NCBI RefSeq assembly: GCF_000013045.1
Contig: NC_007677.1
Coordinates: 1,550,001 to 1,614,000, forward strand
Source of the DNA: Salinibacter ruber DSM 13855
Lineage (GTDB): Bacteria > Bacteroidota > Rhodothermia > Rhodothermales > Salinibacteraceae
Length of the DNA stretch: 64,000 nucleotides
Direction of reading: 5' to 3'
Made by a program: the position numbers and the translations under genes. Of the stretch, positions 1 to 64,000 are shown one piece after another. The notes below the pieces were generated by a model, which was not told the origin of the DNA, did not search any database, and saw only the letters and a program-made list of their open reading frames with translations. The number at the start of each line of letters is the position of its first letter. The stretch's first letter is position 1.

Positions 1-708
1 CGGGAGGGAGTTCGAGAGGGGCTTCGGGCGGCGGACGCGGACGGTCTGGCCCTTCACGCCGTCCAGTCCCAGTCGCCGTAGTTCCGGAAACGGGGGATAG
101 CCCTGCCCGAGCGCCAGGAGCACGCGGTCGGCCCGCAGCGCTTCGGTGTCGTCGCCGCGGTCGACCTCCACCACCGCGGCGCCGGGCGTCTCGCGCCAGT
201 AGAGCACCGGCGCCTGCGTCTCGATTGTCGCCCCGCGGGCCTGTGCCGCCTCCAGCAGCGCGTCGACCATCGCCCCGACGTTCACGGCGCCGCCCCGGGG
301 AACGAAGAGGGCGCCGCGGTCGGGCTGCACGGCGGGATATCGGTCCCGAACCGTGGCCGGGGAGAGCCAGGTGGCGAGGTCCGGATGCGTCTCGGCGGCG
401 TCCTGGAAGGGGGCGACCTGATCGGGCTCCACGGCGGGCCGGAGCACGCCGGTGTCGGGAAAAAGCGCCGGGGCACCGGCCTCGTCTAGGAGCGTCGGCA
501 CGGCGTCCAGGGCCTCGCGCAGGCGCCAGATGGGGCGGGCGCGGCGCCCCATGAACGGGTTGACGAGGCCCGCGGCGGCCCCGGAGGCCCCGGACGCGGG
601 CTCGTCCGACTCCAGCACGCGGACCCTGTGGTCGCGGCTCAGGGTGAAGGCCGCACAGGCCCCGGCCAGGCCCGCGCCCACGACGATTACGTCGGCGTCG
701 TAACGCAT
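1..708 (-). CDS. FAD-dependent oxidoreductase (DAO family), 3' part beyond the window
   Basis: Reading the minus strand from the ATG at 708 gives 236 uninterrupted codons running off the left edge, so only the N-terminal part is present. Residues 7-16 (VIVVGAGLAG) form the Rossmann GxGxxG motif that binds FAD, followed by an acidic residue at the end of strand 2 (VLESD) and a DAO-type stretch (ASGASGAAAGLVNPFMG). The DAO superfamily includes glycine, sarcosine and D-amino-acid oxidases; the substrate cannot be read from this fragment. It is divergent from thiO, another DAO-family enzyme, and the two share a mirrored 12-base element just upstream of their starts, which suggests common control. 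Start choice rests on the ATG directly before the Rossmann strand. Confidence 0.8.
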   Translation of the reverse strand, partial: MRYDADVIVVGAGLAGACAAFTLSRDHRVRVLESDEPASGASGAAAGLVNPFMGRRARPIWRLREALDAVPTLLDEAGAPALFPDTGVLRPAVEPDQVAPFQDAAETHPDLATWLSPATVRDRYPAVQPDRGALFVPRGGAVNVGAMVDALLEAAQARGATIETQAPVLYWRETPGAAVVEVDRGDDTEALRADRVLLALGQGYPPFPELRRLGLDGVKGQTVRVRRPKPLSNSLP

Positions 709-889
709 ACGAAAAACAACAATCATTCGTGCAACGGTCGTCTTCCACACGCGTCCGGTGCCGCAGCGTTCGGGACACTTCTGGAAAATGACGCGTTCGA
801 CACTGCGTTGCAAACAAGGCCGACACTCTTCTGCACAGAAGAGTCCCGGACACTCCACTGGATGCGTTGCACGAATTGCTCGTTTTGCG
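709..889. promoter_or_regulatory. Divergent promoter region with mirrored 12-base elements
   Basis: This 181-base gap separates the divergent FAD oxidoreductase and thiO. CGTTGCACGAAT occurs on the plus strand at 865-876, ending 13 bases before the thiO ATG. Its exact reverse complement lies at 725-736, 16 bases upstream of the other gene's ATG, so both genes carry the same word in the same orientation close to the start. A third CGTTGCA lies at 805-811. An inverted repeat (CTCTTCTG, CA, CAGAAGAG) spans 826-843. These could be an operator, leader elements or promoter parts; the sequence does not decide. I saw no TPP riboswitch core. Confidence 0.4.
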
Positions 890-2029
890 ATGACCCGAGA
901 CGTGCTGATTGTTGGGGGCGGCACCGTCGGACTGAGCATCGGCTTTGAGCTCGTCCGTCGCGGCACGCCCGTGACCCTCTTCGAAAAAGAGACGGCGGGG
1001 CGCGGCACCTCGTACCAGGCCGCGGGCATGCTGGCCCCCGACGCCGAGATCGAATTCGAGGAGCGGGAGCTCTACGACTTCAACCGGGAAAGCCTGCGGC
1101 GTTGGCCCGACTTTGCCGACCGGGTGGAGGCCGCATCCGGCCAGTCGGTCGACTACCGCGACGAAGGGACGCTCATCGTGGCCGATGACCGCGACGCCGC
1201 CGAGGCGCTGGAGCGGCTTTACGAGTTCCAGCGAGACCAGGGCCTGGACGTGGAGTGGCTCACCGGGGCGGAAGCGCGCGACGTGGAGCCGTTCGTGGCC
1301 CCGAGCCTCGCCGCCGCCGTGTACGCCCCGTCGGACCACCAGGTCGACAACCGCCGCCTTGTGGGGGCCCTGCGGACGGCGTTCAAGGCGGAGGGGGGCA
1401 CGCTGCACGAGGAAACCCCCGTCGAGGCCGTCGTGCCGGACGAGGACGTGCCGGCGGTCCGGACGGCCGGCGGCGAGCGCATCGAAGGGAATCGGGTCGT
1501 GGTGGCGGCGGGCGTCTGGTCCCGCGAGCTGGACGGCCTCACGCCCGATGCGACGCCCCCGGTGCGTCCCGTGAAGGGACAGTCGCTTCAATTGCGCAGC
1601 AAGCGCCCATTTGACCTTCAGCACGTGATTCGGGGGCCGGAGGCGTACCTGGCCCCCAAAAGCGACGGACGGATCGTCATGGGGGCCACGAGCGAGGAAA
1701 TGGGCTTCGACACGACGGTGACGGCGGGAGGGCTCTACGACCTCCTGGAAGGCGGATGGGAGGTCGTGCCGGGCATCCGCGACCTGCCGGTCGACGAGAC
1801 GTGGGCCGGACTGCGGCCCGCGAGCCGCGATCACGCGCCTCTCCTGGGGCGGTCGGCCGCACCCGGGGTGCTCATGGCGACCGGGCACTACCGGCACGGG
1901 ATTCTGCTGACGCCCATCACGGCCGAGGAGATGGCGCGACTGATTCGCACCGGAGAAACCTCGGACTGGCTCCGGCCGTTTTCTCCCCGTCGTTTTTCTG
2001 ATGCCAAGTCCCCGACGAGGTCCGCATGA
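890..2029 (+). CDS. thiO: ThiO, glycine oxidase / FAD-dependent oxidoreductase of thiazole synthesis
   Basis: Predicted cytosolic FAD enzyme of 379 aa that oxidises glycine to dehydroglycine (iminoglycine), the amino-acid donor for the thiamine thiazole ring. Residues 5-14 (VLIVGGGTVG) are the FAD-binding Rossmann motif. The C-terminus has the conserved GRSAAPGVLMATGHYRHG segment typical of ThiO. The frame is open further upstream, but the ATG at 890 places the Rossmann strand at residue 5 as in the family, so I use it. The stop overlaps the thiS ATG (2026-2029), implying translational coupling. The order thiO-thiS-thiG supports the ThiO assignment over another DAO oxidase. Confidence 0.9.
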   Translation: MTRDVLIVGGGTVGLSIGFELVRRGTPVTLFEKETAGRGTSYQAAGMLAPDAEIEFEERELYDFNRESLRRWPDFADRVEAASGQSVDYRDEGTLIVADDRDAAEALERLYEFQRDQGLDVEWLTGAEARDVEPFVAPSLAAAVYAPSDHQVDNRRLVGALRTAFKAEGGTLHEETPVEAVVPDEDVPAVRTAGGERIEGNRVVVAAGVWSRELDGLTPDATPPVRPVKGQSLQLRSKRPFDLQHVIRGPEAYLAPKSDGRIVMGATSEEMGFDTTVTAGGLYDLLEGGWEVVPGIRDLPVDETWAGLRPASRDHAPLLGRSAAPGVLMATGHYRHGILLTPITAEEMARLIRTGETSDWLRPFSPRRFSDAKSPTRSA

Positions 2030-2268
2030 GCTCCCCGACCGACTCCTCCATTCCCGTGACGGTCAACGGGGACGGGCGCACTGTGCCCGAGGACTATCCG
2101 TTGACCGAGCTGCTTCGGGACCTGGAGATCGACCCCGACAATGAGGACGAGGCCGCCGGGGTCGCCGTGGCGCTCAACGAGAGCGTGGTCCGCCGCCAGG
2201 ACTGGGAGGACGTGCGGCTGGCCGAGGAGGACTCGATTGAGATCATTCAGGCGCAGCCGGGCGGGTGA
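2026..2268 (+). CDS. thiS: ThiS, sulfur carrier protein
   Basis: Small acidic ubiquitin-fold protein (80 aa) ending in Gly-Gly, the tail that is adenylated and converted to a thiocarboxylate to deliver sulfur to ThiG. It starts with VTVNGD near residue 10, the usual first beta strand, and the C-terminal IEIIQAQPGG matches the ThiS/MoaD tail. It overlaps the thiO stop codon by four bases (ATGA). The activating ThiF/MoeB adenylyltransferase is not in this window. It is somewhat longer than the roughly 66-aa family norm, through an N-terminal extension and an acidic insertion (DPDNEDEA) that fits a halophile. Confidence 0.92.
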   Translation: MSSPTDSSIPVTVNGDGRTVPEDYPLTELLRDLEIDPDNEDEAAGVAVALNESVVRRQDWEDVRLAEEDSIEIIQAQPGG

Positions 2269-2316
2269 GGGCGGGAATCGGGTGCCTCGAGGTCTTTTGT
2301 GTTGAACGGTCTGATT

Positions 2317-3138
2317 ATGAGTGACGTCACGCACGCCAACGGAGCGGTCGCGAACGAGGCGGACGACGCCCTCGTGATTGGCGACCATTCCTTCTCGTCC
2401 CGCATTCTCGTCGGGACGAGCCGCTACCCGAACCCGCAGGTCATGCTCGATGCCCTGGAGGCGACCGGCACCGAGCTGGTCACGGTCGCCATCCGGCGGG
2501 TCAACATCGAGAACCCGGCCCCCGAGAGTCACCTCGATCTTCTCCGCAGGGGGGGATACGAGGTGCTGCCGAACACGGCGGGCTGCTACACGGCCCGCGA
2601 GGCGGTCCTGACGGCCCGGCTCGCGCGGGAGGCCCTGGGCACGGACCTGCTCAAACTGGAGGTGATCGGGGACGACGAGACGCTCATGCCGGATGTGGAG
2701 CAGCTGCTCGATGCCGCCAAGACGCTCGTCGACGACGGCTTCACGGTCCTCGCCTACGCCAACGACGACCCCATCACGTGCCGCAAGCTGGCGGACCTTG
2801 GGTGCGCGGCCGTCATGCCCCTCGGATCGCCCATCGGAAGCGGCATGGGCATCGTCAACCCGTACAACCTGCGCATCATCCGTGAGATGATCGAGGACAC
2901 GCCCCTGATCGTCGACGCCGGGATTGGCACGGCCAGCGACGCCGTGACGGCGATGGAGCTGGGCTACGACGGCATCCTGGTCAATACGGCGATTGCGCAG
3001 GCGCAGCACCCGGTCGACATGGGCCGCGCGATGCGCAAGGCGGTCGAGGCGGGACGGAGTGCCCATCGCGCCGGACGCATCCCACGGCGTCTGTATGCGG
3101 AGGCGTCGTCGTCCATGGAGGGGCGCATTGGAACGTGA
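2317..3138 (+). CDS. thiG: ThiG, thiazole synthase
   Basis: TIM-barrel enzyme (273 aa) that condenses 1-deoxy-xylulose 5-phosphate, dehydroglycine and ThiS-thiocarboxylate into the thiazole phosphate moiety. Lys113 in LLKLEVIG is the Schiff-base lysine expected for the family. [10 protein letters not shown] near residue 31, the PNTAGC motif and the phosphate-binding PLGSPIGSG stretch are all present. The ATG at 2317 is preferred over the in-frame GTG at 2299 because it gives a normal N-terminus, though still with an extra acidic leader of about 20 residues. It lies 48 bases after thiS and belongs to the same unit. Confidence 0.93.
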
Positions 3139-3493
3139 CGAGAAGAAAAGGGGGAGCTCCCCGGCCTCTCCTGGGGGCTGGCGCGAGTCTCCTTCGGGCC
3201 GCTCGGCGTTCAGAAGCGGTCTGTCGGATGAATATTCAGCCGAGACACAGCGGGCGACGTGCACAAACGAGGCCCAAGCGAGCCTCATGGCAGGGGCTGA
3301 GCAGAAGCGAGATCACCCCTCCGGAGAGGCTCCCGGGCGAGTGCCGAACCCGGTCTGCCCTGGGAACGCAGTGGCCGAGTCGTCCCTGGGCTGCAGGGAT
3401 CCGTGCGGCCGGAGGCGACAAACAGTCCGGCAAACAGCGTCTCACGCCCCAAAATCCTACTGCTGCACTGCACCGTAACTAAACGGGTTGCTC
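3139..3493 (+). other. 355-base gap inside the thi cluster
   Basis: No credible gene lies here; open frames on both strands are rich in Arg, Ser and Pro and look like non-coding GC-rich sequence. I looked for a TPP riboswitch, the usual control in thi operons, and found no CUGAGA plus ACCUGAUCUGG pair. Some words faintly recall cobalamin-riboswitch cores (GTGCCGAA followed by CTGCCC), but the terminal B12 box is missing. The gap may separate two transcription units (thiO-thiS-thiG and the ThiE/TenI gene with thiD). Confidence 0.5.
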
Positions 3494-4126
3494 ATGGCCG
3501 CCCTTCCGTATCCCCGCCTGGCACTCATCGCCGACGGCTTCACGAACGACGCCCGGGCCGACCGGGCGGTCGAGGCGGTGCGGGCAGGGGTGCGCTGGGT
3601 GCACCTTCGTGATCACGAGGCGAGTCCGGAGGCGTTTGCGACGGCGGCGCACGCCCTCGCAGACCGGCTCCAGACCGCGGCCGACGACGTCACGATCACG
3701 GTGAACACCCGCGTCGATGTGGCCGACGCGCTCGGGAGCGGGGCACACATCGGATGGCGTGGGCCTTCGGTGGGGGAGACCCGCGAGAGGCTCGGACCGG
3801 AGGCCCTCATCGGCTACTCCGCCCACGAGCACGTGGAGGCGGAAGGAGACCGGACGCAGGGGGTTGATTATTACTTCTTCAGTCCGGTCTTTCCAACCAC
3901 CAGCAAGCCGGACCGGCCCCCAACAGGGATTGGTCCGCTCCGTGCCTTCTGCCGCGTTGCGGCCCCGGTGCCCGTGCTTGCCCTGGGCGGCATTACCCCC
4001 GAACGGGTCTCGGTATGCCGGGAGGCCGGCGCCCACGGGGTGGCCGTGCTTTCGGGAATTATGAACGTAGACACGCCCCGTGCCGCGGCCCGGGCGTACC
4101 TCCGCGCACTTGCCGAACACGCGTAG
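3494..4126 (+). CDS. ThiE/TenI-family protein, TenI-like by active-site residues
   Basis: Phosphate-binding TIM barrel of 210 aa. ThiE joins thiazole phosphate to HMP pyrophosphate; TenI instead isomerises the thiazole product of ThiG. The fold signature is clear ([35 protein letters not shown]). However, the usual ThiE pyrophosphate motif QxRxK reads VHLRDHE. The Mg-binding VNDD reads VNTR, and the second Mg site (GQxD) reads GWRG. These changes, and the overall run HIGWRG...GYSAHE...VFPT...VAVLSGI, match B. subtilis TenI better. The catalytic His of that TenI (GHVFPT) is Ser here. Position after thiO-thiS-thiG and before thiD suits either role. ATG 3494 is preferred to TTG 3488. Confidence 0.8.
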
Positions 4127-4174
4127 CCGGGGCCCGTCCACCACTGCCTGCATCGACCAAACTCTGCTTTGCCC

Positions 4175-5047
4175 ATGTCCACGAAACCCGTAGCCCTTAC
4201 CATCGCCGGTAGCGACTCCGGAGGCGGTGCCGGCATCCAGGCCGACCTCAAGGCCATGGAGGCCAACGGCGTGTTTGGGGCCTCGGCCCTCGCAGCCGTC
4301 ACGGCACAGAACACCGAAGAAGTTTCGCGGGCGCACGACCTGCCGCCGTCCCTCGTGGCCACCCAGATTGACGCCGTCGTGGGCGACATGGACGTAAAGG
4401 CCGCCAAGACCGGAATGCTCTCGGCGCCCCCCATCATCGAGACGGTGGCCGACCGCGTGGCGACCCACGACCTGCGCCCGTTCGTGGTCGATCCGGTCAT
4501 GATCTCGAAGACGGGCTTCAAGTTGCTACAGGACGAGGCCATCGACACGCTGGTCAATGACCTGCTTCCCCTGGCCACCCTCGTTACGCCGAACGTCCAC
4601 GAGGCGGAGCACCTGACCGACGTGGAGATCGACACGCCCGACGATCTGCGGGCGGCCGGGGCGGCCTTGCTCGAGTACGGCCCGGACGCCGTGCTCGTCA
4701 AGGGGGGGCACCTGTCCGGGGCCGACGATGCGGTGGACGTGCTCGTGGACGGCGAGACAGGGCGGCGCTTTCAGGCCCCGCGGATCGATACGGAGCACAC
4801 CCACGGCACCGGTTGCACCTACGCCTCCGCCATCGCAGCTCACCTGGCGAAGGGGCACGACCTGGGCGCGGCCGTCGACCGGGCGAAGCGGTACGTAACC
4901 GGTGCCATCCGCCACGCCTTGCCGCTCGGACACGGCCGGGGGCCCACGAACCACTTTTTTCACCTCGATCCCGAGGCGGCCCTTGCCGACGCCGACACGG
5001 CCGCCGCGTCGACGGAGCCGCTGGCCGACAGCGTGAACACTTCGTAA
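4175..5047 (+). CDS. thiD: ThiD, hydroxymethylpyrimidine (phosphate) kinase
   Basis: Ribokinase-fold kinase (290 aa) that phosphorylates HMP and HMP-phosphate to the pyrophosphate used in thiamine synthesis. The N-terminus has [18 protein letters not shown], the HMP-binding signature. VKGGHL around residue 175 and the anion-hole motif [20 protein letters not shown] near residue 208 give the ATP site and catalytic Asp/Gly-rich turn region. The C-terminus is extended by an acidic Ala/Asp-rich tail of about 20 residues that looks like halophilic adaptation. It starts 48 bases after the ThiE/TenI gene and is probably cotranscribed with it. ATG 4175 is used rather than the TTG two codons upstream. 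Confidence 0.92.
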
Positions 5048-5129
5048 GAACGTCGAAGGGAGGATCTTTTGCGTTTCGCGGAGCGTGTGAATGATGCTCT
5101 GCGCAGAGATCGCGGCGCGAGCACTGCAT

Positions 5130-5203
5130 CTGCCCGTAGCTCAGTTGGACAGAGCGCAGCCTTGCGGTGGCTGAGGCCGGGGGTTCGAATCCTCCCGGGC
5201 AGG
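5130..5203 (+). tRNA. tRNA-Arg (anticodon GCG)
   Basis: A complete cloverleaf can be drawn. The acceptor arms CTGCCCG and CGGGCAG pair fully. The D stem is GCTC/GAGC, the anticodon stem CAGCC/GGCTG and the T arm GGGGG-TTCGAAT-CCTCC. The anticodon loop TTGCGGT gives anticodon GCG, reading the Arg codon CGC. A20 in the D loop and C35 are the classic arginine identity elements. CCA is not encoded (GCTT follows). An unmodified G34 is unusual, since bacteria normally read CGN with an inosine-bearing ACG anticodon. It stands alone, 82 bases after thiD, with a terminator 18 bases downstream. Confidence 0.93.
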
Positions 5204-5221
5204 CTTCTCGGTCTATTGTTT

Positions 5222-5256
5222 CCCCTCGGTCCCATGCGGCCGAGGGGTTTTCTTTG
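5222..5256 (+). terminator. Rho-independent terminator after tRNA-Arg
   Basis: CCCCTCGG (5222-5229) pairs with CCGAGGGG (5240-5247), with a 10-base loop, followed by TTTTCTTT. It sits 18 bases beyond the tRNA 3' end. Confidence 0.85.
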
Positions 5257-5404
5257 TCGCCTGCGAGGCGCGTGGCGTTCAGGGACGACGGCGATTGATC
5301 CCATGCGGCGTGAGGAATAGCCCAAGACTTGGGCACATTCGGCTTCTGTCGTCCCTCAACCCCTGCTCACCGGACTGGTGCCTTGTCCCACGTGCCGCTG
5401 CAGG

Positions 5405-5760
5405 ATGCTTCTCCTCGCGTTTGTTCCGGTCGGATCCGCACAGGCCCAGGATCACGGGATGTGGACTGTATACCAGCATCCCTTGAAGGGAGCGAAGTAC
5501 GTGGACCGTCCGTTCGCCGTCGGCCCCACGAGTCCGGCTTGGCCTGGGTTCAACACCGCCGGGGTTCGGGCCGCCACGGCCGGCAACGCCATTCCGGGGT
5601 CCGTGGAAAAGGAGGCCTACACCTCCGGCGAACACGGTTCCGTTGCCACCTCCTACGTGCTGCCGACCGATCAGTACAGCACGCAGCTCGACCCGCCGGC
5701 CCACTGGAACGAGCGCGGCGTCCTGCGCCCGGTCCCGGCGGACTCGGCACAGTCCCCCCC
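5405..5760 (+). pseudogene. Decayed cyclase-family (PF04199-like) secreted hydrolase, N-terminal remnant
   Basis: The frame from ATG 5405 begins with a short signal-peptide-like segment (MLLLAFVPVGSAQAQ), then YQHPLKGAKYVD, SPAWPGF, and TDQYSTQLDPPAHWNE near codons 95-110. The last resembles the HxGTHxDxPxH metal site of the cyclase/kynurenine-formamidase family. The first His reads Tyr and the second Gln, and the usual DLTH segment after YVD reads DRPF. From about 5722 similarity stops: the frame becomes Pro/Arg/Ser-rich and no downstream half of the enzyme is found in any frame. I read this as a truncated, degenerate gene. The family call rests on motif memory only. Confidence 0.5.
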
Positions 5761-6311
5761 AAGGCCGCACAAATCGTGGTGCCCGCTGCGGGCCGCAGCC
5801 AAAATGCCTACCGCAGATGTGTGCCGGCCCGGCGCCGCCCCACGGACGGTCTGGAGCGGGCCGGGATCGCCACACTCCGTCAGAAGTGCTCCGCTGGAGG
5901 CCCCATCGCTCTGGGACCCGAGAATCGAAGCGGCTCAGAATTCACCTGTAGCCTGGCCCGGACGGGGGGGGGCTGAACGAGCTCGCACGCGCCCGGCAGT
6001 GGGCGGAAACTCGACACAGGCCTCGTCCCTCAGTCCGGCTGTGCCGTAGACCGCTCCCCCGTGCCCGTCAGGGACGAGGTGCCCCAAGTTCCACGGGGCA
6101 CCCTGCCGGGGAGGACTGCGCAAACCGCTGCCCCCGTTGATTCCGGATGCCCCCTGCCGCCGTCTGTATTTTGGTAAAGTTTTGTGTGCGCTTAAGCCAA
6201 TCCCTGTATGGTTCTTGAGGGACTACAGGTAGAGTGAACCCCGCGAACGGAGAAGTTACTTCCTACTGGTTCCCCGGTACGACTTCGGGAATTCTTACTC
6301 GAAACGGTTCC
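5761..6311. other. Non-coding or decayed stretch
   Basis: About 550 bases between the cyclase remnant and the sensor-kinase fragment. Open frames exist on both strands but show compositional noise (Arg/Pro/Ser/Gly) and no recognisable motif. The last 130 bases (TTTTGGTAAAGTTTTGTG around 6170) are more AT-rich and may hold the promoter of the kinase gene. No repeat, IS end or RNA gene is evident. Confidence 0.45.
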
Positions 6312-6584
6312 ATGATCCACCTGCTTTCGATCACCGCCTCCGTCCTGCATCCGGACGACCCGTCCCTGTCGGAGCGAGAATCCGTACAGGTGCAGCAGTA
6401 TCGGCTGTCCTCGCTCTTGGCGGCCGTTCTGCTGCCCGTCTTCGGCACTCTGTACAGCTGGGCCGACCCGCAGGCCGTCGATCCGGCCTGGATTCGTCTT
6501 GCGCTTTCGGGCCTTCTGCTAGGGCTTTTCGTCGGCTCGTACCTATCGGACCGCGTGTGCCGAAACTACGTGCCGCTGACATAG
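6312..6584 (+). pseudogene. Sensor histidine kinase, N-terminal membrane fragment ending at in-frame TAG
   Basis: This 90-codon piece (ATG 6312; an in-frame GTG also occurs at 6234) is in the same frame as the kinase that starts at 6603 and is separated from it only by the TAG at 6582-6584 and five codons. It encodes an amphipathic start and two predicted membrane helices (LSSLLAAVLLPVFGTLYSWA and LALSGLLLGLFVGSYLSD). The codons after the TAG (GLIYLCMAWVTVLATL) read on as the third helix, which begins before the next ATG. The natural gene was therefore almost certainly one multi-TM sensor kinase. The TAG may be a true disabling mutation, a readthrough site or a sequence error. Confidence 0.7.
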
Positions 6585-6602
6585 GGCCTTATCTATCTGT
6601 GC

Positions 6603-8552
6603 ATGGCCTGGGTCACGGTCCTGGCCACGCTCAACGGCTTCTCCAGCGACTACACGATAGGGCTTGTCGTCTTCTACGGCTCCGCGGCCGTGGTCATCGG
6701 GCTCGGGGCGGAGTCCATCGCCCCGGTGTTCTGGTTCCTGGGGGCCGGATTTCTGTTCGCCGTGGGGGGGCTCCTCGCGGCCCCGATACCACAGACAGAT
6801 CCGCTCATCCTGATTTCTGGGCTGTCCACGGTGGCTTTTGCCGAGGGCTTTTCCCTCTGGGGGCAGTTTGCCGCCTGGAAGAAGGTCGAAAACCAAGAGG
6901 CCCGCCTTCGTTCGATTGCCGAAAACGTCTCCGATGGCATCTACCGCTCGACGCCGGACGAGGGGCTCGTGTTTGGCAATCAGGCACTGGCCGATATGTT
7001 TGGGTACTCGAGCCCGCAAGAGCTCCTCCAGATGGACTCGGAGGCCCTGTACGCTGAGCCCGACAAGAGAAAACAGTTGGCGGCGGAGCTGAGACGAGGA
7101 ACGAGCGAGCTTGACGGCATGGAGATTCGGTTCCGCCGAAAGGACGGAACGACATTTACCGGGCTTCTCAGTGGCACCGTGGTCCGTGACGAGGAGGGCA
7201 CTGCCCAGTACTATGATGGGGCCATCACCAACATCACGCAACTAAAAGAGCAGCAGCACGCACTTCAGAAGCGCCGGGTCAAGCTCGAGGCGCTCTACAC
7301 GGCCACCGACTCCCTGCTCCGGGCATCCAGCCGGAAGGAGGTTGGGCAGGTTTTGACCGAGCTCGTCCAGGACACACTTGGGTATCGCGGCGTCTCCACC
7401 CGATTTGCCGAGGGGGGCGTCCTCAAGCCCACCCACGTAGCGGAGTCGGTCCACGAGTTCATGCCGGAGCGTCCGGCTTTTGAGATCGGCGGGGAGAGCG
7501 CCATCGCCGAGGCGTACCGGACCGGCGAGACACTTATTGTGCCGGATCTGCAGAAGGCAGAGATTGACGACCCCAACGATTACGGGGCCCTTCGCTCGGC
7601 GGTCGTCGTGCCGCTGGGGGAGCACGGCGTCTTTTCGGTGGGCTCGCCGACGCCCGGTGCGGTCGGGACCTTCGACACGCATCTAATCGAGGTGCTGGGC
7701 ACCTACGCGATGGTGGTGCTCGACCGTCTTCAGCAGGAGCAGGTTCTCCGATCCGCGAAGGAACAGGCAGAGCGGGCCCGAGCACGGGCCGTGGAGGCCT
7801 CGAAGGCGAAATCGGCCTTCCTGGCAAACATGAGCCACGAGATTCGGACGCCCCTGACCTCGATCATCGGCTTTGCCGACGCCATCGGTGAAGAGATCCA
7901 GTCGCTGAAAGACTGCCCGGACGAGGCAAATATCGTGCAGCTGGATCGGTTCTCGGAACTCGTCGGGCAGGGCGGAAAGCGGCTGCTCGACACGCTTGAC
8001 GCGGTGCTTAATCTGTCCAAGTTGGAGTCCGGGCAAATCGAGCTGGCCGAGGAGGCCGTCGATCTGGTTGAGAAAACCCGTCAGGTTGCCGAAGAGCTTC
8101 GGCCCTCGGCGCAGGAGAAGGACCTTTGCCTGGACCTGCAAATGGACGCGGACGAGATTTTAGCTCGGGCCGACGAGGGCGGGGTGCAGATTGTCCTACA
8201 AAATCTTCTCTCCAACGGAATCAAGTACACCGAGGAAGGAGGGGTCCAGGTACGGGTTCACCGGACCGCCGAAGACGCGGTCCTGGAGGTAGAAGACAGC
8301 GGAATTGGAATGGAGCCGGAGCGGGCCGAGGCGCTCTTTGAGCCGTTCCGCCAGGCGTCGGAGGGGCTGAGCCGAAAGTTTGAAGGATCCGGCGTCGGAC
8401 TGGCGGTGACCAAGAAGGCCGTTGAACAGATGGACGGTCGGGTGGACGTAGAGACCGAAAAAGGAAAAGGCAGCCGATTCGTCGTGCGGCTTCCGTGCTG
8501 CGAGAAGAACGGGGCGCGCCGTGACGTTGCGGCCCCATCCGGTCAAGGCTGA
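6603..8552 (+). CDS. Membrane-bound PAS-GAF sensor histidine kinase (main part)
   Basis: A 649-aa hybrid of sensory and kinase domains. Four more predicted membrane helices lie in residues 1-85. A PAS domain follows (about 95-215, starting RLRSIAENVSDGIYRS), then a GAF domain (about 235-380) and a coiled linker. The HisKA motif has the phospho-acceptor His412 in SHEIRTPL. The HATPase_c domain has an N box (NLLSNGIKY), G1 (DSGIGM), an F box (LFEPFRQ) and G2 (GSGVGLAV). No receiver domain or cognate regulator is adjacent, so the partner is unknown. The first two helices lie upstream of the TAG at 6582. If translation begins at 6603, the membrane sensor is truncated but the catalytic core is intact. 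Confidence 0.85.
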   Translation: MAWVTVLATLNGFSSDYTIGLVVFYGSAAVVIGLGAESIAPVFWFLGAGFLFAVGGLLAAPIPQTDPLILISGLSTVAFAEGFSLWGQFAAWKKVENQEARLRSIAENVSDGIYRSTPDEGLVFGNQALADMFGYSSPQELLQMDSEALYAEPDKRKQLAAELRRGTSELDGMEIRFRRKDGTTFTGLLSGTVVRDEEGTAQYYDGAITNITQLKEQQHALQKRRVKLEALYTATDSLLRASSRKEVGQVLTELVQDTLGYRGVSTRFAEGGVLKPTHVAESVHEFMPERPAFEIGGESAIAEAYRTGETLIVPDLQKAEIDDPNDYGALRSAVVVPLGEHGVFSVGSPTPGAVGTFDTHLIEVLGTYAMVVLDRLQQEQVLRSAKEQAERARARAVEASKAKSAFLANMSHEIRTPLTSIIGFADAIGEEIQSLKDCPDEANIVQLDRFSELVGQGGKRLLDTLDAVLNLSKLESGQIELAEEAVDLVEKTRQVAEELRPSAQEKDLCLDLQMDADEILARADEGGVQIVLQNLLSNGIKYTEEGGVQVRVHRTAEDAVLEVEDSGIGMEPERAEALFEPFRQASEGLSRKFEGSGVGLAVTKKAVEQMDGRVDVETEKGKGSRFVVRLPCCEKNGARRDVAAPSGQG

Positions 8553-8613
8553 GGCGAAACGACTGTGCGCATGGCGTTGGGGCGGGCACGGGCCTGTGCT
8601 CCCATCGGGGGGC

Positions 8614-9141
8614 CTACAGACTCTCCGACGAAGGGGAGGCCCGCAGGGAGTCCGTCAGCAACTGTCCCCAAGAGGCATCGTAGGGGTGGACGGCGGACAC
8701 CGGTTCGCCGTTCCGGTAGACCGGTCGTCCCTCATTCGCCCAGCGGAAGATGGAGCCCTTCAGGTTGTAGACTCGGGAAAACCCCTGCGTCTGCAACGCC
8801 TGCACCACGCCCGCGGACCGGTACCCGACCGAGCAGTACACCACGATCGGTGCGTCCGACGCCAGGGTGTCCAGGGCCGGGTAGGCGTCCGCCGACGGGC
8901 TCACACGCCGCGCCCCCCGCAGGTGGCTTACGGCGTACTCGTCGGGCGAGCGGGCGTCTAGCAAAACAGGGGTGGGGGAGGTGCTGTCGGCCAGCTGTGC
9001 GGCGAGCGAGTCGGTCGTGAGGGCGGTGACGTCCGGATAGTCGGCTGCGATCATGTGGTTGACCGCGCGCCAGGTGAGTGCCTCCGAGCACCCGGCCTGG
9101 AGCGCCACCGCGCACAACAGAGACGCGAAGAGCCTGCGCAT
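8614..9141 (-). CDS. Rhodanese-domain lipoprotein
   Basis: 175-aa protein with a signal peptide ending in an LQAGC lipobox, so Cys18 is probably lipidated and the protein held in the envelope. A single rhodanese domain spans about 35-165, including VLLDARSPDEY and SHLRGA. The catalytic loop CSVGYRS has Cys103 as the expected persulfide-forming residue. Single-domain rhodaneses move sulfane sulfur; the acceptor here is unknown. It lies 40 bases downstream of the DUF493 gene on the same strand and converges with the histidine kinase. Confidence 0.85.
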   Translation of the reverse strand: MRRLFASLLCAVALQAGCSEALTWRAVNHMIAADYPDVTALTTDSLAAQLADSTSPTPVLLDARSPDEYAVSHLRGARRVSPSADAYPALDTLASDAPIVVYCSVGYRSAGVVQALQTQGFSRVYNLKGSIFRWANEGRPVYRNGEPVSAVHPYDASWGQLLTDSLRASPSSESL

Positions 9142-9181
9142 CGTTTTTTGTGGCGGGAAATTGGAACAGAGAAGAGGGGGC

Positions 9182-9475
9182 CTACAGCGCGATGACGTCT
9201 TCGATGCCGGAGGCCCGTTCGTAAATCTCGACGACCTCTTCGCTCGACGACATGCGGAGGTGGGCCGTCACGCTCTTGTAGTTGCCCTTGCTGGACTCCC
9301 GCACCCGGACCGGGTGGTCGTCGAACACGGCCTTTAGGTCGTCCAGTCGGGCCGACGGGGCGATAAATTTGAAGGTGTACTGCGTCGGCCAGTCGTTCTG
9401 GTCGTCGAGCAACTCCTCAAAGCGGTCCCACCAGGCCTCGTCGTTTTCGGCGTCCGGCTGATTGATAAACTGCAT
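9182..9475 (-). CDS. DUF493 (YbeD-like) family protein
   Basis: Small acidic cytosolic protein of 97 aa. The order PTQYTFKFIAPS, KSVTAHLRMSSSEEVVEIYERAS and terminal IEDVIAL matches the ferredoxin-like DUF493/YbeD family, whose role is not settled. The N-terminal 25 residues (DAENDEAWWDRFEELLDDQND) are an acidic, Trp-containing addition. ATG 9475 is chosen; a TTG lies one codon upstream. It is divergent from the M16 peptidase gene across a 207-base gap that should hold both promoters. Confidence 0.8.
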   Translation of the reverse strand: MQFINQPDAENDEAWWDRFEELLDDQNDWPTQYTFKFIAPSARLDDLKAVFDDHPVRVRESSKGNYKSVTAHLRMSSSEEVVEIYERASGIEDVIAL

Positions 9476-9682
9476 CAAAGAAAAGGATTGGTTTGAAAGC
9501 CCTTGACGGCGGTGTCTACGCGTGGCGGGATCGGTTCGTTCTACGGGGCGGGATGTGGGGAAAATGTGAAATTGTCAATAAAGGGCGGTGCGGGCAGGGG
9601 GGAGACTGTATCAAATTAGCGGAGCAGAAGCGTTATTAAGCGTGCTCCACGCCACTCCCACTTCAAAGAGTCTCTGTGTCTC

Positions 9683-11239
9683 ATGAATTGGACTTCGCTT
9701 CGCGAGGGCTGGTCGCGGGTCGGCCTCACGCTCACGGCACTGCTTGTCTTGCTGGCAGGGGCGGCCCTGCCCGCGCAGGGACAAGACTTGCTGCGGCAGT
9801 TTGAGGACAAGGTGACCACCTTCACGCTGGACAACGGACTGGACTTCGTGGTGGTCGAGCGCCACGACGCGCCCGTCGCCTCCTTCGCCACGTACGCCGA
9901 CGTGGGCTCGGTCGACGAACCGCAGGGCAAGACCGGCATCGCCCACATGTTCGAACACATGGCGTTCAAGGGCACGACCACGATCAGCACCAAGAACATC
10001 GAGAAAGAGATGCAGGCCCTGGAGCGTCAGGAGGAGATCTACCTGCAGCTTCGCCGGGAGCGGGCGAAAGGCCCGCAGGCCGACTCGTCCCGCATCGCGG
10101 AGCTGGAGGAGCAGTTTGAGCAGGCCACGACGGAGGCCGAGTCGTACATCGAGAAGGGGGAGTTCGAAAACATCCTGGAACGGAATGGGGTGAGCGGCCT
10201 CAATGCCACCACCTCGGCCGACGCGACCCGGTACTTCTACAGCCTGCCGGCCAACAAGGCGGAGCTCTTCTTTGCCCTGGAGTCCGACCGGTTTGCGAAC
10301 CCGGTCCTCCGCGAGTTTTACACCGAGCGCGATGTGGTCATGGAGGAGCGGCGCCAGCGCACCGAGTCGAGCCCCACGGGCCGCCTGGTCGAAGAGTTTT
10401 TGACCACTGCATTCAAGGCGCATCCCTACGGCAACCCGACCATCGGCCACATGTCGGACCTCAAGAAGCTGTCGCGGACCGACGCCAAGCAGTTCTTCGA
10501 GACGCATTACAGCCCGCGCAACCTAACCATTGGGATTGCTGGGGACGTGGACCCGGAGCAGATGCGGGCCTTCGCAGAGAAGTACTTTGGGGACCTGCCC
10601 GGAGGAGACGAGCCGCTGCCGGTCCGAACCGAGGAGCCGGAGCAGATTAGCGAACGCCGCGTCATCATCCGCGAACAGACCCAGCCGTTCGTGATGATCG
10701 GGTTCCATCGCGGCAGCATGCAGAGCGAGGATGCGCCCGTCTACGACGTGCTGTCGGACGTGCTGACGGGGGGGCGCACGAGCCGCCTCTACGAGAGCCT
10801 GGTGACCGAGGAGAAGGCCCTTCAGGTTCAGGCCCTGCCGGCCTTTCCGGGCAGCAAGTACGACACCATGTTCGGCATCTTCGGGGTTCCCAACCGGGGC
10901 GTCTCACCGGACAGCGTGGAGCACATGATCTACGACGAGCTGGAGGCCATCAAGGAGGACGGCATCAGTCAAGAAGAGCTGGAGCGGGCGAAGACGCGAG
11001 CACGGTCCGACCTCATCGGGCAGCTTGACTCCAATCAGGGGCTCGCCCTGCAATTTGCCCAGATGGAGGAGCTGAAGGGCGACTGGCGCTCGGTCTTCCG
11101 GCGGCTGGACGCCATTCAGGCCATCACGGTGGAGGACGTGCAGCGTGTGGCGCAAAACACGTTTAGGCGGAGCAACCGCACCGTCGCCATGATCAAAACG
11201 ACCGACGACGAACAGCAGCCCACGACCGCCGCCAACTAG
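9683..11239 (+). CDS. Secreted M16 zinc peptidase, catalytic subunit
   Basis: 518 aa with a signal peptide (ALLVLLAGAALPAQGQ). It belongs to the pitrilysin/M16 family, which degrades peptides inside a clam-shaped chamber. The inverted zinc motif HMFEH is at residues 88-92. The third ligand is expected in the FALESDRF region, after a charged coiled-coil-like insertion (about 105-165) that separates the usual motifs. The C-terminal M16_C domain starts near 210 (LTIGIAGDVDPEQM). The next gene, 61 bases downstream, encodes an M16 paralog without the zinc site. The two probably form an active/inactive heterodimer, as in other M16B pairs. Location is periplasm or surface. Confidence 0.92.
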   Translation: MNWTSLREGWSRVGLTLTALLVLLAGAALPAQGQDLLRQFEDKVTTFTLDNGLDFVVVERHDAPVASFATYADVGSVDEPQGKTGIAHMFEHMAFKGTTTISTKNIEKEMQALERQEEIYLQLRRERAKGPQADSSRIAELEEQFEQATTEAESYIEKGEFENILERNGVSGLNATTSADATRYFYSLPANKAELFFALESDRFANPVLREFYTERDVVMEERRQRTESSPTGRLVEEFLTTAFKAHPYGNPTIGHMSDLKKLSRTDAKQFFETHYSPRNLTIGIAGDVDPEQMRAFAEKYFGDLPGGDEPLPVRTEEPEQISERRVIIREQTQPFVMIGFHRGSMQSEDAPVYDVLSDVLTGGRTSRLYESLVTEEKALQVQALPAFPGSKYDTMFGIFGVPNRGVSPDSVEHMIYDELEAIKEDGISQEELERAKTRARSDLIGQLDSNQGLALQFAQMEELKGDWRSVFRRLDAIQAITVEDVQRVAQNTFRRSNRTVAMIKTTDDEQQPTTAAN

Positions 11240-11300
11240 CGCGTGCTGCTGTTCCTGCATTCCTCTCGGTATCTCCTGCTGACCAGAACTCCTTCGTACG

Positions 11301-13511
11301 ATGGATCGCTTTTCGCCTACTCGTCTGCTGTCCGTGATGGCCCTGGGCCTGCTCCTCGTGGGGCTGGGGGCCCTGCATCCGGCCTCGGCCCAGGAGACGG
11401 ACATCCAGACGGCCGACTACGACGTGACAGAGCTCACGTATCCGGAGCTTCGCGACTTTGACGTTCCGGAGCCGGAGCGCGTTGAGCTCGACAACGGCAT
11501 GACCATCTTTCTGCTGGAGGATCCGGAGCTGCCCCAGGTGAACGCCACGGCCCAGGTCGGCGTGGGCTCCGTCTACGAGCCCGCCGAGAAGCGGGGCCTC
11601 GCCTCCATCACGGGAACGGTCATGCGCACCGGCGGGACCGAATCGATGGCGCCGGACAGCCTGAATACGGTTCTCGAAAACATCGCGGCCACCGTCGAGA
11701 CCAGCATCGGCGAGACCTCGGGGTCGGCCTACATGTCGACGCTCTCCGACCACGTCGACACGGTCCTTCCGATCTTCGCCGAGGTGCTCCGCCGCCCCGC
11801 CTTCGCGGAGGATCGGGTGCAGCAGGCCAAGAGCCAGGTCAAGTCGGGCATCTCGCGCCGCAACGACAACGTCGGTTCCATCGTGAGCCGCGAGTTCGAT
11901 AAGATTCTGTACGGGGAGGACAGTCCGTACGCCCGCACCCCGGAGCTGTACACCGTCGACCGGATCCAGCGGCAGGACCTCGTGGACTTCCACGACCAGT
12001 ATTTCCACCCGAACAACGTCATCCTGAGCGTATGGGGCGACTTCGACGCCGACCAGATGGAGCAGACGCTCCGCGAGCAGTTTGGGGACTGGGAGGCCGC
12101 GGCCGACTTCGAGCCGCCGACCCCGCCGGAGCCGGACGCCGAGCGCGCCCATTCCGTCAACTTCGTCTCGAAGAGCGACGTCAACCAGAGCAACATCCGC
12201 ATGGGACACCCGGGGGAGTTGACCCGCCGGAGCGACGACTACGCCTCGGTGCAGATGATGAACGAGGTTCTCAGCGGGGGCTTCTCCGGCCGCTTGTTTC
12301 AGCAGGTGCGTCGGGAAAAGGGCCTGGCGTACTCCGTCGGCGGCGCCTACACGGCGGGCTACAACCGCCCGGGGCGCTTCTACGCGGGCGTCGCGTCGCA
12401 GAGCGCCAGCACCGTGGAGGCGACCAACGCGGTGATGACGGAGGTTGAGCGGATGCGGGAGGAACCGCCCACCGAGGAGGAACTCGGGCTCGCCAAAGAC
12501 AGCTATCTGAACTCGTTCGTCTTCAACTTCGACTCGGAGCGGGAAATCTTGGGGCGCCGTGCCACCTACGAGTACTACGACTATCCCGCCGACTTTCTGC
12601 AACAGACCCGGAACGCCATCGAGGAGGTGACGCCGGACGACGTGCTGTCGGCGGCACAGACGTACCTCCATCCCGACGAGTCGCACATCCTGATCGTCGG
12701 GAACGGCGATCAGTTTAGCGAGGACCTGTCTACGCTCAGTCAGGACGGGACGGTCGATACCCTCGACATCTCGATCCCCCGCGAGGCGCCCGGTGCGGAC
12801 GAGGCCGACATGACGGCCGCCGAGGAGGAGGCCGCGATGGCGGGCCAGAAGCTGATGGCGAGCGCCAAGGAGGCCCTCGGCGGGTCGGCCTTCGACCAGA
12901 TTCAGAACATGCGGGTCGTCACCAAGCAACAGGGCACTGAGAGCACGCTCGTCGTGCGGCTTCCCGATCAACTGCGGACGGAGGTCAGCACCGCCATGGG
13001 CAACATCACCGTGGTCAACGACGGCGAGACCATGAAGATGAAGACCCCGCAGGGGACCCGCACCGCGCCGCCGTCGGCCCGCGGCCAGATCATGGGACAG
13101 CTCTGGCGCAGTCTCCCCTACCTGATGGCCAACCTGGACCACGACGGCCTGACGGTGACGGCCCAGGGAGACACGATCGTGGAGGGCACGAGCTACCAGC
13201 AGGCCCGCGTGAAGCCCCCCGCCGGGCCCGAGTACACCCTCTACCTCAGCGCCGAGACGATGCGGCCGGAGCGCCTCACGCTCGAGCAAACCAACCCACA
13301 GACGGGCCAGCAGGTGCAGGTGACCCAGACGTTCACCGACTTTCGGAAGGTCAGTGGCGTCCGGTTGCCGTTCACGACCGAGACGGTCCAGTCGACGGGC
13401 GACGGCGAAAATACCGTCACGGCCACCATTCAGAGCCTCGACATCAACGCGGACCTGGAGGACGGACTCTTCACGCTCGGCTCCTCGTCGGGCGGCGGGG
13501 CGTCGCAGTAG
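11301..13511 (+). CDS. Secreted M16-family protein without zinc motif, with C-terminal lipoprotein-carrier-like domain
   Basis: 736 aa with a signal peptide ending near AQ (residue 31). M16 domains span roughly 55-500: LDNGMTIFLLEDPELPQV, then the family GSVYEPAEKRGLAS. The position of HxxEH is occupied by ITGTV (about 103-107), so the zinc site is missing and the protein is probably a non-catalytic partner of the upstream peptidase. It retains the substrate-chamber features YSVGGAYTAGY and SGRLFQQVRREKGLAY. After an acidic Ala/Glu linker, residues about 510-736 look like a LolA-type beta sheet domain (PERLTLEQTNPQTGQQVQV, then FRKVSGVRLPF). That domain is unusual for M16 and could bind lipid or hydrophobic peptides. 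Confidence 0.88.
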   Translation: MDRFSPTRLLSVMALGLLLVGLGALHPASAQETDIQTADYDVTELTYPELRDFDVPEPERVELDNGMTIFLLEDPELPQVNATAQVGVGSVYEPAEKRGLASITGTVMRTGGTESMAPDSLNTVLENIAATVETSIGETSGSAYMSTLSDHVDTVLPIFAEVLRRPAFAEDRVQQAKSQVKSGISRRNDNVGSIVSREFDKILYGEDSPYARTPELYTVDRIQRQDLVDFHDQYFHPNNVILSVWGDFDADQMEQTLREQFGDWEAAADFEPPTPPEPDAERAHSVNFVSKSDVNQSNIRMGHPGELTRRSDDYASVQMMNEVLSGGFSGRLFQQVRREKGLAYSVGGAYTAGYNRPGRFYAGVASQSASTVEATNAVMTEVERMREEPPTEEELGLAKDSYLNSFVFNFDSEREILGRRATYEYYDYPADFLQQTRNAIEEVTPDDVLSAAQTYLHPDESHILIVGNGDQFSEDLSTLSQDGTVDTLDISIPREAPGADEADMTAAEEEAAMAGQKLMASAKEALGGSAFDQIQNMRVVTKQQGTESTLVVRLPDQLRTEVSTAMGNITVVNDGETMKMKTPQGTRTAPPSARGQIMGQLWRSLPYLMANLDHDGLTVTAQGDTIVEGTSYQQARVKPPAGPEYTLYLSAETMRPERLTLEQTNPQTGQQVQVTQTFTDFRKVSGVRLPFTTETVQSTGDGENTVTATIQSLDINADLEDGLFTLGSSSGGGASQ

Positions 13512-13542
13512 TGCTCCAGGAGAAACGACGAACCGCCACGAG

Positions 13543-13578
13543 CGCCCGGGGCTCTCTGCACGGAGGCCCGGGCGTTTC
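13543..13578 (+). terminator. Terminator after the M16 gene pair
   Basis: CGCCCGGG (13543-13550) pairs with CCCGGGCG (13567-13574), followed by TTTC. It is strong GC-rich pairing with a short T run, 31 bases after the second M16 stop. Confidence 0.65.
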
Positions 13579-13681
13579 GTGATTCTGGGGGACTTCGGAG
13601 GGGGCGCGTCCGGCCGAACGTTCAGGCACGCCGGGGCATTGGACTACCGCTCATTCTCACCCACAGCGTTTGGTTACACTC

Positions 13682-14605
13682 ATGTCTCTTCCGCAGTCCG
13701 TTGCGCTCTGCGACGTTGGGCCCCGCGACGGCTTCCAGTTTGAGGAGCAGTTCATCCCCACCGACCGGAAGGTCGACGTCATCACGGCACTGGCCGACGC
13801 CGGCCTGCCGCGCATCCAGGTCACCTCGTTCGTGCATCCGAAGTGGGTCCCCCAGATGAAAGACGCGGAGGCGGTGTGCAGCCGCCTCCCCGACCGCGCG
13901 GACGTGACGTACGCCGGGCTTGCGCTCAACCAGCGAGGGCTGGAGCGCGCCCACGCGGCGGGGCTGTCGCAGGTGGACCTTTCGATTGCGACGCACGACC
14001 GGCACAGCCAGGACAACGCCAACCGGACGGTTGACGAGGCCGTCGCGCAGGCGGACGACATGGTGCGGTACGCCCACGAGCACGGGCTGGCCGTGCAGAT
14101 GGGGTTCCAGACCGTGTTCGGGTACCAGGCCCCGGGCGACACGCCGCTCGATCAGGTCGTGGACATGAGCCGTCACTTCGCCGACCTGGGCGTCGAGTCG
14201 CTGTCCCTCGCCGACTCCACGGGCCTTGCGCACCCCCGAATGATCAAAGAGCGCGTCCGGGCCGTGCAGGCCGCCATCGGCGATACGCCCCTCGTCCTGC
14301 ACCTCCACGACACCCGTGGCCTCGGCCTCGCCAACGTCTACGCGGCGCTGCAGTGCGGCGTGGAGCGCTTCGACACGTCGCTGGCGGGCATGGGGGGATG
14401 TCCGTTCATCGACGGGGCCACCGGCAACATCGCCACGGAAGACACCGCGTACCTGCTCGACGGACTCGGCATTGAGACGGGGGTCGACCGAGACGCGGTG
14501 GGACGAGCGTCGGCCCGTGTCGAGTCGTTTCTGGCCAAGGAGTTTCCGGGAAAGCTGCATCGGCTCCTGCAGCGAGCGGAGGGGGCCGAGACCGCCGTCG
14601 AATAG
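13682..14605 (+). CDS. mvaB: Hydroxymethylglutaryl-CoA lyase
   Basis: TIM-barrel lyase (307 aa) that cleaves HMG-CoA to acetyl-CoA and acetoacetate in leucine breakdown and ketogenesis. VALCDVGPRDGFQFE at the start is the HMGL-like catalytic Arg/Asp motif. HLHDTRG holds metal-binding histidines. AGMGGCPFIDGATGNIATED contains the signature Cys of true HMG-CoA lyases, which favours this over isopropylmalate or homocitrate synthase. ATG 13682 gives a normal N-terminus. It is a single gene facing the phosphoesterase gene, with no other leucine catabolism genes nearby. Confidence 0.9.
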   Translation: MSLPQSVALCDVGPRDGFQFEEQFIPTDRKVDVITALADAGLPRIQVTSFVHPKWVPQMKDAEAVCSRLPDRADVTYAGLALNQRGLERAHAAGLSQVDLSIATHDRHSQDNANRTVDEAVAQADDMVRYAHEHGLAVQMGFQTVFGYQAPGDTPLDQVVDMSRHFADLGVESLSLADSTGLAHPRMIKERVRAVQAAIGDTPLVLHLHDTRGLGLANVYAALQCGVERFDTSLAGMGGCPFIDGATGNIATEDTAYLLDGLGIETGVDRDAVGRASARVESFLAKEFPGKLHRLLQRAEGAETAVE

Positions 14606-14642
14606 AACGGGGAGCCCGTGGACGCCCGGTTCCTAGGCACAG

Positions 14643-15479
14643 CTATTTGTTCTGCGGGTCGGCCTCGGGGGAGGAGACCAACGAGGGCGTGCCGTTCCGC
14701 GGCGGCGACGCCTCCGACGCAATCGCGCGCCGCGGGCCGACCCCGTCGGGAATCCACTGGCGGAGCTCGAGCCGTCCGTCCCGGTGCTCCATCAGCGCCG
14801 TACAGTTCTCGATCCAGTCGCCGGTGTTGACGTACTGGGTGTTGGTGACGGCCCGCATTCGGGGGCGGTGAATGTGGCCGCAAATGACCCCGTCGAAGCC
14901 CTCGGCGTCCGCCTCGCGCGCAGCGGTTTCCTCGAATTCCGAAATGACCTGCCGGATGTGACGGGTCTCTTTTAGGTAGTTGGCGAGGGACCAGTAGGGC
15001 AGGTCCAGCAGGCGCCGCAGGCGGTTGTACCAGCGGTCGGCCGCGAGGACGCCGGTGTACGCCCAGCTTCCCAGAAGCTCGATCCATTCGGCGTGGCGGA
15101 CGACCCCTTCAAACTCGTCGCCGTGCACTACCAGAAAGCGACGCCCGTCCGCCGTGGTGTGCTGGGTCTTCCGCTGAATGGTAATGCCGCCGAGTTGGAG
15201 GCCGGGAAAATCGCGCGCCACCTCGTCGTGGTTGCCGGGGATGTAGGTGACGTTGGTGCCCTCGGCCTTTTGGAGCAGGCCCCGGATCAGGTCGTTGTGC
15301 GAGGAGGGCCAGTACCAGGATCGCTTCAGCGCCCACCCGTCGATGATGTCGCCGAGGAGGTAGTACCGGTCGGCGTCGTGGGTGCGTAGAAAGTCAAGCA
15401 GGTAGGCGGCCTTGGCCTGCGGGGTCCCCAGGTGGACGTCGGAAATCCAGATCGCACGGTACTGCGTGGGGGCGGCCAT
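14643..15479 (-). CDS. Metallophosphoesterase, UDP-2,3-diacylglucosamine diphosphatase (LpxH)-like
   Basis: 278-aa calcineurin-like phosphoesterase with all motifs: ISDVHLG, GDIIDGW, GNHDE, VVHGDEFE and GHIHRP, which bind two metal ions. The spacing and the WPSSHND and LLGSWAYTG segments fit COG2908, the group containing LpxH, which makes lipid X in lipid A synthesis. Many members have unknown substrates, so LpxH function is inferred. A short disordered tail follows about residue 250. ATG 15479 is chosen over a TTG nine codons upstream. Confidence 0.82.
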   Translation of the reverse strand: MAAPTQYRAIWISDVHLGTPQAKAAYLLDFLRTHDADRYYLLGDIIDGWALKRSWYWPSSHNDLIRGLLQKAEGTNVTYIPGNHDEVARDFPGLQLGGITIQRKTQHTTADGRRFLVVHGDEFEGVVRHAEWIELLGSWAYTGVLAADRWYNRLRRLLDLPYWSLANYLKETRHIRQVISEFEETAAREADAEGFDGVICGHIHRPRMRAVTNTQYVNTGDWIENCTALMEHRDGRLELRQWIPDGVGPRRAIASEASPPRNGTPSLVSSPEADPQNK

Positions 15480-15612
15480 GGGGGCGCAGTGAAAAATGAC
15501 GGGCAATACGCCGTGGGAAAACAGGAAGCCCCGCCTGGAGTTGCACCGTCAGCCCGGTGAACTTCGTTGGGCGAATGGATTCGCTTCAAACACACGGCCA
15601 AACGGGGCCGCC

Positions 15613-16626
15613 TCACCGGGACTCCACGAGGGCCGAGCGGCCCCGCAGGACCGACCGGTCCCAGCTGCCTGATTGGAGCTCGACGACGTACGGCAGGCCG
15701 TCGGCCACGGCGAGGTACTGCTGGGCGTCGGGGGCGGGGCGGAGGCGAATCGACCGCCGAGAACCGTCCGTTAGGTGGAGGCGCACCTCATACTGCGCCT
15801 TGCCGAAGTCGTCGGGCGCGGTGGACTCCGCAAAGCCGTCGGCTTGGGGCGACGCGAGCACACGCAGCATCGACGAGACCTCGGTCTGAGACAGCGTATC
15901 GCCCGCCGACACCCACGCGTCCGGGGCCGCCGTCGTATCGCTTGCGGCCCCCCGCCGCATCGTAAAGGAACTATCAGCAGGGTACCGGAGGTCGATCCGC
16001 CGGATGTCCGAGCGGGCAAGGCCCCAGATGGTCTTGTCGCGCCAGTCCTCCACGGTCCGGGCCGTCACCGAGCGGAGCGACTGCTCGATGGAGTAGACAT
16101 CCGGCCGGTCGGGGGGGCGGACGTACGTGACGGATGTGCCCCGACGCCGCCGTTGCCGAAGTCGGTTCTGAGACGGGCCCCCGCTGCCGGACTGAGGGCG
16201 CCGGACGCGAGTGCGCCCGACAATGAGCGTTCCGAGGGCCTCGCCCCCGTCCCCGAGCATCGTGACTGTGGTTCCGGTCGAGTCGACGCCGTACCGCGGG
16301 TGTTTGTCCGGCTGGCGGGTCGCCACGGCGCTCACCTCAAGGGAGGGCACCGCCCCCAGAAGTCGATCCACCGCGCGGGTGCCGGCCGGGTACGTGGCCG
16401 ACGTGTCGCCGGGGGATACGCGCCAGCCGCTGTCCGTTTGCGCCAGGCGGATCGATGGCCGGCTGGACCGCTCAATGCGCACGGCCTGCACCGCGCTCGT
16501 GTCTACGGCGAGCAGTTGCTCCTGGAAGGCTGCGCTCGACGCGGTGCTCCAGCTCCAGGAGGTGGCGAGCGCAAGGGCAAGGGTGCTGGCGAAAATGAGC
16601 GCCAAAGTCTTGGTCGCGTTGGTCAT
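15613..16626 (-). CDS. DUF4340 domain protein linked to a GldG-type ABC system
   Basis: 337 aa with one N-terminal membrane helix (LALIFASTLALALATSW) and a soluble beta-rich domain. The family pattern is VQAVRIERSSRPSIRLAQTDSGW followed by VDRLLGAVPSLE, the layout of DUF4340, a family regularly encoded next to GldG-like proteins. Residues about 150-180 form an Arg/Gly/Ser-rich insertion. It is the last gene of the ABC set, 72 bases after the GldG-like gene. Function is unknown; a periplasmic accessory role in the complex is inferred from context. Confidence 0.8.
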   Translation of the reverse strand: MTNATKTLALIFASTLALALATSWSWSTASSAAFQEQLLAVDTSAVQAVRIERSSRPSIRLAQTDSGWRVSPGDTSATYPAGTRAVDRLLGAVPSLEVSAVATRQPDKHPRYGVDSTGTTVTMLGDGGEALGTLIVGRTRVRRPQSGSGGPSQNRLRQRRRRGTSVTYVRPPDRPDVYSIEQSLRSVTARTVEDWRDKTIWGLARSDIRRIDLRYPADSSFTMRRGAASDTTAAPDAWVSAGDTLSQTEVSSMLRVLASPQADGFAESTAPDDFGKAQYEVRLHLTDGSRRSIRLRPAPDAQQYLAVADGLPYVVELQSGSWDRSVLRGRSALVESR

Positions 16627-16698
16627 GCCGGGGTTGGGGAATCGAGGGAGTCTCGGTGTAGCAGTCTCGTTGGGCCTGGGGGAGCGGGCGAGGCAGCC

Positions 16699-18288
16699 TC
16701 AGGTGCTGAGGCCGGCATCCTTCCAGCGCCGACGCTGTGCCCGATTGCGGCGATAGCGCACCAGTCCGTACCCGATGACGAGTAGGATGGGGAGCAGGAC
16801 GTTAAGGTACTTCAGGACCGTTTTCGTGGTTGGCTCCAGCTGCATGAGGGGACGACTGGTGACGCGCTGGGTCCGCAGCGAAATCAGTCCCGTGTCGCCT
16901 GCCAGGTAGTCTACGCTATTCGCCACGAGATTCGTGTTTCCCTCCGGCAGCCGTTGTTTTCGCCGGCCGGTCCCGTTCACGATGAAGTCCCCGTCCCCGA
17001 TGACGACCAGCTTCGTGTCCGGGCTCTTCGTGCGTTCCACCGAGAGGGTGTCACTCTCGGCGAAGGCGGAAGAGAAGGTGCCCTCCAGCAGGCCGGCCAC
17101 GGGATGGGACGCGCCCGAGAAGTCCGACACCGTCCACTCTTGCTGTGGGCGAATGCTGGTGGGAAGGGAGGCGAGGCCCGACTGCTGCGACGAGCGCGCG
17201 AGCACAGTGAGTTGCGCGGTCGAGTCAACCTGAGTGGTGTCGAGCGGGGACACAAACCGGAAGACGACCTGATCGAGGCCGTTGCTAATGGGGTGGTCGG
17301 CGAAGTTGGCAATTTGCGGGATGTACGGATACCGAACCCGATTCATTACCGTAAACCCGCCGCGCTTCTGCCGGACCCGAACGGCGCTTGCGTTCCGGTC
17401 GCGCACCAGACGGGTCCGGATGGGGAGCCCGTAGCTTTCGAGCAAGGGCTCAAGTCCCGTCGTCTGAGGACGGGCCTGCCCGAAGCGCATGTTGGCCTGT
17501 GCCCGGTTGAGCGCAAAGATGGCGGGGCCGCCCCGCATCACGTACTGGTCCAGGGCGAGGGCCGTCTGCGTGGAGAGTTCGCTCTCGGGGCGGGAAACGA
17601 GAAGCACGTCCACCTCCGGGGGCACCCCCGCCGTGTCCACGCCCGAAATTGTCCGAATGTCGTAGCGGCCCTTCAGCCCGTTTTGGAGCTGCGTCATCGC
17701 GTTCAGGCCGGGCTCGCCCTGGCCCTGCAAGACGCCCAGGACGGGCTTGTCGTCCGCGGTCAGCTTCTTCATGGTACTGGCAATCGTATACTCCAGGGCC
17801 GAATTCGTCTCCACGAACGGGACGACCTCCCGCTTGTCCCGGTACTGAAAGACCGCCCCCAGGTACGCGCGCTTCTGTGTCATCTTGTTCTGCTGCCGCA
17901 CGTTCACCGTGACCGGACGGATGCCGGCCTGCCGGGCCTCGCGCGCCGTCTGGTCCCCCTCGTTCGGGTTTACGAACTGGAATTCGACGTTGCCGCCGGC
18001 CGCCGCGCGGAACTCCTGCAGTAGCGCCCGAAACTCCTCCTTCGTGCGTCCAAACCGGGCGGGCAGGTTGGACGAGAAGTAGGCCGTCACCGTCACCGGG
18101 TCGTTCAGGGTCTGGGCGATGTCGTGGCTCGCGCCGGCGAGCGTGTAGCGGTTGTTTGCCGTCAGGTCGGCCCGCAGGACGAACTGGTTGGCGGTATAGG
18201 TGAGGGCGGCGAGACTGCCCGCGATGAGCAGGACCTGAAGGAGGGCTTCGCGCCGGTTCGCAAGAAAGCCTGCGAAAGCGTTCGACAT
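16699..18288 (-). CDS. GldG-like ABC transporter auxiliary membrane protein
   Basis: 529 aa: a membrane helix at about 17-37 (LQVLLIAGSLAALTYTANQF), a large extracytoplasmic region and a C-terminal helix (YLNVLLPILLVIGYGLVRYR). The region LTANNRYTLAGASHDIAQTL, VTVTAYFSSNLPARF and the later PVLGVLQGQGEPG match the ABC_transp_aux/GldG family. In Flavobacterium, GldA, GldF and GldG form an ABC complex needed for gliding; many non-gliding Bacteroidota keep it. It is followed by the DUF4340 gene and preceded by the permease gene after 139 bases. Confidence 0.83.
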   Translation of the reverse strand: MSNAFAGFLANRREALLQVLLIAGSLAALTYTANQFVLRADLTANNRYTLAGASHDIAQTLNDPVTVTAYFSSNLPARFGRTKEEFRALLQEFRAAAGGNVEFQFVNPNEGDQTAREARQAGIRPVTVNVRQQNKMTQKRAYLGAVFQYRDKREVVPFVETNSALEYTIASTMKKLTADDKPVLGVLQGQGEPGLNAMTQLQNGLKGRYDIRTISGVDTAGVPPEVDVLLVSRPESELSTQTALALDQYVMRGGPAIFALNRAQANMRFGQARPQTTGLEPLLESYGLPIRTRLVRDRNASAVRVRQKRGGFTVMNRVRYPYIPQIANFADHPISNGLDQVVFRFVSPLDTTQVDSTAQLTVLARSSQQSGLASLPTSIRPQQEWTVSDFSGASHPVAGLLEGTFSSAFAESDTLSVERTKSPDTKLVVIGDGDFIVNGTGRRKQRLPEGNTNLVANSVDYLAGDTGLISLRTQRVTSRPLMQLEPTTKTVLKYLNVLLPILLVIGYGLVRYRRNRAQRRRWKDAGLST

Positions 18289-18427
18289 GGGAGCGGGATC
18301 CGTCTGTTTGTGGGGTCTGGTGCGAGGATGGCAAGGGGCGCTGAGACAAGGGCCGCTAGGGCGGACGAAGGAAGAGCGGAAGCCCGCCTCCGCTGCGCCC
18401 CGGCATTGGGTCGGAAGGCCCCGTCCA

Positions 18428-19153
18428 CTACGACCAGCTGCGGCTCTTGAGGGAGAGCGTAGCGGCCAAGAGGCCGACGCAGGTCAGCGAGCCGACATAA
18501 AGGACCGAGGCGGTGTCGATCACCCCTCGCGACATCGTTCGGAAGTGTCCCTGCAGGTCGAGGAACGACGCGACACTGGCCGGCGCATCGGGGAGAATAG
18601 AGGCCATTTGTCCAAAGAGGAGGTGCAGAAAGACGGCGATGAAGAGGCTCAGGAGGAAGGCCACAATCTGGTTGCCGGTCAGGCTCGACGCAAAGAGCCC
18701 GATGCTCACGTAGACTGCGCTCACGAGGAGGAGGCCGAGGTACCCGCTGAGGGTGGCGCCGTGGTCGATGGGCCCGAGTTGTGCCACGGTGACGTAATAT
18801 GGGAGAGTAAACGCCAGGGCGATGGCCACGAGGGCCCACGCGGCAAGCCACTTCCCGGCCACGATCTCCAGGTCGTCGATCGGTTTGGTGGCCAGCAGCT
18901 CAAGCGTCCCGCTTCGCTTCTCCTCGGCGATCATGCCCATGGTGACGGCGGGAATGAAGAAGAAGAGGGTCCAGAAGGCGACTTGAAAAAACGTATCGAG
19001 CGAGGCCTCGCCCACGAAGAAGACATCCCCCTGGCCAAAGAGCCACGTGAAGGTGCCACTCAGGCCGAGGAAGACGACGAGCAGGACGTAGGCGGTGAGG
19101 GAGTCGAAGAACGCGTTGACCTCGCGCTTGCAAATCGTCCAGACGGCGTGCAT
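18428..19153 (-). CDS. ABC transporter permease, GldF/ABC-2 type
   Basis: 241 aa with six predicted membrane helices. The start MHAVWTICKREVNAFFDSLTAY and the motif EEKRSGTLELLATKPI are hallmarks of ABC-2 permeases of the GldF/NosY type. It pairs with the ATPase gene upstream (113-base gap) and the GldG-like gene downstream. The exported substrate is not known. ATG 19153 fits the family better than an upstream start that would add 21 low-complexity residues. Confidence 0.85.
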   Translation of the reverse strand: MHAVWTICKREVNAFFDSLTAYVLLVVFLGLSGTFTWLFGQGDVFFVGEASLDTFFQVAFWTLFFFIPAVTMGMIAEEKRSGTLELLATKPIDDLEIVAGKWLAAWALVAIALAFTLPYYVTVAQLGPIDHGATLSGYLGLLLVSAVYVSIGLFASSLTGNQIVAFLLSLFIAVFLHLLFGQMASILPDAPASVASFLDLQGHFRTMSRGVIDTASVLYVGSLTCVGLLAATLSLKSRSWS

Positions 19154-19265
19154 GGGCGCAGGCGGGTGATGCGTGCTGAAGAGAGTCGCGATCCGTGATA
19201 CGCGAGCCGGATCCACGAGCCATCACGCTCCACGTACCACGCTTCGAGATTTGCGGGGGGAGGCA

Positions 19266-20222
19266 CTACGCGGCCTCCGCGGTCGCGTCGGCGGGGGAGG
19301 CCGGCGCTTCCGTAAGCTTGCGGAAGACGTCTTCGAGGCTCGACTCGATGGGCGTCAGCTCCGTGAGGGTCCAGTCGCGATTCGCACAGAGGCGGAAGAC
19401 ATTGGCGGCGGGCTCGGCGTCGCCATCGGCGGCGAGCTCGTACGTGCCGTTCGTGCGCTGGACCGAGGCGACGCCCTCCATCTCCCGAAAGGCGCGACCG
19501 ACATCGGCGTCGCCGGGGGCGTCCACGGAGACCCGGAGGCGCGTTCCGCCCATAAACTGCTCCCGGAGCTTCTCGGTGGGCCCGTCGGCCACAACGCGCC
19601 CCTGGTCGATAATGAGAATGCGGTCACAGGTCATCTCCACCTCCTTCAAGATGTGAGAACTAAGCATGACGGTTTTCTCCGTACCGATCTCCTTGATCAA
19701 TTCGCGGATCTCGGCGATTTGATTCGGGTCGAGCCCGGTCGTCGGTTCGTCGAGGATGAGGACCGGCGGGTCGTGGAGAAGGGCTTGGGCGAGGCCAATT
19801 CGCTGTTGGAAGCCCTTGGACAACTCGCCAATTCGCTTGTGGCGCTCACGGCCCAACCCACAGACATCCATCATCTTCTGAATCCGGGACGGGATCTTTG
19901 CCTGAGGGACCGACTGCAGCTCAGCGGCGTGGCGCAGGTAGTCAATCACCGGCATGTCGGTGTACAAGGGCGTGTCCTCGGGGAGGTACCCGATGCGGCG
20001 CCGCACCTCTTCCGGGTGCTCGTGGATGTCGTAGCCGTCGAGCGTCGCGGTGCCGGCCGTCGGATCCAGGTAGCAGGTCAGGATCCGCATCGTCGTCGTC
20101 TTGCCGGCCCCGTTGGGGCCGAGAAACCCGAGCACCTCACCGGTGCTCATGTCAAAACTCACGTCGTCGACGGCCTTCTGGGTGCCGTAGACCTTGCTCA
20201 GGTTCGACGCGGTGATGCCCAT
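19266..20222 (-). CDS. ABC transporter ATP-binding protein, GldA type
   Basis: 318 aa. Walker A is GPNGAGKTT (about residues 38-46), the signature is LSKGFQQR, Walker B is VLILDEPTTGLD, and the switch is SSHILKEVE. After the ATPase (about 1-220), a C-terminal domain (LRVSVDAPGDADVGRAFREME) typical of GldA/CcmA-type exporters follows, ending in an Ala-rich tail. It heads the four-gene minus-strand set with the permease, GldG-like and DUF4340 proteins. It is divergent from proB across 241 bases. ATG 20222 begins the usual MGITASNLSKVYG. Confidence 0.88.
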   Translation of the reverse strand: MGITASNLSKVYGTQKAVDDVSFDMSTGEVLGFLGPNGAGKTTTMRILTCYLDPTAGTATLDGYDIHEHPEEVRRRIGYLPEDTPLYTDMPVIDYLRHAAELQSVPQAKIPSRIQKMMDVCGLGRERHKRIGELSKGFQQRIGLAQALLHDPPVLILDEPTTGLDPNQIAEIRELIKEIGTEKTVMLSSHILKEVEMTCDRILIIDQGRVVADGPTEKLREQFMGGTRLRVSVDAPGDADVGRAFREMEGVASVQRTNGTYELAADGDAEPAANVFRLCANRDWTLTELTPIESSLEDVFRKLTEAPASPADATAEAA

Positions 20223-20463
20223 CAGAAAAGGAAGCGTTGGCTGAAACGGAGGGTGGACACGGGATTCTGTGGGCGCCTGGAGCGCCACCGATATGCAACG
20301 AGGAACAGGAGGGCGATATTGTCCCTCCAGCTCGGTGATATTGTGAAAGTCGTCCAAAGATCGAGAGTCCGGGCCCGGCCCGCAGGGCTTCACGTTGTCC
20401 GGAGGCGTCCGTACGTTAGAATAACCAACACCGTGCTTCCGTCGACTGATCTGCCTGACGCGT

Positions 20464-21594
20464 ATGGCCACCGTTGCGCTCCCGGACTGGACCCGTGCCG
20501 TCGTGAAGGTGGGCAGCGCGCTCGTTGCGCCCGACGATCGGGGCTGCAGCACGACGCACCTGTTGCCCATTGCGCGCTTTGTAATTCAGAGCCGTCGGCA
20601 GGGCAAGGAGGTGATTCTGGTCTCCTCCGGCGCCGTGGCCGCCGGGCTCGCCGAGCAGGGCCGGGGCGGGCCGGGCACGGGCCTCTCCATCCCGGAGCGG
20701 CAGGCCCTCGCCGCGCTCGGCCAGCCGCTGCTGATGGCCCATTGGCGCCGTCTCTTCGACGTGCCCTGTGCGCAGGTCCTGCTCACCTACGACGACCTGC
20801 AGCGCCGCGCCCGCTTCGTGAACGCGAAGAACACGATCGCCGAGTTGCTCGACCGGGACACGCTGCCGATCGTGAATGAAAACGACACCGTCGCCACCGA
20901 GGAATTGCGGGTGGGCGACAACGACAACCTCGCCGCCTACGTGGCGGTGCTGGCCGAGGCGGATTTGCTCGTGATCTGCTCGGACGTAGACGGCCTCTAC
21001 ACCGCCGATCCGCACGACGACCCGGACGCGGAGCGCCTGCCGGCGGTGGACGCCATCACCGACGAGATCTACGACATGGTCGGGCCCTCCCACCGCAAGG
21101 TGGCCACCGGCGGCATGCAGACGAAGGTGGAGGCGGCAGAAAAAGCGACGGACCGCGGGATCGATACCGTTCTGGTCAACGGAACCAAAGGCGGCCACCT
21201 CGACGCGCTGGGGCGCGGTGAGATGCCGGGCACGCTCTTTCGGCAGGCCGAGCAGCCGCTTCCCGCGCGCAAGCACTGGATGCTCCACGCGCTTCCCTCC
21301 GCGGGCCGCCTGACGGTCGACGCCGGGGCGGCCGACGCACTGCGACACGAGGGCGCTTCGTTGTTGCCGTCGGGCATTGTGGCGGTGGAGGGCCGCTTTG
21401 CCCGGGGCGACGCCGTGGAGATTGCAGTCGAGAAAGAGGGGAACCGGACCCGCGTGGCGAAGGGCATCACGCAGTACGGGGCCGCCGACCTGGAGCGCAT
21501 CCAGGGGCGACAGAGCCACGCCATCGCCGAGGTCCTCGACGAGGCGCCCGCCGACTACGTGGTGCACCGCGACGATCTGGTGGTGGAGGCGTGA
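20464..21594 (+). CDS. proB: ProB, glutamate 5-kinase
   Basis: Cytosolic enzyme (376 aa) of the first step of proline synthesis, glutamate to glutamyl 5-phosphate. The amino-acid-kinase domain (about 1-260) begins AVVKVGSALV and contains VSSGAVAAG, NENDTVAT and FRQAEQPL. The C-terminal PUA domain (about 280-370) is present, as in full-length ProB, and contributes to proline feedback in characterised enzymes. It is followed directly by proA, an ordinary proBA pair. In a salt-in halophile, proline may serve both protein synthesis and minor osmoprotection. Confidence 0.94.
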   Translation: MATVALPDWTRAVVKVGSALVAPDDRGCSTTHLLPIARFVIQSRRQGKEVILVSSGAVAAGLAEQGRGGPGTGLSIPERQALAALGQPLLMAHWRRLFDVPCAQVLLTYDDLQRRARFVNAKNTIAELLDRDTLPIVNENDTVATEELRVGDNDNLAAYVAVLAEADLLVICSDVDGLYTADPHDDPDAERLPAVDAITDEIYDMVGPSHRKVATGGMQTKVEAAEKATDRGIDTVLVNGTKGGHLDALGRGEMPGTLFRQAEQPLPARKHWMLHALPSAGRLTVDAGAADALRHEGASLLPSGIVAVEGRFARGDAVEIAVEKEGNRTRVAKGITQYGAADLERIQGRQSHAIAEVLDEAPADYVVHRDDLVVEA

Positions 21595-21732
21595 GGCGGA
21601 TTGTGGACTGTGGCCTCCCTGTCCGTCTACGCCGTACGAACGACGGCAACAACGGTCGGAGCACCGGCGGGCGCTCTGTGTATAGCAGTTTGCTTTTTCG
21701 GCATGAACAAACAAATAAATTCAGTCGCGCCC

Positions 21733-23013
21733 ATGTCCGACACGACCTCCGAAGCGCTCTCCGTCGACGCTCTCGCCGCGGACTGCAAGGCCGCCGCCCG
21801 CGAGCTGAGCACGCTTTCGACCGAAACGAAGAACCGCACGCTGCGCCGCATGGCCGACGCGCTGGAGGCGGACGAGGAGGCCATCCTGGCCGCCAACGGC
21901 AAGGACGTGAGCGCTGCGCGTGAGGAGGGGCTCGACGACGCCCTGATCGACCGGCTCGTCCTGAATCCCGACCGAATCACCAAGATGGCCGACGCGCTGC
22001 GCGACGTGGCGTCCTTCGCCGATCCCGTGGGCGAAATGGGGGGCACCACCAAACGGCCCAGTGGCATCGAGGTGGGAAAGATGCGCATCCCGCTGGGGGT
22101 GATCGGCATGATCTACGAGGCCCGTCCCAACGTCACGGCCGACGCCGCCGGGCTCTGTTTCAAGGCGGGCAACGCGGTCCTGCTGCGGGGCGGCTCCAAC
22201 GCATTCCACTCGAACCAGGCCGTCGCGGCGGCGCTGCACACGGCCCTGGAGGCGGAGGGCGTCCCCCCCGCGGCCGTCACACTCATCCCCACCACCGACC
22301 GGGCGGCGGTGCAGGAGATGCTGACCCTCAACCAGCACCTCGACCTCATTATTCCGCGCGGTGGGGAGGGCCTGATCCGCTTCGTGGACGAGACGAGCCA
22401 GATTCCCGTCATCAAGCACTACAAGGGCGTCTGCCACCTCTACGTCGACGAAGACGCGGACCTGGAGGTCGCGGAGGACCTCCTGCTCGACGGCAAGGTC
22501 TCGCGCCCCAGCGTCTGCAACGCGCTCGAAACGCTGCTCGTGCACGCGGACGTGGCGGACGACTTTCTGCCCCGGGCCCGGGCGCTCCTCGACGACGCCG
22601 GCGTGGAGCTTCGCGGGGACGATCGGACCCGACAACTGCTCCCGGGCGTGGGGGCGGCGACCGAAGACGACTACGCCGCCGAGTACCTCGACCTGACCCT
22701 CGCGGCCCGGGTGGTCGAAAGCGACGACGAGGCGCTGAACCACATCGCCGAGTACGGCTCCAACCACACGGAAGTCATCGTGACCGACCGCCTTCCGACG
22801 GCCCGCCGCTTCGTCCGCTCGGTCGACGCGTCGGTCGTGCTCGTAAACGCCTCCTCACGCTTCTCGGACGGGGGCGAGCTGGGGCTGGGCGCCGAGATCG
22901 GCATCTCCACCACCAAGCTGCACGCCTACGGCCCGATGGGCCTGGAGGCGCTGACCACCGAGAAGTTTGTGGTGTACGGGGAGGGGGAGACGCGCCACCC
23001 GGTGGAAAAATAG
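21733..23013 (+). CDS. proA: ProA, gamma-glutamyl phosphate reductase
   Basis: 426-aa aldehyde-dehydrogenase-fold enzyme that reduces glutamyl 5-phosphate to the semialdehyde with [33 protein letters not shown] is a family hallmark region, and the catalytic Cys lies in [11 protein letters not shown]. The C-terminal [26 protein letters not shown] is complete. I use ATG 21733; an in-frame ATG at 21703 would add ten residues and sits in an AT-rich stretch that looks like leader. The 138-base gap after proB includes this AT-rich leader, so proA may have its own promoter in addition to readthrough. Confidence 0.94.
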
Positions 23014-23045
23014 GCTACGGCGGGACGGCATGGGCGTCCGATTGC

Positions 23046-23897
23046 TCAGGCCAGGTAGCTCATGGCCCCGACGACGAGAAGACCGGAACCAACGACGAGT
23101 ACGATCCCGCTTGCCAAATAGGCACAGGCGGGCAGGAGGCGAGCTCGCCAGTGCGTTCCGAAAAACGCGCCGGCGCCGTGGGTGTGGAGGCCAACCTGCA
23201 AAAAAATAGGCAGAACGCCGATGTAGGCCGGAGCTGCCCAGAAGAGCAGTGGACCGAGCACCCCAAGGAACAGTGTGGCCTGGGCCGTGACGTAGAGCTC
23301 AAACACGAGGGTCTCGGCGGCGGTCCGTTCCGGAAATGCCCATCGAAGGAGCAGGCCTGCAACGATACAGGTGAAGAGCCCGACGTACGTCTGTACTTGT
23401 TGGAAAAACTGGAAGATGCCCGCTGCAAGGTCCTGAGCAGAAGACCAGCCGAGCGACCGGAGCGGAGATCCGGAACGGAACACCTCATCGGGATGGGTCC
23501 CCAAAGAACGCCATGTTGCCTCGAACGCCTCGGCCTGCCCCTGCACCCACGCCTCCTGAAACATTGAGAAGACGAGAAAGGTAGCCGTGGCGGTCAACAG
23601 AAAGTAGCCAAGAGGATTGACGAACTCCTTGCGTTCCCCGTCCACGTACCGGCGGGCCACACGGCCCGGATTCTGCGCAGCGCGACGGAGCGTCTGCCCG
23701 ACGCCCCGTTCCAAATCCTCAAGGTCCAGGGCCGATTCGAGGAAGCGCTGCACCAGGTAGAGCACCCGGAGCTCGGGGACGTGCCGCTGCCCGCACTGGT
23801 GGCAGTAATCGCCCACCAGGGGCGCGCCGCAATTCTGACAGGGGACTCCTCGACCCGACGAGGCATCACCGGGCTGGGCCTCCGGGGCGTCGGACAT
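23046..23897 (-). CDS. DUF3667-like membrane protein with N-terminal zinc ribbon
   Basis: 283 aa. The first 40 residues contain CQNC and CHQC pairs, a zinc ribbon. A cytosolic helical part (VQRFLESALDLE) and VARRYVDGERKEFVNPLGYF follow, then about five hydrophobic segments. This layout, ribbon plus PxxxxRxYxxGxRxxxxxPxxYF plus membrane helices, matches DUF3667, common in Bacteroidota and of unknown function. It is convergent with proA (33-base gap) and divergent from the potassium channel gene. Confidence 0.8.
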   Translation of the reverse strand: MSDAPEAQPGDASSGRGVPCQNCGAPLVGDYCHQCGQRHVPELRVLYLVQRFLESALDLEDLERGVGQTLRRAAQNPGRVARRYVDGERKEFVNPLGYFLLTATATFLVFSMFQEAWVQGQAEAFEATWRSLGTHPDEVFRSGSPLRSLGWSSAQDLAAGIFQFFQQVQTYVGLFTCIVAGLLLRWAFPERTAAETLVFELYVTAQATLFLGVLGPLLFWAAPAYIGVLPIFLQVGLHTHGAGAFFGTHWRARLLPACAYLASGIVLVVGSGLLVVGAMSYLA

Positions 23898-24134
23898 CGA
23901 TCAGAGAGAAAATCATGCAAGAGAGGACACCCCGCTTGCATTTGTGCGCCCGGCGCGTCGTTCCGTCTGGCTCAGATGGCAACGAGGGCGGATGGCCGGT
24001 GCACGACGACGTTGTGCCTCGGGGCGCCGAGGCATAGGTTAAGACCGACCGTCCCCCAGTCCCCATGGGCCCTGTTCCGGTTCGGTCGAGGCCTTTGTCC
24101 CCTACCTCCATCTTCCCGACGACTCCTCGGCGCG

Positions 24135-25784
24135 ATGACGTCCCTGACCCGCCGCACGGCGTACTACCTACTGGTGCTCGCGGCCGCCACCGTGGGACTG
24201 ACGGGCGCGTACAGCCTGGGCATGAGCGTGTGGGAGGGACGGCCGCGGCCGTGGTACCAGGCCCTGGAGGTGGTGGTGCAGACGTTCACGACGACCGGAT
24301 ACGGCGAGGACGCGCCGTGGAGCAGTCCCCAGATGAACATGCTGGTGGTCGTTATTCAACTCGCGGGCATTGGGTTCATTCTGAGTGCCGTGGACGTGTT
24401 CGTGGTGCCCTGGCTCCGCGAGGCGCTCAGGCCCACGGCCCCGAAGGGCCTCCCCGACCGGTCCGGTCACGTCATCGTGTGCGGCTACACGCCCCGGGTG
24501 GAGGTCTTCATCGACGAGATGATTGAGCGGGGAGAGGAGTACGTGCTCATTGAGCCCAACGTGGAGCAGGCCGCGTCGCTCTACGAGCGGGACTACGAGG
24601 TCATGGAGGGGGACCCGACATCGACTGCCGTTCTGGAGCGGGCCTCCGTCGGGGCGGCAAAGGCCCTGGTGGCCGACGTGGCCGACGACGAAAATGCCAG
24701 CATTGTGCTTGCGGCCCGTGAGGCCAGTCCGGAACGCCGCATCATCACGTTGGCCGAGGACGCCTCGGCAACCCGATACCACCGGGCGGCGGGGGCGGAC
24801 GTGGCGCTTTCGCCCCGGCAGCTGCTCGGGCGGAGCCTCGCTGCGCAGGTGCCCGTGGCCGCGGCGGCCAACGTGGAGGAACAGGCGACGGCGGGGACTG
24901 AGATTGACTTCGCGGAGCTCATCGTGACCCGGCACGGCCCGTCTCACGACCATTCACTCCGCGCCCTTCGGCTTTCGGAGCGGTTCGGGGTGCGCGTCAT
25001 TGGGGCCTGGCTCGATGGCACCTTCGAGACGTCCGTGGACGCCGACACGCCCCTCGAAGCGGGCACGCGCCTGTTTCTCGCCGGCACGCCCGACCAACTG
25101 GATGCCCTTCGCAGTGAGATGGCCCCGTACGTGCGGGCCTTCACGCCACAGTCCATCATCCTCGCCGGACACGGCGACTCGGGGCAGGCCGCGCGGGACT
25201 CCCTTCGGGCGGTACATGCCGACGTGACGGTGCTCGACCTCGAAGACGGGGCGGAGGTGGACGTGGCGGGGGACGTTCGCGACCCCGACGCGCTCCGGGC
25301 CTGCGGAATCGAGGACGCGTCGGCCCTTATCATCGCCGTGGACGACGACAGCGTCGCCACGTTCGCGACGCTCATCGCGCGCGACCTGAACCCGGAGCTG
25401 CAAATCCTCGTCCGGGCCCACGACGAGACGGCCGTTCAGAACCTCTACCGGGCCGGCGCGGACTTCGTGCAGGCCCTGCCGACGGTCTGTGGGCGGATGC
25501 TGGCCGCCACGGCATTCGAAGACGAGGACCACCGGTCTCGCGATCGACACATCAACGTGGTCCGCCTCCCGGCCTCCCCATTGGCCGGAGAACCGTTGAG
25601 GGAGGTCGATCCGGATGCACAGACCAACTACACAGTGCTTGCCGTGTACCGGGAGGGCGACTTCCTCACCGATCCCGACGACGCCCTCGTTGCCTTCGAG
25701 GCGGACGACGAGGTGCTCGTCGCCGGAACCGAGGACGGGATTCGGCAATTTCGGGCGCGGCTTGAGGACAGGCAGTCGGCGTAG
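24135..25784 (+). CDS. Two-TM potassium channel with two tandem RCK (TrkA N/C) modules
   Basis: 549 aa. TM1 (about 9-30), a pore helix, the selectivity filter TTGYGE (53-58) and TM2 (about 68-92) form one pore unit. The filter fits a K+ channel. RCK_N 1 starts near 107 (HVIVCGYTPRVEVFIDEM) and is followed by a TrkA_C domain (about 275-335). A second RCK_N (SIILAGHGDSGQAARDSL) and a second TrkA_C (to about 545) follow. Most MthK-like channels carry one RCK per chain; two in tandem resemble GsuK-type channels. RCK domains gate in response to ions or nucleotides. Potassium flux is central in a salt-in organism. ATG 24135 is used. Confidence 0.88.
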   Translation: MTSLTRRTAYYLLVLAAATVGLTGAYSLGMSVWEGRPRPWYQALEVVVQTFTTTGYGEDAPWSSPQMNMLVVVIQLAGIGFILSAVDVFVVPWLREALRPTAPKGLPDRSGHVIVCGYTPRVEVFIDEMIERGEEYVLIEPNVEQAASLYERDYEVMEGDPTSTAVLERASVGAAKALVADVADDENASIVLAAREASPERRIITLAEDASATRYHRAAGADVALSPRQLLGRSLAAQVPVAAAANVEEQATAGTEIDFAELIVTRHGPSHDHSLRALRLSERFGVRVIGAWLDGTFETSVDADTPLEAGTRLFLAGTPDQLDALRSEMAPYVRAFTPQSIILAGHGDSGQAARDSLRAVHADVTVLDLEDGAEVDVAGDVRDPDALRACGIEDASALIIAVDDDSVATFATLIARDLNPELQILVRAHDETAVQNLYRAGADFVQALPTVCGRMLAATAFEDEDHRSRDRHINVVRLPASPLAGEPLREVDPDAQTNYTVLAVYREGDFLTDPDDALVAFEADDEVLVAGTEDGIRQFRARLEDRQSA

Positions 25785-25807
25785 TGCCGGGCCGTCCGCC
25801 ACGTACC

Positions 25808-26884
25808 CTACGGTTGCTCGGGACCCGCCGGGTGCCCTGGGCCGATCCACTCGTGTCGGTGGAGCCGCTGCCAGGCCGCCGCAATTTGCGCCGGCGCGAA
25901 ACGCTCCGCCTTGCGCCGGCTCCAGTCCTGCACGGCCCGCACGACCGCCTCGGGACGGCGCCGGGCCTGCGCGTCGTGCCGCGTGAGCCAGCCGACCGTA
26001 GCGAGCAGTTCGAGCGTGTCGGGCGTGTCGCACTCCTCGATGAGGGCCCGCACCCGGCCCAGACGCTCACTGGCGGTCGGGTGGTCCGAAAGGGTGTCCC
26101 GCGCCACACCGACCGCTGGCGGGCGAAGGCGAAACGAGGAGTCCTGGTGCGACGGGTCGTACCCCGCAATAAAGGCCCCCTCAATCCGGCGCAGCACGGC
26201 CGTGAGGCCCGCGGCGCGGAGCCCGTACGTGCCCGGCTCGAACGTGAGGCGCAGGTCCTCGCCCGCCCCCTGCACCAGGAAGGCGAGATTGTGCGCTGCG
26301 TGTGGACTGACGGTGTCGCCCGGCGTGGCGTAGGCGTCGAGGACGGAGAGGAGGAGGGCACGTCCCCGGGTCATGGCGGGGCGATCGTCCGCGTCGGGGC
26401 CGCCGCCCTCTGCGCTCGCCGACCGGGGGGCGTAAACGAGCGCCCGGACGCCATCGAGCGACTTGAGCGGCGTGGTAAGCAGCGGGCGCACCGTCGGCCA
26501 GTCGAGCCCGCCCCCGCCGCAGCCCAGTGCGGGCACGGCGAGCGACGCAATGTCGTGGGCGGTGGCCTCGTCGACGAGGGCTGCCATCCCCGACTCGATG
26601 TGCGGGACGGACGAGGCGTCGCGCCAGTGGTCCTTCGTGGCCACGTTCAGGACGTAGCGGGGATGCTGGCCGTCGCCGAAGAGTCCCCCGCGGTCGTGCA
26701 CGAGCACGTCGCCCGGCGCCAGGGCCCCGGCGTCGCAGGCCGCCTCGTACTGCTCGTAGTTGTCGGGAAACCGCGTCTTGAACTGGCGGCACAGCCCGCG
26801 CTTCATGAGGCCGGCGCAGTGGACCGGGTTCACGAGCGCCGCCACGTCCGCGTCGAACAGATCCCCGTGTACAATTTCGACCAT
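25808..26884 (-). CDS. darG: DarG-like macrodomain ADP-ribosylglycohydrolase without adjacent DarT
   Basis: 358 aa. The N-terminal macrodomain (about 1-150) begins MVEIVHGDLFDADVAALVNPV and has GLMKRGLCRQFK, NVATKDHWR with Lys84 (the catalytic lysine position in Thermus DarG), and PALGCGGGGLDW. The canonical Asn in VNTVN reads His here (VNPVHCAG). Residues about 175-350 resemble the DarG C-terminal domain that binds DarT (HNLAFLVQGAGEDLRL, LLATVGWLTRHD, AAWQRLHRHEW). DarG reverses ADP-ribosylation of thymidine in DNA by DarT. No DarT-sized gene is beside it; neighbours are a K+ channel and gcvP. It may be a solitary antitoxin or a housekeeping repair enzyme. Confidence 0.8.
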   Translation of the reverse strand: MVEIVHGDLFDADVAALVNPVHCAGLMKRGLCRQFKTRFPDNYEQYEAACDAGALAPGDVLVHDRGGLFGDGQHPRYVLNVATKDHWRDASSVPHIESGMAALVDEATAHDIASLAVPALGCGGGGLDWPTVRPLLTTPLKSLDGVRALVYAPRSASAEGGGPDADDRPAMTRGRALLLSVLDAYATPGDTVSPHAAHNLAFLVQGAGEDLRLTFEPGTYGLRAAGLTAVLRRIEGAFIAGYDPSHQDSSFRLRPPAVGVARDTLSDHPTASERLGRVRALIEECDTPDTLELLATVGWLTRHDAQARRRPEAVVRAVQDWSRRKAERFAPAQIAAAWQRLHRHEWIGPGHPAGPEQP

Positions 26885-26914
26885 GGACCGCCTTTATCGT
26901 AGTGGGCGCAACCG

Positions 26915-26951
26915 ACAAAGAGAAAGGGCCGCGAGACGGTCTCGCGGCCCT
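26915..26951 (-). terminator. Terminator downstream of gcvP
   Basis: AGGGCCGCGAGA (26925-26936) pairs perfectly with TCTCGCGGCCCT (26940-26951) around a 3-base loop. On the minus strand the stem is followed by TTCTCTTTG, suiting transcripts leaving gcvP. It overlaps the leader region of the DarG-like gene, which starts at 26884. Confidence 0.8.
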
Positions 26952-27020
26952 CCTGCTGAACGTGTTCGAACGTCCCGTTCCCACGAAATGCACGCAGGGA
27001 CAGGGCCCTGAGTGACGTGG

Positions 27021-29933
27021 CTACGCGGTCTTGAGGGCCGACGTCAGCTCCTCCTCTTCGTCCGCCTCGTAGGCGTCGGTCGGGGGACAGGCGCAGTAGA
27101 GGTTCCGGTCGCCGTAGGCGTCGTTCACGCGCCGCACGGTGGGCCAGAACTTGCGCTCGCGCACCGCCTCCACCGGATAGGCCGCCGTCTCGCGGCTGTA
27201 CGCGCGGTCCCACTCGTCGGCGGTAACCATCTCGGCGGTGTGGGGGGCCTGCTTGAGCGTGCTCGCCTCCGCCTCCAGCGTCCCGGTCTCGACGGCCTCG
27301 ATCTCGCTGCGGATGGCGGCGAATGCGTCGACCAGGCGGTCGAGCTCCGCCTTCGACTCGCTCTCCGTGGGCTCCACCATGAGCGTGCCGACCACCGGCC
27401 AGCTCATCGTGGGGGCGTGGAAGCCGTAGTCCATCAGCCGCTTCGCCACGTCCTGCTCGTTGATGTCGAGCTCAGAGCGGAACGGGCGGAGGTCGAGGAT
27501 AAACTCGTGGGCCACACGGTCATTGGGGCCCCGGAAGACGATGTCGTAGTGGTTCGACAGCTGGTCGGCCAGGTAGTTGGCGTTGAGGAGGGCCGTCTTC
27601 GACGACTTCGTGAGGCCCTCTGGGCCCAGCAGCTTGATGTAGGCCCACGAGATGAGCAGAATCAAGGCGCTGCCATGTGGCGCCGCGGCAATCGCGGGAA
27701 TGTGTTGGTCGCCGCCCGTCTCCACCACCGGGTGACCGGGGAGGAAGGGACTCAGGTGCTCGGCCGTGCAGACCGGCCCCACGCCCGGCCCGCCGCCGCC
27801 GTGCGGAATGCTAAACGTCTTGTGCAGGTTGAGGTGGCACACGTCCACGCCGTACTCGCGGGGGCGGCAGAGGCCGACCTGTGCGTTGACGTTGGCCCCG
27901 TCGAGGTACACCTGCCCGCCGTGCTCGTGGATGACGTCACAGATCTCTTCGACGTGCTCCTCGAAGACGCCGTGCGTCGACGGGTACGTAATCATCGCGG
28001 CGGCGAGGCGCTCGCTGTTTACCTCGGCCTGCTCGCGGAGGTCCTCCAGGTCCACGTCCCCGTTCTCGTCGCAGTCGATCGTGATGACCTCCATCCCGGC
28101 CATGTTGGCACTGGCGGGGTTGGTGCCGTGGGCGGACTCAGGGACGAGGCACACGTCCCGCTGCTCCTCGCCCCGCGCCTCGTGGTAGGCCTGAATGATC
28201 AGGAGGCCGGTATACTCGCCGGAGGCCCCGGAATTGGGCTGGAAGGAGATGTCGTCGAAGCCCGTGATCTCCGTCAGGTAGCCGCTGAGCTCGTCGATCA
28301 CCTGCTCGTACCCCGCCGCCTGCTCCTGGGGCGCAAAGGGGTGCAGGCCCGCAAACTGCGGGTTCGAGATCGGCTGGAGGGCGGCGGTCGGGTTCAGCTT
28401 CATGGTGCACGATCCCAGCGGGATCATGCTGTGGACGAGCGACAGGTCTTTGTCCGCCAGTGACTTCATGTACCGCGTCAGCTCGCCCTCGGAGTGGTAC
28501 GAGTTGAAGACCGGGTGCTCCAGGTACGAGGTCTGCCGCGGCATCGGGCCGTCGTAGCCGCTGTCGAGGTCCGCGGCCAGGTCGTCGGCGTACAGCTTCT
28601 GGCCGTTGGTGGCCCCGAAGACGGTGAAGAGCGCGTCCAGGTCTTCGGCGTCGACGGTCTGGTCGAGCGCGACGCCTACCGACCCGTCGTCGTAGTAGCG
28701 GAGGTTGATCTCGTGCGCCTCGGCCCGCTCGCGGACCTGCGCCTGAGTGGCATCGGTGAGGTCCACGCGGAGCGTGTCGAAGTACGCATCGTGGCGGACG
28801 GTGTGGCCCGTTCGGTTCAGCCCCTCGGCCAGCGTCTTCGTGAGGTCGTGCACCCGCGTCGCAATCTCGCGGAGCCCCTCGGGGCCGTGGTAGACGGCGT
28901 ACATCGACGCCATCACCGCCAGCAGCACCTGGGAGGTGCAGATGTTGGACGTGGCGCGCCCCCGTCGGATGTGCTGCTCGCGGGTCTGGAGCGCCATGCG
29001 GAGCGCCATCTCGCCGTCGGCATCCTTCGTAACGCCGATCATGCGACCGGGCACCTGGCGCTGGAAGCGTTCGCGGGTCGCGAAGTAGGCGGCGTGGGGC
29101 CCGCCGTAGCCCATCGGCACCCCAAAGCGCTGCGTGGAGCCGACGACCGCGTCGGCCCCCCACTCGCCCGGGGCCTCCAGGAGCGTGAGGCTCAGCAGAT
29201 CGGCGGCCACGGCCACGTAGGCGTCCGCCTCGTGGGCCCGGTCGGCCACGTCGCGGTAGTCGTGCACCGCGCCGTCGGTCGTGGGGTACTGCAGGAGGCA
29301 GCCGAACGTGTCCTCGCCGAAGACGAAGTTCTCGGGGGATTCCACGATGACGTCGATCCCGATCGGCTCGGCGCGGCCCTTTACCACCTCGATGGTCTGC
29401 GGGTGGCAGTCCTCCGACACGTAAAACGTGGCGGCGTCGCTGCGGCGGTCGACCCGATTCAGCATCATCATCGCCTCCGCCGCGGCCGTCGCCTCGTCGA
29501 GCAGCGACGCGTTGGCGATCTCCAGGCCCGTCAGGTCGATGGTCATGTCCTGGAAGTTGAGGAGCGCCTCCAGGCGGCCCTGTGCAATCTCGGCCTGGTA
29601 GGGCGTGTACTGGGTGTACCAGGCCGGATTTTCCAGGATGTTGCGCTGGATGACGGGGGGCGTGTGGGTGTGGCGGTAGCCCATGCCGATGAACGAGCGC
29701 CACGTGTCGTTCTTGGCGCCGGCGTCCTGAGCCGCGTCGAGCACCTGCTGTTCGGTGAGGGCGGACGGCAGGTCGAGGGGGGCGTCGGTCCGGATCGAGT
29801 CTGGAATGGCCGCGTCGACGAGGGCGTCGAGCGACTCGGCCCCGAGGGCGTCGAGCATGGCGTCCACGTCGGCGTCCGTGGGGCCGAGGTGACGCTCGTC
29901 GAACGTGTTTGCGGACGAGAGATCAATGGCCAT
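27021..29933 (-). CDS. gcvP: GcvP, glycine dehydrogenase (decarboxylating), P-protein
   Basis: Single-chain P-protein of 970 aa, the full length of the fused form (some bacteria split it into two subunits). It decarboxylates glycine on PLP and passes the aminomethyl group to lipoyl-GcvH. The N-terminal half carries FDERHLGPTDADVDAML and FIGMGYRHTHTPPVI. In the C-terminal half the PLP lysine is Lys705 in HLNLHKTFSIPHGGGGPG. No gcvT or gcvH is adjacent, so the cleavage system is dispersed. ATG 29933 is chosen over a start ten codons upstream. Residues are strongly acidic throughout. Confidence 0.95.
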   Translation of the reverse strand: MAIDLSSANTFDERHLGPTDADVDAMLDALGAESLDALVDAAIPDSIRTDAPLDLPSALTEQQVLDAAQDAGAKNDTWRSFIGMGYRHTHTPPVIQRNILENPAWYTQYTPYQAEIAQGRLEALLNFQDMTIDLTGLEIANASLLDEATAAAEAMMMLNRVDRRSDAATFYVSEDCHPQTIEVVKGRAEPIGIDVIVESPENFVFGEDTFGCLLQYPTTDGAVHDYRDVADRAHEADAYVAVAADLLSLTLLEAPGEWGADAVVGSTQRFGVPMGYGGPHAAYFATRERFQRQVPGRMIGVTKDADGEMALRMALQTREQHIRRGRATSNICTSQVLLAVMASMYAVYHGPEGLREIATRVHDLTKTLAEGLNRTGHTVRHDAYFDTLRVDLTDATQAQVRERAEAHEINLRYYDDGSVGVALDQTVDAEDLDALFTVFGATNGQKLYADDLAADLDSGYDGPMPRQTSYLEHPVFNSYHSEGELTRYMKSLADKDLSLVHSMIPLGSCTMKLNPTAALQPISNPQFAGLHPFAPQEQAAGYEQVIDELSGYLTEITGFDDISFQPNSGASGEYTGLLIIQAYHEARGEEQRDVCLVPESAHGTNPASANMAGMEVITIDCDENGDVDLEDLREQAEVNSERLAAAMITYPSTHGVFEEHVEEICDVIHEHGGQVYLDGANVNAQVGLCRPREYGVDVCHLNLHKTFSIPHGGGGPGVGPVCTAEHLSPFLPGHPVVETGGDQHIPAIAAAPHGSALILLISWAYIKLLGPEGLTKSSKTALLNANYLADQLSNHYDIVFRGPNDRVAHEFILDLRPFRSELDINEQDVAKRLMDYGFHAPTMSWPVVGTLMVEPTESESKAELDRLVDAFAAIRSEIEAVETGTLEAEASTLKQAPHTAEMVTADEWDRAYSRETAAYPVEAVRERKFWPTVRRVNDAYGDRNLYCACPPTDAYEADEEEELTSALKTA

Positions 29934-30081
29934 CTGAAGGCAAGAGGTTGGGTGAGAAGGCAAAACCAGGGCGTGAGGTCAAATGGACACTCAGGTATAT
30001 GCCCCGCAGGCGCGCCATGTTGTCCGGAATAGCTGAAAAGCCTGCAACAGACGGGTCGGGGGTGGGCCTGTGCGGGAAAGG

Positions 30082-30360
30082 TTAGCAAATCGAGCCGTCG
30101 TCCTCAACATAACAGGCGTCCGATTGAAACCGATTCCAGTCGGCCATCAGGGCACGTAGTGCTTGGAGGTGTGAACGGAGGGCCGACGCTCCGGTCACGA
30201 CCTCGCCGTCGTCGTGCAGGGCCGGGAGTTCGGAAATGACTTCGGGGAGGGCGTCGGCATCTTCGACGTGCTCGACCTCGTGGGCAATGACCATTTCGCG
30301 AAGGGCCTCTTCGATCTCGTCGGCCCACGGGTCACCAGGCTGGCGGTAGAGCGTGACCAT
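30082..30360 (-). CDS. Small thioredoxin/glutaredoxin-fold protein without CxxC
   Basis: 92-aa acidic protein. MVTLYRQPGDPWADEIEEALREMVIAHE begins like a glutaredoxin or GST N-terminal domain (beta strand, then helix). It continues ALPEVISELPALHDDGEVVTGASALRSHLQAL, the beta-hairpin, cis-Pro and helix pattern of that fold. The position of the redox CxxC motif is GDPW, so it probably has no disulfide activity. The only Cys residues lie near the C-terminus. Function unknown. It is divergent from the PLP decarboxylase. Confidence 0.7.
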   Translation of the reverse strand: MVTLYRQPGDPWADEIEEALREMVIAHEVEHVEDADALPEVISELPALHDDGEVVTGASALRSHLQALRALMADWNRFQSDACYVEDDGSIC

Positions 30361-30536
30361 GGGATTGGGGGAATGCGTCTGTGAAGAAATCCAGGGCGCT
30401 TGTTTGCACGTGCCAGATGAGCGTGGTCGCTGAGGGCGAACATCCATCCCCCACGCTCCAGGGCTTCGCGCAACTCGCGTTCCGGGGCTCCGTTTCCCAC
30501 CTGCTTTCGCTTTCATTGTTTACGCGTGCTGTGCCC

Positions 30537-31973
30537 ATGGATCACGACCGCCTCGAACTCTCCCCCGAAAAAATGCGGACGCTCGGCTACCGGGTCGTGG
30601 ATCTCCTGGTCGACCACTTCGCGGACGGAGGGGACGAATCGCTGGGGGAAACGCCGTCGCGAGACGAACTAGAGGCCCACCTCCGGGAAGACCTCCCGGA
30701 AGAGGGGACCCCCCCGGAGGCCGTTCTTGATCAGGTGGAGGCGGAGGTGCTGCCGAACACAATGCGGGTGGACCACCCTCGCTTCTTCGGGTTCGTGCCG
30801 GGGCCGAACAACTTCGTCGGCGTGCTCGCCGACATGCTGGCGTCGGGGTTCAATGTGTTCTCGGGGACCTGGATCTCGGGCGCCGCCGCCGCGCAGATCG
30901 AACTGGTGGTGATCGACTGGCTGCGGACGCTCTGTGGCCTCCCAGAGGCCGCAGGGGGGCTGTTCACGAGCGGGGGCTCGATGGCAAACGTCACGGCCCT
31001 GGCCGCCGCCCGCCACGCCCGGCTGGACGACGACGTGACGGGGGCCGTCGCCTACTGCTCCGACCAGACCCACACGTCGGTCGACCGGGCCCTGCGGCTG
31101 CTCGGGTTCGGCCCCGACCAGCTCCACCGGGTGCCCGCCGACGATCAGTACCGGCTCGATCCTGAGTCCCTGGAAGAGGCCATCGCGGCCGACCGGGCGG
31201 CGGGGCGGCGTCCCTTCTGCATCATCGCCAACGCGGGCACCACCAACACCGGGGCCGTCGATCCGCTGCCCGCCCTGGCGGCCCTGGCCGACGCCGAAGA
31301 CCTGTGGCTGCACGTGGACGGGGCGTACGGGGCGCCGACGGTCGTCTGCAAGCGGGGCCAGAACCGGCTCGTTGGCATCGAACGGGTCGATTCGCTGACC
31401 CTCGATCCGCACAAGTGGCTCTTCCAGCCCTTCGAGATCGGGGGCGTGCTCGTGCGCGACGAGCAGCACCTCCGCCGGGCCTTTCGGCTGGAGGCGGAGT
31501 ACCTGGAGGACGCGGTGGGGGAGGAGGACGAGGTCAACTTCTCAGCCTCCGGCATCCAGCTTACGCGCAGCTTCCGGGCGCTCAAGCTCTGGATGACGCT
31601 CAAGGTGTTTGGCCGCGAGCACGTCGCCACCGCGGTGGCGCGGGGCTTCGAGCGGGCCGAGCAGGCCGAGCGGCTGCTTCGGGGGCGGCCCGGGTGGACG
31701 GTGGTGACCCCGGCCCAGATGGGCATCATCACGTTTCGCTGCGAACCGGACGGGTGGACGCCCGACCAGGTGGACGCGCTCACACGCCGCCTCATTGCGG
31801 CCGTAAACGACGAAGGGGCGGCCTTCCTGACGCAGACGACGCTCGACGGCCGGCCCGTCCTCCGGCTGTGCCCCATCAACCCACGGACGACGGCGAAGGA
31901 CCTCGAAGAAACGATTGCACGGCTCGACGCCCTCCAGGCCGAAATAGAGGTGGGGGCAACCCCGGCATCCTGA
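30537..31973 (+). CDS. PLP-dependent group II amino-acid decarboxylase (aromatic-L-amino-acid decarboxylase-like)
   Basis: 478 aa. RVDHPRFFGFVPGPNNFVG and GGLFTSGGSMANVTAL are typical of the DOPA/tyrosine/tryptophan decarboxylase branch. The PLP lysine is Lys293 in LDPHKWLF, and Asp in LHVDGAYGAP contacts the pyridine ring. It releases CO2 from an amino acid, probably aromatic; the exact substrate is not readable. ATG 30537 precedes the usual LSPEKMRTLGYRVVDLLVDH start. It stands alone with an MFS transporter gene 164 bases downstream, which may be linked. Confidence 0.86.
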   Translation: MDHDRLELSPEKMRTLGYRVVDLLVDHFADGGDESLGETPSRDELEAHLREDLPEEGTPPEAVLDQVEAEVLPNTMRVDHPRFFGFVPGPNNFVGVLADMLASGFNVFSGTWISGAAAAQIELVVIDWLRTLCGLPEAAGGLFTSGGSMANVTALAAARHARLDDDVTGAVAYCSDQTHTSVDRALRLLGFGPDQLHRVPADDQYRLDPESLEEAIAADRAAGRRPFCIIANAGTTNTGAVDPLPALAALADAEDLWLHVDGAYGAPTVVCKRGQNRLVGIERVDSLTLDPHKWLFQPFEIGGVLVRDEQHLRRAFRLEAEYLEDAVGEEDEVNFSASGIQLTRSFRALKLWMTLKVFGREHVATAVARGFERAEQAERLLRGRPGWTVVTPAQMGIITFRCEPDGWTPDQVDALTRRLIAAVNDEGAAFLTQTTLDGRPVLRLCPINPRTTAKDLEETIARLDALQAEIEVGATPAS

Positions 31974-32137
31974 CGCGGCGGGCGCCTCCGGAGAGACGGG
32001 CGAGCGACGCCGAGCGAACACTTTGCGAAAGACGACAGCGGGCCTCGATCGTCACACTCCCTTTCAAACCGACGGACGAGGGGGGCGTACCTATTAGTCG
32101 TTGCGCGAACCCTTCCTCCCAGCCTCTCTAGCTCACT

Positions 32138-33334
32138 GTGAAACTGTGGTCGTACCAGGGGGCCGTCCTCGGGGCGTGCACCCTGGCCTTCTTCGCGACG
32201 ATGGCCGCGCGGCTGGCCATCAGTCCGGTCGTGCCCGCCATCGGCGACGCGTTTGGGGTGTCCAACAGTGCGATCGGCCTGGCCCTCACGGGCATGTGGA
32301 TGGCGTACGCGGCCTCGCAGTTTCCGAGTGGGCTGCTGGCCGACCGGTACGGGGAGCGGCGCATTATCCTCGTGGCGGTGGGGGGGACGGCGCTGGCGAG
32401 CGCGCTGGTGGCGATGGCGCCGACCTATCCCGTTTTCCTCGTCGGGGCGGTGGTGCTGGGGGGCGTCGCCGGGCTCCACTTCAGCGTCGCCACGTCGCTT
32501 TTGACCCGGACCATCCCGAACACCGGCTCCGCGATTGGACTTCACACCGCGGGGGCGCCGGTGGCGGGCGTGTTGGTTCCGCTGGCCGCAGGAAGCATCG
32601 GGGTGTGGCTGGACTGGCGGTGGGCCGTGGCGCTGGGGGCCGTCATTGCGCTCCCGAGCGCCCTCCTCTTCGGGATGGTGGTTCGCCCCATCGCGCCGGT
32701 GCGGCCCGACGAGTCGCCCTGGAGCCGTCTCCGTCTCGGGCCGTTGCTCGAACTGCTCGGGCGTCCGCCCATCGCGCTCACGGCGGGGCTCTCCGTCGTG
32801 GGGGCCTTCGTGTGGCAGGCCACCGCTTCGTTTCTGCCGGCGTTTCTCATCGAGTATCAGGGCTACGGGGAGGCGGGCGCCGGCGCGCTCTTTTCGGCCT
32901 ACTTCGTGGTGCAGGGCCTCACCCAGCCGCTGCTGGGCACCCTCTCGGACCGCGTGGGCCGGTACCCGGCGGCCACCGCCGCCGTAGGGATCGGGGTGGT
33001 GGGCTACACGGGGCTCGTCGCGGGGGGCGGGCCGTGGATCGTGGGCGGGGCGACCCTCTGTGCTGGATTGGCGATGGGGTGGGGCGCGGCCCTGCTGCCC
33101 AAGTTCATGGATCATCTGGGGGAGGAGGAGCGCAGTGCGGGCTTCGGGCTCATCCGGACGGCCTACATGGTGCTGGGGGCCAGTGGCAGCGTCGTGACCG
33201 GCGCGGTGGCCGACCTGCTGGGGTGGGGCCCGGCCTTTCTCGCCCTGGCGGGGCTGCTGGGCGGAATGCTTCTGGTGCTCCTGTACGGAATGCGGCGCGC
33301 CCGAACGGATGCGGCGCAGCGGGTTGCCCCTTGA
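32138..33334 (+). CDS. MFS transporter
   Basis: 398-aa inner-membrane protein with 12 predicted helices. The loop 2-3 signature is FPSGLLADRYGERRIILV, the classic MFS motif A, and a related LLGTLSDRVGRYP occurs in loop 8-9. GTG 32138 is the start that gives MKLWSYQGAVLGACTLAFFAT, a direct first helix. The substrate cannot be predicted. It follows the decarboxylase gene and is 102 bases before the HAD hydrolase gene, all on the plus strand. Confidence 0.85.
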   Translation: MKLWSYQGAVLGACTLAFFATMAARLAISPVVPAIGDAFGVSNSAIGLALTGMWMAYAASQFPSGLLADRYGERRIILVAVGGTALASALVAMAPTYPVFLVGAVVLGGVAGLHFSVATSLLTRTIPNTGSAIGLHTAGAPVAGVLVPLAAGSIGVWLDWRWAVALGAVIALPSALLFGMVVRPIAPVRPDESPWSRLRLGPLLELLGRPPIALTAGLSVVGAFVWQATASFLPAFLIEYQGYGEAGAGALFSAYFVVQGLTQPLLGTLSDRVGRYPAATAAVGIGVVGYTGLVAGGGPWIVGGATLCAGLAMGWGAALLPKFMDHLGEEERSAGFGLIRTAYMVLGASGSVVTGAVADLLGWGPAFLALAGLLGGMLLVLLYGMRRARTDAAQRVAP

Positions 33335-33436
33335 CGACTGCGGAGACCGTCCTGCTGCAGACCGTGCATCCTGTGCCGGGGCAAGCCCATAAGAGGCCCC
33401 ACGTCTGCGCGCAATTCCCCTTTCCCCTCCCGACCC

Positions 33437-34126
33437 ATGTCCCTCACTCCCGACGACTACGACGTGCTTGCGTTCGACTGCTACGGCACCCTCGTCGACT
33501 GGGCCGACGGCATCTCCACGGCGCTGCGGCCCATCCTCCGCGCCCACGACGTCGAACTCGACGACGAGGCGCTCTTCCGGCACTACGGGGAGTTTGAGCG
33601 GGACGTGGAGTCCGGCAGCTACGTCAAATACAAAGAGGTGCTGGGACGCGTCCTGCGGCGGTTCGGGGACCGGTTCGGGTTTACCCCGACCAACGTGGAG
33701 ACGGAGCGGTTCGTCGGGTCGGTACGGAACTGGCCCCTCTTCCCGGACACAAATGCGTCCCTCCGGCGGCTGAGCGCGTCGTTTCGGCTCGCCGTCATCT
33801 CGAACGTGGACGACGACCTCTTCCACGATACGGCCCGCCACCTCAGCGTGGACTTCGACGACGTCATCACGAGCGAACGGGTGCGGGCCTACAAGCCGGC
33901 GCTCGACCCCTTCGAGACGGCATTCACGCGGCTCGGCGTGCCGCCCAATCGGCTCCTGCACGTCGCCCAGAGCGTGTACCACGACGTAAACCCCGCGGGG
34001 CGACTCGGCATTGACTGCGTGCGGGTCCGGCGCTACGACGACCGGTTTGACCCGCCGGCGCCCCAGACGGATCCGGTGCACACGGTGCCCGATCTTACGA
34101 CCCTCGCCGATGGGCTCCTCGACTGA
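33437..34126 (+). CDS. HAD-superfamily hydrolase (haloacid dehalogenase type II-like)
   Basis: 229 aa. Motif I is FDCYGTLVDW with the nucleophile Asp14. Motif II is ISNVDDD, motif III is the Lys in RAYKPALDPF, and motif IV lies in HVAQSVYHDV. The Cys after the nucleophile and the order of motifs match 2-haloacid dehalogenase type II and related phosphatases. Many such proteins are phosphatases, so substrate is left open. It converges with tamB. Confidence 0.85.
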   Translation: MSLTPDDYDVLAFDCYGTLVDWADGISTALRPILRAHDVELDDEALFRHYGEFERDVESGSYVKYKEVLGRVLRRFGDRFGFTPTNVETERFVGSVRNWPLFPDTNASLRRLSASFRLAVISNVDDDLFHDTARHLSVDFDDVITSERVRAYKPALDPFETAFTRLGVPPNRLLHVAQSVYHDVNPAGRLGIDCVRVRRYDDRFDPPAPQTDPVHTVPDLTTLADGLLD

Positions 34127-34255
34127 CACGGGCCGGCGTGCCCGCCCTTTGGCATGCGCGTCCGGAGTCTGCCAGCACCGCTTCCGACTCCATTGTCGTG
34201 TAGGGGACGTCTTCCGCACGCCCGTGGGCCCGCCGCGCGTCGGGCCGCGGGACTG

Positions 34256-37200
34256 TCAGTAGGCGTACTCGAAGAGCAGATTAAACTGCAGGGACTGCTG
34301 GTTGCTCCGAGAGCGGAGCTGGAGGTAGTTGGTGAGCTGGTATTCGAGGGTCACGTCCGGGATGAGGGCCGTCGACTGCGTGGACGTTTGCGAGCTGGGG
34401 GCGAGCACGGGCTGCTCGATCGACGCGAAAAAGCGTGGCGTGAGGTAGCGGCCCACCGTGAGGTAGGAGGTGCCCTCCGTGCGAACGTCGAGGCGGACGA
34501 CGTCCAGGCCCAGCTCGCTGGCCGCAAGGTTTTCGACGAAGTTGGACGCCTGCCCGAGCGCGACCTGTGTGGCCAGGCTTCCGCCCTCCGAGCTTCCACT
34601 GAAGAGCGCGTCGGCCGGGCGTCCGGTCGCGAGGTAGGAGAAGATGTTGCGCGTGCTCATCGTGGGCTCCGACGAGAGGGCGGGGGAGAGGTTGTCGGGA
34701 CGGCCCGAGAGGGAGAGGGTAATGCGCACTTCGGAGCCCTGGCTTCCCTGCGCCCGCTGATCGTACACCGCCGACAAGTCGAGATACGGCGTGAACGGGT
34801 CGCCATTGAAGGTAAGGGAGCCCTCCGTGATCTGAAATTCCTGCCCGAACTGTCGCAGGGTGCTTCGCCGCTCCACGACATCGATGGTCCCGAAGACCTG
34901 TGGGTCTTCGAGGGCGGCCTTCTGCACGTCCAGGTCGCCGGTAAACTGCACGTTCATCTCCGGATTGCTGCTTGACCGCAGCCACGTGTTGCTCTGGATT
35001 TGGACGGCCAGGTCCAGTGCCAGGGCCTCGTAGGCGTCGAAGGTGGTCGTGTCGGCGGAGGTCAGGCGGAGCCCGAACCGTTCTTCGAGGGTCAGCTGGT
35101 CCTGTGCCGTCAGCTCCACGGCGCCCATGGCGGCGGCGCCCTCGGCAAGGGCCTCGGCGTAGTAGACGCTTGCGCTCTGCACCTGCAGGCCGCCCGACAA
35201 CACCGGTCGGCGGACGGTCCCGCGGAGGGTCATGTCGCCGTCGATCACGGCCCGGCGGTAGGCCGCCGTGTTGATGGCGAGGAACTCGGATGCGTTCAGT
35301 GTAAGGTCGTACTCGCCGACCGTAAGCTCCGGAAGCGAGATGGTGCCGTCGGCCCGCAGGGAGCCGCCGTTGGGGGTGCGGAGGCGGGCCTGTTCGAGGG
35401 TCAGTTCGTTGCCTGACAGCTGAAGGCGTGCCGTGCCGCCGTCGTAGGTCGCATTGAGGGCCGGGATGGAGGCGCCGGCGTCGGTCACGGAAGCGGATCC
35501 CGAGAGCGACGGGCTGCCGAGGGTGCCCTGGACCCTGGCGTCCGCGGTGAGGGTGCCGGCGACGGAGCGGACGGTCGCGGGGTCGAAGAAGGGGTCGACC
35601 CAGTCGAGGGGAAACTGGTCGGTCGAGGCTTCCAGTCGGACGGGCCGGTCGGAGATGGAGGCGGGGGTGGGGGCCTGGAGGCGCAGGTCGGTGGGGACCG
35701 AGCCGTTCACCGTCAGGACGCTGCCGTCCTCATGGGTGAGGCGCGCGTCGAGGTCCGCAGTCAGATCTTCGTAGCCCACGTCCAGCTGAAGGGTCCCGAC
35801 CTTGCGGTCTTCGGACCGCACGTCGAGGTCGAGGGTGCCGTCGAGGACCGGGGCGGAGGCCTTTCCGGTGAGCCGGAGGCGCCCCGTTGCGGCCCCGCCG
35901 AGGCCGGACAGCCCCAGCAGCGGCGCGATGCCGCGGAGGCGGACCTGTTCGAACGTGGTGTCGAACGCCTGCGCCCCGGTCGGGGCCACGACGCCACTGG
36001 CCTCGATGCGTTGCGCCCCGCTTTCCAGCAAGAGGTCCTCTACGCGGTACGCGTCGCCGATCGCAATTGAGGTGGGGCGGCGCAGGGCCCACCGATCGGG
36101 GCCCAGCCGGGCCGTCAGTGTCTGGAGGTCGATTATTGTCGAGTCGGCCGCCGGGCGGATGCCGGCGTCAACCTGCACGCGGCGTTTGGCGTCCAGCTGC
36201 ACGTCCGTCGACAGATTGACGGCGGTGCCGTCGTAGTCGGCATCGATGCGGGTCCGGGTGGCCGCAAAATCGAAGGCCGAGAGGTATCCGGCGGTCCCCG
36301 TCACCGTCAGGTGGTCCAGGAACTGGGTGGTGCCGCGCCGCCCGGCGAACAGGGCCGTGGCGTCGCTAAGCCGCAGGTCGTCGTAGATGAGTCCGTCCAC
36401 CGCGACGGTGCCGTCGAAGCGCTGCGCCTCCGACGAGCCGTAGACGTGGGCCGTCAGGCGCCCCGTGCGGAGCTTCAGCGAGGACAGGCCGGCCAAGCCG
36501 CGGAGGGGGGCAACATCCGTCACGCGGGCGCTGAGGTCAAAGTCCGACGACCCCGCCCCTGGGGCCAGAGCGAGGGGGCCCTGGCCGTGTCCCGCCACCA
36601 CGTTGGACTGCACCCCGAGGGTGTCGACCCGAAAGAGGCCGCGGTCGAGGCGGCCCGTCATCCGTGCGCTGCTGAGGCGCAGGTCGCCGACGCGAACGGA
36701 ATCGGCCGCGAGGCGCGTCGACGCCTGGAGGCTGTCCGGGCGAAGGCCCCGGCCCTCTACCCTCCAGGTCGCTGTGTGAAGGCGGGCCTGTGTGGAGTCG
36801 AGCCCGGCAAGGGCGCTCAGGTCCACCGACCGGGCGGCCGTACGGAGCGCGTAGGTCGGGGTTTGGGCGAGGCTGTCGAGGTGACCGCGGAGCTGGAGGG
36901 CCCCGCCGGCCAGGCTGAACTGTCCGTCCGCCGCCACGCGGCCCTGCTTCGTCGTCACGGAGAGGCGACCGTCCGCGGACGCCTGATTCAGGGTGGACGG
37001 GCGGAGCGTCAATTCCGAGTCCAGGTCGAGCTCGGGGAGCCGTGCGCCCCGGGCATCCAGGGTGAGGGTCCCCGAGAGGGCCGTGTTCAGGGACGCCAGC
37101 CCGGCGAGGGCACCTACGTTGATGTTTTCGAAGTTCCCGCCCCGAACCTGGTAGGAGGGCACATCGTCGAACGGGCGGGCCCGAAGCGGAAGCTCGACGG

Positions 37201-39436
37201 CTCCTGCGGGGGTATCCAGCCCCAGGGTGGAGCGGAGGGTGCCGTTTTGCAGCGACGCATCCAGGGAGGCCGACGTGACGGGCTGCCGGTTCACGCGGGA
37301 CGTGTCGAGGGCGAGCCCCACGTTTAGGGACAGGCTGTCGGGGCGCACGCCCCGGAGTCGTCCCTGAACTGTGCCGTGGAGGGCACTCGACTGGGTCGAG
37401 TCCTGCAGGAACGGGCCGAGGTCTACGTTTTGGAAGCGGCCTTCCGTCAGGGCAACCGTCGGACGGGACGCAAAGGGGCGGGCAGTGGCCGCGAGCGTCC
37501 ACGTACTGCCGTTCAGTTGGGCGGAGGCGTCCGCGGTCACCTCGCCGTCGCGGAGGCGTGTGGCGGCCGTCATCGCGGAGAGCCGGTGCGGCCCGTAGTG
37601 TGACTCTTGAACGGAGAGGGTGGCCCGGCCGTCCATCGTCCTGGGGGCAAAGCCCTGTCCCTCCCCCGTCAGGGTCGCCGTCACGCGGCTGTCGGTGGTG
37701 TCGCCGGCCAGGGCGGCCAGGTCTACCGCTTCCAGGCGCCCCGTTTCCAGGACGAAGCGCTCGGACCCGTCCCGGGCGGCGTGCCCGGCCGCCCGAAGCC
37801 GACCCGTCGGGAATCGGAGGGCGCCGTCCACACGGACCTCCCGGGGCCGCAGCGCGGCCGTGAAACGCCCCGACTCGATCACCTGCGTGCCGAGGCGGGA
37901 GTCCCGGAGGCGCACGTCGGCGTCGTACGCGGCGGTGTCCGTCGTGATGGACCGGCCCTGCACCTGGGCCGTAGCCGTGAAGGATCCATCGAGGGCTGCA
38001 TCCGGGGCCACGGACGCCAGTGTGAGGTCTTGCACCTGCGCACGCAGGTCCACCGAGGGGGCCGCGTCGAAGGGACGAGCGGATCCGGCGACCGAGAGTC
38101 GAACGTCGTTCACCGTCCCATGCAGGTCGAGGGTGGCGGTTCCGGCCTGGACGGTCGATTCGAGGGTTGCGTCGGGGACCTCCACGTCGTGGAACCGCGT
38201 GTCGGTGACCGACGCCGACAGGGTTCCGCTGAGGGAGTCGAACGCCGGCCCCTCCAGGGCGCCCGTAACGGCGGCCGTGATGCTGTTCTGAGCGGGGCCG
38301 CTTCCCCCAAGCAGGCTCGTCGTGAGGCGCTGTGCCTGCGCATCGATCCGGTACTTCAGCGGAGAAGCGCCGGGCGACGACGCGAGGTGGGGCGTCGCCG
38401 TTGCCTCGGCGGTGAAGCGCCCCCCGCCGTCGCGCACCGTGACGTCCGTCGTGAGGGCGAGTCGGTCCTCAGAGCCCGTGAGTCGGGCGCGAAGGTCAAG
38501 GGCCTCGCGTGGGTCCACGTCCAGGAACGGAGCGAACGCCGTGAGGTCGCCCAGGACGAGCGGGTCGGCCCGGACCGAAAGGGCCACGTCGTCCAGCGAG
38601 TCGCCGGGGGCGGCGGGCAGGCGGGCCGTGCCGCCGCCCTGAACCGCACTGCGGGGGGAGGCGAGCCGCAGCGTGTCGAGGGCCACCCGCCGCTCCGACA
38701 CCGCCCCACGCGCCGCCAGTCGCAGCTCCGTCGTGTCGGTGGGCAGGCGGCCGCGCAGGCCGAGCGTGTCGAGCCGGCCGCCCATCGAGAGCCCGTAGTA
38801 GAGATCCTGCGCCCGGATGGTAAGGCCTTGAATCCGGGCCGTCGAGTCGCGCCCCCCGGCGTAGAACTGGGCCGCGAATGTCCCCGCCGAGACCCGAAGC
38901 CGGTCCACCCGGATCGGAAGCGCCGCGCTCGTGTCCTCGGACGCGGGGGCCGAGGCGGGCAGGTGACGCGCCCAGTCCCACGTCGAATCGGCGGCCTGGC
39001 GCAGGGTGGCCGAGGGGCCGTCGATCGATACCGCCGTCAGGTGGAGTCGGCCCCGAAGCAGGGCCCACGGGCGGTACTCCACCGCCAACGAGTCGACGTG
39101 CGCCATCGTCGCGGGAGCGGCCCGGTCGGGGGCCGGTCGCGTGAGGGACACGTCCGCGAGCCGGAGCGACTGGACCCAGTTGCCGGACGCCCGCTCGACG
39201 GCGAGGGTGGTCTGCGGGAGGGGATTGGCCTGACGCGCGAGGAACTGCGCCGCCGCGGTGGCGCCGGTCTCCGTCTGGAGCCCGATCAGCACGAGGCCCA
39301 CGACCCCGACGACCGTGCCGACCATCCCGCCCACGCCCCACAGCAGGCGGCGCCCCCATCGGCGGAGGCGCGAGCCGGCGGCCGCGTCGGCCGGCGCGTC
39401 GGATCTAGCGTCTGGTGAGTTGGAATCGGGGGCCAC
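34256..39436 (-). CDS. tamB: TamB-like translocation/assembly module protein
   Basis: 1726 aa. A short cytosolic Asp/Ala-rich head and one membrane helix (about 33-58) are followed by a very long repetitive beta region rich in Ser, Thr, Asp and Leu. The C-terminal DUF490 domain (about 1350-1726) ends LLFEYAY. AsmA/TamB proteins bridge inner and outer membranes, forming a hydrophobic groove proposed to move phospholipids or help assemble outer-membrane proteins. It is 52 bases downstream of the Omp85 gene, the usual TamA-TamB arrangement. The start is GTG 39436. At 1726 aa it is longer than E. coli TamB (1259 aa). Confidence 0.9.
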   Translation of the reverse strand: MAPDSNSPDARSDAPADAAAGSRLRRWGRRLLWGVGGMVGTVVGVVGLVLIGLQTETGATAAAQFLARQANPLPQTTLAVERASGNWVQSLRLADVSLTRPAPDRAAPATMAHVDSLAVEYRPWALLRGRLHLTAVSIDGPSATLRQAADSTWDWARHLPASAPASEDTSAALPIRVDRLRVSAGTFAAQFYAGGRDSTARIQGLTIRAQDLYYGLSMGGRLDTLGLRGRLPTDTTELRLAARGAVSERRVALDTLRLASPRSAVQGGGTARLPAAPGDSLDDVALSVRADPLVLGDLTAFAPFLDVDPREALDLRARLTGSEDRLALTTDVTVRDGGGRFTAEATATPHLASSPGASPLKYRIDAQAQRLTTSLLGGSGPAQNSITAAVTGALEGPAFDSLSGTLSASVTDTRFHDVEVPDATLESTVQAGTATLDLHGTVNDVRLSVAGSARPFDAAPSVDLRAQVQDLTLASVAPDAALDGSFTATAQVQGRSITTDTAAYDADVRLRDSRLGTQVIESGRFTAALRPREVRVDGALRFPTGRLRAAGHAARDGSERFVLETGRLEAVDLAALAGDTTDSRVTATLTGEGQGFAPRTMDGRATLSVQESHYGPHRLSAMTAATRLRDGEVTADASAQLNGSTWTLAATARPFASRPTVALTEGRFQNVDLGPFLQDSTQSSALHGTVQGRLRGVRPDSLSLNVGLALDTSRVNRQPVTSASLDASLQNGTLRSTLGLDTPAGAVELPLRARPFDDVPSYQVRGGNFENINVGALAGLASLNTALSGTLTLDARGARLPELDLDSELTLRPSTLNQASADGRLSVTTKQGRVAADGQFSLAGGALQLRGHLDSLAQTPTYALRTAARSVDLSALAGLDSTQARLHTATWRVEGRGLRPDSLQASTRLAADSVRVGDLRLSSARMTGRLDRGLFRVDTLGVQSNVVAGHGQGPLALAPGAGSSDFDLSARVTDVAPLRGLAGLSSLKLRTGRLTAHVYGSSEAQRFDGTVAVDGLIYDDLRLSDATALFAGRRGTTQFLDHLTVTGTAGYLSAFDFAATRTRIDADYDGTAVNLSTDVQLDAKRRVQVDAGIRPAADSTIIDLQTLTARLGPDRWALRRPTSIAIGDAYRVEDLLLESGAQRIEASGVVAPTGAQAFDTTFEQVRLRGIAPLLGLSGLGGAATGRLRLTGKASAPVLDGTLDLDVRSEDRKVGTLQLDVGYEDLTADLDARLTHEDGSVLTVNGSVPTDLRLQAPTPASISDRPVRLEASTDQFPLDWVDPFFDPATVRSVAGTLTADARVQGTLGSPSLSGSASVTDAGASIPALNATYDGGTARLQLSGNELTLEQARLRTPNGGSLRADGTISLPELTVGEYDLTLNASEFLAINTAAYRRAVIDGDMTLRGTVRRPVLSGGLQVQSASVYYAEALAEGAAAMGAVELTAQDQLTLEERFGLRLTSADTTTFDAYEALALDLAVQIQSNTWLRSSSNPEMNVQFTGDLDVQKAALEDPQVFGTIDVVERRSTLRQFGQEFQITEGSLTFNGDPFTPYLDLSAVYDQRAQGSQGSEVRITLSLSGRPDNLSPALSSEPTMSTRNIFSYLATGRPADALFSGSSEGGSLATQVALGQASNFVENLAASELGLDVVRLDVRTEGTSYLTVGRYLTPRFFASIEQPVLAPSSQTSTQSTALIPDVTLEYQLTNYLQLRSRSNQQSLQFNLLFEYAY

Positions 39437-39488
39437 GACGAGTGCAGAAGCGGGGAGAGAAGGCGGCGTGCAGAGCAGGCGGGAGCGG

Positions 39489-41777
39489 TCAGAACGACCG
39501 GCCGATGCCGAAGTGAACGCGGAACCGGCGCAGGGTGCGCGTGTCGACCTCCGACAGCGGCATCGGGGCCTCCGCCGTTGCGTTCCGGCCGACGTCCTCC
39601 GCCGCCCGCAGGTCCAACGCGTCGGGGGTCAGCTTGTACGCGAGGTCGATCCGGAGGAACCCGAACGAGGTCTCGTAGCGGAGGCCGGCCCCGGTTCCCA
39701 CCAGGACCTGCGACGGATCCGTGCGGACCGGGGTCCCGTCCGGGCCCGAAATAATGGACGGGGCGTTGGCCGGGGGCGTGAGGTCGAGCGCGCCCGACGT
39801 GACGTAGGCGCCGTCGAGAAACGCGGCGGTGCGCCAGCTTGCCCCGAGGCCGGGAAGCGGGAACCGGGCTTCCAGGCTCAAGCCCACCTTGCTCCGGGCC
39901 CCGATCGGGCGGTACGCAAAGCCTTCGCGGAGGACACTCGATTTCCGCAGCACCTTGCCGCCCGCCAGGCGCGAGGCCCATCCCCGGACGTCGCTTCCGC
40001 CCCCCGCGTAGAAAAAGTTATCCGAGAAGCGGTTCTGGTAGATCAGGTTTTCGCGTCGGGCCGCGTCGGAGGGGCTGGCGGGCAGGGTCAAGTTGTCGAG
40101 GCTCTCCCCGAACGGCCAGGTCGACCCGGCGAAGACACGGCCCGCCAGTTCCACGTACGAGGACACCGGAAGGTATCCGCTCAGTTCAGTGCTCACCTGC
40201 GCGAATTCGACCCCGGACCGCAGAAAGACCCCGCCCAGCTGAATCGTAGGCCGGATGATGTATCCTGTCGTCGGATTCAGGAAATCATCCGCGTCGCCGA
40301 ACGTCCCGTTCAACGTGAAAATGCTCTTGTTGAACAGGTCGTCCTCGCCGGTGAGGGCCCCGTTTGTGCGGTTCGGATTTTCCGCCCCCGAGACCAGAAA
40401 CTGCTGGGTGCGAGACACCGAGTGTTGCAACGAGAGGGTGCGGTACGGCAGGAAGTCGTACACCAGTGTGGATTCGAGCCCGAACTGGCGCTCGTTGAGG
40501 TCCAAGGGGCGGGACGGGTTCGGGGCGAGGGCGGGGTTCAGGCGTTCCTGAACGAATGGCGAGAGCGACCCGGAGACGTCCTCCGACAAGAGGAACGGCT
40601 GGCGGAGGGTGACCGACGCCCGAAACCGTCGGCTCAGCTCCTGCGACGACGACCGGGCCAGGAACCCGGGCAGAAATTCCGGCACGTTTTCGGGGTATCC
40701 GGTCTCGGCGGTCAGGTTGACCAGGAAGGTGCGGGCGTTGCCGTAGAAGTTGCGGTGGCGCCAGCTTCCGTCTGCCGTCACCCCCGAGCGCGTGTCGTAC
40801 CCGACCTGGCCGGAGTAGCTCCGAAGCGCGCGTTCTCGGACCCGATACCGAACCGTGGCCGTGCTGTCGCGGGGCTGGCTCGGCACGTCGGCCAGGGCCA
40901 CGCGGAAGAGGCTCAGGTCGAACAGCTTCTGCTGTCCCTCCGTCACGGCGTCGGCGGAAAACCGGTCGCCCACGGAAAACGGCAGCTCCCGGAGAATGAT
41001 GGAGCGGTCGACCGACTCGTTGCCTTCCACCCGGATGTCGGAAAACACGGCACGGGGCCCCGGGTCGACCAGGAAGCGCAGGTCCGCGGCGTACGCGGTC
41101 GTGTCGATCGAAGCGGACGAGCGGACCCGGGCGAACGCAAACCCGTGGTCCCGGAGCCATCCCTGCACCTCGTCCTCGATTTGGGTCCGCTCGAAGTCGG
41201 TGTACCGTCCGCCGGCGCCCACCTCGCCGCGCCGAAACGCCGCCCAGTCGCCCCGCAGGTCCTCGGGCAGGGTCGGCTCGAACGGAGCCCGGCTCGCGGC
41301 CTCCAGGAAGTCGACGGTACGGATCTGGAGAGAGGGCCCCTCCCGAATGGTGAAGATGACGTGGATCCGGTTGCGCGAGGAATCGAGCTGGGAGGCTGGA
41401 TAGTCGATGTCCGGGGACGGAAACCCGTTCTGCCGGTAAAACTGCCGCAGACGAACGACGTCCTTCTGGAGCATCACCGGGTCGAAGGCCGGATAGTTCG
41501 TCTGCAGGCCCGGAAGGAACGAAAGGCGGTTGCGCAGGCGCGTGAGGGTCCCGGGGCCCACGGTGCCGATCTGTTCCCGAAGCCGATCCGGGTCGAAGGT
41601 CTGCTGGTCCACAAACCGGAAGGACACCTCCTGGACCGACGTATTGACATCGGCGGCGCGGAGCGGGGCTTGAGCGAGGGTCCGGGGCGGGCCCACAGCC
41701 CAGCCGGCGAGCAGCACAAGCAGCAACAGCACGAGGGGCCGCCCGGCGTCCGAAGCGGCCGACAAAGAAGACAGCAC
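39489..41777 (-). CDS. TamA-like Omp85 outer-membrane protein
   Basis: 762 aa with a signal peptide (LVLLLLVLLAGWAVG). About three POTRA domains (about 45-345) precede a 16-strand barrel. POTRA-like strings include FSDIRVEGNESVDRSIILRE and VREGPSLQIR-like IREGPSLQIRTVDFLE. The barrel ends VHFGIGRSF, with terminal Phe as expected for a beta signal. The loop-6 motif reads GGSDVRGW, the VRGF/Y family motif. Adjacent tamB favours TamA over BamA. The gene lies 54 bases after yihY. It is predicted to act with TamB in the outer membrane. Confidence 0.9.
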   Translation of the reverse strand: MLSSLSAASDAGRPLVLLLLVLLAGWAVGPPRTLAQAPLRAADVNTSVQEVSFRFVDQQTFDPDRLREQIGTVGPGTLTRLRNRLSFLPGLQTNYPAFDPVMLQKDVVRLRQFYRQNGFPSPDIDYPASQLDSSRNRIHVIFTIREGPSLQIRTVDFLEAASRAPFEPTLPEDLRGDWAAFRRGEVGAGGRYTDFERTQIEDEVQGWLRDHGFAFARVRSSASIDTTAYAADLRFLVDPGPRAVFSDIRVEGNESVDRSIILRELPFSVGDRFSADAVTEGQQKLFDLSLFRVALADVPSQPRDSTATVRYRVRERALRSYSGQVGYDTRSGVTADGSWRHRNFYGNARTFLVNLTAETGYPENVPEFLPGFLARSSSQELSRRFRASVTLRQPFLLSEDVSGSLSPFVQERLNPALAPNPSRPLDLNERQFGLESTLVYDFLPYRTLSLQHSVSRTQQFLVSGAENPNRTNGALTGEDDLFNKSIFTLNGTFGDADDFLNPTTGYIIRPTIQLGGVFLRSGVEFAQVSTELSGYLPVSSYVELAGRVFAGSTWPFGESLDNLTLPASPSDAARRENLIYQNRFSDNFFYAGGGSDVRGWASRLAGGKVLRKSSVLREGFAYRPIGARSKVGLSLEARFPLPGLGASWRTAAFLDGAYVTSGALDLTPPANAPSIISGPDGTPVRTDPSQVLVGTGAGLRYETSFGFLRIDLAYKLTPDALDLRAAEDVGRNATAEAPMPLSEVDTRTLRRFRVHFGIGRSF

Positions 41778-41831
41778 CGTGGTGGAAGGGAGCGGTCGGT
41801 TGGCGGAGGTGCGGCAGAAAGGGGCTTGGAC

Positions 41832-42941
41832 CTACGAGGCTGACGGGGGGGATGAGGTTGAGGAGCCCGTGGCGGGCGATTCTGAGGCGGACGTGCGGGG
41901 CGGAGAGAAGGGGGCGGCGGAACCGTCTGTTTCCGTCTCGGAGGCGTCCGGCCCCGCGGCGTCCGCCTCCGCACCGGCCTGGGGCGACAGGCCCAACTGG
42001 GCCGGCAACTCCGTTCCCGGCAGCTCCCCGGCGGTCACGTGCCGGTGCTCCTGCAGCGACGCCACGACGGCCCCAATCATCAGCACCACGCCGGAAAAGT
42101 ACACCCAAAACACAAATGCAACGATCAGCCCGAACGTGCTTCCCAATGCCTCGGTCCCGGTCCCGTACCCGACGTAGGTCGCGTAGAAGGTAAAGGCCTG
42201 CTTGGCCGTCTCCCAGAGCACCGCGGCGAGGAGGGCCCCCGCGAGGGCACTCCGCTTTCGGGGGGACGGCTGCGGCACCAGGTAGTAGAGCTGAAAAAAC
42301 ATGGTGGTCGTGAGCAGAAGCGGAAGCAGAAGGCCGGTAATCCAGATGGCCCGTCCCCACAGCCACTGTGCCCACTGCTCGGAGCCCAAAAACTGCCCAA
42401 TGATCACCTCGTTCACAAACGATGGAAGCGACACCGAGAGCCCGACGGTCATGAGGAAGAGCCCCCCGACCTGAATGACCATCCGTACGTCGAACAGGTA
42501 GCCCCAGAGAAGAGAGCGCTCCTGGTGCCAGTCCTGCTCGAAGGCGTTGCTGACCGCGATTCGCAGCGTGATGAAGAGCGACATCGCCGACAGAAACAAG
42601 CCGATTCCTCCGATGCCCACGATTGTCGCACTGGCATCTTGAAGCTGGGTCAGGAAGTCGATGAGCTGCTGGCTCTGGCTGCCCGGAAGGAGCTCCCGGA
42701 TAAACCGCGTGACGGCCGTAAAGGCATCCTTTCCCTGTAGCACGCGGCCCACGACGCCGGTGGCGAGGATCACGATGGGGACGATCGTGACCAGCACCTT
42801 GAAGGCAATGGCCTGGGCCCACAGGAAGACGTGCTTCTCCGAGAGCTCCAGGTACAGACCGACGGCGTAATACACCACGTCCGTCCAGAGGGACGATGCT
42901 GTCTCCCGTACGGACACCGGAAGGTCGGACCAGGCGGGCAT
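41832..42941 (-). CDS. YihY/BrkB-family inner-membrane protein
   Basis: 369 aa with six predicted membrane helices. The pattern WAQAIAFKVLVTIVPIVILATGV, then LIDFLTQLQ, and the later FYATYVGYGTGTEALGSTFGLIVAFVFWVYFSG, is the YihY/BrkB signature (aYaaYaq..YGs.g..i..liWlyls). The role of the family is not settled; it was once called RNase BN in error. The C-terminal 60 residues are an acidic disordered tail. ATG 42941 is preferred to a GTG six codons upstream. It sits between an outer-membrane receptor-like gene and tamA-tamB. Confidence 0.85.
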   Translation of the reverse strand: MPAWSDLPVSVRETASSLWTDVVYYAVGLYLELSEKHVFLWAQAIAFKVLVTIVPIVILATGVVGRVLQGKDAFTAVTRFIRELLPGSQSQQLIDFLTQLQDASATIVGIGGIGLFLSAMSLFITLRIAVSNAFEQDWHQERSLLWGYLFDVRMVIQVGGLFLMTVGLSVSLPSFVNEVIIGQFLGSEQWAQWLWGRAIWITGLLLPLLLTTTMFFQLYYLVPQPSPRKRSALAGALLAAVLWETAKQAFTFYATYVGYGTGTEALGSTFGLIVAFVFWVYFSGVVLMIGAVVASLQEHRHVTAGELPGTELPAQLGLSPQAGAEADAAGPDASETETDGSAAPFSPPRTSASESPATGSSTSSPPSAS

Positions 42942-43055
42942 ACGGCCGAGAAGGGGCACAGGGGCTACGAAGGCGCTTCAAAATGCCCGTTTATACCCGG
43001 TGGCCTGCGGTCGTGATTCCTCCTGCGCGTGCCGGGCGGTGCTGCTGCCGGCAGA

Positions 43056-45173
43056 TCAGTTGAAGATCGGCCAGAATACGCCGAACCGGAATTGCTGCGG
43101 GGGAAGGGGGTAGACGGGCGTCACGAAGGTGCCCGGCTGCAGTTGGGTGCCGGCCTGCACGTTTTGAAACGTGAAAAAAAGCGTCGCGCTGCGAAACTGT
43201 ACCTCCGCCCGCACATCGACGGTTCCGCTCGGCCCGATGCGTCCCCCGGAGGTCGCGGGGAGGGCGGAGGTGCGGGGGGGCACGACGAGGCGCCCGGTCG
43301 GCGGATGAAACCACCGGCTGTTCATCACGCCCCATCCCCGGCCCTGCACGTAGAGGTCCGTCACCAGGTCGTTGAACAGCACGAACCGCGCCCCCAGCCG
43401 CGCCCGCCCAAACGCCGTGGGCAGGGTCTGGGCGAGGCGGGCGTGGAGGGGGGACGCGTCGGCGTTCAGGGTCTGCAGAAGCGTGCCGTGGCCGGTGGCG
43501 TACAGGCCCCGCCGCGCGTCCTCGCGCCACCCGAGCGAGGCGGTCGCCCCCACCCGATGGACGGGGGACGACGTCTGGCGGGCGGCCGCCTGATTGGTGA
43601 TCGTCGTCGCCACAGAGTCCCCCGACGCCACGGCGTACAGGTCGACGGCATTTCGAATGCGATGGGCAAACCCGGTCACCCCGAGGTTGAAGGGGCCGAC
43701 CTGCGTGCGAGCCCCGACGGTGCCCTCCAGCAACCGGTCGGCGATCCCGCCGCGCTCCGCGGACAGGGGCTGGACGTGCGACGCAAACCCGTCGTCCTCA
43801 ATCCAGGCGCTGCGCTGGCCGGTGGCCCTCACGAAGGCGGACAGCCGGACGGGCCCGGCCGGGTGCCGGATCCGGGCCGTGACCGAGGGATAGCGCTGCT
43901 GGGACGTGAGGTGGCCGCCCACGTTGAGCATCAGGTCGGACCGCCCCAGGCGAAGGGAGTCTTGAAGAAGAACGTGGGCGGCGCCCCGGCGTCCGTCGAG
44001 GGCCGGCAGGTTGGTGTCGCCGACCCGCCATAGGGACCCGCGGAGGTGTGCCGTCAGGTGGTGGGGCCCGGCCCGCAGCGACTGCCGGGCCCGGACGTGC
44101 CCGCCGGTCACCGGGACGGCCCAGGTCGTGTCGGCCTCGCCCCCGGTGGAGCGGAAATCGAAGGTGTGGGAGGTCCATCGGGCCGCCACGGTCGTCGGGC
44201 GGGACAACCCCGGCACCAGCGGCCCCTGCAGACGGGCCGTCAGGTCATTGCGTGTCGTCTTGCGCCGATCGTCCGGCCGGCGGACGTTGGCGGCCGCGAG
44301 GGGGAGGGCGTAGATCGAGAGCCCGGAGCGCGGGGTGGCGCCGCCGTGGGCGCCGATGCGGTAGCGCGTCGCCCGGTCCGACAGCTCGACGGTCCAGTCG
44401 TTTGTGAGGTAGCGCAGGCGTCCCCAGATGCGCCGCTCGGTCCGCAGGGCGCTGCCGTTGTAGATCCCGTCGGCCTTCCGGCCGCCGTACCCGAACGTCA
44501 GGTGGAGCACCCCGGGCCGCCCGAAGAGGTCGAGGCGACGCTTCTGGGAGTGTCCGACCTCGATCGCGTGCAGCCCGTCCCGGTCGAACCGGTACCGCAG
44601 CTCGGTGATCGGCCGTTTGGGGGCGTAGTTCCGCCATGCGGTGTGCACGCCGACGGCGCCGCCCCCCGGATCGAGGCCCGTGCGGGGCGGGCCCACAAAG
44701 GAGGGCGGCAGCAGCTCAAACCGAGCGCGGCCCGTGAGGGGGTCGTCAAGCGGAAAGCCGTCCGACCAGAGGTGGACGCGGTGGGGGGACAGGCCGCGCG
44801 GGCTCCACCCGTGGGGCCACCCGTACTCCCCAAGGTCGTAGAGAAAGGACCCCGGCTGCTCGGCGAGCATCATCTCCACGCTCACGTGGGGACGCCGGCC
44901 CGGGAGGGAGTCGGAGCGCACGCGGCCGTACAGCGGCGGCGGGTCCGGCAGGGGGCGCAGCGATTCCGGGCGGGCCCCGGTCGTGTCGGACGGACGGCGG
45001 GACCCGGCGGTGTCGGCAGGGGGGCGCCGGAGCGTATCCGGGGGGGCGGCGTCGGTCGTGTCCGTCTGTGCCCGTGCGCCCCGGACCGGCATCAGCGCGG
45101 CCCCCAGCGCCACGCCCACGACGAGAACGGGACCGAACGGCAGGCGCAAAACCAGGCGGAGGGCGGAAAGCAT
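43056..45173 (-). CDS. Outer-membrane beta-barrel protein with a plug-like N-terminus
   Basis: 705 aa with a signal peptide (VLVVGVALGAALMPVRGARAQ). A Pro/Asp/Thr-rich linker (about 37-80) follows, then a domain resembling a reduced TonB plug: VEMMLAEQPGSFLYDLGEYGWP, HLWSDGFPLDDPLTG, and LLPPSFVGPPRT. The rest alternates aromatic and polar residues in many short amphipathic strands, as in a porin or receptor barrel, and ends FWPIFN. I saw no TonB box or carboxypeptidase-like CarboxypepD_reg domain. It may be a TonB-dependent receptor relative or a putative porin. It begins 44 bases after the kinase stop, so an operon is likely. Confidence 0.65.
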   Translation of the reverse strand: MLSALRLVLRLPFGPVLVVGVALGAALMPVRGARAQTDTTDAAPPDTLRRPPADTAGSRRPSDTTGARPESLRPLPDPPPLYGRVRSDSLPGRRPHVSVEMMLAEQPGSFLYDLGEYGWPHGWSPRGLSPHRVHLWSDGFPLDDPLTGRARFELLPPSFVGPPRTGLDPGGGAVGVHTAWRNYAPKRPITELRYRFDRDGLHAIEVGHSQKRRLDLFGRPGVLHLTFGYGGRKADGIYNGSALRTERRIWGRLRYLTNDWTVELSDRATRYRIGAHGGATPRSGLSIYALPLAAANVRRPDDRRKTTRNDLTARLQGPLVPGLSRPTTVAARWTSHTFDFRSTGGEADTTWAVPVTGGHVRARQSLRAGPHHLTAHLRGSLWRVGDTNLPALDGRRGAAHVLLQDSLRLGRSDLMLNVGGHLTSQQRYPSVTARIRHPAGPVRLSAFVRATGQRSAWIEDDGFASHVQPLSAERGGIADRLLEGTVGARTQVGPFNLGVTGFAHRIRNAVDLYAVASGDSVATTITNQAAARQTSSPVHRVGATASLGWREDARRGLYATGHGTLLQTLNADASPLHARLAQTLPTAFGRARLGARFVLFNDLVTDLYVQGRGWGVMNSRWFHPPTGRLVVPPRTSALPATSGGRIGPSGTVDVRAEVQFRSATLFFTFQNVQAGTQLQPGTFVTPVYPLPPQQFRFGVFWPIFN

Positions 45174-45217
45174 GGCCGCTACAGATCAGGATCGAAGCCG
45201 AGGGGGCCGGGTGCCGG

Positions 45218-45877
45218 TCATTCGTCCGGGAACAGGCCGAAGAGCCGGCTCTCGATCTGGTTCAGCACCATCCGTCGGTCCTCCTCCTCCCCCACGAAAT
45301 CCAGCTCGTCCACGTCGATGATGAGCTTGGGGCCGCGCTCGTAGTTCTCGATCCACTCCTCGTAGTGCCCCTGGAGGCGCTCCAGGTAGTCGATGCGGAT
45401 GGTCGACTCGAACTCCCGGCCGCGCTGTTGGATGTGATCGACCAGGGTGGGCACCGACGCCCGCAGGTAGATAAGCAGCGACGGCGGCTGGAGGTAGGAC
45501 GTCATGATGGTGAACAGGTCCGTGTAATTGTCGTAGTCCCGGGCACTCATGTGCTCCATCTCGTAGAGGTTCCGGGCAAAAATGTGCGCGTCCTCGTAGA
45601 TGGAGCGATCCTGCACGACGGACGTCTCCCCCTCCTCGATCCGCTGCAGCTGCTCGAACCGCTTGGACAGGAAAAAGACCTGCAGGTTGAAGGACCACCG
45701 GCGCATGTCGTTGTAGAAGTCGGTAAGGTACGGGTTGTCGTCGACCTGCTCGAACACCGTTTCCCACCCGTAGTATTCCCCGAGCACTTTGGTGAGGGCC
45801 GTCTTTCCGGCGCCGATGTTGCCGGAGATGGCCACGTGCTTCGGGGATTCGGGGGCGTCTGCGGGCGTGTCGTCCAT
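45218..45877 (-). CDS. Deoxynucleoside kinase
   Basis: 219 aa, cytosolic. The P-loop is GNIGAGKT at residues 19-26. The DRS motif appears in VVQDRSIYEDAHIFA, and the lid arginines are expected around REFESTIRIDYLERL. This is the deoxyadenosine/deoxyguanosine/deoxycytidine kinase family, which salvages deoxynucleosides. Substrate preference is not evident. It is the first gene of the minus-strand run through the receptor-like protein, YihY, TamA and TamB, with no obvious functional link. Confidence 0.9.
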   Translation of the reverse strand: MDDTPADAPESPKHVAISGNIGAGKTALTKVLGEYYGWETVFEQVDDNPYLTDFYNDMRRWSFNLQVFFLSKRFEQLQRIEEGETSVVQDRSIYEDAHIFARNLYEMEHMSARDYDNYTDLFTIMTSYLQPPSLLIYLRASVPTLVDHIQQRGREFESTIRIDYLERLQGHYEEWIENYERGPKLIIDVDELDFVGEEEDRRMVLNQIESRLFGLFPDE

Positions 45878-46071
45878 GGAAGGGAAAGTCGTGCCTCAGT
45901 CAATCGAACCGCGTAGCAACCTAGGGGGACCGAGGCAAAATCGACACGGCGCCCCGATCTTTTTTGTGCAAAGACAAGGGACGGCCTCCTCCGACAACCG
46001 GCCCCTGAAAAAACGTCCCGTCGGGCCGGGCGAATGGGGAGGCGTCGGGTTCGTCGAGGACCGGAAAGAGG

Positions 46072-46596
46072 TTAGGCCGAGGGGGCAAGGCCGGCCCGGA
46101 TCCAGGCCACCTCCAGCCGAAACGGGCCGTCCTGCTCGTCGGCAATCAAGAACCCCATTGTCCGGACCTGAGCGGGGGCGAACGAGGGAGCGTCCGGGAC
46201 CTCGGTGCCGCGACGGTACGGGGTCAGGGTGTCGAACGGCACCTCAAGGGTGGTCCACTCCGTTGGGGGGGCGAGGGAGGTCCGGTAGCTGACCGAACGG
46301 CCCGCCTCGGTATACACCGTGAACCAGTAGTGCTTCCCGTCGCCCCGGAGGCGGAGGTGGAGGCCCGCGTGGCCGCTCAGGTCGTAGGAGCCGTCCGGCG
46401 CGCGCACCGAGGCAAAGCCCCCGCCGCGGTCCAGCGACACCGTCCCGGTGAAGACGGCATGGTCCTCGCCCGCCACGAACTCGCTTTCGGAGACGCCGCC
46501 CATCACCGGGTCGTCGACGCTGCGCCAGTCGTCCGGGGCGTCGGGCGCCGGAGACGAGAAGTCGAACAGGGGGGACGCGGTCATGCTAGACCCCAT
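46072..46596 (-). CDS. CIA30-family protein
   Basis: 174 aa. WRSVDDPVMGGVSESEF near the start and FTGTVSLDRGGGFASVR are the core pattern of CIA30, the family named after a mitochondrial complex I assembly factor. A jelly-roll carbohydrate-binding-like fold is expected. In bacteria the role is not established. The frame gives ATG 46596 or, four codons later, ATG 46584; neither has a clear ribosome-binding site. The 194-base gap to the kinase gene and the 195-base gap to the aldo/keto reductase gene show nothing beyond short hairpins. Confidence 0.82.
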   Translation of the reverse strand: MGSSMTASPLFDFSSPAPDAPDDWRSVDDPVMGGVSESEFVAGEDHAVFTGTVSLDRGGGFASVRAPDGSYDLSGHAGLHLRLRGDGKHYWFTVYTEAGRSVSYRTSLAPPTEWTTLEVPFDTLTPYRRGTEVPDAPSFAPAQVRTMGFLIADEQDGPFRLEVAWIRAGLAPSA

Positions 46597-46791
46597 TTTG
46601 TGATGCCAAAGACACGTGTACCCGCCTCCAGACGCGAGAACCGGCCGTCAGCGGTGGCCCCCCGATCCCGACGCCCCACGGGCCGAATGCGAAGGGCCCG
46701 GCGGGTGTCGGGACGGCGCCGAGTCAAGGTCGGGCCGACGGGGCCCACCTGGGACGGCCTTCTGTCTGCCCACTGTCTGCACGGCCACACG

Positions 46792-47757
46792 CTACCGAAT
46801 TTGCTCCTCGCCCCAGAGGCCGGCCTGCGTGTACGGACTGCCCTCCATGGTCCAGGCGGCGCCGGCGAGGTAGCGATACTTCGAGTCGAGACTGTCGATC
46901 GTTTCGAGCTCGTCGGCCGACAGGTCGAGGTCCGCGGCGGCCAGGTTGTCCTTGATGTGGGCCGGGGTGGTCGACTTCGGAATGACCGCCGTGCCCCGGG
47001 CCACGCCCCACTGGAGGAGCACCTGAGCGGGCGAGACGCCGTGGCGGTCCGCAATGTCGTTGATCGTGGGATTCGCCATCAGGGTCGGCTCGTCGTCCGC
47101 CTTCATGGCGTCGGGACGGTCGCCGGAGCCGAGGGGGGAGTAGGCGGTGATCGGGATGTTGTGGGCCTCGGCGAACGACACCAGCTCGGGCTGGGGCAGG
47201 TAGGGGTGCATCTCCACCTGGTTCATCTCCGGCCGGACCTCGCCCGCGTCCAAAATCATCTGCAGGTTCGGCACGCTGAAGTTCGAGACGCCGATGTGGC
47301 GGACGAGCCCGTCTTTCTTGAGGGCCTCCATCGCGGCCCAGGTTTCCGTCAGCGGCACCGCCTCCGGCGACACGAAGTCGTCGGGCGACTCCGGAAAGTC
47401 CACTTCGGGCTGCAGGGCCACCGGCCAGTGGATGAGGTACAGGTCGAGGGCGTCGAGCCGAAGGTCCGAAAGGGTCTGTTCGAGGGCGGGCCGGACGTCG
47501 TCCGGGTGGTGGGCGTTGTTCCAGAGCTTCGAGGTGACCCACACGTCGTCCCGCCGAATCCCCCCCGCGTCGAACGAGTCGCTCAGCGCCGCGCCCACCT
47601 CAGTCTCGTTCTTGTAGATGGGGGCGCAGTCGACGTGTCGGTAGCCGGCCTCCAGGGCCGTCGTCACGGCCTCGTAGACCTCCCCCGGCGGAGACTTCCA
47701 GGTGCCGAGGCCGATCATGGGCATTTCGTCGCCGTTTTCGAACGAGATGGACTGCAT
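46792..47757 (-). CDS. Aldo/keto reductase
   Basis: 321-aa NADPH-dependent TIM-barrel oxidoreductase. The active-site tetrad is visible: Asp and Tyr in HVDCAPIYKNE, Lys in TSKLWN and His in YLIHWP. The cofactor region IPKSTTPAHIKDNL is the NADP-binding signature near the C-terminus. The natural substrate cannot be predicted, but carbonyl or sugar aldehyde reduction is typical. ATG 47757 begins MQSISFENGDEMPMIGLGTW, the family start; an upstream frame extension (MCFISVVLF...) looks like leader sequence. Confidence 0.9.
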   Translation of the reverse strand: MQSISFENGDEMPMIGLGTWKSPPGEVYEAVTTALEAGYRHVDCAPIYKNETEVGAALSDSFDAGGIRRDDVWVTSKLWNNAHHPDDVRPALEQTLSDLRLDALDLYLIHWPVALQPEVDFPESPDDFVSPEAVPLTETWAAMEALKKDGLVRHIGVSNFSVPNLQMILDAGEVRPEMNQVEMHPYLPQPELVSFAEAHNIPITAYSPLGSGDRPDAMKADDEPTLMANPTINDIADRHGVSPAQVLLQWGVARGTAVIPKSTTPAHIKDNLAAADLDLSADELETIDSLDSKYRYLAGAAWTMEGSPYTQAGLWGEEQIR

Positions 47758-47907
47758 CTGGGGCGTCGCGGGTCGTGTGCGGGGAGCGTCGAGAAATAAG
47801 ACTACACTTATGAAGCACACGCCCCCCCAAATGATTCTTGCGTCGAGGAGGCCGCGGGCAGTCTCTTGGGGTCTTCAAGGGACGCCCCGCGGGCGGCTCG
47901 GCCCCCG

Positions 47908-49083
47908 TCAGGACGAGAGAACCGAACGGAGGGCGGTCACAAAGCGGTCAATTTCGGCCTCCGTGTTGTAGTAGTGGACCGACGCCCGGACGAGCTCTGG
48001 GAGCGACCGCGCCTCGGCGTCGAGCCGGGTGGAGCTGGGCGGGGAGACCGAGGTGTTGATGTCCCGTGTGCGGAGGGCGGCCTGGATCGTTGAGGCGTCT
48101 TTCTGCTCCGCGCTGAATGTGGTGATGCCGCACCGGACGCGCCCCTGGGCGTGGACCGTAACCCCGGGCACATCGGCCAGTCGGGTGCGGAGGGCGTGGG
48201 CCAGGTGCTGATTGCGGTCGAAGATGGCGTCCAGCCCCTGGTCGAGGGCGTAGTCGACGGCCGCCCCGAGGGCCACCTGCCCGGCGACGTGGCTTTCCCA
48301 GTTCTCAAACCGACGGGCGTCCGGGTGAATCTCGTACTCGTCGGGGGCGGTCCACGTGGCGGCGTGGAGGTCGAGGAGGGGCGGCTCGATGCGCTCGATC
48401 CAGTCGTCCTGCACGTACAGGAAGCCGGTGCCCCGCGGGCCCCGCAGGTACTTCCGCCCCGTGGCCGAGAGCATGGTGCACCCGAGCTCGTCGACCGGCA
48501 GCGGCATCTGCCCGGCGGACTGGCACGCGTCGAGCAGAAAGGGGACGTCGGCGTCGTCCGCCACTGCGCCCACCTCTCGGGCCGGGTTTACGAGCCCGCC
48601 GTTGGTGGGGACGTGGGTGAGCGCGATCAACGCCACGTCGTCGTCCATCGTTGAGCGGAGCGCGTCCACGTCCACTTGGCCCTGCTCGTCGTGCGGGAGC
48701 ACCTCAACGGCGGCGCCCGTCCGCTCCGCCACCTGCAGGCAGGCGATGTGGTTGCTTGCATAGGCGGAGGGGGAGGTCAGGATGCGGTCGCCGGGGGCGA
48801 ACGACAGGCCGTAGAAGGCCATGTCCCAGGCGCGGGTGGCATTCTCCAAGAGGGCCACCTCGTCGGGGGCGCACCCCAGCATTTGGGCGATGGCCTCGTA
48901 CGTGTGGTGGAGGCGCCCCTCCGCCGCGGCCGCCGCCTCGTACCCGCCGATAGTAGCCTCCCGCTCCAGGTGCGTGACCTGCGCGTCGAGGACGGGCTGC
49001 GGCGGCAGGGCGGCCCCGGCGTTGTTGAAGTGCAGAACGTGGTCGGTGCCGGGCGTCTCGGCGCGGAGATGATCGAGGTCCAT
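47908..49083 (-). CDS. Class V aminotransferase-fold PLP enzyme
   Basis: 391 aa. FNNAGAALPPQPVLDA begins the family pattern. ALTHVPTNGGLVNP and LLDACQSAGQMP give the PLP-binding Asp and following Gln. The PLP lysine lies in SATGRKYLRGPRGTGF, and the C-terminal part has ENWESHVAG. It belongs with isopenicillin-N-epimerase/EgtE/cysteine-desulfurase-like proteins. The active-site Cys loop of NifS/IscS desulfurases is not visible, so desulfurase activity is uncertain. ATG 49083 begins MDLDHLRAETPG. It is divergent from metE. Confidence 0.85.
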   Translation of the reverse strand: MDLDHLRAETPGTDHVLHFNNAGAALPPQPVLDAQVTHLEREATIGGYEAAAAAEGRLHHTYEAIAQMLGCAPDEVALLENATRAWDMAFYGLSFAPGDRILTSPSAYASNHIACLQVAERTGAAVEVLPHDEQGQVDVDALRSTMDDDVALIALTHVPTNGGLVNPAREVGAVADDADVPFLLDACQSAGQMPLPVDELGCTMLSATGRKYLRGPRGTGFLYVQDDWIERIEPPLLDLHAATWTAPDEYEIHPDARRFENWESHVAGQVALGAAVDYALDQGLDAIFDRNQHLAHALRTRLADVPGVTVHAQGRVRCGITTFSAEQKDASTIQAALRTRDINTSVSPPSSTRLDAEARSLPELVRASVHYYNTEAEIDRFVTALRSVLSS

Positions 49084-49299
49084 GCGGGGGCGAAGGACGA
49101 AGAGAAAAGACGCTTGACGTCGGGCCGTACGCGTGCCCCGCCGCCCCGTTCGCCCGGGTTCGGGTTTCCCTGACGGATGGCGTGCGGACGCGGCCAATGT
49201 GGAGGTTCTGGAAAATGGGGGGAATGGAGGTAACAATCCTGAGGCCGCCCGTACACCTTATAGTCTTCAGTTGTCCAGCAACCAACCATCCCTACGTCC

Positions 49300-51609
49300 A
49301 TGGCGACGGCAAGCAATCTCGGCTATCCCCGAATCGGCGCGCACCGCGAGCTTAAGCGGGCCGTGGAAGGATACTGGAAGGGGGACCTCACGAAAGACGA
49401 GCTCCGCGATTCGGCCCAGGCCCTCCGCGAATCGCACTGGGCCACCCAGCAGGAGCTGGGGCTCGACGTCGTGCCCTCCAACGACTTTTCCTACTACGAC
49501 CAGGTGCTCGACGCCTGCGCCATGGTCGGCGCCGTGCCCGAGCGCTTCCCGTGGGACGGCACCGAGGTCGACCTCGACACCTACTTCGCCATGGCGCGCG
49601 GCCTGCAGGAGAAGGACCTGGAGGGCGAGGAGTCGGGCGTGCAGGCGATGGAGATGACGAAGTGGTTCGACACGAACTACCACTACATCGTCCCCGAGTT
49701 CTCCCACGACACGACGTTCTCGCTGTCGTCGACGAAGGTGATCGACGAGTACGAGGAGGCGAAGGCCCAGGGCGTGGACACGCGGCCCGTCGTGATCGGG
49801 CCGGTGTCGTTCCTGCTGCTCGGCAAGACGCAGGCGGACGACCTCGACGCGCTCGACCTGCTCGACGACCTGCTGCCGGTCTACGCGGAGGTGCTGCAGG
49901 AGCTGGCCGACGCCGGCTGCGAGGCGGTGCAGCTCGACGAGCCGAACCTCGTGCTCGACCTGAGCGACGCGGAGCGCGCCGCTCTTGACCAGGCCTACGA
50001 GGCGCTCGCCGACGCCGCCGACATTGAGCTCCACGTCGCCACCTACTTCGGCGGCCTGGAGGACAACCTGCCGACGGCGCTGGACCTGCCGATCGATGTG
50101 CTGCACCTCGACCTCACGCGGGGCGAAGAGCAGCTGGACGAGGCCCTCGACCACGGCGTCCCGGACGACCTGGCGCTGTCGCTCGGCGTCATCGACGGCC
50201 GCAACGTGTGGCGGGCCGACCTCGATGCCCTGCTCGGCACCGTGGAGACGGCCATCGACGCCCTCGGCACCGACCGCGTGCTGGTGGGGCCGTCCTGTTC
50301 GCTGCTCCACGTGCCGGTCGACCTCGACACGGAGCCGGGCCTGAGCGACGAGATGAAGACCTGGTTCGCCTTCGCCACGCAGAAGATCGAAGAGATCGTG
50401 GCGCTGGCCGAGCGGGCCGACGGACACGAGGACGCCACGGAGGCCCTCTTCGAGAAGAGCCGCCGGGCGCATGCGGCCCGCGCCGAGTCCGACTGGATTA
50501 ACGACGCCGCGGTGCAGGACCGCGTCGCGGGCATCGACGCCTCCATGACCGAGCGCGACTCCCCCCACTCCAGCCGCAGTCCCCTCCAGCGCGAGGCCCT
50601 CGACCTGCCGACGCTGCCGACGACCACGATCGGGTCCTTCCCGCAGACCGACGACATGCGCCGGATGCGCGCCCAGTACAAGAAGGACGAAATCTCGAAG
50701 GACGAGTACGAGGACTTCATTGAGGAGCAGATTGCCGACACCATCGCCGCCCAGGAGGAGATTGGGCTCGACGTGCTCGTCCACGGGGAGCCCGAGCGGG
50801 GCGACATGGTCGAACACTTCGGCCGCCAGCTCGATGGCTTCCTCTTCACCGAGAACGGCTGGGTGCAGAGCTACGGCACCCGCTGTGTGCGCCCGCCGAT
50901 CATCGCCGGCGACGTGAGCCGCCCGGAGCCGATGACCACCCGCTGGCTCTCCTACGCCAACGACCAGACGGACACGCCGGTGAAGGGCATGCTGACCGGC
51001 CCGGTGACGATGCTGCAGTGGTCGTTCGTGCGCGACGACCAGTCGCGCGCCGAGACGTGCCGCCAGATCGCGCTCGCCATCCGCGACGAGGTGCTCGACC
51101 TCGAAGACGTGGGCATCCAGGCCATCCAGATCGACGAGCCCGCCTTCCGCGAGGGACTGCCCCTCCGCGAGCACCAGTGGGACGACTACCTCGACTGGGC
51201 CGTCGAGTGCTTCCGCCTCGCCTCCAGTGGGGTCCGCGACGAGACGCAGATCCACACCCACATGTGCTACTCGGAGTTCAACGACATCATCGAGGCGATC
51301 GCCGACATGGACGCCGACGTGATCTCCGTGGAGGCGTCCCGCTCGAAGATGGAGCTGCTCGACTCGTTCGACGCGTTCGACTACCCGAACGAGATTGGCC
51401 CGGGCGTCTACGACATCCACTCCCCCCGCGTGCCGTCGGTGGAGGAGATGGAAGAGCTCATCCGGACGGCGCTTGACGCGCTGGAGCCGTCGCAGATGTG
51501 GGTCAACCCCGACTGCGGCCTCAAGACGCGCCGCTGGGTCGAGGTGCAGCCCTCACTCGAAAACATGGTCCAGGCCGCCGAGAACGTCCGCGAGCGGGCG
51601 ACGGCGTAG
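49300..51609 (+). CDS. metE: MetE, cobalamin-independent methionine synthase
   Basis: 769 aa with two TIM-barrel halves. It moves a methyl group from 5-methyl-tetrahydropteroyl-triglutamate to homocysteine. The N-terminal half starts ASNLGYPRIGAHRELKRAVE. The C-terminal half starts with TTTIGSFPQT. Zinc ligands are His654 and Cys656 in HTHMCYSEFNDII and Cys739 in NPDCGLK. The 216-base upstream gap shared with the aminotransferase gene has no recognisable SAM or cobalamin riboswitch. A strong hairpin ends the gene at 51645. There is no Shine-Dalgarno in the CAACCAACCATCCC leader. Confidence 0.95.
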   Translation: MATASNLGYPRIGAHRELKRAVEGYWKGDLTKDELRDSAQALRESHWATQQELGLDVVPSNDFSYYDQVLDACAMVGAVPERFPWDGTEVDLDTYFAMARGLQEKDLEGEESGVQAMEMTKWFDTNYHYIVPEFSHDTTFSLSSTKVIDEYEEAKAQGVDTRPVVIGPVSFLLLGKTQADDLDALDLLDDLLPVYAEVLQELADAGCEAVQLDEPNLVLDLSDAERAALDQAYEALADAADIELHVATYFGGLEDNLPTALDLPIDVLHLDLTRGEEQLDEALDHGVPDDLALSLGVIDGRNVWRADLDALLGTVETAIDALGTDRVLVGPSCSLLHVPVDLDTEPGLSDEMKTWFAFATQKIEEIVALAERADGHEDATEALFEKSRRAHAARAESDWINDAAVQDRVAGIDASMTERDSPHSSRSPLQREALDLPTLPTTTIGSFPQTDDMRRMRAQYKKDEISKDEYEDFIEEQIADTIAAQEEIGLDVLVHGEPERGDMVEHFGRQLDGFLFTENGWVQSYGTRCVRPPIIAGDVSRPEPMTTRWLSYANDQTDTPVKGMLTGPVTMLQWSFVRDDQSRAETCRQIALAIRDEVLDLEDVGIQAIQIDEPAFREGLPLREHQWDDYLDWAVECFRLASSGVRDETQIHTHMCYSEFNDIIEAIADMDADVISVEASRSKMELLDSFDAFDYPNEIGPGVYDIHSPRVPSVEEMEELIRTALDALEPSQMWVNPDCGLKTRRWVEVQPSLENMVQAAENVRERATA

Positions 51610-51644
51610 CGCCGAACAGGAGTTCGCAATTGTCTCCGAGCAGA

Positions 51645-51688
51645 GGGCGGGCGCGCCGCGTTGCGGCGTCAGCCCGCCCGTTCTGTTT
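51645..51688 (+). terminator. Terminator after metE
   Basis: GGGCGGGC (51645-51652) pairs with GCCCGCCC (51672-51679). A nested CGCCGC/GCGGCG stem sits in the loop, and GTTCTGTTT follows. Confidence 0.75.
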
Positions 51689-51815
51689 GGCCCGTGCTGG
51701 AGGGCCGCCTGTCTCTCGAGAGATGCCCCTGCGTGCGCAACCTCGGCGGACGGGGCGGTAGAGGCTCAAAGCCCGCCGGTCGTGTGTGCAGGAATGAAGG
51801 TGGGGACCGCCGGTC

Positions 51816-52811
51816 TCATTCGAGATCGTACCGTTCGAAGAGGGCGTGGGCCCGGGAGAGGTCGACGTTGCCCCCACTTACGACGACGCCGATCCGCCGG
51901 TCGTTGCCCGGCACGACCCCGTCGAGCAGGGCCGCGGCGCCCAGCGCACCGGTCGGCTCCACCACCATCTTCGTGCGCTCCCACAGCAGGTGCATGGCCC
52001 GCACGAGGGCGGCGTCCGAGACCGTGACCATGTCGTCCGCATGCTCCAGCACCAGAGGGAACGTCACGTCGCCGAGGTAGGGCGTCCGCGCCCCGTCGGC
52101 CACCGTGTCGGGGCTTTCTACCGTCTGCAGTTCGCCGCTGTGGAACGACCGGGTCGCGTCGTCACCGGCCGCCGGCTCTACGCCGATGACGGTGCAGTCG
52201 GGGGCGTGGTGCCGCGCGGCCAGGGCGCAGCCGGACAGGAGCCCCCCGCCGCCGCAGCACACGAGGAGCACGTCGAGGGCCCCCACCTGGTCGAACAGCT
52301 CGTCGCCCACGGTGCCCTGCCCGGCCACCACGTCCGGGTGGTCGTAGGGGGGCACGAGCGTGAGCCCGTGCTCCTCCGCGAGGCGCTGTCCCAATTCTTC
52401 GCGGACCGTCTCGGTCGGGTCGTACTCCACCACCTCCGCGCCGTACCCGCGGGTGGCGTCGAGCTTTACCTGCGGCGCCGTCTCCGGCATGATGATCGTC
52501 GCGTCAACCCCCAGCTCGCGGCCCGCCAGCGCCACCGCTTGGGCGTGGTTGCCGGAGGAGTAGGTAACGACGCCCTGCTCCCTGGCCGCCGGCGGCAACT
52601 GGGAAACGGCGTTGTACCCCCCGCGGATCTTGAAGGCGCCGGTGCGCTGGAGATTTTCGCACTTGAAGGCGACCTCGGCGCCCACGTGGGCGTCGACGGT
52701 GCGGGAGGTCATGACGGGCGTCCGGTGCACCACGTCGTCGAGGCGCCGGGCCGCGGCGGCCACGTCGGCGTAGGTGACGGCGGGCGAGGAGGCGGTTGGG
52801 GCAGTCGACAT
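51816..52811 (-). CDS. Threonine/serine ammonia-lyase (short form)
   Basis: 331-aa fold-type II PLP enzyme that deaminates threonine to 2-oxobutanoate (and serine to pyruvate). The PLP lysine is Lys61 in TGAFKIRGGYN, SSGNHAQAVA binds substrate carboxylate, and the phosphate loop is CCGGGGLLSG. The C-terminal ACT-like regulatory domain of long IlvA is missing, so this looks like the catabolic TdcB type, or a serine racemase relative. Symbol left blank for that reason. ATG 52811 is chosen; the upstream frame extension is Arg-rich leader. It converges with metE. Confidence 0.87.
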   Translation of the reverse strand: MSTAPTASSPAVTYADVAAAARRLDDVVHRTPVMTSRTVDAHVGAEVAFKCENLQRTGAFKIRGGYNAVSQLPPAAREQGVVTYSSGNHAQAVALAGRELGVDATIIMPETAPQVKLDATRGYGAEVVEYDPTETVREELGQRLAEEHGLTLVPPYDHPDVVAGQGTVGDELFDQVGALDVLLVCCGGGGLLSGCALAARHHAPDCTVIGVEPAAGDDATRSFHSGELQTVESPDTVADGARTPYLGDVTFPLVLEHADDMVTVSDAALVRAMHLLWERTKMVVEPTGALGAAALLDGVVPGNDRRIGVVVSGGNVDLSRAHALFERYDLE

Positions 52812-53374
52812 GGGGGAGACAGGGATGGCGCTTGAGGACGACACACGGCCCCTACGGAAGTGCGGGGCGAAGGTTGGCAGGGCGCCGTCTACATGGAGAG
52901 GGCGGCTCATGCTTGCTGACGAGACGGCCCACCGAACCCCTACCTGGCCACTTTTAATGTCTGTTATTGCATGAAGGGCTGATCAGTGCCAGGGGGGCTC
53001 GTGGCGAAAAGCAGTTGGGGGCGTCGCTGAAGGTGTGTTCGGTTCCGTCCAGGGACGAGAATGCTACCGGGACCGATTACAGAACGTACTGGGGGTAGAT
53101 ACGACTGAAAGCCCGAGTGCCACTCACGACACAGCAGAACGGGAGATTGCCTCGGCAAATACGACACTGGGCGGGCGAAAACAGGGAATTTTTATCTTTA
53201 AGAACATGAAAGTGATCGATTGTAAGAAATTGGCACGGTTCATGCTCATTACCATGGCCGAAGACGCGGGCGACATTGAGCGCGGCCGTGGCGACGGGCT
53301 TTCGGGCCTCGGAAGACGGTCCCCGCGGCGCGCGTTCCGCGACACGCGACCTCTAACCACAACTACCTAACACC
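52812..53374. other. 563-base gap upstream of the pilin-like gene
   Basis: No supportable gene. A frame at 53035-53370 is open but its product is compositionally random and it covers a promoter-like element. From about 53160 to 53260 the sequence becomes AT-rich for this genome (GGGAATTTTTATCTTTAAG). That is a likely activator or bending region ahead of the sigma-54-type promoter at 53231. From there to the pilin ATG is a leader of about 118 bases with no Shine-Dalgarno (ACCACAACTACCTAACACC just before the start). Confidence 0.5.
53231..53246 (+). promoter_or_regulatory. Sigma-54-type promoter for the pilin-like gene
   Basis: TGGCACGGTTCATGCT matches the RpoN consensus TGGCAC-N5-TTGC(A/T) at all but one of the conserved bases. 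GG (53232-53233) and GC (53244-53245) have the required 10-base spacing. It lies 130 bases upstream of the pilin-like ATG in the same direction. RpoN-dependent pilin transcription with PilS/PilR is well known in other bacteria. The AT-rich stretch immediately upstream could hold activator sites. Whether this genome has rpoN cannot be seen here. Confidence 0.6.
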
Positions 53375-53824
53375 ATGGGACAGCAGCAGCTTTTACTTCT
53401 CGTCTTGAGCACCGTCATCGTTGGACTGGCCACCGTGGCCGGCATCCAGGCCTTCAGCGAAAACCAGGCCCAGGCCTCGCAGGATGCTCTTGTGCAGCGG
53501 GGCACCTCGATTGCATCAGACATCCAGGGACTTGCCGGAAAGCCTGCTCAGATGGGTGGAGTCGACCTCACCAGCAGTGGCAGTGCCACGGCTTCCGGCA
53601 TTGTTGCAAAACTGGGATACGAAACCACATCCACGGGTGATGCTTCGGTTCCAGCGGAGGGAGCAGGTAGCAGCGGCGAGTGTACAGTTGGAGCTCCTAG
53701 TAGTGGTTCTATTACCATCACTTGCTCCAGTGATGATGCACCGCAGGATGTCGAGGTAACGGTGACTCCCAGTAACTCGAGTACCTCCAGTGACGTGGTT
53801 TCTACCAGCTTCAGTAGTAGCTGA
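53375..53824 (+). CDS. Pilin-like protein with a two-residue MG leader and Ser/Thr-rich tail
   Basis: 149 aa. The start MGQQQLLLLVLSTVIVGLATVA is a single hydrophobic helix (about 4-26) running into an amphipathic helix (AFSENQAQASQDALVQRGTSIASDIQGLAG), as in a type IV pilin shaft. Only Met-Gly precedes the helix, there is no basic leader, and residue 5 after Gly is Leu rather than Glu. The C-terminal 65 residues are Ser/Thr/Gly-rich with one Cys pair (GECTVG, ITCSS), a plausible disulfide loop and glycosylation zone. It has a sigma-54-type promoter and its own strong terminator, consistent with high expression as the major subunit of the downstream pilus locus. The role is inferred from context. 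Confidence 0.7.
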   Translation: MGQQQLLLLVLSTVIVGLATVAGIQAFSENQAQASQDALVQRGTSIASDIQGLAGKPAQMGGVDLTSSGSATASGIVAKLGYETTSTGDASVPAEGAGSSGECTVGAPSSGSITITCSSDDAPQDVEVTVTPSNSSTSSDVVSTSFSSS

Positions 53825-53859
53825 TTAAGGTCAGAACCTATCATTATAAACGCATTCAG

Positions 53860-53890
53860 AGGTGGCCCCATTACTGGGGCCACCTTTTTT
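53860..53890 (+). terminator. Strong terminator after the pilin-like gene
   Basis: GGTGGCCCCA (53861-53870) pairs perfectly with TGGGGCCACC (53875-53884) around TTAC, followed by six T residues. It separates the pilin-like gene from the ligase gene transcriptionally. Confidence 0.92.
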
Positions 53891-53942
53891 ATTGTTGAAA
53901 TATAATTTGATACAAATTGAATGGTTGGAATAGGTAAGGCAC

Positions 53943-55463
53943 ATGAAGAATGATTACCAGACCGAGAATTCAGTTGTGCTTTCATGGTTTGAGGAAAGGT
54001 CCCTCGATGAGTTATCGATCTTGACGTGTACAATGATCGGGTATGTCTCCTTGGTGCCAACCCTTTCTCCTGTTCCGGGGCTCGGGCCTTTCAATGAGAA
54101 ACGAGTGCTTCAAATTGGACTCCTCCTAACGGTTGGTGGCCTACTTGTAGCCTCATCTACTGCACGTCGAAATTGGTTCTCAAAAGTTCAGTGTCTCCCC
54201 GCTTCTGCTCGGTGGGTGCTGGGGCCTGTGCTCGTGGGAGGTGTACTGTCCTCACTTTGGGCCCCCGCCCCCTTTTATGCATTTATTGAGGTAAGCCACT
54301 TTCTACTCCTTTTTGTCGTAGCGGGAGCCGTTGCAGTTGCGGTCCACCGAGCACCGCGGTGGACAGAGCGATGGATCCTTGGAGCCGTAGCACTGGGTGT
54401 GGTGCTCTACGCGGTGTTCTTCGGCGTGGGGTATGGCATGCACCTCATCTTCGAAGAGATCAAGCTGTGGCCGGACGGGGGTACAAACTACGTCAATATC
54501 CGCAACTTCAACCATTACCAGACTTGGACCCTGCCGCTCCTCGGGGGAATCCTCCTGTCGATACCAAAGGGCTGGAACGTCGCCCGCGGCGGCGTACTGG
54601 GCTTGATTGCGCTGTGGTGGGCACTCATCTTTGCGTCCAACGTCCGGGGCACCATCGTCGCGATGGGGGTGGCGTCCGTCGGCGTTGGACTGCTGTTTCG
54701 CCGACACGCAAAACCGTGGCTGCTGGTGCAGGGAGCGGGGCTGCTCGCCGGGATCGGGTTGTACTACCTTCTCTTTTCGACGGGAGGCAGCGGCCCGCCG
54801 GTGGTCGAGAAGTTTTCTGAGGGGGGGACGTATTCCAAGCGTCTCCAATTATGGAGGACAAGCCTGGAGATGGCCTGGGCACACCCCTGGCTGGGAGCAG
54901 GGCCGATGCACTTCGCGTGGCCCCCGTATCGATTTGCGACGGCTGGGAGTCCCCACAATGCCTTCCTGCAGTGGCTTGCCGAGTGGGGAGTTTTCTCCAC
55001 CGGCATCATGAGTGGCCTCGCCATGTGGGGCGGGTGGCGGTGGATGGATCAGGAAAGACGGGCGGCGGAAGCGGCGTCGGCTGCGTCCAACGGAGTCCGA
55101 GTGGCGCTCGTCGGGTCCGTCCTGGCGGCAGCGGCCCACGCCATGGTGAGCGGCCTGCTCGTGACGCCCATCAGCCAGGTCTTTCTCGCGCTGGTCGGCG
55201 GATGGGCGTGGGGGCGATACCGGTTTGAGCGAGGGCTGACGACCGCTCCATCCACCACGGCGCATGCACTGCTGTGTGTGCTGCTCGTCGCGGCGATGGG
55301 CGTGGTGGGGAGCAGTCTCAAAGACCTCTCGACCGTCGAGGAGCGGCGGGACGCCCTACTCGAAGCAGTGGATCGGAACCGGTTCTCTCCCCGGTACTGG
55401 GGGCAGGGATTTCTTCATGTGCGGGACCCGGAGGTCATCGAGCGGGCGCGCCGGAATCGGTAG
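53943..55463 (+). CDS. O-antigen ligase / PglL-type oligosaccharyltransferase family membrane protein
   Basis: 506 aa with about 11-12 predicted membrane helices and a large periplasmic loop. The Wzy_C signature is visible: the loop between helices (KRLQLWRTSLEMAWAHPWLGAGPMHF) and SPHNAFLQWLAEWG near residues 336-349, the HNxxxxxxxExG motif shared by WaaL, Wzy and PglL/PilO. WaaL joins O-antigen to lipid A; PglL/PilO O-glycosylates pilins at Ser/Thr. Lying between a Ser/Thr-rich pilin-like gene and pilC favours the pilin-glycosylating role, but this is inference. The first 250 bases are AT-richer than the surroundings. Confidence 0.75.
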   Translation: MKNDYQTENSVVLSWFEERSLDELSILTCTMIGYVSLVPTLSPVPGLGPFNEKRVLQIGLLLTVGGLLVASSTARRNWFSKVQCLPASARWVLGPVLVGGVLSSLWAPAPFYAFIEVSHFLLLFVVAGAVAVAVHRAPRWTERWILGAVALGVVLYAVFFGVGYGMHLIFEEIKLWPDGGTNYVNIRNFNHYQTWTLPLLGGILLSIPKGWNVARGGVLGLIALWWALIFASNVRGTIVAMGVASVGVGLLFRRHAKPWLLVQGAGLLAGIGLYYLLFSTGGSGPPVVEKFSEGGTYSKRLQLWRTSLEMAWAHPWLGAGPMHFAWPPYRFATAGSPHNAFLQWLAEWGVFSTGIMSGLAMWGGWRWMDQERRAAEAASAASNGVRVALVGSVLAAAAHAMVSGLLVTPISQVFLALVGGWAWGRYRFERGLTTAPSTTAHALLCVLLVAAMGVVGSSLKDLSTVEERRDALLEAVDRNRFSPRYWGQGFLHVRDPEVIERARRNR

Positions 55464-55808
55464 GAGCACAAGCCAGATCTGGAGTCTCATCTGTCAACAC
55501 GTGCGGCACCCTGTCCGGTAACTCCGAAAGCATCCGTTACGGGTTGTAGTCTCTGTCCCGAGTTGAAGGGCCCTGACTTGCAAGCTCCGACGTGATGTCG
55601 TCGGTCGCGGTAAAGATTCCGCCTCAGGCGCCGATAAACGACCATGCACAGGCAGTGTCCAAAGTGTGTAGTTGGTCGGATGAAACCGTCGAGTTCGGCA
55701 TGGTGTATGTGTGGTGTAATCCGATAGAGCACAAGTTAAAATAGGAATGCTCCTCATGCGCACCATGTGCGCTGAGGACACAGCAAGCAAGTTTGATCTT
55801 CTGACCCC
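55464..55808 (+). promoter_or_regulatory. 345-base leader of the pilC-pilB unit with a stem-loop
   Basis: No gene. A stem-loop at 55753-55776 (CTCA, bulged T, GCGCAC, loop CAT, GTGCGC, TGAG) ends 32 bases before the pilC ATG. No T run follows it, so it is not a terminator and could be a leader element or protein site. GAGCACAAG occurs twice in direct orientation, at 55464-55472 and 55727-55735. A promoter for pilC is likely here because the ligase and pilC are well separated. I see no clear sigma-54 match. Confidence 0.4.
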
Positions 55809-57164
55809 ATGGCTACTCGTGAATACCGGTTTCAGGGCGTAGCGGCCGGCGGCCAGTCGGTGCAGGGCACCGTCATGGCCTCCTCGAAGCGGAAGGCCCG
55901 CGAGAAGGTGGAGGACCTGTCGGAGGAGCACGGGTTCAAGCCGGCGGACCTGAAGAAGCGCCGCACCTACTACTACAAGGTGCGCCACCCGAACGGCACC
56001 GTGAAGACGGGGGAGCAGAAGGCGTTCTCGGCCGAAGAGGTGGAGGAGGCCCTCGAAAACATGGGGCTGGAGGTCGTAAAGGTGCAGAAGAAGTGGTTCG
56101 ACTTCGAGTTTTCGCCGCCGCAGGACGACCTGATTATGTTCGTGCGGCTGGCGGCGAACCTGCTCCGGGAGAACCTCCCGTTCGACGAGGTGCTGGAGAT
56201 GCTGGTGAACGACGTGTCCTCGAAGAGCCTCCAGCAGGTCATCCGCGACCTCAACTCTGACCTGAAGGGCGGCATGAACGCCGAGAAGGCCTTCAACAAG
56301 CACCGCGACAAGCTCGGCAAGTTCACGGCGTACATGCTGGGCATCGCCTCCAAAAGCGGGAACATGGCCGAGATCTACGAGGCCACGGCCCGTTTCCTGG
56401 AGCGGAAGGACGAGTTCAGTTCGCGGGTGCGGAGTGCCATGATCATGCCGGCGGTGACCACGGTCGCCATGATCGGGGCGATGGTCTGGTACATCTGGTA
56501 CATCGTGCCGGCCACGGCGGGGTTGTTCGAGGGCATGGACGTGACGATGCCGCCGCTCACGAGCTTCTCGCTCGACATGGCGGCCTGGCTGGATCAGTAC
56601 TGGGTGTGGGCGTTGATCGGGACGGTGGGGCCGCTCCTGGCCTTCGTCGTGTGGGCCCGTACGGAGCAGGGGAAGTTTTATCTGCACAAGTACATGATCA
56701 AGGTCCCGCTCATCGGAAAGCTCCTCCACAAGATCAACATTGAGATTTTCTGCCGGGTCTTCTCCATTCTCTACTCGGGGGCCGGCGACAACCTGCGGGT
56801 GATCCGGATTGCGGCCGAGGCCTGCGGCAACAAGTACATGGAGTACCGCATCCGGAACGTCACGATTCCGATGATGACGGCCCAGGGGGCGAGCCTCGTG
56901 CAGGCGCTCAAAGCGAGTGGGGTGTTCACCTCCATGGCCATCACGCGCTTCAAGAGCGGGGCCGAGACGGGAAGCGTGCGCGAGAGCGCCCGGCAGATGG
57001 CCGACTACTACGAGCAGGAGACCGAGCTGAGCCTCGACGCGGCGGTGGAGAGCATCCAGACGGGCGTCTCGATCATTATTGCCATCGGGGTGCTGTTCCT
57101 GACGATCCTCTCGGCGGAGATGGCCTTCATCCAGCCGTCGCAGGCCGACATGATGGGCATGTAG
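55809..57164 (+). CDS. pilC: PilC/GspF-family inner-membrane platform protein
   Basis: 451 aa. Two T2SF domains (about 105-230 and 310-435) with three predicted membrane helices form the platform that couples the assembly ATPase to pilin extraction. The N-terminus is unusual: two tandem copies of the short leading module. Residues 5-50 have EYRFQGVAAGGQSVQGTVMA and residues 53-97 have YYYKVRHPNGTVKTGEQKAF. Standard PilC has a single F-Y-A-x-D-x-x-G module. It starts an uninterrupted pilC-pilB pair (58-base gap) and lacks a Shine-Dalgarno. Confidence 0.9.
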   Translation: MATREYRFQGVAAGGQSVQGTVMASSKRKAREKVEDLSEEHGFKPADLKKRRTYYYKVRHPNGTVKTGEQKAFSAEEVEEALENMGLEVVKVQKKWFDFEFSPPQDDLIMFVRLAANLLRENLPFDEVLEMLVNDVSSKSLQQVIRDLNSDLKGGMNAEKAFNKHRDKLGKFTAYMLGIASKSGNMAEIYEATARFLERKDEFSSRVRSAMIMPAVTTVAMIGAMVWYIWYIVPATAGLFEGMDVTMPPLTSFSLDMAAWLDQYWVWALIGTVGPLLAFVVWARTEQGKFYLHKYMIKVPLIGKLLHKINIEIFCRVFSILYSGAGDNLRVIRIAAEACGNKYMEYRIRNVTIPMMTAQGASLVQALKASGVFTSMAITRFKSGAETGSVRESARQMADYYEQETELSLDAAVESIQTGVSIIIAIGVLFLTILSAEMAFIQPSQADMMGM

Positions 57165-57222
57165 GCGGGGACGAACGCGAACGACTGAATTGACTGGGTT
57201 CCTGATATTTTGTGTTGACGTA

Positions 57223-59478
57223 GTGAGCAACTCGACCGACAACGACCATACGATCTCCTTGCGGGAGGCAGCAGAGGACGGGGCATCCTCGTCCGCGGCG
57301 AGCAGCGGGGCGGAGGGCCCGGGGGCGGACGCCCCAAAGTCGTCGATGGGAACGCCGCGTCCCGACGCCCTGACGCTGGGGCCGGTCGACTCCCCGCGCT
57401 TCGCCGTGCCGCCGTTCGCATCGAGCGGCCGGCCGCCCGTGTCTCGCCGGGACAAAAAGGACCCATCGTCGGACGATCCGTCGCCCGAAGACCCCGATCT
57501 GGACGGCGTCTCCTCCGAGCCGCACGGGGACGGATCCGCGGCCCCCGAGCCCGGTCTCGACGGCGCGTCCGGGGAGGGTCCCCCCGTGGAGGGCGGCCCT
57601 GACCTGCCGAGCCCGGAGGAGGCGCTCGACGAGCTTGAGGCCGAGATCGACACCGAGCTCATCGACGAGGCCGCCTCCCGGATGGCCTCGGGGTCCTCGG
57701 TCGGCACGAACGACCGGGTGGTAGAGATGCTGCTGCGGCGCGGCGTCGTGGGCGTGGAGGCGGTGGAGGCCGCGCAGGCCCAGCGGGACGCGGAGACGCC
57801 GGACCTCGCCCTGTGGCGGGTCCTGGCGCAGCAGGACGGGGTGGACGAGGATGTCGTCTACGAACGGGCGGCCCGCATCTACGCGTTCTCGGTGGCGGAC
57901 GTTGAATCCCAAGAGCCCGATCTCGACTTCGTCCGCTCGACGGTCGATGCCTTCTCCGAGGACCAGCAGGAACAGCTCTTCGAGCTGGGGCTCGTGCCCC
58001 ATCACGTGCAGCGTGAAGGGGGGCGGAAGGTCATCCTCATCACCCACGACCCGATGCGCCCCGAGGTGCACCGGGTGGCGCGGTCGCTCGACCTGCGTCG
58101 GTTTGAGCTGCAGTATGCGCCCAAGTCCGCCGTCAACGAGCTGCTGACGGAGGCCTTCCCGAAGGACAACGAGTACCTGGACCGGATCGACGAGGAGTCG
58201 ACCGTTGACCTCGGGCAGAACTTCGAGGAGGAGGAAGACCTGGTCGACGAGGAGAAGCTCGAGGAGGAAATTAACCGGTCGACGCTCATCAACCTGTTCG
58301 AGGCGACGCTCGTGGAGGCGGTGCGGGAGGGGGCGTCCGACATCCACATTTACCCGAACTCCGAGAAGGAAGTCGAAATCCACTTCCGGGTCGATGGGCG
58401 CCTCAACCACTGGCACACGGAGGACCGCGTCCACCCGGAGGCCCTCCTGTCGGTGATCAAGGACAACGCGATGAGCGTCGATCGCTTCGAGAGCGACGCC
58501 GCCCAGGACGGCTTCATTCAGCGTGACGTGGATGGCACCCGTATCCGGTACCGGGTGTCCATCATGCCGATTGCCAGCTCCAACCAGGACATCGACTCGG
58601 AAAGCGTCGTCATCCGGGTGCTGGACGACCGGAAGGTCATCACGGACCTCAACAAGCTGGGACTGGGGCCGCGGGCGCTCGAACGGTTCGAGCACGCCAT
58701 CAACCAGCCCAACGGCATGGTCATCCTGACCGGGCCGACGGGATCGGGGAAGAGCACGACGCTGGTGGCCGCGCTGCACCGCGTGATTGGGCCGGGCGAG
58801 AACGTGCTCACGATTGAGGACCCGGTCGAGTACATCATCGAAGGGGCCCGGCAGATCAAGCTGAGCGACAAGCTGCGCCTCAAAGACGCCCTCCGCTCCA
58901 TCCTGCGCCACGACCCCGATACGGTGATGGTGGGGGAGATGCGGGACAAAGAGACGGCCGAGCTCGCAATCAAGCTCGCCAACACGGGGCACCTCACGTT
59001 CTCGACGCTCCACACCAACGACGCGCCGAGCGCCGTGAGCCGCCTCTACAAGATGGAGATCGAGCCCTTCCTCATCGCCTACGCGATCAACCTGGTGGTG
59101 GCCCAGCGCCTGATCCGGACCCTCTGCCCGAACTGCAAGCAGGAGGTGACGAACCCGGACGCCGTCAAGCTGCGCCAGCTGGGCTTCTCGGAGGAGGAGA
59201 TCGACACGGCCACCTTCTACGCCGCGGACGACAAGGGGGGCTGCGGCCAGTGCGGCGGCACGGGCTACGACGGGCGGCGCGCCATCGCGGAGGCCCTGTA
59301 TCTCACCGAGCCCATCCGTCACATGATCGTCGAGGCGGAGGGCATCGTCGACGAGGGCGCGATCCGGGAGCATGCGGAGCAGGAGGACGGCATGCGGTCG
59401 CTCCAGGCGTCGGCCCGACAGTCCATTCTCAACGGGGAGACCTCGGTAGAGGAGATGATCCGGGTGGTGGCGACCTAA
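57223..59478 (+). CDS. pilB: PilB/GspE-type assembly ATPase
   Basis: 751 aa from the likely GTG start at 57223 (frame open to 57190). Residues about 15-135 are a disordered, very acidic Ser/Pro/Gly/Asp-rich region not usual for PilB. A GspE N-terminal-like part (about 150-320) follows. In the ATPase core, Walker A is GPTGSGKST with Lys510, and IEDPVEY is the Asp-box region. VMVGEMRD is Walker B and HLTFSTLHTND the His box. A tetra-Cys zinc site (CPNC, CGQCGGTGYDGRR) marks extension ATPases rather than PilT. It powers pilin polymerisation with PilC. Confidence 0.93.
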   Translation: MSNSTDNDHTISLREAAEDGASSSAASSGAEGPGADAPKSSMGTPRPDALTLGPVDSPRFAVPPFASSGRPPVSRRDKKDPSSDDPSPEDPDLDGVSSEPHGDGSAAPEPGLDGASGEGPPVEGGPDLPSPEEALDELEAEIDTELIDEAASRMASGSSVGTNDRVVEMLLRRGVVGVEAVEAAQAQRDAETPDLALWRVLAQQDGVDEDVVYERAARIYAFSVADVESQEPDLDFVRSTVDAFSEDQQEQLFELGLVPHHVQREGGRKVILITHDPMRPEVHRVARSLDLRRFELQYAPKSAVNELLTEAFPKDNEYLDRIDEESTVDLGQNFEEEEDLVDEEKLEEEINRSTLINLFEATLVEAVREGASDIHIYPNSEKEVEIHFRVDGRLNHWHTEDRVHPEALLSVIKDNAMSVDRFESDAAQDGFIQRDVDGTRIRYRVSIMPIASSNQDIDSESVVIRVLDDRKVITDLNKLGLGPRALERFEHAINQPNGMVILTGPTGSGKSTTLVAALHRVIGPGENVLTIEDPVEYIIEGARQIKLSDKLRLKDALRSILRHDPDTVMVGEMRDKETAELAIKLANTGHLTFSTLHTNDAPSAVSRLYKMEIEPFLIAYAINLVVAQRLIRTLCPNCKQEVTNPDAVKLRQLGFSEEEIDTATFYAADDKGGCGQCGGTGYDGRRAIAEALYLTEPIRHMIVEAEGIVDEGAIREHAEQEDGMRSLQASARQSILNGETSVEEMIRVVAT

Positions 59479-59586
59479 CGGAGGAGGCTGGCCCCGGTCT
59501 GTGCATGGGGCGGATCCCCGTCCCAACAGGGCAGGGACGCCAAAATTTATTCGTTCTGTTCCACATAATCGTACCGTTCTCCCATC

Positions 59587-60099
59587 ATGCAACAGACGCT
59601 CCTGGCGCTTCTGGCCCTCATGATGGCCACGTTCTTCAACTTCAACCAGATGCAGACGGAGCTGCAGAAGCAGCGGCAGGTGGTCCGGTCGGAGATGGAG
59701 CAGATGGCCCTCGGGGTAGGCATGCAGACCATGGAGGTGATCCGTGCACGGGCCTTCGATGAGGCCACCATTGGCGGAACGGAGGACCGAATCACCGACC
59801 CCACGGAGTTCCGAGGCTCATTTGGGGGAGGCATGGATTGTCAGGCATTCGGGGGCAGTCAGACCTGTGACTCGGTGGGGGACTTCCACGAAATGACGCC
59901 CAGCACCGAGACCTTCGAGGCGCCGGAGTTCGACATGGAGTTTACCGTTGAGGTGGAGGTCCGGTACCTAGATTCGGGCATGAACGTGGTTCCGGGTCCC
60001 ACCTTCCGAAAAGAAGTCGTGGTTTACGTCCAGGATGCGGGGGACGACCCCTTTCTGGCCGAGCCGATCCAGTTTTCGGAGGTGCTGAGCTACTACTAA
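59587..60099 (+). CDS. PilV/GspI-like minor subunit, non-canonical
   Basis: 170 aa. One hydrophobic helix begins at residue 3 (LLALLALMMATFFNF), followed by a long amphipathic helix whose ALGVGMQTMEVIRARAFDE recalls PilV/GspI proteins (LA-x-x-x-IE-x-(I/L)R). No basic leader, no prepilin cleavage site (G/A before Phe or Met) and no Glu5 are seen. The C-terminal beta-rich domain (FDMEFTVEVEVRYLD...RKEVVVYVQD) holds one Cys pair (DCQAF, QTCDS). First of three similar small genes after pilB. Confidence 0.7.
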   Translation: MQQTLLALLALMMATFFNFNQMQTELQKQRQVVRSEMEQMALGVGMQTMEVIRARAFDEATIGGTEDRITDPTEFRGSFGGGMDCQAFGGSQTCDSVGDFHEMTPSTETFEAPEFDMEFTVEVEVRYLDSGMNVVPGPTFRKEVVVYVQDAGDDPFLAEPIQFSEVLSYY

Positions 60100-60151
60100 G
60101 TGCTCCCTTGATGCCCAACGCCCGACGTTTCTCACAGAGCGGACGCCCGCC

Positions 60152-60976
60152 ATGCAGTTTCTCTACGACAACTTGACGGCGACGGTCATCGCCCTGATGA
60201 CGACCCTGATTCTCCTGTCGATCCAGTCCCGGGCGACCCAGAACAGCGTGGCGGAGGTGTCCCGGAACCGGATGGGGGAGCTCACGCAGACCTTCGCGTC
60301 GTGGCTGGAGCGGGACATCGAGCGAATGGGAGAGAATTTCGAGGACGGCGAGCGTGCCCCGTTCGACAACCCAGTATACACCGAGGGCAGTGGGGGCACC
60401 GACATTACCACCCAGTTCACGTTTTACCGCGACTCCACCACGAGCAGCGGTGACGAGTACCGAATTGCGACCCGCTATGAAGTGGCCCAGAAAGGCACCC
60501 GCACGGTCGATGGCACCTCGAAACCCACTTATCAGCTGACCCGCAAGAAGCGCCGAAAAGAAATGGGCACGGGAAGCTGGTCCTCCTGGTCTTCGGTGCA
60601 GGGGGTGAGCCCATCCTCGCTCGGGTACTTTCAGATCGATCTACTCGACAAAGACGCGAGCCCGGTATCGAATCCGAACGGGAATGCGGACCAGGTTCAT
60701 AGCGTTCGGGTCCGGTTTTCCGTGGTGTCGCCGTTTCAGAACGCCCAGACGTTTCCGCGGGCGACCCACGTCGGGTCGGTTCTGCTCGTCCGGGATCAAT
60801 CGGACGCCAGTGTGATCAACACCCCGTCGACGACGGGAGACTGCAAGGGCGGCGGATGGAAGCAGTTGACGGATGGTACGGGCACGCCGCTCGGCTGCGC
60901 GGCGGCGTGCATGCACATGGCGTCGGGGGGGAACAAGGGGTCCGACAACTGCATGGGGGGCCCTGGAGGCCCTTAG
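60152..60976 (+). CDS. PilW/GspJ-like minor subunit with Cys/Gly-rich C-terminus, non-canonical
   Basis: 274 aa. One hydrophobic segment is at about 10-25 (TATVIALMTTLILLSIQ), followed by RNRMGELTQTFASWLERDIERMGENF, the pattern of PilW/GspJ (x-x-L-x-x-D-I-x-R-x-G). No prepilin leader is seen. A beta-rich domain follows (TQFTFYRDS...). The last 45 residues (GDCKGGGWKQL...LGCAAACMHMASGG...CMGG) have four Cys and many Gly, an unusual tail with no recognised domain. It starts 52 bases after the previous gene. Confidence 0.65.
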   Translation: MQFLYDNLTATVIALMTTLILLSIQSRATQNSVAEVSRNRMGELTQTFASWLERDIERMGENFEDGERAPFDNPVYTEGSGGTDITTQFTFYRDSTTSSGDEYRIATRYEVAQKGTRTVDGTSKPTYQLTRKKRRKEMGTGSWSSWSSVQGVSPSSLGYFQIDLLDKDASPVSNPNGNADQVHSVRVRFSVVSPFQNAQTFPRATHVGSVLLVRDQSDASVINTPSTTGDCKGGGWKQLTDGTGTPLGCAAACMHMASGGNKGSDNCMGGPGGP

Positions 60977-61133
60977 TGGCGGGCATGGTATCTCGACCAC
61001 GACATTGTCTTTGCGCTGAAGTTGTACGGGGACGAAGACGAAAGGGAGAGTCTGAAGCACCGGTTGGCCGAACGCCCCGGATCAGGCCGTAGCGACATCG
61101 AACTAGCCTCGTTCCAAACAACATCTATTCGCC

Positions 61134-62135
61134 ATGGGAAAGTTCAGCTTGCTTCTCAGCTTATCGGTCGTAGGCGCCGTGACCATTCTCGCATTCCAGG
61201 GCAATCAAACCTCCGTCGACACGAGGGAGCGGCAGTCGCTCCGTCAAGGGAAAGTGATTGCCCGCCAGATTGCCCGGTCCGGGTACAACTCGGTGCTGTC
61301 GGAGGCCCATGAGGCCGACGGCCCGGACAAGGAGGTCGGGCAGGTGGTGTCGGCGGTGGACACGGTTCAGGGAGAGTACGAAGGGGGCACGTACAAGGCG
61401 TGGCTCAAAAAGATCAGTTCCTCGGCGTACACGGCCGTGTCGGTCAGCCGCTTCTCGGTGGCGGATTCGCTCGTGGAGTACCGGATCGGAGGGTACGCCA
61501 ACAATACCATGAAGGCCCCGACGGTGGAGACGCCCAGCCAGCTTAATGTCACCTTCGAGCAGTCGATGGCCGGCTACTGCTCGGCAGTATACCTGAAGCG
61601 GGTGAAGCCGGGCACCAAGCCGAAGAATCAGCCGGACCCCGAAATGGTGTTTCCGCCGGGCAACGACCGGAACGATGCCGCGTCGAGCTACGAGAAAACC
61701 ATCGAGTCGGGCACGCGGCTCAACTTCATCCTGGCGGTGGACAAGAACTGCAGCCACGAAGGGGACGAGTCGGCCGACTTTCCCGGCGATTACGATCACA
61801 TCCAGCGGTCCTTCAAGCAGGACGTGGACAAGCTGAATACGATGCGGGAGGCGCCGTACGGCATGGTGGAGGAAACGACCATCGGGTCGTCGGACGGTTG
61901 GCGGGTGTCCTTTGAGGACCAGCGGGTCTTCTCGGAGGCCCAGTTATGGGACATCAAGGAAAACGGGTACCCCGACAACTCCTACTGGAGCAGAAGCCGA
62001 AAGACGTACGGCGGAAACGGCTGGCGAACGACCCCCGATGGCCTCCGCGACCTCGACGACTATGGCGACATCCCGGATTTCAGTGACCAGGTTTTCAAGG
62101 TCGCGCTGACGGATCCGAACTCCGGCTCGACGTAA
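61134..62135 (+). CDS. PilX-like minor subunit with MG leader, non-canonical
   Basis: 333 aa. The start MGKFSLLLSLSVVGAVTILAFQ repeats the Met-Gly plus hydrophobic helix pattern of the pilin-like protein at 53375. The next segment RQGKVIARQIARSGYN resembles PilX/GspK (A-R-x-x-A-R-S-G). Glu5 is absent. The soluble part is large, with two Cys residues (GYCSAVYL, KNCSHE). It is followed by a long palindromic terminator. Proposed third minor subunit of the pilus-like system; role inferred. Confidence 0.65.
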   Translation: MGKFSLLLSLSVVGAVTILAFQGNQTSVDTRERQSLRQGKVIARQIARSGYNSVLSEAHEADGPDKEVGQVVSAVDTVQGEYEGGTYKAWLKKISSSAYTAVSVSRFSVADSLVEYRIGGYANNTMKAPTVETPSQLNVTFEQSMAGYCSAVYLKRVKPGTKPKNQPDPEMVFPPGNDRNDAASSYEKTIESGTRLNFILAVDKNCSHEGDESADFPGDYDHIQRSFKQDVDKLNTMREAPYGMVEETTIGSSDGWRVSFEDQRVFSEAQLWDIKENGYPDNSYWSRSRKTYGGNGWRTTPDGLRDLDDYGDIPDFSDQVFKVALTDPNSGST

Positions 62136-62624
62136 CGGCCCCGGGAGGAATTGCGTCTCGTGCCCGCTGTGTCCGTGCCGAGGAGCTACGAGGAGAAGCC
62201 GGTCCGCCTGTGTGCCTTCTCCTCGGTCCCCGTGCGGCCCGCCCCCACCGTTGCTTTAAACCGACGGGGCCCGCTCGGGCATTCAGGGGGGCTCAACATT
62301 CGAGAAAGAACGGAAGCCGCAGGGCGAGCGCTCGCCCTGCGGCTTCCGTTGTGTAATCTCTTCCTATGAAAGACTACCAATCTACGGCCGGCATCTGCCG
62401 TCCACCGACGCCACTCTTCCCTGTCTGCGGAGGCTGTCTGTACATTCCCGGTGGTTTTCGGCCCGCTGATCCGGCAGCAACGAGGAGCCCCGCCCGTGTG
62501 CGCCTCCTCCTCCCCCAAGCGGGAATTTCTGCGCGGGGGGCAAAACGGCTCGGCGTGCCTTTTGCGTTGTGTAATCGTAGAATTCCGCTGTCCCGAATCC
62601 TTCAGAATCCGCCCGACTCGTCCC
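62136..62624 (+). other. 489-base gap with a 42-base perfect palindrome
   Basis: No supportable gene. The frames here are Arg/Pro-rich and lack motifs. It contains the palindrome at 62309-62350, listed separately. The last 60 bases (TTGTGTAATCGTAGAATTCC) are more AT-rich and probably promote the PilT-like gene. Confidence 0.55.
62309..62350. terminator. 42-base perfect palindrome, likely terminator of the minor-subunit unit
   Basis: The two 21-base arms 62309-62329 and 62330-62350 are exact reverse complements with no spacer. It could form a very stable hairpin after the PilX-like gene. Only a weak T-rich stretch (TTGTGTAATCTCTT) follows, so it may terminate transcription, protect the 3' end or be a protein-binding palindrome. 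Confidence 0.7.
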
Positions 62625-63926
62625 GTGGCTCAAGACCCCCCGGAATTTATTTCGGCGTCCCTGGACGCTGGAGACGAGCAGAACGGTCGCTCGGAAACCG
62701 ATCCCCGCCCCGCCCTGCCGGACGTCTGTGAGCAAATCATCACCTCCATCCCGGAGTCGCACCGGGGGCAACGGCGGCTCCGATACCTGGCGGAGCAGAC
62801 GGCCAAGCTCTCGCCCAAACGCGAACGGGCCCTCCGAGACCACGTCAACCAGTTCGTCCGGCGGACGCTGGAACTGGACGCTAGTGACATGGACCTCGGG
62901 GGCCGGGCCTGTGACGGCAACGTGTGGTACCGGGTCGACGGGGAGAAGCGACGCGAAGACGAGTTCGGGGCGTACGACCCGCTGGAAACCGACATTCTCG
63001 TTCTCAACCTCCTCAACGAGCAGCAGACCCAGCAGCTTCTGGAGGCGGGGGCGACGGACTTTTCGTACCGGCTGGAAGACGTCACGGGCGAGGACGGCCG
63101 GCCGCGCCGGTTCCGGGCCACGGCGTATTCGGACTACGACCACGCGGCCCTCAACATGCGCGCCATCACCGACGAGGTGTTTGCGCTGGAGGACCTGGGC
63201 TTCCACGAGAAGATTCAGCAGGGCATGATGTTTCGGCACGTCCGGGACGGGCTGACCCTGATTACGGGCGTCACGGGGTCGGGGAAAAGCACCACGCTCG
63301 ACGCCATCATCGACGCGAACAACGAGGACTTTCCGGGCCACGTCGTCGTGATTGCCCAGCCGGTGGAGTACATGCACAAGCCGAAGCAGTGCATCGTGCG
63401 CCACCGCGAGGTGGGCAAGGACGTGGCGACCTTCAAGACCGGCATCACGCAGGCCCTGCGTCAGGACCCCGACATTGTGGTGATCGGGGAGATGCGGGAC
63501 CCGGCGACGATCCAGGCGGCCCTCGAAATCACTGACTCGGGCCACAAGGTCTTCTCCACGCTCCACACCTCGTCGGCCATGGAGACCATCGACCGCATCG
63601 TGGCGGAGGTGCCCCCCGAGGAGCAGCAGCGCGTGCGGCACCGCCTCGCCGACGTGCTGCGGTGCGTCATCTCGCAGCAGCTGCTCCCCAAGATTGGCGG
63701 CGGCCGTCAGATGGCGAAAGAGGTGCTCTGGGTGGACTCCTCCGCCCGCGCGGCGATCAAGAATGACAACGTGGGCGAGGTCTACCAGATGATGTGGGAG
63801 GGCGGAAACCAGGGGCAAACCACCCTGGAGCAGGACCTGTACCGCCTCGTCCGGAAGAAAAAAATCAAGCCCGAGCACGCGATGGACTACGCGAACAACA
63901 AGAAGCGCCTCCGTCGCCTGTTTTAG
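62625..63926 (+). CDS. pilT: PilT-like retraction/accessory ATPase with altered EDP motif
   Basis: 433 aa from GTG 62625. An N-terminal region of about 110 residues precedes a PilT-like core. Walker A is GVTGSGKST (Lys221), Walker B is IVVIGEMRD, and the His box is HKVFSTLHTSS. LLPKIGGGR and the following region match PilT/PilU. There is no tetra-Cys zinc site, which separates it from PilB. The normally invariant IEDPIE segment reads IAQPVEY (Ala244-Gln245), replacing the acidic pair. The AIRNLI motif region reads AAIKND. It may be PilU-like or have weakened ATPase activity. It is transcribed separately from the minor-subunit genes. Confidence 0.87.
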   Translation: MAQDPPEFISASLDAGDEQNGRSETDPRPALPDVCEQIITSIPESHRGQRRLRYLAEQTAKLSPKRERALRDHVNQFVRRTLELDASDMDLGGRACDGNVWYRVDGEKRREDEFGAYDPLETDILVLNLLNEQQTQQLLEAGATDFSYRLEDVTGEDGRPRRFRATAYSDYDHAALNMRAITDEVFALEDLGFHEKIQQGMMFRHVRDGLTLITGVTGSGKSTTLDAIIDANNEDFPGHVVVIAQPVEYMHKPKQCIVRHREVGKDVATFKTGITQALRQDPDIVVIGEMRDPATIQAALEITDSGHKVFSTLHTSSAMETIDRIVAEVPPEEQQRVRHRLADVLRCVISQQLLPKIGGGRQMAKEVLWVDSSARAAIKNDNVGEVYQMMWEGGNQGQTTLEQDLYRLVRKKKIKPEHAMDYANNKKRLRRLF

Positions 63927-64000
63927 AGCCGCAGGCCCTGCGCCCTCTCGAGAGATTTCTTCTTCCTCCGAACTGTTGATTTTTCTGAGCCGATGAGCGC
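63927..64000 (+). other. Window end after the PilT-like gene
   Basis: The palindrome CTCTCGAGAG (63945-63954) followed by ATTTCTTCTTCC may be a weak terminator. An ATG at 63993 could start the next plus-strand gene, but only eight bases remain, so this cannot be judged. Confidence 0.3.

Follow-up and report, generated by a model that had tools for sequence, protein, structure and literature searches.

Genomic context of a solitary darG gene in Salinibacter ruber

The window analysed here is a stretch of 64,000 nucleotides of the Salinibacter ruber DSM 13855 chromosome (positions 1,550,001-1,614,000). It carries an ATG-initiated gene for a DarG-like protein, lying between gcvP and a gene for a K+ channel (Table 1), the two neighbours that the initial annotation had named. 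In S. ruber only 23 bp separate darG from the convergent channel gene, and 136 bp from gcvP; the latter gap is non-coding and spans about 80-145 bp in the five species with a clear gcvP end. A terminator-like hairpin was found between gcvP and darG, although one such hairpin against 0.7 expected from shuffled sequences is only suggestive. Because this hairpin separates the two genes, darG probably forms its own transcription unit.

Table 1. Features at the darG locus (coordinates within the window).
Feature	Coordinates	Strand	Basis
K+ channel gene with TrkA/RCK domains; convergent downstream neighbour, conserved in the six darG-carrying species	24135..25784	+	Pfam; synteny
Solitary DarG-like protein, 358 aa	25808..26884	-	NF048014, 297 bits; PADLOC DarG, E 2.8e-91; five Salinibacter orthologues, 68-93% identity
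C-terminal domain of the DarT-binding type (residues 173-345); fold retained, K199/Y202/GPY221-223 replaced by N/F/GLR	25850..26368	-	7YK3_D, TM 0.80; column statistics
Macrodomain, residues 1-153; Lys84, Thr83, His86, Trp87 and Gly121-Gly126 loop kept; Pro20/His22/Lys28 replace Thr/Asn/Gly	26426..26884	-	Alignment; 5M3E, TM 0.95
Terminator-like hairpin with a stem of 14 bp, separating gcvP from darG	26923..26953	-	One hairpin versus 0.7 expected in shuffled sequence (only suggestive)
gcvP; upstream neighbour, same strand, conserved in the six darG-carrying species	27021..29963	-	Pfam; synteny

The gene order gcvP, darG, K+ channel is common to all six Salinibacter species that carry the gene, the five orthologues being 93, 85, 81, 77 and 68% identical to the S. 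ruber protein. In two further congeners (G001 and G012) both flanking genes are the same, but the site of darG is occupied by an M28-type peptidase and a beta-barrel-like ORF (names read from sequence). A foreign island was rejected on the basis of conserved synteny and a base composition without any break (GC3 0.885). Close relatives on plasmids or phages were likewise discarded, as all relatives of this kind fall below 60% identity.

Domain architecture and active-site residues

Two independent curated models describe the product as a full-length DarG: the NCBIfam equivalog NF048014, whose cut-off of 250 bits is exceeded over residues 2-341, and the PADLOC DarG model, which covers residues 1-344. 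The macrodomain matches the Thermus aquaticus (Taq) DarG structure 5M31 (E 7.4e-35; 42% identity to Taq DarG), and the C-terminal domain matches that of Mycobacterium tuberculosis DarG (7YK3_B, E 1.7e-8). Both folds of DarG are confidently predicted in the AlphaFold model (mean pLDDT 91), with a TM-score by target of 0.95 and an rmsd of 1.1 Å for the macrodomain against 5M3E, and a TM-score by target of 0.80 for the C-terminal domain against the M. tuberculosis DarG of the DarTG complex (7YK3_D).

The catalytic lysine had been assigned to Lys84 (S. ruber numbering), and the alignment confirms this residue as the equivalent of TaqDarG Lys80, which is essential for activity (PMC5179494). It is present in all six species. 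Trp87 corresponds to TaqDarG W83, which may stack with thymine (PMC5179494). Also correctly noticed was the change from Asn to His in the VNTVN loop, where TaqDarG Asn22 corresponds to His22 in six of six species; the accompanying changes of Thr20 to Pro and Gly28 to Lys, and those of the C-terminal signature, had been missed. As for the C-terminal domain, described as DarT-binding-like, the resemblance holds for the fold but not for the residues that are nearly invariant in toxin-paired DarGs, which are replaced in every Salinibacter orthologue.

Assignment of the C-terminal domain as a Panacea domain was not retained. The GPY motif resembles the Panacea GPV motif (PMC8832971), yet no Pfam profile matched the C-terminal part of five two-domain DarGs, even at an E-value of 10. 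The domain is slightly basic, and a net charge of +2 over 173 residues was too slight to be taken as a sign of nucleic-acid binding.

Absence of a DarT partner

The S. ruber genome assembly comprises 3.59 Mb in two contigs (chromosome 3.55 Mb) and is 99.99% complete. A search of the whole genome with the DarT profile (PF14487) gave no match, while the same profile matched in a control genome. A DarT from a congeneric species (G009), used as a query without a positive control, also found no match in S. ruber. No DarT was found in the other five Salinibacter species with an orthologue, either adjacent or elsewhere in the genome. The view of the gene as a solitary DarG without an adjoining toxin is thus upheld by the search for darT in the genome and its relatives that the initial annotation had proposed, and it extends to five more species. 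G009 itself, a different Salinibacter species, has a complete, divergent DarT-DarG pair (L013/L016).

A decayed toxin beside the gene was also rejected: with flanks of 136 bp and 23 bp in S. ruber, no toxin remnant fits. It is very improbable that the protein counteracts a toxin encoded elsewhere in the genome that is unlinked or has escaped recognition. Such a role would be in keeping with a C-terminal domain that is retained and under selection, but DarT is absent both by profile and by the Salinibacter query, the gene leaves no space for a toxin next to it, either in S. ruber or in the other species that were examined, and DarTG pairs are otherwise adjacent, a DarT lying within the fetched flank of 76 of the 80 closest other DarG loci (best 80 of the GTDB scan).

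Comparison with toxin-paired and other orphan DarGs

Residue conservation was assessed in an alignment with 102 toxin-paired DarGs, the counts being given without correction for relatedness. Asn22 and Gly28 occur in 102/102 of these proteins and Thr20 in 99/102, versus His, Lys and Pro, respectively, in all six Salinibacter orthologues. The GTDB DarG set was found with patterns open to both His and Asn at position 22; the Asn count was therefore not imposed by the way in which the proteins were retrieved. In the C-terminal domain, the toxin-paired proteins (n = 102) share Lys199 (100%), Tyr202 (99%), Pro222 (99%) and Tyr223 (95%); in six of six Salinibacter species Lys199 is replaced by Asn, Tyr202 by Phe and Gly-Pro-Tyr221-223 by Gly-Leu-Arg. 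Among highly conserved columns, 16 of 51 in the macrodomain and 13 of 32 in the C-terminal domain are altered in at least one of the six. Residues M1, G7, T83, K84, H86, W87, G121, G123, G125 and W129 are unchanged in all of them.

Within the phylum sample, a DarG scoring above the cut-off is encoded by 36 genomes, and DarT adjoins in most. The DarG genomes without any DarT are three Salinibacter, G058, G209, G231, G255, G341 and G269, the last with a truncated copy. The aligned full-length orphan DarGs outside the Salinibacter clade, from the phylum and GTDB samples, all keep Thr20, Asn22 and Gly28, as exemplified within the phylum by L009/L180 (G058), L020 (G341), L029 (G231), L030 (G255) and L048 (G209). 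Because they retain the standard motif and most of them cluster with toxin-paired DarGs, these orphans would apparently represent recent, independent toxin losses. A recent orphaning of the Salinibacter DarG was rejected, since its orthologues lack the motif that the other orphans retain. Judged from these residues, the Salinibacter gene does not appear to be simply an antitoxin minus its toxin.

A further arrangement was observed in two genomes, where only the C-terminal part of DarG (positions 129-338) is matched in a 324-aa frame (G113:C26:10841-11470 and G128:C1:2020124-2020753). The N-terminus of this frame is perhaps another antitoxin domain, for example NADAR.

Ancestry and selection

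In a maximum-likelihood tree of the macrodomain, the six Salinibacter proteins group together with full support (100/100). They are joined by a macrodomain-only protein from G018 (99/96), which has His22 but carries Ile84 where the catalytic Lys would be, and next by a macrodomain-only protein from G021 (99/87), with Asn22 and Lys84. This Salinibacteraceae clade is DarT-free in all of its genomes, an absence that is weaker for G018 and G021, whose drafts are 86-87% complete. Vertical inheritance is the best reading of the data. The G018 gene (L178, 3826-4356, minus strand; also L010) follows an obg-like GTPase gene (name from sequence) at a distance of about 50 bp, a housekeeping setting unlike that of the Salinibacter genes, and its product may be an ADP-ribose reader.

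Pairwise dN/dS values among the six species, estimated by the simple Nei-Gojobori method, are about 0.16 for the macrodomain (0.10-0.21) and about 0.26 for the C-terminal domain (0.23-0.47). Both halves are under purifying selection, the C-terminal half being less constrained. The ratio of C-terminal dN to macrodomain dN is 2.2 in Salinibacter versus 1.5 in toxin-paired DarGs, with overlapping ranges. As dN/dS is well below 1 in both domains, the gene is not a decaying relic. That it persists without function after toxin loss is scarcely credible: other orphans of the phylum (G231, G255, G341 and G058) do resemble recent toxin losses, but in Salinibacter the frames are open throughout, lineage-specific residues are fixed, and dN/dS and synteny largely refute the idea.

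A putative ADP-ribosyl hydrolase working without DarT

On balance, we favour an ADP-ribosyl hydrolase that was domesticated, is inherited vertically and functions independently of DarT, with its activity and substrate being putative. It is proposed that an ancestor within Salinibacteraceae lost the toxin that partnered its DarG antitoxin and that the orphaned protein was domesticated into a stand-alone, monocistronic enzyme. The macrodomain would still bind ADP-ribose, with Lys84 releasing it, whereas the loop that positions the modified base would have been remodelled from T20/N22/G28 to P20/H22/K28. The C-terminal domain would retain its fold but no longer be tuned to cap DarT. The most likely job of the protein would be to clear nucleic acid of ADP-ribose, attached as thymidine-ADPr or as a related adduct, for repair or housekeeping, with no DarT of its own. 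The nucleophile and the ADPr pocket are kept while the base-positioning loop and the C-terminal K/Y/GPY residues have changed, and the simplest account is a domesticated hydrolase on which selection for holding DarT has ceased. The domain make-up, the lack of DarT, the synteny, the purifying selection, the fixed substitutions and the predicted fold come from the data themselves; the hydrolase activity, the substrate and the loss of DarT binding are what we infer from them. The housekeeping removal of ADP-ribose suggested in the initial annotation appears compatible with vertical inheritance, purifying selection and an intact Lys84.

Several observations count against this explanation. In TaqDarG, the N22A mutation is the next most damaging after that of K80 and strongly reduces turnover (PMC5179494), and in the Streptomyces coelicolor macrodomain protein SCO6735 the N27S mutation nearly abolishes it (PMC9411070). 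Therefore, His22 could mean a weak or altered activity. The loss of the catalytic Lys in the G018 relative fits a binding role in the clade, the C-terminal domain is still constrained, implying some further function, and there is no known source of thymidine-ADPr in the S. ruber genome.

Alternatively, the solitary DarG would shield the cell against DarT from phages, plasmids or neighbouring cells, by de-modification or by toxin binding; protection against DarT of phages or other cells had been suggested in the initial annotation. The DarG C-terminal domain blocks DarT by mimicking ssDNA, as cited in PMC11481870, and this binding route is weakened here by the replaced residues; the protein may nevertheless act against DarT as a hydrolase only. 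The macrodomain alone neutralises DarT in other systems (PMC5179494, PMC9411070), that of Taq sufficing as an antitoxin that rescues cells from DarT (PMC5179494). Moreover, a complete DarTG pair exists in Salinibacter G009, and related DarTs occur on viral contigs. However, at the positions where DarT-neutralising DarGs are most conserved, six of six species carry other residues, in both the base-positioning loop and the C-terminal domain, and vertical retention at a single chromosomal site is atypical for a defence gene. Because the DarT-facing signature is altered, protection against foreign DarT would be less likely, and we regard it as improbable overall. DarG-like stretches are present in 268 phage records, mostly as the macrodomain only (Pseudomonas, Erwinia, Escherichia and Streptomyces phages; e.g., H16-H24). 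Some of these genes are labelled 'ADP-ribosyltransferase' though they match the hydrolase, and they are possible counter-DarT genes.

Slightly more doubtful still is a changed-substrate enzyme or ADP-ribose reader, in which the pocket would serve protein-ADPr, O-acetyl-ADP-ribose (from a SIR2 protein) or ADPr on another base. The fixed T20P, N22H and G28K changes, the loss of the catalytic Lys in the G018 sister protein and a genome with a SIR2 homologue and no detected Tpt1/KptA, looked for as an alternative transferase, are in line with it. Against it, the protein retains Lys84, His86, Trp87 and the glycine loop that binds ADPr. TARG1, with a natural Ser at the N22 position, is still active on thymidine-ADPr (PMC9411070), and a second, canonical macrodomain gene could already serve O-acetyl-ADP-ribose. 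This gene and the SIR2 homologue (G000:C1:722541-722876, L139, and G000:C1:3193779-3194306, L184) form a possible O-acetyl-ADP-ribose pathway. The genome was also searched for PARP, with a positive control that matched nowhere.

Relation to known systems and significance

The Salinibacter protein shares with DarG, the type II/IV antitoxin of DarTG2 (NF048014; T. aquaticus, M. tuberculosis), the two domains and both folds, the catalytic Lys, the ADPr-binding glycine loop and Trp87. It differs in having no DarT partner, in the T20P, N22H and G28K changes and in the loss of the C-terminal GPY/K/Y signature; its gene is monocistronic and lies in a housekeeping context conserved across species.

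A precedent for the favoured reading is SCO6735. This solitary macrodomain can reverse the ADP-ribosylation of thymidine and rescues E. coli from DarT, and its authors proposed that it protects against foreign DarT (PMC9411070). Both SCO6735 and the Salinibacter protein are DarG/TARG1-related and encoded in genomes without DarT. However, SCO6735 carries Gln85 at the position of the catalytic Lys, keeps Asn27 and has no described DarG-type C-terminal domain, in contrast to Lys84, His22 and the DarG C-terminal domain of the Salinibacter protein. TARG1/C6orf130 is a related macrodomain with a catalytic Lys, which acts on thymidine-ADPr DNA and tolerates a residue other than Asn at the N22 position, but it is a eukaryotic, single-domain protein with a Lys/Asp dyad and about 20% identity over the domain. 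A text search of the literature for DarG described as solitary, standalone or orphan found only the SCO6735 paper (PMC9411070), and none of the papers searched ties S. ruber to macrodomains. Solitary bacterial macrodomains that reverse thymidine ADP-ribosylation were thus already known; what is new is a two-domain solitary DarG with fixed changes in the active site and the C-terminal domain.

More tentatively, domestication may have made of the antitoxin an enzyme that does not depend on a toxin. Such an enzyme would position the base by a new chemistry (His22/Pro20/Lys28), would have put its C-terminal domain to another use, and would have as its substrate an endogenous ADP-ribosylated nucleic acid, or another ADPr conjugate, made by an uncharacterised Salinibacteraceae transferase. 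In these six species, an antitoxin has outlived its toxin under selection, with parallel changes in the catalytic loop and the toxin-binding domain. This provides a natural test of whether ADP-ribosylation of DNA, or of other targets, occurs in bacteria that lack DarT. It also provides a test of which residues DarG needs for toxin binding and which for hydrolysis.
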